NCBI GenBank assembly: GCA_018241765.1
Contig: JAFEDD010000004.1
Span: 162,314-195,652, forward strand
Reading direction: 5' to 3'
DNA length: 33,339 nucleotides
Source: Pseudomonadota bacterium
GTDB lineage: Bacteria > Pseudomonadota > Gammaproteobacteria > Burkholderiales > Casimicrobiaceae
Shown: one piece after another, positions 1-33,339 of the stretch
Numbering within the stretch: the stretch's first letter is position 1
How the letters are laid out: every line of letters starts with the position of its first letter
Position numbers and translations under genes: made by a program
The notes under the pieces: generated by a model
What the model saw: the letters and a program-made list of their open reading frames with translations, nothing else
Database searches by the model: none
Told to the model about the DNA's origin: nothing

Positions 1-77
1 TTTTGGCTCGACTCTTCGTTGCAACTGCTCGCAATAGCTTGCTATTGCTGCGCTTTGCGCCTCGATTCGAACCAAAA
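1..77. repeat. Imperfect palindrome at the left edge
   Basis: Positions 1-38 and 41-77 are imperfect inverted repeats around a 2-base centre. The core GCAATAGC-TT-GCTATTGC is perfect, and the outer ends TTTTGG/CCAAAA and TCGA/TCGA also match. The middle of the arms pairs poorly. The element may continue left of the window. A T-run follows at 86-93, but it is about 10 bases from the hairpin, so terminator function is unproven. The sequence differs from the three larger palindromes elsewhere in the window. No gene is seen in 1-131. Confidence 0.55.
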
Positions 78-131
78 TCCATCGCATTTTTTTGTACCAA
101 TCTTCGCGAAACACTGCACTAGCCGAAAGCC

Positions 132-464
132 TCAGGCGTCGCGCAACGCGACGGTCACCAGCACGCTCGCGTCCGAGGTCGCCTTCAGGTCGTGCGTGAC
201 CCCTCCGGTCACGTAGAGCAGTTGCCCTGCACGCATCGCGTGCGTCGCGCCGTCGACCCCGACGGTGATCTCGCCCTCGATGCATTGGACGGTGATCTCG
301 CCGTTCACGCGGTGCGGCGGCAACCCCTTGCCGGCGGGCAACACGATGCGCATCACTTCGAGGTCGCGCGATTTGAAGAGCGCGATCGTTTTTGCGTCGC
401 GCAGGGCGTCGCCGAGCGGCCCGACGTCGACGACCTGACCGGGTTGGGCATGCGGTAGTGCCAT
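132..464 (-). CDS. Small single-domain cupin protein
   Basis: A 110-residue protein made almost entirely of one cupin_2 barrel. Cupin motif 1 is at about residues 45-65 (PPH at 49-51, then GEITVQCIEGE), and motif 2 at about 80-94 (GQLLYVTGGVTHDL). His51 and His91 are likely metal ligands, with Glu56 or Gln60 as a possible third. The start is supported by GAGGAG about 7 bases upstream. It lies 65 bases downstream of the HTHP heme-protein gene on the same strand, so the two may be co-transcribed. Small cupins of this type are annotated from dioxygenase-like to sensory, and the substrate cannot be told from sequence. Family is fairly certain; function is unknown. Confidence 0.85.
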   Translation of the reverse strand: MALPHAQPGQVVDVGPLGDALRDAKTIALFKSRDLEVMRIVLPAGKGLPPHRVNGEITVQCIEGEITVGVDGATHAMRAGQLLYVTGGVTHDLKATSDASVLVTVALRDA

Positions 465-529
465 GGGATAGCTCCTCGGGTTCGGCCTGCGGGGCGCTCA
501 GACCCCGTGAACGATGAACGGGCTCGGGT

Positions 530-757
530 CTATTTCCGCCAATAGTTGTTGGCGGCGGCCACCGTCTGGAAATTGACCGCGATGACATGCGATGCAGCGG
601 TCAATGCCTCGGCATCTTCGGCGTACTCGGGGCGCAGTTTTTTCAGCACGTCCGGGTTCGGTTGCGTGTATTTCACGCCACGTCGGCTCAGCGTGATGGC
701 GAGTTCGAAGCCTTCCTGCGGCGTTGCGGTGATCAGGCTGGCGAGCCAGGTATCCAT
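530..757 (-). CDS. Hexameric tyrosine-coordinated heme protein (HTHP)
   Basis: A 75-residue protein. The start MDTWLASLITATPQEGF, the middle PEYAEDAEAL and the end VAAANNYW agree with the HTHP family, whose described marine alphaproteobacterial member is about the same length and carries TATPQEGF and TIAAANDYW segments. In that protein six subunits each bind heme through a tyrosine, and peroxidase/catalase-like activity is reported. Tyr45 here (PEYAED) falls at the corresponding ligand position. There is no signal peptide, so it is cytosolic as read. A strong GAGGAG precedes the ATG by 8 bases. It lies between AMP nucleosidase (56 bases upstream) and a cupin (65 bases downstream), all on one strand. 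The family call rests on recalled sequence similarity and the physiological role is not established. Confidence 0.85.
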   Translation of the reverse strand: MDTWLASLITATPQEGFELAITLSRRGVKYTQPNPDVLKKLRPEYAEDAEALTAASHVIAVNFQTVAAANNYWRK

Positions 758-813
758 CGTGGGGACTCCTCAAAACTGTGGTTGCGGGTTATGCGATGAC
801 GAAGCGCGGCGCC

Positions 814-2334
814 TCACTGAAACGCCACCTCCGCGAAGCTTCTGAGTTTACGACTATGCAGATGATCGAGCCCTGCATCGCGCATCCGTTCGATCGCGCG
901 AATGCCGATCAGGAGATGCTGGTTGACGCGCTCGCGATAGAAGTGATTGGCCATGCCAGGCAACTTGATTTCGCCATGCAGCGGCTTGTCGCTGACGCAG
1001 AGCAGCGTGCCATAGGGCACACGAAAGCGAAAGCCGTTCGCGGCGATGGTGGCGCTCTCCATGTCGAGCGCGATCGCACGGCTTTGCGAGAAACGGCGTT
1101 CGGGTGAACTGGCGGCGCCGCGCGAGGGCAGAAGTTCCCAGTTGCGGTTGTCGGTGCTGGCGACAGTGCCGGTGCGCAGCACACGCTTCAAGTCGTGCCG
1201 CTGCAACTGCGTCACGTCGGCGACGGCCGCCTCGAGCGCCACCTGCACTTCGGCCAGCGCCGGAATCGGCACCCAGAGCGGCAGTTCCTCATCGAGCACA
1301 TGATCTTCCCGAACATAGCCGTGCGCGAGGACGTAGTCGCCCAGCGCTTGCGTGTTGCGCAGCCCGGCGCAGTGCCCGAGCATGAGCCACGCGTGCGGTC
1401 GCAGCACGGCGATGTGATCGGTGATGGTTTTCGCGTTGGCTGGGCCGACGCCGATGTTGACCATGCTGATGCCCGAATGATCCGCGCGAAGCAGGTGATA
1501 GCCCGGCATCTGCGGCAGTCGCGGCGGTGGCGCCCCCAGCGCGTCGACCGGCTGCGTCGGCAGCCCTTTGCGGCGCGTGACGACGTTGCCCGGCTCGACG
1601 AAAGCGAGGTAATCACTCTGCGGATCGTTCATCAGTTCATGTCCGATGCGAACGAATTCGTCGATGTAGAACTGATAGTTGGTGAACAGCACGTAGTTCT
1701 GGAACCACTCGGGCGCGGTGCCGGTGTAGTGACGCAGGCGGTGCAGCGAGTAGTCGACGCGGGGAGCGGTGAAGAGCGCCAGTGGCTGGTGCGAGCCAGG
1801 CGCCGGCTCGAAGGTGCCGTTGGCGATGCCGTCGTCCATGACCGACAGGTCGGGAAGATCGAAGACGTCGCGGAAGCGGTCGCGCCGCGCGCTGTCGAGA
1901 TGCCCTTCGAGGTGATCGTGTTCCGTCAATGCAAAGTGCACCGGAATCGGCTGCGCGCCGGTGCCGACCTCGATCGGCTCGCCATGGTTGGCGAGGAGCA
2001 GGCGAAACTGCTCACGGTAATATGCAGCGAAGAGGTCAGGCCGCGTCAGCGTCGTTTCGAAGACACCAGGGCCATGCACGAACCCGTACGCCAGACGAGA
2101 ATCGGCGCGGGTGACGGTCGTGCTGCGAACGCGGACGAAGGGGTAGCAGGCGCGCACTCGGGGCTGGACATCATCGCCGGCGACGAAGCGATGCAGACTT
2201 TCGCGCAGGTGCGCGATCGAAGCCTCGTAGATCCGCCTGACCTGTGCCAGCGCGGCATCGGCGTCGGTGAACGACTGCGGCGCAACGAACGGTGCCGAGG
2301 CGGCGGGAGACGAAGGGTGCTGGCGTTTTTTCAT
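814..2334 (-). CDS. amn: AMP nucleosidase
   Basis: A 506-residue protein matching AMP nucleosidase, which hydrolyses AMP to adenine and ribose 5-phosphate in purine salvage and adenylate control. The N-terminal half (about 20-190) is the family-specific regulatory domain. The C-terminal half is a nucleoside-phosphorylase-like fold with NIGVGPANAKTITDH, LMLGHCAGLR and, near the end, the nucleotide-binding DMESATIAANGF followed by SDKPLHGEIK. The length fits the family (about 480-500) with a short extra Lys/Pro/Ala-rich N-terminus (MKKRQHPSSPAAS). The same-strand neighbours are an orphan periplasmic binding protein upstream (87 bases) and HTHP downstream. No frame damage is seen. Confidence 0.95.
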   Translation of the reverse strand: MKKRQHPSSPAASAPFVAPQSFTDADAALAQVRRIYEASIAHLRESLHRFVAGDDVQPRVRACYPFVRVRSTTVTRADSRLAYGFVHGPGVFETTLTRPDLFAAYYREQFRLLLANHGEPIEVGTGAQPIPVHFALTEHDHLEGHLDSARRDRFRDVFDLPDLSVMDDGIANGTFEPAPGSHQPLALFTAPRVDYSLHRLRHYTGTAPEWFQNYVLFTNYQFYIDEFVRIGHELMNDPQSDYLAFVEPGNVVTRRKGLPTQPVDALGAPPPRLPQMPGYHLLRADHSGISMVNIGVGPANAKTITDHIAVLRPHAWLMLGHCAGLRNTQALGDYVLAHGYVREDHVLDEELPLWVPIPALAEVQVALEAAVADVTQLQRHDLKRVLRTGTVASTDNRNWELLPSRGAASSPERRFSQSRAIALDMESATIAANGFRFRVPYGTLLCVSDKPLHGEIKLPGMANHFYRERVNQHLLIGIRAIERMRDAGLDHLHSRKLRSFAEVAFQ

Positions 2335-2421
2335 GCCCTATTTTGCACACGACCGCCGCCGACGCCCCGCCGCCCCGACGCGAGCCGAATCCCGTGGCGG
2401 AGCCAGGTTTGGCGGTGCCGC

Positions 2422-3270
2422 CTACATGCCCAGCCAGGTCGCGAGGGCAACGTAGTTGTTCTGATCGTAAGTGACGAATCCCTGCTTGAGGCCGATGCGC
2501 TCGAGCTTGGCTTGCCCTTCGGCGTTGTTGACCATGTCGACGAAGTACGCCCGGATGGCGTCGATCTGATCCTTGCCCAGCGAATTGGCAACGATCAAGT
2601 TCTTGATCGGCACCGCGCGTGACGACGCGATGACCTTGCCTCCGCCCGCCGTCCACTCCTTCACGATCGCCTCCGATGCGGTGGCGGCAACGTCGACGAA
2701 CCCGTTGTCGACCATGAAGGGGATCGAGTCCTGATAGCGCGTGAACTTCAGCGGTGGCGTGCCCGTCTTGGCCGCCGCCGCCGCATCACGCAAGGTCGCC
2801 CGAACCAGCCAGGTGGTGATCGAATTCGGGTCCGGCGCGCCGACCGGCTTGCTGCCCGCGGCCAGCGTTCTGCCGAGATCGGCCGCCGTGGCCGCTGGCG
2901 CGTTCGATTTCGAAAGGAACGATGCCTTGTAGCCGGTGTGCGCCTTCGAGACCGCCGCCAGCGTGTACTCGCCGCGCTTGACGGGCGCCAACGCGATGTG
3001 TGTCGGATGGATGAAGGCGATGTCGTAGGTCTTCGCGGCAAGGCCCTTTTCGAGCGCGGCATAGTCGCCGACCATCTCCACGTTGATTTTCAGCTTCAGT
3101 TGCTTGCCCAGATCGTCGGCGATCGCGCGGTAGTTCTGACGCGCCGTGTCGCTGCCGCGATAGGTGACACCCTCGTTGACCGCGAAGGTGAGTGCGTGTT
3201 GCGCGCTGGCCGCGCCGCAGAGAAACAGGCCGGTCGCGGCGAGCGACGCGGCAACGATTCGTGTGAGCAT
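2422..3270 (-). CDS. PhnD-like phosphate/phosphonate periplasmic binding protein
   Basis: A 282-residue type-2 periplasmic binding protein of the PhnD/phosphonate-binding family. The chosen start gives a typical signal peptide (MLTRIVAASLAATGLFLCGAASA, cleavage after AQ or ASA). An upstream in-frame ATG at 3297 would put nine charged residues before it, and GAGG sits about 9 bases before the chosen ATG. Family features are TYDIAFIHPTHIAL (about 80-93), GAPDPNSITTWLVR and FVDVAATASEAIVKEW. No ABC permease or ATPase gene is next to it, so it is an orphan that either feeds a transporter elsewhere or has a sensory or other role. The ligand cannot be read from sequence: PhnD homologues bind phosphonate, phosphite, phosphate or other oxyanions. 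Confidence 0.85.
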   Translation of the reverse strand: MLTRIVAASLAATGLFLCGAASAQHALTFAVNEGVTYRGSDTARQNYRAIADDLGKQLKLKINVEMVGDYAALEKGLAAKTYDIAFIHPTHIALAPVKRGEYTLAAVSKAHTGYKASFLSKSNAPAATAADLGRTLAAGSKPVGAPDPNSITTWLVRATLRDAAAAAKTGTPPLKFTRYQDSIPFMVDNGFVDVAATASEAIVKEWTAGGGKVIASSRAVPIKNLIVANSLGKDQIDAIRAYFVDMVNNAEGQAKLERIGLKQGFVTYDQNNYVALATWLGM

Positions 3271-3644
3271 GTTGAGGTCCCTCGTTCGTCGCGCCACACA
3301 GCAAGTCTGTGCGTTCTGCCACAGCGTCGAACTCCAGGCCCGACGCCGACGCTCCGGTGTTTATGGGGCAATGCTACTTCGCAGGCGCACCGATTTACCG
3401 ATCGAAATGACAACCTCCGCAGGGCGCCGCCGCGCAGCGCATGGCGGCGACATATGCGGCCTGAAATTGGTGCATTTCGCGCACCGCGACCATGACAACG
3501 GTAATTTCGTGGCTCAATCGAGCGGCCGATCTGTTGCGCAATCGCCACACGGCGGCGCGAGCCGCGCGAACCCTCACCGCGACGGCTCGGCCCCTGACTC
3601 GGGTCGCGCGGGTGCCGCCGCCTGGCGTCGAACTTCGCGCGAAC
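3271..3644. other. Intergenic region without a supported gene
   Basis: 374 bases between the gcvP stop and the PhnD-like gene start. All reading frames here are shadows without family resemblance. The PhnD-like gene's promoter should lie here, but I found no convincing -35/-10 pair. A short GGTGC/GCACC inverted repeat lies at about 3470-3484; its arms are in the opposite order to an NtrC site. Confidence 0.5.
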
Positions 3645-6464
3645 TCATGCGCTCGCGTAGTTCTCCAGTGACGGGCACGAGCACATGATGTTGCGATCGC
3701 CGTAGACGTCGTCGACGCGGCCCACGGGTGGCCAATACTTGTGCTCGCGCAGCGCGGCGAGCGGATAGGCCGCCTGTTCCCGGGTGTAGGCGTGGTCCCA
3801 CGCCTCGGTCAGCAGCGCCGCGGCGGTGTGCGGCGCATTGACCAGCGGATTGTCATCCTTCGGCCAGACGCCCGTCTCGACGGCGCGAATTTCCTCGCGA
3901 ATCGCGATCATGGCATCGATGAAGCGGTCGATCTCCACCTTGGGTTCGCTCTCGGTCGGCTCGATCATCAGCGTACCGGCCACCGGAAAGCTGACCGTCG
4001 GCGCGTGAAAGCCATAGTCCATCAACCGCTTGGCGACGTCCATGTTGCTGATGCCGCAACGCTCCTTGATCGGGCGAACGTCGACGATGCATTCGTGTGC
4101 GACGAACCCGCCATGACCGCTGTAGAGCATCGGGTAGTGCGGCGCCAGCTTTTTGGCGATGTAGTTGGCGTTGAGGATGGCCACGGCGGTTGCCTCACGC
4201 AGACCGTCGGCGCCCATCAGGCGGATGTACGCGTACGGAATCGGCAGGATGCTTGCGCTGCCAAACGGCGCGGCACTGACCGGCCCGACCTTGCCACGCC
4301 CGGGCAGGAACGGCGCGAGGTGCGCCTTGACGCCGATCGGACCGATGCCCGGCCCACCGCCGCCGTGCGGAATGCAGAACGTCTTGTGCAGGTTCATGTG
4401 GCTGACATCGGCACCGATCTCGGCGGGATAGCAGACGCCGACCTGCGCATTGAGGTTGGCGCCGTCCATGTAGACCTGTCCGCCGTGCTGGTGCACGATG
4501 GCGCAGATGTCCTTGATCGCCTCCTCGAAGACGCCGTGCGTCGAGGGGTAGGTGATCATCAACGCCGCGAGCCGCGCCGAATGCTGCTCGGCGGCGGCGC
4601 GCAGATCGGCGACATCGACGTTGCCGTCGGCATCGCACTTGGTGACGACCACTTCCATGCCGCACATCTGCGCGCTGGCCGGATTGGTGCCGTGCGCGCT
4701 GGCCGGAATCAGGCAGACGACGCGACCATGATCGCCGCGACTCTGGTGGTAGGCGCGAATGGCGAGCAGCCCCGCATATTCGCCCTGGGCGCCGCTGTTG
4801 GGTTGCAAGGACACGGCGTCGAAACCGGTGATGCGGCAGAGCATCGCCTCGAGGGCGCTGGTGAGCTCGGCGTAGCCACGTGCCTGTTCGGCCGGCACGA
4901 ACGGGTGCAGGTTGCCGAACTCCGGCCACGTGATGGGGATCATCTCCGTCGTGGCGTTGAGTTTCATGGTGCACGAGCCGAGCGGAATCATCGTGCGGTC
5001 GAGCGCGAGATCGCGGTCGGCGAGCCGACGCAGGTAGCGCAGCATTTCGGTTTCGCTGTGGTGCGTGTTGAACACCGGATGCGCCAGCACGTCACCATCG
5101 CGCTTCAGCCCCGCCGGAAGAGCGTCCGGCGCACTCGCGATGGTCGCCGGTGCCTGCACGCCGATTGCCGCACCGACGGCGAAGAGGACGGCGTCGACGT
5201 CGGCCTCGATGTGCGTTTCATCGAAGCTCACGCCAACGGCACCGAGGTCGGCGTAGTGCCGCAGGTTCATGCCGCCGTTGCGTGCCGTCGCGATGATCGC
5301 GGCGTGGGCGCCGTGCGTGAACGTAACGGTGTCGAAGAAGGCATCGGCGCCCGGTGCGATGCCCATCGCACGCAGGCCGCTCGCATAGCGCGTCGCGAGC
5401 GCATGAACGCGGCGGGCGATGGCGCGCAGCCCCTCGGGGCCGTGATAGACCGCGTACATGCCGGCGATGACCGCGAGCAGCACCTGCGCGGTGCAGATGT
5501 TGCTGGTGGCCTTTTCGCGGCGGATGTGTTGTTCGCGCGTCTGCAACGTGAGGCGATACGCCGGTTTGCCGTGCGCGTCGATGCTGACACCAACCAGCCG
5601 CCCCGGCATGTTGCGTTTGTAGGCGTCGCGCACGGCCATGTACGCAGCGTGCGGCCCGCCATAGCCCATCGGCACCCCGAAGCGCTGCGTGGAGCCGATC
5701 ACGATGTCGGCGCCCCACGCGCCGGGCGCCTTGAGCAGCATCAGCGCGAGCGGATCGGCCGCGCAGATGAAGAGCGCGCCCCTGGCGTGCGCCGCCTCGG
5801 CAAACGGTGCCAGGTCGTGAATCTGCCCGCTCGTCGAAGGGTATTGCGCGAGCACCGCGAAGTAGTCGCCTTCCTGCATCAATGCTGACAGCGACCCGAC
5901 CTTGACGACGATGCCCAGCGGCTCGGCGCGTTGCTTCAGCACGTCGATGGTTTGCGGATGGCAGTCGCTGGCGACGATGATGGTGTTGCTGTCGGCTTTC
6001 GCCTGACGCTTGGCGAGCGTCATCGCTTCGGCCGCCGCCGTGCCTTCGTCGAGCAGCGAGGCATTGGCGATGTCCATGCCGGTGAGGTCGGTGATCATCG
6101 TCTGATAGTTCAGCAGCGCTTCCAGCCGGCCTTGTGAAATTTCAGGCTGGTACGGTGTATAGGCCGTGTACCAGGCCGGGTTTTCCAGAATGTTGCGCAG
6201 GATGACCGGCGGCGTGATGGTGCCGGCATAGCCTTGGCCGATGAAGTTCCTGAACAGTTGGTTTTTCTGCGCCATCGAACGCAGTTCGGCCAACGTCTGC
6301 ACCTCGCTCAGACCGACGGGCAGCGGTAGCGGTTTGCTGCCGACGATGCTCGGCGGCACGGCTTGGCGCAGCAGATCGTCGAGCGAGGCGGCGCCGATCA
6401 GGCGCAACATGTCGCGTTGCTCGTCGTGGTTCGGGCCGATGTGGCGAGGCAGAAAATCAGACAT
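3645..6464 (-). CDS. gcvP: Glycine dehydrogenase (P protein of glycine cleavage system)
   Basis: A 939-residue homodimer-type P protein, the PLP enzyme that decarboxylates glycine and passes the aminomethyl group to the lipoyl arm of GcvH. The N-terminal half (about 1-430) and C-terminal half (about 450-939) are the two related aminotransferase-like domains. The PLP lysine is Lys694 in [20 protein letters not shown]. Other landmarks are [15 protein letters not shown] near residue 75 and [17 protein letters not shown] near 490. Length matches the one-chain P protein, so no gcvPA/gcvPB split. It is the last gene of the gcvT-gcvH-GNAT-gcvP operon, 96 bases after the GNAT gene, and would come under the riboswitch upstream of gcvT if transcription reads through. 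Confidence 0.97.
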
Positions 6465-6560
6465 GGTGCGGTCTCGGGTGAGGTATGGCGGATGCAGGCA
6501 TCCGGGGACAGGGGTGGCGCGGCGTGCCCGGGGCGACGCTTGGCAGCGCGCGCCGCGAAA

Positions 6561-7004
6561 TCAAAGCAGCTTGCGGTATTGCACGAAGCCGCTGCGTTCG
6601 GCGAGTTTGTTGTAGAGCACCATCGCTTCGGCGTTGGTCTCGTGCGTGAGCCAGTGCACGCGGTTGGCGCCATCGGCCTTGGCCCGCGCGCAGAGCGCCT
6701 CGATCAGCGCGCGTCCGACGCCGCGACCACGAACGCTTTCGTGCGTGAAGAGGTCTTGCAGGTAGCACGAGGACTCGGCACTCCAGCAGGAACGGTGGTA
6801 GATGCCGTGGGCAATGCCGAGCAGCCGCTCGCCCTCGAAGGCACCGAGCCCGAACATCGGCTCGCGCTCGTCGTGCAGACGCGCCCACGTGAGATCGAAC
6901 TGCGCCTGCGGCAGCGTGGTGCGGTAGAAGGCAAGATAGCTCTGCCACAGCGGTTGCCAGTCGGCACGATCGGCGAGCGTCAGCGGGCGAACGGTGAGAG
7001 CCAT
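6561..7004 (-). CDS. GNAT-family N-acetyltransferase inside the gcv operon
   Basis: A 147-residue single-domain GNAT protein. The acetyl-CoA pyrophosphate loop is RGRGVGRALIEALC at about residues 90-103, preceded by the beta-4 strand CYLQDLFTHES and followed by HWLTHETNAEAMVLYNKL, a typical GNAT motif B. The ATG at 7004 was chosen. A GTG at 7022, directly after the gcvH stop, would add six residues and has no better ribosome-binding site. The substrate is unknown. It sits between gcvH and gcvP on the same strand, so it is probably co-transcribed with glycine cleavage genes, but a direct link to glycine or lipoyl metabolism is speculation. This is not a usual member of the gcv operon. Confidence 0.85.
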   Translation of the reverse strand: MALTVRPLTLADRADWQPLWQSYLAFYRTTLPQAQFDLTWARLHDEREPMFGLGAFEGERLLGIAHGIYHRSCWSAESSCYLQDLFTHESVRGRGVGRALIEALCARAKADGANRVHWLTHETNAEAMVLYNKLAERSGFVQYRKLL

Positions 7005-7022
7005 GACGCCGCCAGCCGACAC

Positions 7023-7388
7023 TCAGGCGATCAATGCCTTGTAGGCCGCTTCGTCATGCAGCGCAGCGACAGCGGCCGCGTCGCTGACGCGCAGCTTGAA
7101 GAACCAGCCGGCGCCTTCGGGGTCGCTGTTGACGAGCGAGGGGTCGGCGACCACCGCCTCGTTCACTTCGATCACTTCGCCGGCCACCGGTGCCTTGACT
7201 TCGGCCGCCGCCTTGACGGATTCGATGATGGAGGCCTCTTCGCCCGCGGCGAGCCGGCGGCCGACCTTGGGTTGCTCGACGTAGACCAGGTCGCCCAATT
7301 TGTCCTGGGCGTGATGCGTGATGCCGACGGTGCCGACGTCGCCTTCCATGCGGATGTATTCATGATCTTCGGTGTAGCGGGTGGTCAT
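7023..7388 (-). CDS. gcvH: Glycine cleavage system H protein
   Basis: A 121-residue lipoyl carrier that shuttles the aminomethyl intermediate between the P, T and L proteins. The lipoylated lysine is Lys59 in [14 protein letters not shown], with the conserved hairpin context. The N-terminus (YTEDHEYIR) and C-terminus ([12 protein letters not shown], then a helix) are standard and the length is typical. It follows gcvT by 69 bases and is followed almost directly by the GNAT gene. Its expression should follow the glycine riboswitch in front of gcvT. Confidence 0.97.
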
Positions 7389-7457
7389 GGCTTTGGCCTT
7401 TCAGTGTTGGCAGGGTTGGGCGTGGGGCAGGATGGGCGACGCAAGCGTGCTCGACCG

Positions 7458-8603
7458 TCAACGTTTGTAGCGATGCGGCGCGAACGGCATCGCGACGACG
7501 GTGACGGGCGTTGGCGTGCCGCGCAGCATGGCATCGATCCGGGTGCCGACGGCGGCATGCGCGGCCTCGACGTAGCCCATGACGACCGGGCCGTTGACGC
7601 TCGGCCCGAAGCCGCCGCTGGTGACGACGCCGACCGCGCGTCCGCTGGCGTCATGCAGGGCGACGCCTTCACGGATCGGTGCGCGGCCTTCCGGCTTCAG
7701 TCCGACCCGCTTGCGCGTGACGCGCGCCGGATCGGCCAGTTCGCCGAGGATGCGCTCGGCCCCCGGAAAGCCGCCGGCGCGCTCACCGCCGGCGCGGCGC
7801 ACTTTCTGGATGGCCCAGTTCAGGTTCGCCTCGGCCGGCGAGGTCGTGGTGTCGATGTCGTGGCCGTACAGGCAGAGGCCCGCTTCGAGGCGCAACGAAT
7901 CGCGCGCGCCGAGCCCGATCGGCTGAACGCCCGGCACCGCGAGCAGCGCCCGGGCGAGCGTCTCGCAGTCGTCGGCGGCGACGCTGATCTCGAAGCCATC
8001 CTCGCCGGTGTAGCCGCTCCTCGTGACGAGGCAGTCGAGTTCGGCCAGTTCGATGAAGTCGCCCTGCATGAAGCCAAGCTCGAAGATGCGCTCGGGAATG
8101 CGGGCAATGGCGGAGAGCGCGGCTTCGGCGCGCGGCCCCTGCAGCGCGAGCAGCGCGAGGTCGGCGCGCACGCGGATGTCGCAGCGGGCGCCGATCTTCG
8201 CCCTCAGATGCGCGATGTCGGCGTCCTTGCAGGCGGCGTTGACGACGACGTGCAGATACTCGCCGGTGTTGAAGATCATCAGATCGTCGAGGATGCCGCC
8301 GGCGTCGTTGGTGAACAACGCGTAGCGCTGGCGCTTGGCGCCGAGGCCGATGACATCGACCGGCACCAGCGTCTCGAGGGCGGCGGCGGCGTCGGGGCCG
8401 CGCAGTTCGAGTTGCCCCATGTGCGAGACGTCGAACAGGCCGGCGTCGCTGCGGGTGTGCAGGTGCTCCTTCAGCACGCCCAGCGGATATTGCACCGGCA
8501 TGTCGTAGCCGGCGAAGGGCACCATGCGAGCGCCAAGCTCGACATGCAGGGCATGCAGCGGCGTTTGCAGAAGCGTGGACGAGGCAGGGGCGGGTGCTGA
8601 CAT
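7458..8603 (-). CDS. gcvT: Aminomethyltransferase (T protein of glycine cleavage system)
   Basis: A 381-residue tetrahydrofolate-dependent aminomethyltransferase that takes the aminomethyl group from GcvH, releasing ammonia and forming 5,10-methylene-THF. The N-terminal folate domain begins TPLHALHVELGARMVPFAGY. Later segments include LFDVSHMGQLELRG, SGYTGEDGFEISV and RDSLRLEAGLCLYGHD, all diagnostic of GcvT. The open frame continues upstream through the riboswitch to 8765, but that extension (residues with no GcvT similarity) is noncoding leader. The ATG at 8603 directly precedes SAPAPASSTLLQTPLH and has GGAG 10 bases upstream, inside a predicted hairpin. It is the first gene of the gcv operon. 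Confidence 0.96.
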   Translation of the reverse strand: MSAPAPASSTLLQTPLHALHVELGARMVPFAGYDMPVQYPLGVLKEHLHTRSDAGLFDVSHMGQLELRGPDAAAALETLVPVDVIGLGAKRQRYALFTNDAGGILDDLMIFNTGEYLHVVVNAACKDADIAHLRAKIGARCDIRVRADLALLALQGPRAEAALSAIARIPERIFELGFMQGDFIELAELDCLVTRSGYTGEDGFEISVAADDCETLARALLAVPGVQPIGLGARDSLRLEAGLCLYGHDIDTTTSPAEANLNWAIQKVRRAGGERAGGFPGAERILGELADPARVTRKRVGLKPEGRAPIREGVALHDASGRAVGVVTSGGFGPSVNGPVVMGYVEAAHAAVGTRIDAMLRGTPTPVTVVAMPFAPHRYKR

Positions 8604-8637
8604 CGGGACGTGGCTCCAGGAGGAAGGTGACGTCCCG
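8604..8637 (-). promoter_or_regulatory. Candidate expression-platform hairpin covering the gcvT ribosome-binding site
   Basis: In the mRNA sense, CGGGACGT (8637-8630) can pair perfectly with ACGTCCCG (8611-8604) over 8 bp. The 18-base loop contains the GGAG Shine-Dalgarno sequence (plus-strand 8614-8617), and the stem ends one base from the AUG. It starts immediately after the conserved 3' end of the glycine aptamer. That position suggests glycine binding alters access to the ribosome-binding site. The pairing is seen directly; the switching role is inferred. Confidence 0.6.
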
Positions 8638-8640
8638 GAT

Positions 8641-8735
8641 CTGTCCTTTGGCCTGAGAGATTCAACCGCCAGACGGCGCGGTCTTGCCCCTTCGGCGGAG
8701 GCTCTCGCCAGGGTGATGGCTGCCTCGCTCTCCAG
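8641..8735 (-). promoter_or_regulatory. Glycine riboswitch (single aptamer)
   Basis: On the minus strand this leader holds the hallmark glycine-aptamer segments. GGAGAG at the 5' side (8733-8728) pairs with the 3' CTCTCAGGC (about 8659-8651). The internal GCCGAAGGGGCAAG (about 8697-8684) is the conserved ligand-binding core, and the downstream AAAGGACAG (8649-8641) is the family's typical 3' flank. Only one aptamer is visible: no second copy of the core occurs between it and gcvT or in the roughly 250 bases upstream. It is therefore a singlet rather than the classic tandem. It sits 38 bases before gcvT, and regulation of glycine catabolism genes by glycine is the established role. Confidence 0.93.
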
Positions 8736-8818
8736 ATTGGCGGCGCGCGGCGACGACGTCGTCACGGCCCTGAATCAGTACGGCACCTGAGCGATCTTCC
8801 GGGGATTACGCCTACGGT

Positions 8819-8845
8819 AGCGTGCGCCGTTTGCGGCCGCACGCT
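8819..8845. other. Stable hairpin in the gcv leader/intergenic region
   Basis: AGCGTGCG (8819-8826) and CGCACGCT (8838-8845) are perfect inverted repeats, and the inner CCG/CGG extends the stem to about 11 bp with one bulge and a 4-base loop. It lies upstream of the riboswitch aptamer, between it and the candidate -10 at 8864-8869. There is no T-run on either side, so it is not a simple terminator. It may be a leader structure of the gcv transcript. Confidence 0.4.
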
Positions 8846-8863
8846 TCTCCTGATTCGCGGCAA

Positions 8864-8869
8864 ATTCTA
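8864..8869 (-). promoter_or_regulatory. Candidate -10 element for the gcv operon
   Basis: TAGAAT on the minus strand (plus-strand ATTCTA), in an otherwise very GC-rich stretch, about 130 bases upstream of the riboswitch. No good -35 hexamer is present at the expected distance, so the call rests on the -10 alone. Confidence 0.3.
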
Positions 8870-8957
8870 CCAACCGATCCGGCGACGACGCGCCGGTGGG
8901 GCCCCGGCGGCCGCGTGCGTGCGTCCGCGCGGTCGGCCCGCCCCGCGGCGGCCCGCC

Positions 8958-8963
8958 TACAAT
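8958..8963 (+). promoter_or_regulatory. Candidate -10 element for the DUF1993 gene
   Basis: TACAAT in a GC-rich context (CCTACAATGG), a form often seen at -10 in beta-proteobacteria. It is 58 bases before the DUF1993 start codon. No clear -35 hexamer is visible. Confidence 0.35.
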
Positions 8964-9021
8964 GGGGCTCGCCGCGCCGTGCGCGGTGTTTTGCGTGCCA
9001 TTTTTTTGAAAAGCTCAGCCC

Positions 9022-9525
9022 ATGTCGATCTCGATGTATGAACTTTCGGTGCCGGTGTTCAGCCGCTATCTCGGCAACCTGATGCAGCAGCTCGACAAGG
9101 GTGCCGCCTACGCGAGCGAGCGGCGCATCGACGAATCCGTGCTGCCGGGGCTGCGCCTCTTTCCCGACATGTTTCCGCTCTCGAAGCAGGTGCAGATCGC
9201 CTGCGATTTCGCCAAGGGCGCGTCCGCGCGGCTCGCCGGCGTGGAGGTGCCGAAGTTCGACGATGGCGAGCGGACGCTCGCTGAGCTTGGTGCGCGCTGC
9301 GCTCGCACGCGGGAATTTCTGGCCAGCTTGCGCGCCGAGCAGTTCGTCGGCAGCGAGACGCGCACGATCGACATCACGGCGGGCGGCCAACCCGTGCAGT
9401 TCGTCGGGCTCGCTTATTTGAGCGGCTATGCGCTGCCCAATTTCTACTTTCACCTGACCACGGCCTACAACCTGCTGCGCCACGCCGGCGTCGCGCTCGG
9501 CAAGCGCGATTTCATCGGCGGCTGA
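9022..9525 (+). CDS. DUF1993 family protein
   Basis: A 167-residue helical protein matching the DUF1993 family, which resembles the DinB/YfiT four-helix fold. Recognisable parts are the N-terminal MYELSVPVFSRYLGNLMQQL, the central LFPDMFPLSKQVQIACDFAK and the C-terminal LPNFYFHLTTAYNLLRHAGV followed by GKRDFIGG. No signal peptide or membrane segment is present. Members are widespread but have no established function. It is transcribed divergently from the gcv operon and lies 43 bases before a DUF2147 gene on the same strand. The Shine-Dalgarno sequence is weak. Confidence 0.9.
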   Translation: MSISMYELSVPVFSRYLGNLMQQLDKGAAYASERRIDESVLPGLRLFPDMFPLSKQVQIACDFAKGASARLAGVEVPKFDDGERTLAELGARCARTREFLASLRAEQFVGSETRTIDITAGGQPVQFVGLAYLSGYALPNFYFHLTTAYNLLRHAGVALGKRDFIGG

Positions 9526-9568
9526 GCGAAGCCCCGACCCGTCCCATCATGCCCTGCAAGGAGTCTCC

Positions 9569-10015
9569 ATGAAACGCGCCATCCCTGTTCTCGCCACCCT
9601 CATCGCGGCCCTCGGCGCCAGCGCTTCCTTCGCCCAGACGCCGGTCGGACTGTGGCGGACCATCGACGATGCCAGCGGCAAGGAAAAGTCGCTGGTGCGC
9701 ATCGCCGAGAACGCGGGCGTGCTGACCGGCAAGATCGAAAAGCTCGCCGATCCGAACAAGCAGGACTCGAAGTGCGACGAATGCTCGGACGCCCGCAAGG
9801 GGCAGCCGGTGCTCGGCATGACGATCCTGCGCAACGTTCGCCACAATGAATCGGACAAGGCGCTGTGGGATGGCGGCGACATCCTCGACCCGAACAACGG
9901 CAAGATCTACCGCGTGCGGCTGACACCGAGCAGCGACAACAAGAAGCTCGAAGTGCGCGGCTACATCGGCACGCCGCTCCTGGGCCGCACGCAGACGTGG
10001 CAGCGGGTCGAATAG
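9569..10015 (+). CDS. DUF2147 family exported protein
   Basis: A 148-residue protein with a clear Sec signal peptide (MKRAIPVLATLIAALGASASFA, cleavage before QTPVG). The mature part is a DUF2147 domain: PVGLWRTIDDASGKEKSLVRI, a LTGKIEKL strand, GMTILRNVRHNESDKALWDG and a C-terminal LEVRGYIGTPLLGRTQTW. Cys residues in SKCDECSDARKG match the usual pair in this family. A strong AGGAG is 5 bases before the ATG. Family members are periplasmic or outer-surface proteins of unknown function. It may be co-transcribed with the DUF1993 gene; a palindromic repeat follows immediately downstream. Confidence 0.92.
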   Translation: MKRAIPVLATLIAALGASASFAQTPVGLWRTIDDASGKEKSLVRIAENAGVLTGKIEKLADPNKQDSKCDECSDARKGQPVLGMTILRNVRHNESDKALWDGGDILDPNNGKIYRVRLTPSSDNKKLEVRGYIGTPLLGRTQTWQRVE

Positions 10016-10031
10016 CACGCCGGAAGCGTAA

Positions 10032-10147
10032 CAACTTTTTGCTCAACTGACGTCCATGACAGGCTTGGCGGCCGATTTGCACTGAAGTCGACTTTACGTG
10101 TTTTCATGCTGCAAGCCCATTTCAGGCGAGGTTTCATCACAAAGTTG
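10032..10147. repeat. Dispersed palindromic element, copy A
   Basis: A 116-base imperfect palindrome. Arms 10032-10067 and 10112-10147 are both 36 bases, beginning CAACTTT and ending near GGGCTTG. The central loop contains GAAGTCGACTT (10084-10094). It shares arm ends, a conserved CAGGCTTG/CAAGCCC core and the loop motif with copies at 22216-22339 and 27356-27476. It lies between the DUF2147 gene and the MBOAT gene, both on the plus strand. It is the most diverged copy in its arms. Confidence 0.75.
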
Positions 10148-10213
10148 TTGGCTCGCTGAATCGTTCGCTACCCCTCGTGAGAGCGCGGGGAACGTCTTGC
10201 GGGCGGCTTGGCC

Positions 10214-11641
10214 ATGACCTTCGACTCGCTGACCTTCGCGCTCTTCCTCGCGATCGTCTTTCCGTGCTACGTGTTGCTGCGCTCCTGGAGCGCACGCAAG
10301 AACCTGCTGCTCGTCGCGAGCTGCGTGTTCTACGGCGCCTGGAATCCGTTCTTCCTGAGCCTGCTCGCCTTCACCACCGTGTTCGACTGGTGGGCGGCGC
10401 AGCGCATTCACGCCGCGACCGACGGGCCGACGCGACGCCGCTGGTTCTGGGCCTCGATCGCGGCGAGCCTGTCGCTGCTCGGCTTCTTCAAGTACGCGCA
10501 GTTCTTCGCCAACACCGCGATCGACGCGCTCGCGCTGGTCGGCGTGCGCTACCAACCGCTCGACCTCGGCATCGTGCTGCCGCTGGGCATCTCGTTCTAT
10601 ACGTTCGAGTCGATCTCCTACATCGTCGACGTCTACAAGAAGCGCATCACGCCGACCCGCAACCTGCGTGACTACGGCCTCTTCATGACGTTCTTTCCGC
10701 ATCTGGTGGCCGGCCCCATCATGCGCTTCGCGGACTTCAACGCGCAGAGCACGACGCCGCGCACGGTCAGCGCCGAGGGCGTGGCGCTTGGCGCCTTCAT
10801 GCTGGTCGGCGGGTTGTTCCTGAAGATCGTCGGCGCCGACCAGATCTTCGCACCGGTCTCCGACACCGTGTTCGCGGCCGATTTCAAGGCCGGGTTCGTC
10901 GCCGCGTGGGCCGGCGCGTTTTCCTTCTCGATGCAGGTGTATTGCGACTTCGCCGGCTACTCGCTGGCCGCGCTCGGCATCGCCAAGATGCTCGGCTTTC
11001 ATCTGCCGCCGAACTTCGAAGCGCCGTTCGCCTCGGTCGGCATCGCCGAACTGTGGACGCGCTGGCACATCTCGCTGTCGAACTGGTTGCGCGACTACGT
11101 CTTCAACCCGCTCGGGCACTACCGCCGAGGCCGGTGGCGCGGCTACCTGAACGTGATGATCACCTTCACCGCCTGCGGCTTCTGGCACGGCGCGGCGTGG
11201 CACTTCGTCGTCTGGGGTGCGCTGCACGGCGTCTTCCTCGTCGTCGAGCGCATGCTGAAGGATTCACCGATCGGCCGCTGGCGCGTGTGGGGCATGCGCG
11301 GTGTGCGCTGGCTGCTCGCGCTCTTCACCTTCGCGCTCTTCGCCTGGGCCGTCGTGTATTTCCGCGCCGCGACGATCGGCCTTGCATGGCAGCGCACCCT
11401 CGCCATGTTCGGACTCGAACCCGCGGATGCCGCGAACCTCGCGTGGAACGGTGACAGCAAGGTGTTCGTCGTCGCGCTGCTCGTCGGGCTCGCCGCGCAG
11501 GCGTGGCTGAAACCGCGCAAGGGCTGGGCGTGGGTCAACACGATGGCGTGGCCGTGGCGCGTCGCGCTGCTCGCCATGATGGGGCTCGCCATCATCCTGT
11601 CGCCGGGAAAGACCAATGCGTTCATCTACTTCCAGTTCTGA
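10214..11641 (+). CDS. MBOAT family O-acyltransferase (AlgI-like)
   Basis: A 475-residue polytopic membrane protein of the MBOAT/AlgI family, which moves acyl groups (usually acetyl) across the inner membrane for modification of exported polysaccharides. Family signatures are MTFDSLTFALFLAIVF at the start, LPLGISFYTFESISYIVDVY (about 120-140), FFPHLVAGPIMRF, LWTRWHISLSNWLRDYVFNPLG (about 280-300) and the catalytic-His segment GFWHGAAWHFVVWGALHG (about 317-334). Many hydrophobic segments span the length. The ATG was chosen over an in-frame TTG two codons earlier. It overlaps the following SGNH-like gene by 26 bases, a coupling typical of two-part O-acetylation systems. No polysaccharide synthesis genes are in the window, so the acceptor is unknown. 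Confidence 0.9.
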   Translation: MTFDSLTFALFLAIVFPCYVLLRSWSARKNLLLVASCVFYGAWNPFFLSLLAFTTVFDWWAAQRIHAATDGPTRRRWFWASIAASLSLLGFFKYAQFFANTAIDALALVGVRYQPLDLGIVLPLGISFYTFESISYIVDVYKKRITPTRNLRDYGLFMTFFPHLVAGPIMRFADFNAQSTTPRTVSAEGVALGAFMLVGGLFLKIVGADQIFAPVSDTVFAADFKAGFVAAWAGAFSFSMQVYCDFAGYSLAALGIAKMLGFHLPPNFEAPFASVGIAELWTRWHISLSNWLRDYVFNPLGHYRRGRWRGYLNVMITFTACGFWHGAAWHFVVWGALHGVFLVVERMLKDSPIGRWRVWGMRGVRWLLALFTFALFAWAVVYFRAATIGLAWQRTLAMFGLEPADAANLAWNGDSKVFVVALLVGLAAQAWLKPRKGWAWVNTMAWPWRVALLAMMGLAIILSPGKTNAFIYFQF

Positions 11642-12647
11642 GGCTGCGGCGCGTCCTGCGCGCTGGCTGCTGACGTGGCTGCTCGCGCTCGCCATCGTCG
11701 TCGCCGGATGGGTCGCCTTCGAGCGCTACTGGCGTGCCCAAGGCTACGCGCCAAGCGTCGTCGACAGCCTCGATCTGTGGTCGCAGATGCGCGCCCGCGT
11801 CGACCGGCCCGCGCCGCCGCAACGCATCGCGCTGCTCGGCGCCTCGCGCATCCAGTACGGCATCTCGCCCTCGGCGTTTCGCGACGAAGCGCGTCGCCTT
11901 GGCCTCGACGTCGACCCGGTCATGCTCGCCGTCAACGGCCACTACCCGCTCGCCGCGTTGCGCGACCTGGCCGACGACCCGCAGTTCGTCGGCGTCGCGC
12001 TGGTCGGCATCGACTCCCGCGGCATGGACCGGCAAGTGTGGGACATGCAGGCACCGCACGTCCGCTACTACCACCACGACTGGAGCCCGTCGCGCGAATT
12101 GCATCGCCGCCTGCTGACGCGCCTGCAGGAACACGTCATCGCCGCGCGCCCCGAGTTCTCCATCGTCACGCTGATCAAGCGCGCCCTCGACGGTCAGGGG
12201 CCGCCCTACCGCGACTACGTGCTCTTTCAGCGCGACCGCTCGGCGGGGACGGATTACGCGCGCAGTGACGTCACCGCCATCCGCAACGCCCGCATCGCCG
12301 ACCTTCGCAAGTATTACCCGCGCTTCACGGCGCCCTCACCCGAGGCATGGCTCGCGGGAATGCGCGAAGTCGTCGGCTGGGTCGAGCGCATCAACGCACG
12401 CGGCGGCAAGGTCGTCTTCTATCGCGAACCGCTCTCCGGCGAACACCTCGAGCTCGACGAGCAGCACTTCCCCCGCGCGCAGTACTGGGATCGGCTCGCC
12501 GCGATCATGCCGGCCACGATGATCGACTTCCGCGACTACCCATCGCTGCAGTTCGACACGCCCGACACCTCGCACGTCGACATCAAGGACATCGACGCGC
12601 AAAGTCGTGCGCTCGTCCGCGTGCTCCGCGAGCAACACGTTTTCTAG
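11616..12647 (+). CDS. Membrane-anchored SGNH-hydrolase-like protein, MBOAT partner
   Basis: A 343-residue protein with one N-terminal membrane segment (about 19-36, LLTWLLALAIVVAGWVAF) and a large domain expected in the periplasm. GASRIQYGIS at about residues 75-84 resembles the serine-containing block I of SGNH-like O-acetyltransferase partners (the AlgJ/AlgX/DltD type), and DTSHVDIKD at about 318-326 supplies a candidate Asp/His pair. The start overlaps the MBOAT gene and has GGGAAAG 5 bases upstream, so the two are translated together. By analogy, the MBOAT passes the acyl group to the periplasm and this protein transfers it to the glycan. The SGNH assignment rests on two short motifs; the pairing is the stronger evidence. 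Confidence 0.7.
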   Translation: MRSSTSSSEAAARPARWLLTWLLALAIVVAGWVAFERYWRAQGYAPSVVDSLDLWSQMRARVDRPAPPQRIALLGASRIQYGISPSAFRDEARRLGLDVDPVMLAVNGHYPLAALRDLADDPQFVGVALVGIDSRGMDRQVWDMQAPHVRYYHHDWSPSRELHRRLLTRLQEHVIAARPEFSIVTLIKRALDGQGPPYRDYVLFQRDRSAGTDYARSDVTAIRNARIADLRKYYPRFTAPSPEAWLAGMREVVGWVERINARGGKVVFYREPLSGEHLELDEQHFPRAQYWDRLAAIMPATMIDFRDYPSLQFDTPDTSHVDIKDIDAQSRALVRVLREQHVF

Positions 12648-12688
12648 CCGCTCCCGGCGCCCGCCGCACCTCAGCGCAGCGCGACGAA

Positions 12689-13567
12689 TCAGCGCGGATC
12701 GGATGGCAGGCTCGCCGGCAGCAGCGGCACTTGCCGCGACAGCGCCGAGGCGATCTGGCCGCGTCCGGAGACGATCTGGAACTGCCCGTCGACCGCGCGC
12801 AATTGCAGCGGCGCGGAATCACGCTCTGCGTCGTCCTCGCCCGCCGCGTCGGGCAGCGCGGACAGGCGCTGCGGGCACATCCACAACCGGGCATGGGGCC
12901 GCCCGTCGGTGCGCGCGGCGAACGCCTGCGCGATGGTCGCGGCGACCACCTCCGGCGCGACATACGAGGTATCGACGATCAGATCGTAGTTGCGGTAATC
13001 GCGCAGTTCGATCCCGTACAGCGCGCGAAATCGCGTCGTCTCGAGCTGCGTGCGCGTGCGGTTGTTGGCCACCGCCTCATCGAGCGAGCGATGCTCCTCC
13101 TCGCTGCGCGACGCGGCAAACACGCGCTCGGCGCCGACCAATGGGTCAACTGACAGAAACACCTTGAACGCGGCCGGGATGAAATGCCACGCCAAGCGTG
13201 AGTCGACGATGATGTGATCGCGCGTCTCGCCGAGCTCGGTCGTATAGGCATCGATACGGTCATCGATGCTGCGGTCGCGCAGCGACTGCTCGTTGAGTTG
13301 CAGCGTCGTCAACCCCATGCTGGTCGCGATCTCGCGCTGCATCGCTCCGGCCGAGATGACCGGATAGCCAAGCGACGCGGAGAGGATGCGCGCCACCGAC
13401 GACTTGCCGCCACCGATGTCGCCGGAAAGCGTGACGATCTGTTTCAAGGGATAGGGCGCGCGGGCGTTGGGCAAACGGTGATTGTAGATTTCGGTGTCCC
13501 GCCGGCGCGGCTTGCTATAGCGCTCGCGAGCCGAAGGCCTGCCGGCTCGCATCATGAAGAGCCGCAT
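12689..13567 (-). CDS. Cytidylate-kinase-like P-loop protein with C-terminal extension
   Basis: Up to 292 residues. The core (about 42-215) resembles the cytidylate-kinase-like family: Walker A LSGDIGGGKSSVARILS, then YPVISAGAMQREIA, a DHIIVDSRLAWHF strand, FKVFLSVDP, and a C-terminal DYRNYDLIVDTSYVAPEVVA. The C-terminal ~75 residues fall outside the kinase and end with a segment (AVDGQFQIVSGRGQIASAL) that faintly recalls ParB/sulfiredoxin-type folds. The start is uncertain. The first ATG is given, but the conserved part begins only near residue 41 and no good ribosome-binding site is seen. It converges on the SGNH-like gene with a 41-base gap. The true substrate is unknown, and a housekeeping CMP-kinase role is not implied. 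Confidence 0.75.
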   Translation of the reverse strand: MRLFMMRAGRPSARERYSKPRRRDTEIYNHRLPNARAPYPLKQIVTLSGDIGGGKSSVARILSASLGYPVISAGAMQREIATSMGLTTLQLNEQSLRDRSIDDRIDAYTTELGETRDHIIVDSRLAWHFIPAAFKVFLSVDPLVGAERVFAASRSEEEHRSLDEAVANNRTRTQLETTRFRALYGIELRDYRNYDLIVDTSYVAPEVVAATIAQAFAARTDGRPHARLWMCPQRLSALPDAAGEDDAERDSAPLQLRAVDGQFQIVSGRGQIASALSRQVPLLPASLPSDPR

Positions 13568-13916
13568 GCGGACCCGAGTAACGTTTCACGGACTGCGGCA
13601 TCGGTACGCGCAGGTGCGATATGACGCTCTGACGGATTGAAAGGCGCCAGCGATGGTCGATCTTGGCAGAGCCCAACGCCGTGCAGACCATCGAGTAAGC
13701 GACCAAAACGCCCGGCAACAGATCAGCCGGGAACGCGGGCATGAAAGGCTGAGGGTGACATCGATCTATCTGGGAGCCTGGAGTCTGAGCTTGTCTGGGA
13801 ACCGACGCCACCCAGACCGCTCATGTCTCTTTGCAAAGACTCGAATTCCGAAGCGCCGAGACAATAGGCAAGCCATTGATTTCTAACAATTTTTATCGGA
13901 TTCTCTCTGCGGCTCT
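13568..13916. other. Non-coding or decayed stretch
   Basis: 349 bases without a supported gene. A minus-strand frame (up to 13811, continuing into the kinase gene's start in another frame) contains a stretch that looks protein-like but that I cannot assign. The base composition is visibly lower in GC than the neighbouring genes towards 13850-13930, consistent with acquired or decayed DNA. Confidence 0.4.
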
Positions 13917-14250
13917 CTAATTTCTCTTTGCAATTCTCTCTGTCAGCCGCCAGCAAGGAGCCGTGTCCGAGCCGGTGTTGACGATCATCCCGCGACGGCG
14001 CAGCCTGGTCAGCAGGCTGCTGATCTTGTTGGACTTCTGCTTGTCATCCAGCGCATCGCTCAGCTTGTCCATCAGCAACTGGTTGATCTCGGCACGGTTA
14101 CCGGCGACCGAAGGTCCTGGACATTGCGTTGCAGAGACGGCAGTCCATAGTCCGCCATCAATCGAAATGTGCGCGACGAATTCCGCGCCGTCCGCACGCT
14201 GAGCTCGCGCAGTTGCGTCAGCGGTTTGGGCTGTCCGTCGTGAAGCAGGA
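13917..14250 (-). pseudogene. Remnants of two winged-helix regulator-type domains
   Basis: Two minus-strand frames carry recognisable pieces with no intact gene. The upstream piece (about 14250-14101) reads QPKPLTQLRELSVRTARN, then RTFRLMADYGLPSLQRN. This resembles the winged-helix domain of HVO_A0114-type predicted regulators. The downstream piece (about 14100-13917), in another frame, reads NRAEINQLLMDKLSDAL and then KISSLLTRLRRRGMIVNTGS, ending GSDTAPCWRLTE. This matches the C-terminal winged helix of AlbA_2/RecG-like ATP-binding regulators. Neither has a start, partner domain or ribosome-binding site. They may be fragments left by deletion or past gene transfer. Confidence 0.5.
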
Positions 14251-14613
14251 AACGGGGCGGTTGTCAACGAAAAGCACAGCCGCCAATGATGCCAGGGTGC
14301 AAACCAGATACTTGGTGTCTCGCTCCTTTGCGGGAGCGGTCTATCCGGCTGTCGGACGGCAACAGTGCAACGCTTCATGATTGCTGGATCCGTGACATGT
14401 CTGTTCGATGATCGTAGCAGTGCGTGATGAACGTCGCTGACAAAGGCGTTGCGAGTGCAAATGTCCGCACTTCAGCAGGTGTCGAAAACGGACACGAAAA
14501 GGAATGGCTTCCAACGGGCAACAGCCCCCACTCGAACCGGGAAATGCCCCTCGTCACGACGAACCAGAACTGATCGCCAGAGTGACAAAAGTCTGTTTGT
14601 GCAAGCCGCTTAC
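14251..14613. other. Intergenic stretch without a supported gene
   Basis: Between the winged-helix remnants and the hairpin downstream of mnmE. One minus-strand frame is open across it but is only the out-of-frame continuation of the mnmE shadow. No promoter, repeat copy or RNA gene was recognised. Confidence 0.4.
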
Positions 14614-14644
14614 AGGGACACCAGCAGACACTGGCGGAGTCCCT
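14614..14644 (-). terminator. Possible hairpin terminator after mnmE
   Basis: AGGGAC (14614-14619) pairs with GTCCCT (14639-14644), and CCAG (14621-14624) pairs with CTGG (14631-14634), separated by an asymmetric internal loop. The hairpin begins 10 bases after the mnmE stop codon. No U-run follows on the minus strand, so an intrinsic-terminator role is only a possibility; it could instead protect the 3' end. Confidence 0.4.
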
Positions 14645-14654
14645 CAGCAAAAAC

Positions 14655-15983
14655 TCACTTGCCGATGCAAAACCGACTGAAGATTTCCCCAAGAAGATCG
14701 TCGGCCGTGAATTCGCCGACGATGGTGCCGAGTGCTTCGTGCGCTCGGCGCAGTTCTTCGGCAAAAAGTTCGAGAGCGCCGTGGGCGAGTTCCTCGCCGG
14801 CGGCGTCGACGTGAGCGAGCGCGCGGCGCAGCGCGTCGACATGGCGCTCGCGGGCGATGAAGCTGCCTTCCTCGCGGTAATGAAAGCCGACGCTGTCGGT
14901 GATGGCGGTGGCGAGCAGTTCGAGACCGGCACCGGTCCGCGCCGACAGCCAGATGCCGTCGTCGTCGGCGCGCGGCGTGGCGCCCCGTTGCAGGTCGATC
15001 TTGTTGTGCACGATGAGGCGCGGCAGCGCGGCCGGCAGCTCATCGAGCAGTGTCGGCGGCACCGGCGAGCCGGCCTCGACCAGCACCAGCGCGAGGTCGG
15101 CTTCCGCAATGGCGGCCCGCGTGCGTGCGATGCCCATCGCCTCCACCGGGTCCTCGGTTTCGCGCAGGCCCGCCGTGTCGACCACTTCGGCCGCGAGACC
15201 GTGAATGTCGATGCGCGAGCGGATCGCATCGCGCGTGGTGCCGGCGATCGGCGTCACGATGGCGATGTCGTCGCCAGCCAGGGCATTGAGCAGGCTCGAC
15301 TTGCCGACGTTCGGCGCTCCGGCGAGCACGATGCGGATGCCGTCGTGCAGCAGTTGGCCGCGGGTGGCGGCGGCCAGCACGTCGTCGAGCGCGGCGCGCG
15401 TTGCGGCGAGCTTTTCGGCGGCCCGTTCGGATTCGAGAAACTCGACGTCTTCCTCGGGAAAATCGAGCGTCGCCTCGACGAACATGCGCAAGTGGATGAG
15501 CCGCTCGCGCAGCGCCTGCACGAGCTTCGAGAATTCGCCGCTCAGCGACCTTGCGGCTGCCCGCGCGGCGCTTTCGGTCGCCGCATCGATGACATCGGCG
15601 ACGGCTTCGGCCTGGGCGAGATCGAGCTTGCCGTTGAGATACGCGCGGCGCGTGAATTCGCCGGGCTCGGCGTGACGCGCGCCGAGCTCGAGCACACGGC
15701 GCAGGAGCAGCCGCAGCGCCATCGGCGAGCCATGGCCGTGCAATTCGAGCACGTCTTCGCCGGTGAAGGAGGCAGGGGCCGCAAAGTAGAGCGCGAGCCC
15801 TTCGTCGATGAGGGCGCCGCCGGCGTCGCGAAAGCGCACGAAGTGGGCAACGCGCGGCACGGGGCGCTGACCGAGCAGCCGCTCGGCCATCGCCGCGAGC
15901 GCGGGGCCGGAGACCCGCACGATGCCGACTCCGCCTCGCCCCGGCGCGGTCGCGATGGCGGCGATGGCGTCGGCGGGCGGCAT
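14655..15983 (-). CDS. mnmE: tRNA uridine-5-carboxymethylaminomethyl modification GTPase
   Basis: A 442-residue protein. With MnmG, MnmE modifies U34 of tRNAs reading NNA/NNG codons. The N-terminal tetrahydrofolate-binding domain begins DAIAAIATAPGRGGVGIVRVSG. The G domain has G1 GAPNVGKSSLLNAL (about 224-237), G2 TPIAGTTRD, G3 DTAGLRETEDPVE and G4 VHNKIDL. The C-terminal helix ends FCIGK, the conserved cysteine motif needed for modification. The open frame extends 35 residues upstream, but that part lacks similarity and overlaps yidC, so the ATG at 15983 was chosen. It follows yidC by 31 bases in the rpmH-rnpA-yidD-yidC-mnmE cluster. Confidence 0.97.
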   Translation of the reverse strand: MPPADAIAAIATAPGRGGVGIVRVSGPALAAMAERLLGQRPVPRVAHFVRFRDAGGALIDEGLALYFAAPASFTGEDVLELHGHGSPMALRLLLRRVLELGARHAEPGEFTRRAYLNGKLDLAQAEAVADVIDAATESAARAAARSLSGEFSKLVQALRERLIHLRMFVEATLDFPEEDVEFLESERAAEKLAATRAALDDVLAAATRGQLLHDGIRIVLAGAPNVGKSSLLNALAGDDIAIVTPIAGTTRDAIRSRIDIHGLAAEVVDTAGLRETEDPVEAMGIARTRAAIAEADLALVLVEAGSPVPPTLLDELPAALPRLIVHNKIDLQRGATPRADDDGIWLSARTGAGLELLATAITDSVGFHYREEGSFIARERHVDALRRALAHVDAAGEELAHGALELFAEELRRAHEALGTIVGEFTADDLLGEIFSRFCIGK

Positions 15984-16014
15984 CGGCTTCAGGCGGCGCC
16001 GGTTGCGGCGCGAC

Positions 16015-17706
16015 TCAACGCTTCGCGGCCTCGACGCGCGCTGCGTTGTCGCGTTCGAGCAGCCGGTTGATCTGCCATTGCTGCGCAATCTGCAGCAGGT
16101 TCGACACCGTCCAGTAGAGCACCAACCCGGCGGGGAAGAACACGAACATCACGGCAAAGGCGACCGGCATGTATTGCAGGAGCTTCTGCTGCATCGGGTC
16201 CATGCCCGGCGCCGGTGGTTGCAGCCTGGTCTGGGCGAACGCGGTGATGGCGTAGAGCCCCGGAAGGACGTAGTACGGATCGGCCGCGGCCAGATCATGG
16301 ATCCAGCCGATCCAGGGCGCGTGGCGCAGTTCCACGGCGCCCATCAGCACCCAGTACAGCGCAATGAAGACGGGGATCTGGATCAGGATCGGAAGACAGC
16401 CACCCAGCGGGTTGATCTTCTCCTTCTGATAGAGCTCCATCATCGCCTTGTTGAGCGCCGCGCGGTCGTCGGCGTGGCGCGTCTGCAGCTCCTTCATCTT
16501 GGGCCCGACCAGTTTCATCTTGCCCATGCTGCGGCCGGCGGAGGCGTTCAGCGGATAGAACACGGCCTTGATCAGCACGGTGAGCAGCACGATGGCCCAG
16601 CCCCAGTTGCCGACCACGGCGTGAATCCATTTGAGCAGCCAGAACATCGGCTCCGCGATGAAGCTGAACATGCCATAGTCGACGACGTGCTCGAGCCCCG
16701 GCGCCGCCGCCTTCAAGAGGTTTTGCTCCTGCGGGCCCATGTAGATCGGCACCGCAACGGTGGCGGTGGCGCCCGGTGCGATGGTGCCCACGGGCGTCTT
16801 CAACCCCGCCATGTAGGCGTCGCCGTTGGCCTTCGTCATGTAGTAGGTTCGCGGCACGCCCGCTTTCGGCAGCCAGGCGTCGACGAAGTAATGCTCGACC
16901 ATGCCGATCCAGCCATCGGTCAGCGTTGCCGTGGGGATGCCCGGCTTTTCCTTTTCGACATCCTTGAACGCGACCTTCTGGTATTTCTTCTCTTCGGTAT
17001 ACATGACCGGGCCGTGATAGGCGCCGGCGCCGAGCGGGTTCGACATGCCGGTGTCGACACTGTCGCGCTGAATCTGGAAATACGCGGTCGGCGCAATGGC
17101 CACCGCGCCGCCGTTGCGGATGGTGTGGCTGACGTCGACGATGTAGCTGCCACGCTTGAACGTGTAGGTCAGCTCGTCACTGCCGCCGGAGGCGAGCGCC
17201 GTCGTCAGCCGCACCTTGAGTTCGCCCGCGCTGCCAAGGTCGAGGCTGCCCGGCTCCAGGGTGTAGAGCGCGTAGTGGTCGGGCAGACCCTCGCCAATGA
17301 GGCCGGTCTGCGCGACGTGCATGCGTTTGTCGTCGCGCAGCAGCACCTTGTAGGGTTTGCGCTTGTCGACGTTGTCGCCATGCTGCTTGAGCGCCACCTC
17401 CTCGATGACGCCGCCGAGCGTGTTGATCTTGTAGTCGGCGAGATCGGTGTGGATGGTCAGCACTTCGCCCTTGGCGACGGCGGCGGGCGCGCTGCTGGGC
17501 GGCGCCGCATTCGCCACGCTGCCGCCGCTGCTGGCGACCGCGGGCGCGGGCGCTGCGCTCGGCACGTCGGCACCGCGCTTCGCATCAGCCGGCGCGGTGA
17601 CCGCTGCCGGTGGCTTCGGCGGCGCATTTTCGCGCTGCCACGCCTGAAACAGGAACACGCCCGACATGGCGAAGATGATGAACAGGATGAGGCGCTGGAA
17701 GTCCAT
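16015..17706 (-). CDS. yidC: Membrane protein insertase
   Basis: A 563-residue YidC of the Gram-negative type. The N-terminal membrane anchor (about 6-20, ILFIIFAMSGVFLFQAW) is followed by an Ala/Pro-rich linker and the large periplasmic beta-sandwich domain (about 75-350). The five-helix insertase core begins about residue 360 (WGWAIVLLTVLIKAVFYPLN). The conserved arginine-containing helix and coiled cytoplasmic loop (GKMKLVGPKMKELQTRHADD), GGCLPILIQIPVFIALYWVL and VFFPAGLVLYWTVSNLLQI follow. It inserts and folds inner-membrane proteins alone or with SecYEG. It lies 20 bases after yidD and 31 bases before mnmE, the standard order. Confidence 0.98.
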   Translation of the reverse strand: MDFQRLILFIIFAMSGVFLFQAWQRENAPPKPPAAVTAPADAKRGADVPSAAPAPAVASSGGSVANAAPPSSAPAAVAKGEVLTIHTDLADYKINTLGGVIEEVALKQHGDNVDKRKPYKVLLRDDKRMHVAQTGLIGEGLPDHYALYTLEPGSLDLGSAGELKVRLTTALASGGSDELTYTFKRGSYIVDVSHTIRNGGAVAIAPTAYFQIQRDSVDTGMSNPLGAGAYHGPVMYTEEKKYQKVAFKDVEKEKPGIPTATLTDGWIGMVEHYFVDAWLPKAGVPRTYYMTKANGDAYMAGLKTPVGTIAPGATATVAVPIYMGPQEQNLLKAAAPGLEHVVDYGMFSFIAEPMFWLLKWIHAVVGNWGWAIVLLTVLIKAVFYPLNASAGRSMGKMKLVGPKMKELQTRHADDRAALNKAMMELYQKEKINPLGGCLPILIQIPVFIALYWVLMGAVELRHAPWIGWIHDLAAADPYYVLPGLYAITAFAQTRLQPPAPGMDPMQQKLLQYMPVAFAVMFVFFPAGLVLYWTVSNLLQIAQQWQINRLLERDNAARVEAAKR

Positions 17707-17726
17707 GGCGGGCTATCCGGAAGAGA

Positions 17727-18008
17727 TTAGGTTGGGTCGCCGAGGGAGGCGGTCGATCGCGCCGTCGCGGTGCGTTCGCGATCGGGTACCGGGTCGAAGC
17801 CACCCGGATGCCACGGGTGACAGCGCCCGAGGCGTCGCGCGGCGAGCGCGCTGCCACGCCACACGCCGTGCGTCGTGATGGCTTCGGCCGCGTAGTCGGA
17901 ACAACTGGGAAAGAAACGGCAGCGCGGCCCGAGCATCGGGCGCACACCGAACTGATAGGCGCGGATGAGGCCGAGCGCGGCACCCTGCAACAGTGGCGCC
18001 GGTTTCAC
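17727..18008 (-). CDS. yidD: Membrane protein insertion efficiency factor
   Basis: A 93-residue YidD, a small inner-membrane-associated protein that assists YidC-dependent insertion. The family core is clear: [19 protein letters not shown], then [16 protein letters not shown] and a C-terminal [18 protein letters not shown]. All the conserved cysteines (CRF, SCSDY, GRCHP) are present. The GTG start was chosen because it overlaps the rnpA stop (GTGA, 18008-18005), indicating translational coupling. The longer upstream frame only repeats the rnpA region in another frame. The C-terminal tail after PVP is short and Thr/Ala-rich. Confidence 0.95.
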
Positions 18009-18427
18009 GCGACGGCCCCGGAGGTGACGGTGGTGGCTTGTGGGATCGCTGTCGCGCCGCTCTTGCGAAGGTCGTGCTCGAGCGCGCCCAGCCATTCGGC
18101 GACGATGCCGTCGAGTTCGGCGAGCGAGACGACGGCGGTCAGGCGCACCATGTAATCGACGGCGGGCAGCGCATGCCGGCGCAGACGAAACTGCTCACGC
18201 AGGCGCCGTTTGATGGCATTGCGCAGCACGGCCGTGCGGGCCTGACGCTTGCCGACCATCATGCCAAGGCGGGCATGCGGCGCCTCACCGTTCATCGGCA
18301 CCATCGGACGCCGATAGACCCACAGATAGCGGCCCCGCCACGGGCGCGATTTCAGCGCGCGCGTGAAGGCCGCCGACTCGAGCAGTCGGGCAGCGCGCGG
18401 AAAGGTTGCTCCCGCGAGCGTGTCCAC
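18005..18427 (-). CDS. rnpA: Ribonuclease P protein component
   Basis: A 140-residue basic protein, the protein subunit of RNase P that helps the M1 RNA cleave 5' leaders from pre-tRNA. The family signature is [18 protein letters not shown] at about residues 65-82 (RNR motif), preceded by GMMVGKRQ and, at the N-terminus, [17 protein letters not shown]. The assigned start is a GTG with only a weak ribosome-binding site; other nearby starts are possible. The C-terminal 20 residues (after the conserved fold) are Ala/Thr-rich and variable. It follows rpmH by 70 bases and overlaps yidD by 4 bases. Confidence 0.95.
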
Positions 18428-18497
18428 CAGGCCGTGGTTGCCTGCGCTGGAAGAAGACGGCGCGCCGAGTCGGGCGACGGACGTTCGCGCGAACGCC

Positions 18498-18632
18498 TCA
18501 GGCCGACAGGATGGCGCGGCCCTTGGCCCGACGCGCGTTGATGACGCGGCGGCCAGCCTTGGTGCTCATGCGGGCACGAAAACCGTGGTTGCGCTTGCGA
18601 CGGATGACGGAAGGTTGAAAAGTTCGTTTCAT
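18498..18632 (-). CDS. rpmH: 50S ribosomal protein L34
   Basis: A 44-residue, highly basic L34, beginning [18 protein letters not shown] and ending [11 protein letters not shown], with the family's full length. The frame extends upstream to 18689 but the universal MKRT(F/Y)QPS start fixes the ATG at 18632. It is the first gene of the rpmH-rnpA-yidD-yidC-mnmE cluster and is preceded about 100 bases upstream by a good promoter. In most bacteria dnaA is divergently placed on the other side; here ogt is found instead. Confidence 0.98.
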
Positions 18633-18731
18633 GGCGATGGCAGCGATTTGCGCAACGACAGAGCGGGCTTGCGCCGCCTCTGCCGCCACTACGCTTTCTC
18701 AGGGGTTGTCGCGACTGCGAAAAAGCCTTGA

Positions 18732-18759
18732 ATTATAGCCCGACGGCCGCGCCCAACAA
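18732..18759 (-). promoter_or_regulatory. Sigma70-type promoter for rpmH
   Basis: On the minus strand TTGTTG (plus 18754-18759) and a perfect TATAAT (plus 18732-18737) are separated by 16 bases. This is the best promoter match in the window, and it drives transcription towards rpmH with a leader of roughly 95 bases. Confidence 0.75.
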
Positions 18760-18837
18760 GCTTCCGGGCGGGCGGCGAGGTCATCGCCAGCCCGGCGTTG
18801 CTGCACCAGGGTGGTGCGTCATTGCCCTCGCGCCCGC

Positions 18838-19323
18838 TCAGGCGGCCACGCCTTCCCGGCGCAGCAGCAAGCGCTTGTTGTCCATGCCCCCACCGTAGCC
18901 GGTCAGCGTGCCGTCACTGCCGAGCACGCGGTGGCACGGCACGATGATGCTGATCGGATTGCGGCCGTTGGCGGCGCCGACGGCGCGCGAGGCGCGTGGT
19001 CGGCCGATCATCGCGGCCTGCTGGCCGTAGCTGCGCGTCTCGCCATAGGGGATGCGCAGCAGCGCCTGCCAGACCGCTTTCTGGAAGTCCGTGCCGTGCA
19101 GCGCGATCGGCGTGGTGAACACGCGCAGGCGCCCGGCAAAGTAGGCGTCGAGTTCGCGACGGACGAGCGGAAACGGCGCCCGATCGTCGTCGCGCACCCA
19201 GTCGGCCCCGATGGCGGGCACGTGCTTGCCACCGTCCATGTGCAGGTCGGTCAGCGCATGGCCATCGCTTGCGAGCAGCAGGCGGCCGGTCGGCGCATCG
19301 TGATAGGTGTAGTAGCGGGTCAT
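18838..19323 (-). CDS. ogt: Methylated-DNA-[protein]-cysteine S-methyltransferase
   Basis: A 161-residue suicide repair protein that takes methyl or larger alkyl groups from O6-guanine onto its own cysteine. The active site is PCHRVLG, about residues 130-136, preceded by the Asn hinge and helix-turn-helix region SYGQQAAMIGRPRASRAVG. The C-terminal GGGMDNKRLLLRREG is standard. The N-terminal domain is of the Ogt type, without the Ada zinc domain. The start ATG lies 20 bases after the stop of the Ada-AlkA fusion gene on the same strand, so the two form an alkylation-repair operon. The call as Ogt rather than the C-terminal half of Ada follows from its separate gene. Confidence 0.95.
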   Translation of the reverse strand: MTRYYTYHDAPTGRLLLASDGHALTDLHMDGGKHVPAIGADWVRDDDRAPFPLVRRELDAYFAGRLRVFTTPIALHGTDFQKAVWQALLRIPYGETRSYGQQAAMIGRPRASRAVGAANGRNPISIIVPCHRVLGSDGTLTGYGGGMDNKRLLLRREGVAA

Positions 19324-19343
19324 GCGGGCTCTCCTGCGTGGGT

Positions 19344-20828
19344 TCAGCGGTGGCGCGGCGGCGCATCGAGCGAGCGCCAGAGGTGCAGCACGGCATAGCT
19401 GCGCCAGGGCCGCCAGGCGGCGGCGAGCGCGTCCGCCGTGCGCTGGCCGGCGCCGGTGTTGGCGAGCGCGAGCGCGTTGAGCAGCGCGACGTCCTTCGGT
19501 GGCCAGGCGTCGGGCCAGGCCAGCGCGCGCATCGCGATGTAGTGCGCCGTCCACGGCCCGATGCCGCGAACCGCGCACAGCGCACGCACCGTCGCCTCGG
19601 GGTCGGCGCCTTCGACGAGCGTCAGCGTGCCGTCGTCGACGGCGCGCGCCAGCGCGATCATGGCGTCTGCCCGCGCACCGACGATGCCGAGCCGCGCGAT
19701 GTCGTCGCGCGCGAGCCGCGCCACACGCGCCGGCTGCGGGAACGCCCGGCTGAGCGCCGCAAAGGGTGTCGCCGCCGCCTCCCCGAAGGCATCGACGAAA
19801 CGCGTGGCGAGCGTGCGCGCCGCCTGCACGGTGACTTGCTGACCAAGAATGGCGCGCAGCGCCAGTTCGAAGCCGTCGAACGCCCCCGGCAGCCGCACGC
19901 CCGGCGCATCCGCCGCCAACGGCCCGAGCGCCGCGGCGATGAGGTCGGGCTCGGCCGCCGTGTCGAACACCCGCTTGCAGCGCACGAGGAGCGGTTGCAG
20001 AGCGACAGCGAGCGTGTCCGGAAGTCGCAGTCGCAACGCGTGACGCTCGGGCCGATGGTCGACCTCGATCCAGCCGGTGACGGCCGCGGCCCCGCCCTGC
20101 GTCGGCGCGAAGCGCACGACGCGACGGTATGTCGTCGCCGTCACGTCCTCGACGCCGGGAATGGCGCGCTTGGCGAAGAACGCGAGCAGATGGGCCCAAT
20201 CGTAGGGCGGACGATACGCGAGCGACAGTTCGAGCGTGTCGCCGCCGGGCCGCGCCGCACCACCGGCGCGCCGCAGACGCAGCGGACTCAACCCGTAGCG
20301 CTCGGTGAGCGAGCTCGCCATGCGCTTGTGGCTGCGAAACCCGCTCGCGGCCGCGACGACGGCGGGCGGCAACGCCGTGTCCGTCAGCAGCCGTTTGGCC
20401 AGCAGCAGGCGATGGGTCTGCGCATAGTGCACCGGGGTCACGCCGAATTCATCCGCGAACATGCGGCGCAGATGACGAGCGCTGACGCCGATGCGTTCGG
20501 CGAGCCGCGTCAGCCGTTCATGGTCGGCCGCTCCGTCGTCGATCATGCGCGCCGCCGCGTGCGCGAGGGCGGCACTCGCTTCGCGCGCCGTGACTCCCGG
20601 CGCCAGTTCGGGGCGACAACGCAGGCACGGGCGGAATCCGGCCGCCTCCGCGGCGGCGGCCGTCGCATGGAACGTGCAATGACGCCGCGCCGGCAACCGC
20701 GCGCGACAGATCGGGCGGCAATAGATGCCGGTCGACGTGACGCCGACGAAGAAGCGTCCGTCGAAACGCGCGTCGTGCGCTTGCAGCGCCCGATAGCACG
20801 CGAGCGGCGAAAGGGGTGCGACAGCCAT
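19344..20828 (-). CDS. Ada-AlkA fusion: methyl-sensing regulator domain plus DNA-3-methyladenine glycosylase
   Basis: A 494-residue fusion. Residues about 5-75 are the Ada N-terminal zinc/methyl-acceptor domain, with GVTSTGIYCRPICRARLP (Cys37 and Cys41) and the second pair in FRPCLRCRPE. About 85-190 are an AraC-type DNA-binding domain (LAERIGVSARHLRRMF, then GFRSHKRM). About 205-290 resemble the AlkA N-terminal domain. About 300-494 are the HhH-GPD glycosylase, with LRAILGQQVTVQAARTLA, the hairpin GIGPWTAHYIAMRAL and the catalytic Asp in WPPKDVALL. The protein may sense methyl phosphotriesters at Cys37 and activate its own operon. It lies 20 bases upstream of ogt. The architecture is known in other high-GC bacteria. 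Confidence 0.92.
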   Translation of the reverse strand: MAVAPLSPLACYRALQAHDARFDGRFFVGVTSTGIYCRPICRARLPARRHCTFHATAAAAEAAGFRPCLRCRPELAPGVTAREASAALAHAAARMIDDGAADHERLTRLAERIGVSARHLRRMFADEFGVTPVHYAQTHRLLLAKRLLTDTALPPAVVAAASGFRSHKRMASSLTERYGLSPLRLRRAGGAARPGGDTLELSLAYRPPYDWAHLLAFFAKRAIPGVEDVTATTYRRVVRFAPTQGGAAAVTGWIEVDHRPERHALRLRLPDTLAVALQPLLVRCKRVFDTAAEPDLIAAALGPLAADAPGVRLPGAFDGFELALRAILGQQVTVQAARTLATRFVDAFGEAAATPFAALSRAFPQPARVARLARDDIARLGIVGARADAMIALARAVDDGTLTLVEGADPEATVRALCAVRGIGPWTAHYIAMRALAWPDAWPPKDVALLNALALANTGAGQRTADALAAAWRPWRSYAVLHLWRSLDAPPRHR

Positions 20829-20921
20829 GCCGGCAGTTTAGTGCGCGAGCGATGCGGGGGCGTCCGTTTTCGGACAGCGATGGCGGCGCTGTCGAGGCGG
20901 CGCAGGCTCCATAATGAGGAG

Positions 20922-22157
20922 ATGAAGACGTATCTCGTCGGCGGCTCCGTCCGCGATCGACTGCTTGGCGTGCCGGCCGTGGATCATGATCACGTCGTCG
21001 TCGGCGCCACGCCCGAAGAGCTCGTCGCGGCCGGGTTCGTGCCGGTCGGGCGCGATTTTCCGGTGTTTCTGCATCCGCAGACGAACGAGGAATACGCGCT
21101 CGCGCGCACCGAGCGCAAGAGCGGGCGCGGCTATGCCGGCTTCACCGTCCACGCGGCGGCGGACGTCACGCTGGAAGAGGATCTGCGGCGTCGTGACCTG
21201 ACCATCAACGCGATGGCGATCGCCGAGGACGGCACGTTGATCGACCCCTACGGCGGCGCCCGCGACCTCGCCGCCCGGACGTTGCGCCACGTGAGCGATG
21301 CGTTCGCCGAAGATCCGCTGCGCGTGCTGCGCCTTGCCCGCTTTGCGGCCCGCTTCAGCGAGTTCACGGTAGCGCCGGAGACGCTCGCGTTGTGTCGCGA
21401 TCTGGTGGCGAGCGGCGAGCTCGATGCGCTCGTCGCCGAACGCGTCTGGCAGGAGATCTCGCGCGGACTCATGGAGCGCACGCCGTCGCGCCAGTTCGCC
21501 GTGCTCCGCGCCTGCGGCGCGCTGGCCGTGCTGGCGCCGGAACTCGACCGCCTGTGGGGCGTCGCGCAACGGGCCGACTACCACCCCGAGATCGACACCG
21601 GCATCCATGTCATGCAGGCCATCGATTACGCAGCGCACCGCGACTGGCCGCTCGCCACGCGCTACGCCGTGCTGACGCACGATCTCGGCAAGGGGCTGAC
21701 GGCGCCCGACATCCTGCCCGCCCATCATGGCCACGAAGCGCGCAGCGTGCGCCTCGTGCAAGCGCTGTCGGCGCGTTGGCGCGTGCCGCGCGAGGTCGCC
21801 GAACTGGCCCGCGCCGTCGCCGCCGAGCATGGCAATCTGGGGCGGCTGCGCGAGATGCGTCCGGCCACCGTACACGATGTCCTCGCCCGCTGCGACGCGA
21901 TCCGCCGCCCCGAGCGCTTCCGCCAGATGCTCGATGCGTGCGAGGCCGATTGTTGCTCGCGCCGCGCGGTCGACGCGCCGGAGCCGACCGACTGCGCGTT
22001 TCCGGCGCGCACCGACGCGCTCGCCGCGTTGCAGGCGATGCTCTCGGTCGACGCCGCCGCGATCGCCGCCGAACGCACGGCCGCCGGGCACCCCGAGCGC
22101 ATCGCGGATGCCGTCCGCGACGCACGGATCGCGGCGCTGCGCGCACGGCGCCCGTGA
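20922..22157 (+). CDS. cca: CCA tRNA nucleotidyltransferase with HD domain
   Basis: A 411-residue class II CCA-adding enzyme that builds or repairs the 3' CCA of tRNAs. The head has YLVGGSVRDRLLGVP at the start, a DHDHVVVG segment where the metal-binding aspartates lie, and RRDLTINAMA followed by IDPYGG. The neck has DPLRVLRLARFAARF. The C-terminal half contains the HD motif THDLGKGLTAPD (about 249-260), typical of the multifunctional gamma/betaproteobacterial form with phosphohydrolase/phosphodiesterase activity. GAGGAG directly abuts the ATG, an unusually short spacing. It is transcribed away from the divergent Ada-AlkA gene (93 bases apart) and is followed by palindromic element copy B. 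Confidence 0.95.
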   Translation: MKTYLVGGSVRDRLLGVPAVDHDHVVVGATPEELVAAGFVPVGRDFPVFLHPQTNEEYALARTERKSGRGYAGFTVHAAADVTLEEDLRRRDLTINAMAIAEDGTLIDPYGGARDLAARTLRHVSDAFAEDPLRVLRLARFAARFSEFTVAPETLALCRDLVASGELDALVAERVWQEISRGLMERTPSRQFAVLRACGALAVLAPELDRLWGVAQRADYHPEIDTGIHVMQAIDYAAHRDWPLATRYAVLTHDLGKGLTAPDILPAHHGHEARSVRLVQALSARWRVPREVAELARAVAAEHGNLGRLREMRPATVHDVLARCDAIRRPERFRQMLDACEADCCSRRAVDAPEPTDCAFPARTDALAALQAMLSVDAAAIAAERTAAGHPERIADAVRDARIAALRARRP

Positions 22158-22215
22158 ACCGGCCAACCCAGGCCGGCGCGCCCTCGACGCACCACCGCGA
22201 ATGCGTTCGTCACGA

Positions 22216-22339
22216 CAACGACTTTGTCGCAAGAACCGCATCCACAACAGGATTGCAGCCCAATTTTTGGCAAAGTCGCGTTTGGCGGAATATCCGCTCC
22301 AAGCCCGTCATGGATGCGGCTTTCAGCAAAAAGCCATTG
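22216..22339. repeat. Dispersed palindromic element, copy B
   Basis: A 124-base imperfect palindrome with 40-base arms at 22216-22255 and 22300-22339. Both arms contain CCGCATCCA (as read from each outer end), and the inner ends GGATTG/CAAGCCC mirror the GGGCTTG of the other copies. The centre holds AAAGTCGCGTTT in place of GAAGTCGACTTC. It lies between the convergent ends of cca and the DMT transporter gene. Confidence 0.8.
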
Positions 22340-22384
22340 GCGGCATGAGGCGGTGTCCGGCCCCGTGCGCCGGACTCGTGTGGC

Positions 22385-23278
22385 TCAGTTCGATGCCGCC
22401 CGTGGCGCCGCACGCGAGAAGATGGCGAGCAGACTGGCCGCCACGATGCACGCACCGCCAAGCCACGTGCCCGCGCCGAGCCGCGCGGCGCCAGCTGCCC
22501 AAGAGCTGCCCGTGGCGACGAGGATTTCCGCCAGCATCAGCACCGAGAGCACGTTGGCCGGCAAACGCGCGGCGCCATACTGCAACGCGAGGTTGCCGAT
22601 GAGCACCATCGTCGTGAACACCGCAACACCCACCCAGGCCACGCCTTCGGGCGCGAAATGGGGCGCGCGGCCGGCGAGCGCGAGGGCGCCGATGACCAGC
22701 GGCGCGATCAGCACCGCGCCGAGGAACATGGCCAGCGCTCGCGCCGCATCCGGCGTCGCCGCATGCCGACGCAGCAGCACATTGTTCAGACCGAAGAAAA
22801 ACCCCGCCGCGATCGCGAGGACATCGGCCGACGTCTCCGGCCACGGCAGGCGCAGCCGCCCCTCACCGAGCACCAATGCCGCGCCCGCCAGCGCGAACAG
22901 CATCCGCCCGACCGCCGACGGCGTGACGCGCTCGGCGAGCAGCCAGCGCGCGAGGAACACGACCCACATCGGCATCAGATAGAAGAGCAGCACCGCGCGT
23001 ACGACGTCGCCCGTCGCCAGCGCCGTGTTGAAGCAGGCATTGGTCATGCCGGAGGCGAACACCAGCCAGCCGAGCGAGGCGCGGTGCCGCCACAGCAGGC
23101 GTGCCGCCGACGGCCGCGCGACGAGCACCGCCGTCGTGCAGCCGGCAAACACGAACCACGTCGCCCACAGCGAGGCGATGCCGTGCGCGTCCAGCCATTT
23201 CAACGGATACCAGGCCAGCCCCCAGACCGTCGCGTTGGTCAGCGCGCCCAGCGCCGCAGCGAACGACAGGTGTTGCAT
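22385..23278 (-). CDS. DMT-superfamily (EamA) transporter
   Basis: A 297-residue membrane protein with about ten hydrophobic segments and the two-fold EamA repeat of the drug/metabolite transporter superfamily. The first repeat is about residues 5-135 (including LGALTNATVWGLAWYPLKWL and FYLMPMWVVFLARWLLAERV). The second is about 145-290 (AIAAGFFFGLNNVLLRR, then LSVLMLAEILVATGSSW). The FYLMPMW...LLAERV block is the usual end of repeat one, and the corresponding E in LMLAEI marks repeat two. The substrate is not predictable. It converges on cca with copy B of the palindrome between them, and starts 69 bases downstream of the TagH-like gene. Confidence 0.88.
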   Translation of the reverse strand: MQHLSFAAALGALTNATVWGLAWYPLKWLDAHGIASLWATWFVFAGCTTAVLVARPSAARLLWRHRASLGWLVFASGMTNACFNTALATGDVVRAVLLFYLMPMWVVFLARWLLAERVTPSAVGRMLFALAGAALVLGEGRLRLPWPETSADVLAIAAGFFFGLNNVLLRRHAATPDAARALAMFLGAVLIAPLVIGALALAGRAPHFAPEGVAWVGVAVFTTMVLIGNLALQYGAARLPANVLSVLMLAEILVATGSSWAAGAARLGAGTWLGGACIVAASLLAIFSRAAPRAASN

Positions 23279-23347
23279 GCGACGATTATGCCGGGAGCGA
23301 CGAAGCGTGCGCCGTGTACGTGGGCGCGCGCTACGCCGGGGCTGCCG

Positions 23348-24433
23348 CTACGAAACGAGGCACACCCCGCCACCGATCAGCGTATCGTTGGCCGCGTCCA
23401 GCCGCCACGGGCGATGCGTCTCGCCGCGCTGGACGGCCGCCAGTTGCTCGGCGGTGGCGTCGCGCGTTTGTCGCGCCGCGTCGGCGTAGGCGCGGGCGAA
23501 GGTAGCGCCCCAGGCCTGCTGGAAATCTTCATCGGCCGCGCTGAGCAACGAGGCGACCCGCGTGCTCTGCGCGTCCCACCAACGCGCCTTGGTGGCGCTG
23601 GCGACGATCGGCAGCGCCGAGCCGTCGCTGGCGGCGAGCACGGCATCGACCTGACGCGGATCGAGCCGCACGAGCATTTCGTTCAGCGTCGCGCGCATGC
23701 CGGCCATCACCCCCGCATCGTGCGCCAACAGATCGGCGAAGGCATCGGGCATGACCCGCGTGGCGTGCATGAAACCGGGCAGCTGCGCCGTCAGCAGTTG
23801 AATCATCGCCGCATCGGCGTTGGGCAGAAACGCCAGCGGGTTGTTCGACTGCTCGTTCGGCAGCGTGGTGCCGAGATGCGCTTCGCGTTGCGTGACCTGA
23901 CGCACGGCGAGCAGATCCATCGTGCCCTGCACCGCGTGCCGCAACAGCACGCCGATCCGCTCGGCCAGCTCCGCGGTCAGTCCCTCGGCGCCGAGCGCGG
24001 CAGCGGGCAGGCACGCCCCGTCGAGCAGCGCCGCGCCGAGCGTTTCGCAGTCGGCCACCCGACGCGGTGGCGCGGCCGCCCGCGTCTGCGGCAGCAATGC
24101 TGCGCGCCGCTCGTCGAGCACACGCGCGGCAATCAGATAGGGCCCGATTTCGATGACGTCATCGTCCTGCACGATGGCGCTTTCGCCCGGCCGCACTTCG
24201 TGTTCGCCGACGTTGACGCACAGCGTGGCCGAGCGATTGCTGAGAATCGGCACCCCGCGCACGAACGTGATTTCGGCATGCAGCCGCGAGACGCGGCGGA
24301 AGCGGTCTTCCAGCACGAACGTGTTGCCGGGATCGCGTCCGACGGTGCCGCCAATCTCGTTGATGGCACAGACGTGTTGCGGCGGCGGAAAAACGTGATC
24401 GAGTGCGGTGACCTCGAGAATGAGTTCAGGCAT
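23348..24433 (-). CDS. FHA domain protein resembling the type VI secretion protein TagH
   Basis: A 361-residue protein. The N-terminal FHA domain (about 1-95) has the phosphothreonine-binding landmarks GGTVGRDPGNTFVLED and VSRLHAEI. The C-terminal half (about 165-340) matches the C-terminal domain of T6SS TagH/ImpI-type proteins: LGTTLPNEQSNNPLAFLPN, then DLLAHDAGVMAGMRATLNEM, and EDFQQAWGATFARAYADAAR near the end. In T6SS, TagH-type FHA proteins take part in threonine-phosphorylation control of assembly. No other T6SS gene (tssA-M, ppkA, pppA) is in the window, so it is an orphan here. The ATG at 24433 was chosen because the FHA domain begins there; the frame extends further upstream. Confidence 0.82.
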   Translation of the reverse strand: MPELILEVTALDHVFPPPQHVCAINEIGGTVGRDPGNTFVLEDRFRRVSRLHAEITFVRGVPILSNRSATLCVNVGEHEVRPGESAIVQDDDVIEIGPYLIAARVLDERRAALLPQTRAAAPPRRVADCETLGAALLDGACLPAAALGAEGLTAELAERIGVLLRHAVQGTMDLLAVRQVTQREAHLGTTLPNEQSNNPLAFLPNADAAMIQLLTAQLPGFMHATRVMPDAFADLLAHDAGVMAGMRATLNEMLVRLDPRQVDAVLAASDGSALPIVASATKARWWDAQSTRVASLLSAADEDFQQAWGATFARAYADAARQTRDATAEQLAAVQRGETHRPWRLDAANDTLIGGGVCLVS

Positions 24434-24799
24434 GGCGTGGCAGCGCCTTCGGTCGGTTCGGGACGGAGGGGGTATCGACACCGTGCCGCGGAGCCTCCAC
24501 CTCAGCACAATGTCATAGTACGTAATTAAAAGCGACGGACGCCCACCTAGTCAACCCCTGCCGGCGACCCGCGGAGCCATCGCCACAAATGCCACCATGC
24601 TGACTTTCGGGAATTTCCTTACGAGGCTCAAACGAAGCAGCGGGTGCGGCTACCGCGTCTTTGCGCCGCCGGTGCTTCTGCCATGCGTATCGGAAGTGTG
24701 CCCTGGAGAGCGCTCGCGTTGCAGCAAAGCTCGCCGGCACCGGGCCGCTAATGTCCAACCCGGCACGCGCGGCGCCGCGATTGAGCGTCGCGAAGCCCG
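24434..24799. other. Intergenic region between TagH-like and HNH genes
   Basis: 366 bases with no supported gene. It contains the candidate tagH promoter and the 3' end region of the HNH gene. Frames across it are shadows. No repeat copy and no clear terminator were found. Confidence 0.4.
24525..24554 (-). promoter_or_regulatory. Candidate promoter for the TagH-like gene
   Basis: On the minus strand TTGACT (plus 24549-24554) is followed after 18 bases by TTTAAT (plus 24525-24530), in a locally AT-rich patch. It is about 90 bases upstream of the start codon. Confidence 0.45.
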
Positions 24800-25378
24800 C
24801 TACGCCGCGCGCATCAGCGTCTTCGCGTTGCGGGCGAGCGCTTGCAGGTATTCCATCTGGTCGGCGAGGATGTGCCGGTTGGCGAGGATGAGTTTCTCGC
24901 TCTTGACCGGTCGATAGGGCACGTAGAGCAAGCGCAGCCCCGCCTGCTCGGGCGTGCGCCCGGCCTTGTCGAGATTGCAGCGGCGGCAGGCGGTGACGCA
25001 GTTCTCCCAAGTGTCGCGTCCGCCCTGCGAGCGCGGCACGATGTGGTCGCGCGTCAGTTCGCCCTCGGCGAACTGGTCGCCGCAGTATGCGCACAGGTGG
25101 CGGTCACGCGAAAAGAGCAGACGGTTGTCGCGCCCCGGCAGCGCCGAGACGGGGCTCCAGGTGCTGTGCTTGTGCTCGCCTTCGCAGGCGATGATGGAGG
25201 CCACCTCGATGACGCTGCGCTCACCGCTCTTGCGCTGGATGCCGCCGCGAAACGTGAGGATGACCTGGCCGAGGGACCACACGACGTGGCCGCGGGCGTA
25301 TTGGCAGACGGCCGTCTCCGGCGTCATCCAGCCCTTGGGCTGACCGCCGGAATCAAGTGCCAGGATCGCTAACGACAT
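24800..25378 (-). CDS. HNH endonuclease family protein
   Basis: A 192-residue protein with a C-terminal HNH domain. The first zinc-type pair is CAYCGDQF (about 95-102), then LTRDHIVPRSQGGRDTWENC (His-Asn-His-type core) and the second pair CRRCNLDKAG. The N-terminal ~90 residues (LAILALDSGGQPKGWMTP, then RGHVVWSLGQVILTFRGG) are the usual partner region of this widespread small HNH family. The ATG at 25378 has GGGGAG about 11 bases upstream. Longer in-frame starts at 25420 and 25444 exist. No methylase or restriction partner is next to it, so it is a stand-alone nuclease-fold protein of unknown role. Confidence 0.88.
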   Translation of the reverse strand: MSLAILALDSGGQPKGWMTPETAVCQYARGHVVWSLGQVILTFRGGIQRKSGERSVIEVASIIACEGEHKHSTWSPVSALPGRDNRLLFSRDRHLCAYCGDQFAEGELTRDHIVPRSQGGRDTWENCVTACRRCNLDKAGRTPEQAGLRLLYVPYRPVKSEKLILANRHILADQMEYLQALARNAKTLMRAA

Positions 25379-25556
25379 CGTAACGCTCACTCCCCCTGCG
25401 CCGGGTGCGGGCGCAGTCATCGGCCGGCACGTTCCGTCTGCCATGCCACACAGGCGAGGAAACCGGTGAGATCGTCAGCGGTCGGGCAGCGGAATCAGCG
25501 TGGCGCGATGGCGCCACGGGCGAAACTTACCACGTTTTGCCGTGCGTCGTGTCGGC

Positions 25557-27314
25557 TCAGTCGCGCAGTTGCAGCGCGGCGAGCCGAGCGTACAGCGCCG
25601 AGGTGCGCAGCAGCTCGTCGTGGCGCCCCATGGCGACGACGCGGCCCTCGTCGATGACGACGATGCGATCGGCCGAGCGCACGGTGGCGAGCCGGTGTGC
25701 GATGACCAGCGTCGTGCGCTCTCGCGCGCCGCCCTCGGGCCGCGCGAGCCGCTCGATGGCATCGGTGACCAGCGCCTCGCTCTCGGAGTCGAGCGCGCTG
25801 GTCGCCTCGTCGAGCAGCAGAATCGGCCGCGCGGCGAGGATGGCGCGGGCGATGGCGACCCGCTGGCGCTGCCCGCCGGAGAGCCGCACGCCGCGCTCGC
25901 CGAGTTCGGTGTCGAGTCCGTCCGGCAGGTGCGCGGCGAATTCCATGACGTGCGCCGCTGCGCAGGCCGCGCGCACGTCGGCGTCGCTCGCCGACGGGTT
26001 GCCATAGCGGACGTTGTCGGCGACGCTGCCCGAGAAGATGACCGGCTCCTGCGAGACGAGCGCAAACTGCCGCCGCCAGGCCACGGGATCGGCGCGCGTG
26101 GCATCGATGCCATCGACGCCGACGCTGCCCTCGCTCGGGTCGTAGAAGCGCAGCAGCAGCTGGAACACGGTGCTCTTGCCGGCGCCGCTCGGCCCGACCA
26201 GCGCGACGACCTCGCCGGCGGCGACGCGCAGCGAAAAATCCGCCAGCGCCGCGTGCTGCGGCCGCGTCGGATAGGCAAAACGGACGGCCTCGAAATGGAT
26301 GTCGCCGCGCGTGGCGGAAAGCGCGACCGGTGCGGCGGGCGCGACGATGTCGGAGCGCGCGGCGAGCAGCTCGCGGATGCGTACGCTGGAGCCGCCGGCG
26401 CGCTTCAATTGCCCGAAGACCTCCGAGATGGCGCCGACCGCCGTCGCCACCATCACCGCATAGAAGACGAAGGCGGAGAGCTGCCCCGCGCTCATGCGTC
26501 CGGCCAGGACATCCTGACCGCCGACCCACAGGATGATGGAGATGGCGATGAAGGCGAGCACGACGACGGTGGCCGACAGCAGCGCGCTCGAGCGCTCGCG
26601 GGCCGCGGCGTTGACGAAGACGGCATCGATGCGCTCGGCGAAGCGGCGTTGCTCGAACGTCTCCTGCGCATAGGCCTGCACCGTGCGCACGGCGTGGATC
26701 GTCTCGTCGCCGCGCGCCATCGCGTCGGCCAGCCGGTCTTGCCCATCCTTCGCGAGTTGACGCACGCGGCGGCCGAGCAGCACGACGGGCGCGATGACGA
26801 GTGGGGTGCCGATCAGCACGAAGACGAGCAGCCGCGGCGAGGTCAGCGCCAGCATGACGAGGGCGCCGATCATCATGACCAGGTTGCGCAGCGCCCACGA
26901 AAACGCATTGGAGACGACGCTTTCCAGCACCTGCGTGTCGTTGGTGAGCCGCGACAGCACGTCGCCGACGCGCTCGCGCTCGAAAAACGCGGGCGACAGC
27001 GTGAGCAGATGCCCGTAGACGCGCTGGCGGATGTCGTTGACGACACGGTTGTTCACCCACGCGATGTTGGAGAAGCGGATGTAGATGCCCACGCCCTGCG
27101 CCAGCGCGAGCGCCACCATGACGAGCAGGATGCGATCGAGCTCGGCGCCGCTGCCGGCCGCGAAGCCCTGGTCGACGACCCGCTTCAGGCCCTCGCCGAT
27201 GGCGAGCATGGCGCCGGCGGCCAGCGCGAGCCCGAACATGGCCACGGCGAGCCGCCGCCAGTAGGGCCGCACGAAGGGCCAGATGAACTGCAAAACGGCG
27301 GCGCGATCGGACAT
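25557..27314 (-). CDS. ABCB-type ABC transporter, fused permease and ATPase
   Basis: A 585-residue half-transporter that should work as a dimer, probably as an exporter. The membrane domain (about 15-310) has six hydrophobic segments and carries coupling-region features such as FERERVGDVLSRLTNDT and ARGDETIHAVRTVQAYAQE. The ATPase domain (about 340-580) has Walker A GPSGAGKST, Q-loop SQEPVIFSGSV, signature LSGGQRQRVAIARA, Walker B ILLLDEATSALD and the switch His in IAHRLATV. The ATG at 27314 has GGTAGGA just upstream; a longer frame continues into palindrome copy C and is not used. Substrate cannot be deduced. It is divergent from proA, with copy C between them. Confidence 0.94.
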   Translation of the reverse strand: MSDRAAVLQFIWPFVRPYWRRLAVAMFGLALAAGAMLAIGEGLKRVVDQGFAAGSGAELDRILLVMVALALAQGVGIYIRFSNIAWVNNRVVNDIRQRVYGHLLTLSPAFFERERVGDVLSRLTNDTQVLESVVSNAFSWALRNLVMMIGALVMLALTSPRLLVFVLIGTPLVIAPVVLLGRRVRQLAKDGQDRLADAMARGDETIHAVRTVQAYAQETFEQRRFAERIDAVFVNAAARERSSALLSATVVVLAFIAISIILWVGGQDVLAGRMSAGQLSAFVFYAVMVATAVGAISEVFGQLKRAGGSSVRIRELLAARSDIVAPAAPVALSATRGDIHFEAVRFAYPTRPQHAALADFSLRVAAGEVVALVGPSGAGKSTVFQLLLRFYDPSEGSVGVDGIDATRADPVAWRRQFALVSQEPVIFSGSVADNVRYGNPSASDADVRAACAAAHVMEFAAHLPDGLDTELGERGVRLSGGQRQRVAIARAILAARPILLLDEATSALDSESEALVTDAIERLARPEGGARERTTLVIAHRLATVRSADRIVVIDEGRVVAMGRHDELLRTSALYARLAALQLRD

Positions 27315-27355
27315 CGTTCCTACCTTTGGGCGCCGGCCGCGAACGAAAGAGAAAG

Positions 27356-27476
27356 CAACATCTTTTCGCTGCAAGGCGCATCCATAACGGGCTTGGAGCA
27401 ATGTTTGGCATGAAGTCGACTTCCTGCATTTTTCTTGTGCAAGCCCGTTGTGGGTGCACCTTTCAGCAACAAGTTG
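27356..27476. repeat. Dispersed palindromic element, copy C
   Basis: A 121-base imperfect palindrome with arms 27356-27395 and 27440-27476. The inner 8-10 bases ACGGGCTTG/CAAGCCCGT match perfectly, and GCTGCAAGG and GCTGAAAGG occupy matching outer positions. The central loop holds a perfect 12-base palindrome GAAGTCGACTTC (27412-27423), shared in part with copies A and B. It lies in the divergent intergenic region between the ABC transporter and proA, so it may also affect their promoters. Confidence 0.82.
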
Positions 27477-27517
27477 ATAGGCTCCGTTGGCCCCCGATGG
27501 GCCGATAGAATCGGATC

Positions 27518-28792
27518 ATGAACAAAGCCTTCGACGTCACCGAATACATCCATCAGACCGGTCGCGCCGCGCGTGCGGCAGCCCGCCCGATCGCGGCGGC
27601 GAGCACGGCCGCCAAGAACGCGGCGCTGCTCTTCATTGCCGAAACCCTCGAGAAGCGCGAGGCGCATCTGCTCGACGAAAACACGGCCGACGTGCGCGAC
27701 GCGCGCAAGGCCGATCTGGCGGCCGCCCTGATCGACCGGTTGACCCTGACCCCGAAGACGATCGCTGCGATGGCGCAGGGGATGCGCCAGATCGCCGCCC
27801 TGCCCGATCCGGTCGGCGCCATCGATGGCATGCGCACGCAGCCCTCGGGCATTCAGGTCGGACGCATGCGCGTGCCGATCGGCGTCATCGGCATCATCTA
27901 CGAATCGCGCCCGAACGTGACGGTGGACGCCGCCGGCCTCTGCCTGAAGAGCGGCAACGCGGTCCTGCTGCGCGGCGGCAGCGAGGCGGCGCGCTCGAAT
28001 CAGGCGCTCGCCGCGTGCATCGCCGCCGGGCTCAAGGCGGCGCAATTGCCCGAAGCGGCGGTGCAGGTCATCGAAACGACCGATCGCGCGGCGGTCGGCG
28101 AGATGATCCGCCGCCCGGAATACCTCGACCTCATCATCCCGCGCGGTGGGCGCGGACTGATCGAACGCATCGCCGCCGAGGCGCGAGTGCCGGTGCTGAA
28201 GCATCTGGATGGCAATTGCCACCTCTTCGTCGACGAATCGGCCGACGCCGAGCGCGCCGTGCGCGTGCTCGACAACGCCAAGACCCGTCGCTACGGCGTC
28301 TGCGGCGCGATGGAATCGCTGCTCGTGCACCAGTCGCGCATGCACGACATCCTGCCGCGCATCGCCAGCATATTCGCCGACAAGGGCGTCGAGATGCGCG
28401 GCTGCGAGCGCACGCGTGGCGCGCTGCCCTCGTTCGCGGTGCAAGCGGCCAGCGACGAGGACTGGGCCTGCGAGTACCTCGCGCCGATCGTCTCGATCAA
28501 GGTGGTCGCCGATCTCGACGAGGCCATCGCCCACATCGAGCGCTACGGGTCGCACCACACCGACGGCATCCTCACCAACGACTGGCGCAACGCGCAGCGC
28601 TTCCTGCGCGAAGTCGACAGCGCGAGCGTGATGGTCAACGCCAGCACGCAGTTCGCCGACGGCTTCGAGTACGGGCTCGGCGCCGAGATCGGCATCTCCA
28701 CCGACAAACTGCACGCCCGCGGACCGGTCGGCCTCGAAGGGCTCACCACACAGAAATATGTCGTGCTCGGCGACGGCAGCGTGCGGGGATGA
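27518..28792 (+). CDS. proA: Glutamate-5-semialdehyde dehydrogenase (gamma-glutamyl phosphate reductase)
   Basis: A 424-residue NADPH-dependent enzyme that reduces gamma-glutamyl phosphate to glutamate semialdehyde in proline synthesis. It has the aldehyde-dehydrogenase superfamily fold. Diagnostic segments are [19 protein letters not shown] (about 120-138), [15 protein letters not shown], the catalytic-Cys segment [15 protein letters not shown] (about 258-272), [20 protein letters not shown] and the C-terminal [14 protein letters not shown]. Full length and intact. proB is not adjacent. It is followed after 36 bases by the SEC-C/TPR gene on the same strand. Confidence 0.97.
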
Positions 28793-28828
28793 GCCCCCCG
28801 CGCGGCATCCGCCCTCCTGCAACGCGTG

Positions 28829-29197
28829 ATGAGCGACATCGACATCCCCCCGCCGAAGTCGCGCAACGACCGCTGCCCCTGCGGCAGCGGGAAGCGCTAC
28901 AAGCACTGCCACGGTGCGCCGGCGTTGGCGACGACGCCGCGGTCTGGGGAAGCCAGCCCCGCCGAACCGAACGCGACGTACGCAACGACCGATCTGCCGC
29001 GGCTTATGGATGCGGCGCTTGCAGCGCAACGGGCCGATGATCTCGATGCCGCTGCGGATTTGTACGCTGCCGCCCTGGCGCTCGCCCCCGGCGAGCCCGA
29101 TTGCCTGCACATGCTGGGCGTCGTCCGGCTCTACCAGCATCGCCGTGCCGAGGCGCTCGCGTTGATCGAGCGCGCCGGTCGCTCGACCGGCTGGTAG
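28829..29197 (+). CDS. SEC-C motif and TPR protein, 5' part of an amber-interrupted frame
   Basis: A 122-residue protein ending at TAG (29195-29197). The N-terminus holds a SEC-C zinc motif (NDRCPCGSGKRYKHCHG, about 13-29). About 55-115 form two tetratricopeptide-like helical pairs (MDAALAAQRADDLDAAADLY, then PDCLHMLGVVRLYQHRRAEA). It stops in the middle of a TPR: the same frame continues as HGDYRHNYGYAISALLPGR, which is how TPR proteins of this kind normally go on. The ATG follows a GTG one codon earlier. The gene appears to be the 5' part of a longer SEC-C/TPR/glycosyltransferase gene broken by one stop codon. It may still make a short protein. Confidence 0.75.
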   Translation: MSDIDIPPPKSRNDRCPCGSGKRYKHCHGAPALATTPRSGEASPAEPNATYATTDLPRLMDAALAAQRADDLDAAADLYAAALALAPGEPDCLHMLGVVRLYQHRRAEALALIERAGRSTGW

Positions 29198-31171
29198 CAT
29201 GGCGACTACCGGCACAACTACGGCTACGCGATCAGCGCGCTGCTTCCCGGTCGCACGCCGCTGGCGGTGGACCGGCTCATCGCCTCGTCGCGAACGACTG
29301 GCGCGCCAATGCCTGACCCGCACACCGTCGCGCTGATCGTGATCGCCGATGGCGTCGTGCGCATTCCACCTCGGCCGGACGCTCGGTATACGCTGGCGCC
29401 ATCGCCCTTCGCTTCGGGCGAAGCGCACGCGATCGAGGTCGCGCGAGAGTGTCTGCGGCACGGCAAGGCATGGGGCTTCGGGGCCTTGCACGCAATGCCT
29501 TTCAGCGACCAAATCGGGCACATCAGTCAGTCGGCCCACCAACAGTTGGCGTTCAGCCGCAACCTGTCCCACGCGTTGTTCAACGCGCCGCTGGCACCCC
29601 TGGCGCTCGGCAATGTGGTACTGAGTGCGGCGGCGCTCGCCGCGCTCGCGGCGCGCCATGACAGCCGGTCGTTGACGCTGGGCGAGGTCGTGCTCGCCTT
29701 GCTGCGCGATCTCGAACCGCACTTTGCCGCGCAAGTTGGCGCCGTGGTGCCGGGCACGCGGCAACCACGCGTCGAGGCCGAGTTGAGCGCCGGTGCGCGG
29801 CGACTTCCCGCCGCGTTCGATACGTACCTGCACGCCGCGCTGGCGCCGCTGACGTCGGCGGCCGACCGATTCGGAAATCCGCTCGCGCCGAGGCTGTCGT
29901 TGTACGGCCCCGGTTTCATCAAGCGAATGCTTCGTGCGGGCAATGGCCGCCATCTCTCCGGCGAGCGCCTGGAAGCGCTCGCCGCGCTGGCGCAGACGGT
30001 GCCGCAACCGGCCGCCAACGCGACGAAGAGCCCCCTGCGCACCGACGGCTTCGATCTGATCGGGTTTGCCCGAACCGAGAGCGGGCTCGGCGAAAACGTC
30101 CGGGCGCTGGCGCGCACCTGCGAAGCGGCGGGCATCCCCGTCAGCGTGTCGGACGTCGATATCGATACCGGTACCCGCAAGGAAGACGATGACGTCGTCC
30201 ATCTGCTCGTCGATGAGCCGAAATTCGCCTTCAGCATCATCTGTACCAACCCGGACGTGCTGGCGGAGGCAATCCACCACGACGGCGTCGGCGCCTCGCG
30301 CGGCATCCGGCGTATTGGCTACTGGGCGTGGGAGCTCGACGAGCTGCCGCCGGCGTGGCGTCGCGCCGCGCCGCTGCTCGACGAAATCTGGACGCCCTCC
30401 GAATTCGTCACCAACGCCGTTCGCCGCAGCACGCAGGCACTTGCCTACACGGTCCCCACTCCGATTCGCGCGCCGCGCTCGACGCTGCCGCCGCAGCGCG
30501 CCGCGTTCGGACTTGGCCTCGATCAGCACGTCTTTTTGTTCAGCTTTGCATACGGCTCGTTTGCGACGCGAAAGAACCCGTGGGCCGTCATTCGCGCATT
30601 TCGAGCCGCCTTTGCGAACGGAGACGAGCCAGTTCAACTGGTCATCAAAACCACACAGGCAAACGCGTTCACCGACATGGCCCGCGATCTGCACGCGCTC
30701 GCCGCGGGCGATGCTCGCATCGTGTTCATCGAACGCTTCCTGAGTCGCGCCGAGGTCAGCGCGTTGCAGCTGTGCAGCGACACCTTCGTCTCGCTGCATC
30801 GTTCCGAGGGTTTCGGCGTGGGCATGGCCGAGATGATGGCGGCAGGCAAATCGGTCATCGGCATCGCATGGTCGGGCAACCTCGACTTCACGACCGGCGA
30901 CAACAGCGTGCTCGTCCCCTATCGGCTGATACCTCTGACCGCGAATGACTACGTCTGGCATAGCGGCCAGGTGTGGGCGGACGCCAGCGTCGAGGCGGCT
31001 GCGGATGCCATGCGCCGCCTCGCCTTCGACCGTGCATTCGGGGTTCGGCGTGGCGATCGAGCGGCGCTCGACATGGCACACCGCTACGGCGAAGCCGCGA
31101 TCGCCGAGAAGCTGCGCGAACACCTGGCGCGACTCGCCGCCACCGTGCGCGCTGGCGCCGCGCCGACGTGA
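29198..31171 (+). CDS. GT-B glycosyltransferase, 3' part of an amber-interrupted frame
   Basis: 657 open codons continue directly, in the same frame, from the upstream stop. Possible separate starts are GTG at 29267 and ATG at 29309, neither with a convincing ribosome-binding site. The N-terminal ~270 residues are unassigned. The C-terminal half is a GT4-like GT-B glycosyltransferase: DLIGFARTESGLGENVRALA, GYWAWELDELPPAW, IWTPSEFVTNAVR, then FLFSFAYGSFATRKNPWAVI and the nucleotide-sugar-binding SEGFGVGMAEMMAAGKSVIG, with the usual Glu residues. Donor and acceptor are unknown. Whether it is made as a separate protein, by stop-codon readthrough, or is a broken gene cannot be told from sequence. 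Confidence 0.75.
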   Translation, partial: HGDYRHNYGYAISALLPGRTPLAVDRLIASSRTTGAPMPDPHTVALIVIADGVVRIPPRPDARYTLAPSPFASGEAHAIEVARECLRHGKAWGFGALHAMPFSDQIGHISQSAHQQLAFSRNLSHALFNAPLAPLALGNVVLSAAALAALAARHDSRSLTLGEVVLALLRDLEPHFAAQVGAVVPGTRQPRVEAELSAGARRLPAAFDTYLHAALAPLTSAADRFGNPLAPRLSLYGPGFIKRMLRAGNGRHLSGERLEALAALAQTVPQPAANATKSPLRTDGFDLIGFARTESGLGENVRALARTCEAAGIPVSVSDVDIDTGTRKEDDDVVHLLVDEPKFAFSIICTNPDVLAEAIHHDGVGASRGIRRIGYWAWELDELPPAWRRAAPLLDEIWTPSEFVTNAVRRSTQALAYTVPTPIRAPRSTLPPQRAAFGLGLDQHVFLFSFAYGSFATRKNPWAVIRAFRAAFANGDEPVQLVIKTTQANAFTDMARDLHALAAGDARIVFIERFLSRAEVSALQLCSDTFVSLHRSEGFGVGMAEMMAAGKSVIGIAWSGNLDFTTGDNSVLVPYRLIPLTANDYVWHSGQVWADASVEAAADAMRRLAFDRAFGVRRGDRAALDMAHRYGEAAIAEKLREHLARLAATVRAGAAPT

Positions 31172-31214
31172 GCGCAACCCCGAGCACGACGGGGGGCAAT
31201 GAGACAATCGCGCC

Positions 31215-32063
31215 ATGCGGTTCCACAAATACCACGCCCTCGGCAACGACTATCTGGTGATCGACCCGCAGGATTGGCCTTCGGAATTCAGCGCGGCGGA
31301 GATTCGGCGCATCTGCCACCCGCACTACGGCGTCGGCTCCGATGGCATCGTGTGGGGGCCGTTGCCGGCCGTGGGTGATGTCCCGTTCGCGCTGCGCATC
31401 TTCAATCCCGATGGCAGCGAAGCACAGAAAAGCGGCAACGGCCTGCGCATCTTTTGCCGCTATTTGTTCGATGGCCGGCGCGTCACCACCGAACCCTTTC
31501 GCCTGCACACCCGAGGCGGCGTGGTGACGGCGCGCGTCTTCGATGGCGGACGCCAGGTGACGGTCGAGATGGGCCGCGTGAGCTTTGCCGCCTCCGCCGT
31601 TCCGGTGCTCGGCCCGCCGCGCGAAGTCATTCGCGAAACGCTCCACGTCGGCGATGAGGCGATCACCTTCACCAGTGCGTCGATCGGCAACCCGCATTGC
31701 GTCGTCGAGCGACCCGGCACGACGACGGCGGACGTGCATCGACTCGGGCCGTCGATCGAGCGGCACCCGAACTTCCCCGAGCGCACCAACGTGCAGTTCC
31801 TGAGCGTGCGCGACCGTGCCAACATCGCCATCGAAATCTGGGAGCGCGGCGCCGGCTACACGCTGGCCTCGGGCTCCAGTGCGAGCGCGGCGGCCGCCGT
31901 CGCGCACCGTCTCGGTCTCGTCGATGCGAACGTCACCGTGCACATGCCCGGTGGACGCATCGCCATCGACATCGATGAACACTTCGGCATCACGATGACC
32001 GGGCCGGTCACGCGCATTGCCGACGGGCGGCTGGCGCCCGAAATGTTGGAGGATCTGGCATGA
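31215..32063 (+). CDS. Diaminopimelate epimerase family protein lacking both catalytic cysteines
   Basis: A 282-residue protein with the full DapF fold and length, beginning MRFHKYHALGNDYLVIDP and containing the usual PDGSEAQKSGNGLRIF and WERGAGYTLASGSS blocks. In classical DapF (numbered as in Haemophilus influenzae) Cys73 and Cys217 act as the two acid/base residues. The aligned residues here are Ser73 (SGNG instead of CGNG) and Ser219 (SGSS instead of CGTG). The residue aligned with the substrate-binding Glu of GAGET is Tyr215. The only nearby Cys, Cys81, is not at a catalytic position. It overlaps DUF484 by 4 bases (ATGA) and is followed by xerC, the normal dapF locus. Epimerase activity is therefore doubtful or altered. 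Confidence 0.88.
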   Translation: MRFHKYHALGNDYLVIDPQDWPSEFSAAEIRRICHPHYGVGSDGIVWGPLPAVGDVPFALRIFNPDGSEAQKSGNGLRIFCRYLFDGRRVTTEPFRLHTRGGVVTARVFDGGRQVTVEMGRVSFAASAVPVLGPPREVIRETLHVGDEAITFTSASIGNPHCVVERPGTTTADVHRLGPSIERHPNFPERTNVQFLSVRDRANIAIEIWERGAGYTLASGSSASAAAAVAHRLGLVDANVTVHMPGGRIAIDIDEHFGITMTGPVTRIADGRLAPEMLEDLA

Positions 32064-32752
32064 ATCCGTTGACCCCGCTCGACGGCGCCGATGTCGCCGC
32101 CTGGCTCAAGGCAAACCCGGACTTTTTCATGGATTACGGCGAGGTGTTCTCGTCGATGCGCATTCCGCATCCGCAGGGCGGGCACGCCATCTCGATGGTC
32201 GAGCGGCAGCTCATCTCGCTGCGCGAACGCAACGCGCAGCTCGAGCGGCAGTTGCTGGAACTGATCGGCTTCGGCCAACACAACGACGGGCTGATCGAGA
32301 AGCTGCATCGGCTGACGCTCGCGCTGTTTCGTGCGCCCGATGCGGCGCTGACGCTCGCGGTCGTCGAGGAGAGTCTGCGCAGCGACTTTGCCGTGCCCTT
32401 CAGCGCCGTGCGGTGGTGGGGCGGCGCACTCGGTGACCACCGGCTCGAAGCAACACTCGCCTGCTCGACCGAGCTGCGCGACTATGTGGGTGGCCTCGAT
32501 CGGCCTTATGTGGGGCCGAACAGCGCGCACGAGTCGCGCACGTGGCTTGGCGCCGGCGGCGCTGATGCGCGCTCGTTCGCCTATGTGCCCTTGCTCGATG
32601 GCGCAGTGACCGGTGTGCTGATGCTGGCGAGCGAGGACGGCGGTCGCTTCACGCCCGACATGGCAACCGACGTGCTGACCCGGCTCGCGCAGCTGACCAG
32701 CGCGGCGCTGGGCCGCTTCGCGCGGCACGATTTCGAACCCGACGTGGCCTGA
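32060..32752 (+). CDS. DUF484 family protein (YigA-like)
   Basis: A 230-residue protein of the DUF484 family, which has a GAF-like fold. The N-terminal part (VAAWLKANPDFFMDYGEVFS, then IPHPQGGHAISMVERQL) and the short coiled segment (LRERNAQLERQLLELIGFGQ) are diagnostic. The C-terminal part (FAYVPLLDGAVTGVLMLAS, then ALGRFARHDFEPDV) fits the rest. The ATG overlaps the dapF-family stop (ATGA), so the two are translationally coupled. The dapF-DUF484-xerC order is widely conserved in proteobacteria. Function is unknown. Confidence 0.92.
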   Translation: MNPLTPLDGADVAAWLKANPDFFMDYGEVFSSMRIPHPQGGHAISMVERQLISLRERNAQLERQLLELIGFGQHNDGLIEKLHRLTLALFRAPDAALTLAVVEESLRSDFAVPFSAVRWWGGALGDHRLEATLACSTELRDYVGGLDRPYVGPNSAHESRTWLGAGGADARSFAYVPLLDGAVTGVLMLASEDGGRFTPDMATDVLTRLAQLTSAALGRFARHDFEPDVA

Positions 32753-32785
32753 ACTCGGCGCTGCCAAGGGCGCCGAAGTCGCGCG

Positions 32786-33339
32786 ATGGACGACACGCCA
32801 CACCCCGCGCTCGATAGCTTCGCCGCGAGCCTGCGGGCGCGCGGTTCCGCCCAGACCGAGGCGCGTTATCTGCGCGCCTGCCACGCGTTGCTGGCCGAAA
32901 TCGGTGACACGCCGCTGGCGCAGCTCGATCGTCACCTGCTCCAGCGCGCGCTGGCGCGACTGCATGCGCGCGGCTGGTCGCCGCGCACGCTGGCGGTGAC
33001 GCTGTCGGCATGGCGAAGCTGGTTTCGCCATCTTGCCAAGAGCGATGCGACGATACGGCCGGCGATCTTTGCCGGCATCAAGGCACCGCGTGCCGTGCGA
33101 CGCTTGCCGAACGCGCTGACCGAGGCCGAGGCGGTGCGACTGGTCACCCCACCGACGACGTCAGCGGCGCCATCGCTGGCACGCGCTGCCTGCGATCAGG
33201 CGATGTTCGAAGTGCTCTATGGCTGCGGCATTCGCATCGGAGAGTTGGTGGCGCTCGATCTGCGGCACGCCGACCTCGCCGCGCGTGAGCTGCGCGTTTT
33301 CGGCAAGGGTCGCAAGGAGCGCGTGGTGCCGCTCGGCAC
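32786..33339 (+). CDS. xerC: Tyrosine recombinase XerC, 5' part (cut by window end)
   Basis: About 184 residues are visible, running off the right edge. The N-terminal SAM-like core-binding domain is at about 8-90 (LDSFAASLRARGSAQTEARY, then LARLHARGWSPRTLAVTLSA). The catalytic domain begins about residue 110 (LPNALTEAEAVRLV) and contains the first catalytic arginine in LYGCGIRIGELVALDL and the beta-sheet lysine region FGKGRKERVVPLG. The His-x-x-Arg and Tyr residues are beyond the window. XerC acts with XerD at dif to resolve chromosome dimers. The position after dapF-DUF484 is the standard one, which separates it from integron or phage recombinases. Confidence 0.93.
   Translation, partial: MDDTPHPALDSFAASLRARGSAQTEARYLRACHALLAEIGDTPLAQLDRHLLQRALARLHARGWSPRTLAVTLSAWRSWFRHLAKSDATIRPAIFAGIKAPRAVRRLPNALTEAEAVRLVTPPTTSAAPSLARAACDQAMFEVLYGCGIRIGELVALDLRHADLAARELRVFGKGRKERVVPLG

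Follow-up and report, generated by a model that had tools for sequence, protein, structure and literature searches.

A gene of a Casimicrobiaceae bacterium encodes a protein that by sequence is a member of the diaminopimelate epimerase (DapF) family without the two cysteines that define it. Serine stands at both catalytic positions (Ser73 and Ser219; hereafter Ser/Ser, as opposed to the classical Cys/Cys). The gene lies in a 33,339-nucleotide stretch of DNA, referred to as the window. Going by sequence and gene context, this protein is probably the cell's working diaminopimelate (DAP) epimerase, which would convert LL-DAP to meso-DAP with Ser/Ser in place of the two-thiol pair. We infer DAP epimerisation from the absence of mixed pairs among the sequences collected, a single clade, serine codon switches, the native place of the gene, retained DAP contacts, a single DapF without meso-DAP dehydrogenase (Ddh), and the row of genes around a Ser/Ser copy in another genome (locus L236). 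A broader proposal is that these proteins form a natural, thiol-free class of amino-acid epimerases with a single origin. In it, Ser73 and Ser219 would epimerise DAP by a two-base mechanism at physiologically useful rates, with Lys72, Gln194 and Ser222 adjusting their reactivity, and the class would have ousted the thiol enzyme from its native locus following horizontal transfer. To this proposal we give an even chance.

Sequence and residues of the Ser/Ser type

The translation of 31215-32063 includes the segments EAQKSGNGLRI and WERGAGYTLASGSSASA, in which KSGNG spans residues 72-76 and LASGSS residues 217-222 (Table 1). The protein matches the DapF profile TIGR00652 with 228.8 bits (E 7.8e-68; cut-off 114.65), residues 1-273 covering profile positions 1-268 of 270, and PF01678 with 173.4 bits (cut-off 34.7). 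A phmmer search of the PDB at E<=0.001 returned 17 distinct sequences, all of them diaminopimelate epimerases except one O-ureidoserine racemase. In two phmmer alignments Ser73 and Ser219 fall on the catalytic Cys columns of solved DapFs, which, with the DNA read directly, bears out the first-pass annotation in its claim that both catalytic cysteines are replaced by serine. The protein therefore falls outside classical DAP epimerases as defined by two cysteines. The PROSITE DapF signature, quoted in PMC8225329 as N-x-[DN]-[GS]-[SENGFT]-x(4)-C-[GI]-N-[GA]-x-R, fits it, as judged by eye, at every position except the Cys. Against NF038284, the model for bifunctional DapF/glutamate racemases, the protein reaches 55 bits where the cut-off is 350. 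Ser/Ser-type sequences presumably already carry the DapF annotation in public databases, which would be consistent with the TIGR00652 scores.

Table 1. Features of the dapF locus, with positions in the window
Feature	Position	Strand	Basis
Ser/Ser-type DapF homologue, 282 aa	31215..32063	+	TIGR00652, PF01678, AlphaFold model
Lys72 codon AAA	31428..31430	+	In 116/116 Ser/Ser, 0/77 Cys/Cys
Ser73 codon AGC, replacing catalytic Cys 1	31431..31433	+	DNA read, translation, alignment
Gln194 codon	31794..31796	+	In 116/116 Ser/Ser, 0/77 Cys/Cys
Ser219 codon TCG, replacing catalytic Cys 2	31869..31871	+	DNA read, translation, alignment
Ser222 codon AGT, replacing Gly near Cys 2	31878..31880	+	Ser in 116/116 Ser/Ser; Gly in 77/77 Cys/Cys
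DUF484 gene, overlaps dapF stop	32060..32752	+	PF04340, 95.4 bits
xerC-like tyrosine recombinase, runs off window	32786..33337	+	PF00589 and PF02899

All loci collected (230 rows) were condensed to 194 distinct DapF-family sequences. Of these, 116 are Ser/Ser (the window's included), 77 are Cys/Cys, one is a truncated copy and none has a mixed pair. Mixed pairs may exist elsewhere, since loci were picked for their resemblance to Ser/Ser proteins and the catalytic pair was read in only part of the weaker matches (26 of 92 lower-scoring Verrucomicrobiota genomes, 30 of 73 matched Planctomycetota and seven of 16 order-level relatives). Five positions separate the two types completely, namely Lys72, Ser73, Gln194, Ser219 and Ser222. 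The weight first placed on Tyr215, in place of the Glu of the GAGET motif, did not hold. Tyr is found there in 113 of 116 Ser/Ser and none of 77 Cys/Cys proteins, but Tyr215 was rejected as the key change because two Ser/Ser proteins have Glu (a third has Phe) and the canonical Anabaena DapF has Ile.

Across the 116 distinct Ser/Ser nucleotide sequences, position 73 is encoded by all six serine codons (TCC, AGC, TCG, AGT, TCT and TCA) and position 219 by all four of the TCN type (TCG, TCC, TCA and TCT). At least four switches between AGY and TCN at position 73 were counted on a tree of 58 Ser/Ser rows. This variety, together with the switches, shows that serine itself is being retained. The single clade, the codon switches and the 116 Ser/Ser sequences lend strong support to the view that this divergent subfamily is maintained and is not decaying. 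Sequencing error or decay was rejected, given two different serine codons and the same pair in 15 of the 16 other sampled congeners.

It could also be that the catalytic thiols have moved, with Cys34 and Cys162 (which adjoins His161) serving as acid and base. Each is present in 115 of the 116 Ser/Ser proteins, the exceptions being a gap at position 34 and a Phe at position 162, the latter itself an argument against relocation. Both residues are found in Cys/Cys enzymes as well (30 and 19 of 77, respectively), Anabaena DapF has the two in addition to its catalytic pair, and Cys162 follows His161 in a strand of the model, where its side chain should face away from the pocket. We rejected relocation, chiefly on this co-occurrence with the catalytic pair, and regard it as very improbable.

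Genomic place, distribution and phylogeny

The dapF-DUF484-xerC neighbourhood described at first reading was recovered, both by the Pfam matches in the window and by synteny within the family. DUF484 lies 3' of dapF at all 17 Ser/Ser loci (L003-L019) and all six Cys/Cys loci of the family, and xerC is present at 16 of the 17 and five of the six. A place shared by Ser/Ser and Cys/Cys genes is the pattern expected if a transferred Ser/Ser gene replaced the Cys/Cys gene in situ; we infer the direction of transfer from the distribution. Contamination or misassembly could have placed a foreign dapF in the bin, and Verrucomicrobiota do account for many of the closest loci from other genera. Such an artefact is scarcely credible, however, because 15 of the 16 other sampled congeners carry a Ser/Ser dapF, among them the single-contig genome G005, and DUF484 is next to it, on the 3' side, in all 15.

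Three further observations concern these genomes. In G015 a second, degenerate Ser/Ser dapF with stops and pieces in three frames (L214, G015:C19:84000-92000, minus strand, ~6224-6899) lies about 3.7 kb from the intact copy, and G008 has an extra dapF fragment corresponding to residues 1-52. In the window, a small ORF (28826-29197) with a CPCGSGKRYKHCHG motif, which we take to be SEC-C-like, ends shortly 5' of a glycosyltransferase-like gene (29267-31171).

The window's dapF has an end branch of 0.33 on the tree, against 0.10-0.15 for its nearest congeners. Compared with the gene of G005, it is the most distant of nine congeners (77.1%; the others 77.5-88.2%), whereas its DUF484 is the second closest among congeners (80.9%). 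The expectation that this dapF would show no more divergence than the adjacent gene did not hold. The protein departs at five of 105 positions conserved in the Ser/Ser set, none of them catalytic or in contact with DAP; 61 of the 116 Ser/Ser proteins show no such departure, and other family members show 0-6. The window's copy evolves somewhat fast, to a mild degree that leaves some room for relaxed function in this genome.

A contig scan yielded 162 stretches encoding relatives, and the best 80 of these are all Ser/Ser. By title, these 80 loci belong mostly to Opitutae, Opitutaceae and other Verrucomicrobiota or similar groups, the remainder being mainly Burkholderiales or Betaproteobacteria (one Casimicrobiaceae), with two Planctomycetota/Planctomycetes and one BRC1. 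Phylum surveys were run at differing E-value limits. Matches at E<=1e-10 occur in 115 of 125 Verrucomicrobiota genomes, and their scores fall into two well-separated groups. The 23 genomes scoring >=327 bits are all Ser/Ser; the other 92 score <=228 bits, and the 26 of them that were read are all Cys/Cys. In Planctomycetota, 73 of 109 genomes match at E<=1e-40, and the 30 read comprise four Ser/Ser and 26 Cys/Cys; in Sumerlaeota the 12 matches among 40 genomes (E<=1e-30) comprise one Ser/Ser and 11 Cys/Cys. Only eight of 398 genomes of the window's own phylum match at E<=1e-72, the window's included, and all are Ser/Ser. Six of the others are of the window's class, presumably Gammaproteobacteria in GTDB terms, and one (G660) is of another class. 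By these counts Verrucomicrobiota often carry the Ser/Ser type, which is rare elsewhere in the survey. Within the window's genus it was found in 16 of 17 sampled genomes, the one miss being G014, which is 80% complete. Elsewhere in the family Casimicrobiaceae, G022 is Ser/Ser and the other six genomes examined are Cys/Cys.

A quick maximum-likelihood tree of 93 rows, in which the root was not inferred, the catalytic columns were included and support was by SH-aLRT only, recovers the 58 Ser/Ser rows as a single clade (SH-aLRT 99) and requires one state change. The window's genus forms one subclade of 14 rows (support 100). G022, of another genus in the same family, is placed elsewhere within the Ser/Ser clade at a fork with support 84, which hints weakly at a second transfer. 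Spread on plasmids was rejected. When the Ser/Ser copy of G610 was compared by tblastn with 72,556 plasmid records, 117 records matched, all below 60% identity, and the top identity among the best 15 of the 117 was 37.0%.

Separately, the high-scoring Verrucomicrobiota genome G167 encodes a Ser/Ser DapF and a second, DapF-like Cys/Cys protein (L213, G167:C156:16592-17266). The latter has altered DAP-contact positions (Glu at 64, Val at 159 and Phe at 211) and is perhaps a racemase for another substrate.

The diaminopimelate pathway and gene neighbourhoods

Two checks proposed in the first-pass annotation, for a second dapF and for a ddh route, were run on the window's genome (3.24 Mb, 90% complete, 76 contigs). 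A single DapF gene was detected with TIGR00652. The only other match scores 11.8 bits (E 0.184), on which ground a hidden second DapF was rejected, with the reservation that in a genome of this completeness and contig number a second gene could be missed. The genes lysA, dapD and murE were found, and LysA needs meso-DAP. Ddh was found in none of the 15 same-genus genomes searched, this draft genome included. In same-genus genomes, the window's own included, lysA was detected in 13 of 15, dapD in 10 of 11 and murE in 11 of 11, and no Cys/Cys DapF was found beside the Ser/Ser one at E<=0.001 in the other genomes of the genus. Outside the genus, all 16 Ser/Ser genomes searched have one DapF at E<=0.001 (their completeness is not given), and Ddh scores above its cut-off in two of 29.

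A neighbourhood tied to the pathway is that of G660 (L236; genome of 1.3 Mb, 100% complete), where dapB, dapA, the Ser/Ser dapF and an aminotransferase gene stand in a row and lysA and an aspartate kinase gene adjoin on the other strand. NCBIfam models for lysA, dapB, dapA, DapF and an aspartate-kinase subfamily all score above their cut-offs. The aminotransferase matches LL-DAP aminotransferase models best, below their cut-offs (401.2 against 507 and 384 against 593.25), and is accordingly termed dapL-like.

None of the six same-class Ser/Ser copies lies within a dap cluster. That of G388 is near a glyoxylate carboligase gene, which scores above its cut-off, and a glycerate-kinase-like gene, which falls short of its own, and ORFs resembling these neighbours, by eye, are nearby in G384 and G471. 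In G483 (L234, 8599-13157) dapF adjoins genes like those for anthranilate/aminodeoxychorismate synthase components I and II, at a locus that also has a gene resembling AraC-type regulators and an ORF unmatched in NCBIfam at E<=1e-10. The G696 copy is near an aromatic-acid transporter-like gene, and that of G610 (L237, 36-10423) lies at the end of a series of same-strand ORFs, among them those for an amino-acid adenylation protein and an MFS efflux-like protein, a possible secondary-metabolite cluster. These six copies could be accessory isozymes or have different substrates, though they too retain the DAP-contact residues. A Pfam search of ten ORFs beside three Verrucomicrobiota copies (L045, L109 and L138) found no dap gene, and clustering of neighbours over the 80 loci was confounded by opposite-strand frames. 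Given the copies outside dap clusters and the three Verrucomicrobiota loci, the clade may not be isofunctional.

These neighbourhoods bear on the possibility that the window protein has the DapF fold but racemises or epimerises some other substrate, like HisR and PddB, with serine sufficing because the alpha hydrogen is more acidic. The adenylation-domain protein, the anthranilate-synthase-like genes and other accessory genes near same-class copies are in its favour, as is the precedent of proteins annotated DapF that proved active on histidine or diaminobutyrate (PMC11602996, PMC8225329). Against it, all 116 Ser/Ser proteins retain the residues for DAP's distal carboxylate and amine, no further DapF was found in the window's genome, a dapA-dapF-dapL-like row stands in L236, and in the window's family the Ser/Ser gene lies where sister genera have the Cys/Cys gene. 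We judge a different substrate unlikely here. The first-pass annotation had offered an altered mechanism, a different substrate or a non-epimerase role. Altered mechanism is the best supported of the three, and the other two are disfavoured for the window locus by the retained DAP contacts, the lack of a second DapF and of Ddh, and the dapA and dapL-like flanks in L236.

Active site, proposed mechanism and known systems

An AlphaFold model of the window protein has a mean pLDDT of 94.4 and the DapF fold, with helices 74-86 and 220-232 beginning directly after Ser73 and Ser219; the catalytic cysteines of Anabaena DapF occupy equivalent helix-start positions (PMC12039745). The 18 best PDB matches by Foldseek are all DapF. 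The highest TM score (by query length) among the matches listed is 0.92, at 35% identity, to the closed, inhibitor-bound Anabaena enzyme (9mro); 4ijz and 1gqz score 0.82-0.86, and 5m47, the C. glutamicum enzyme, scores only 0.77 although it too is closed.

Cysteines apart, the window protein has the full set of DAP-contact residues (Asn11, Asn64, Asn75, Asn159, Asn192, Glu210, Arg211 and Ser221). Asn64, Asn75, Asn159, Asn192, Glu210 and Arg211 occur in 116 of 116 Ser/Ser proteins, Asn11 in 115 with one gap, and position 221, a Thr in Anabaena DapF, is Ser or Thr in all 116 (Ser in 110). Their equivalents in Anabaena DapF touch the DAP analogue, and the Gly at the Ser222 position has its backbone NH near Cys 2 (PMC12039745). 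Alanine mutants of C. glutamicum DapF at what are presumed, by motif only, to be the same residues are nearly dead (PMC5296763).

Single-cysteine mutants of DapF relatives are reported as nearly dead or greatly reduced (PMC8225329, PMC5296763, PMC11602996). PddB C101A and C233S and a cited Cys-to-Ser mutant of Mt-DapF retain less than 0.1% activity (PMC8225329), and Cys-to-Ser changes are used in DapF work because they hinder catalysis (PMC12039745). A Ser/Ser enzyme should thus be very slow unless compensated, and from the sequences Lys72, Gln194 and Ser222 are the candidates for that compensation. We propose that the Ser/Ser protein epimerises LL-DAP to meso-DAP for lysine and peptidoglycan. 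Less certainly, Ser73 and Ser219, which immediately precede helices, would act as acid and base from the two sides of the alpha carbon, while Lys72, Gln194 and Ser222 might activate the hydroxyls sufficiently or stabilise the carbanion. A disulfide can join the catalytic cysteines in the DapFs of C. glutamicum and H. influenzae (PMC5296763). A thiol-free site could not form one, which, speculatively, might explain the horizontal spread of the gene.

The loss of both thiols, set beside the low activity of single-Cys mutants, could signal a dead epimerase kept for a structural or partner-binding role, with meso-DAP supplied by an unrecognised enzyme or LL-DAP tolerated. E. coli DapF binds RppH, RppH-DapF complexes have been solved (PDB 6d13 and 6vck), and the window's copy evolves somewhat faster than those of its congeners. 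Yet a dead enzyme need not keep a DAP pocket and fixed Lys72, Gln194 and Ser222 across several phyla, nor replace the native gene or sit between dapA and a dapL-like gene, and the meso-DAP requirement of LysA is a further objection. We consider a dead enzyme quite improbable.

DapF is a standard case of a Cys thiolate (pKa ~8.5) that deprotonates an amino-acid alpha carbon (pKa ~29) (PMC12039745). If the window protein is indeed a working thiol-free epimerase, cysteine would be dispensable for cofactor-independent alpha-carbon deprotonation of amino acids in the DapF fold, and a natural Ser/Ser enzyme would be a ready-made test of thiolate theory and a challenge to the textbook chemistry of the enzyme class. 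D-amino-acid chemistry would also gain an enzyme insensitive to redox conditions, and bacteria with a Ser/Ser DapF should, we suggest, escape covalent DapF inhibitors directed at thiols. Should the protein prove inactive or act on another substrate, automatic DapF annotations of the Ser/Ser type would need revising. No description of a natural Ser/Ser DapF was found in an open-access library, a scope outside which most subscription-journal papers fall.

With classical DapF (9mro from Anabaena, 1gqz from H. influenzae and 5m47 from C. glutamicum) the Ser/Ser protein has the fold, profile, DAP contacts and genomic place in common. It differs in both Cys-to-Ser changes, Ser222 for Gly, fixed Lys72 and Gln194 and, usually, Tyr215. 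H. influenzae DapF C73S and C217S (PDB 2q9h and 2q9j; fold-search ranks 6 and 14) are laboratory single mutants with one substitution each, whereas in the Ser/Ser type both changes occur naturally, accompanied by Lys72, Gln194 and Ser222. O-ureidoserine racemase (7vdy), which keeps the Cys pair, shares the DapF fold with HisR, CntK and PddB, and some of these proteins were first annotated as DapF. HisR and CntK (PMC11602996) and PddB (PMC8225329) keep the Cys pair and act on other substrates, while the Ser/Ser type has lost the cysteines and kept the DAP pocket. In the bifunctional DapF/glutamate racemase the cysteines are conserved and needed and the pocket is remodelled (PMC5885031). That enzyme (NF038284, Chlamydia) is a DapF relative from the Planctomycetes-Verrucomicrobia-Chlamydiae group. 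The aspartate/glutamate racemase Ecl-DER is of a different structural subclass from DapF. It has Thr for one catalytic Cys, a natural departure in a cofactor-independent racemase, and is distinguished from Ser/Ser DapF by the change of a single residue and by its one-way conversion of Asp (PMC8142540).
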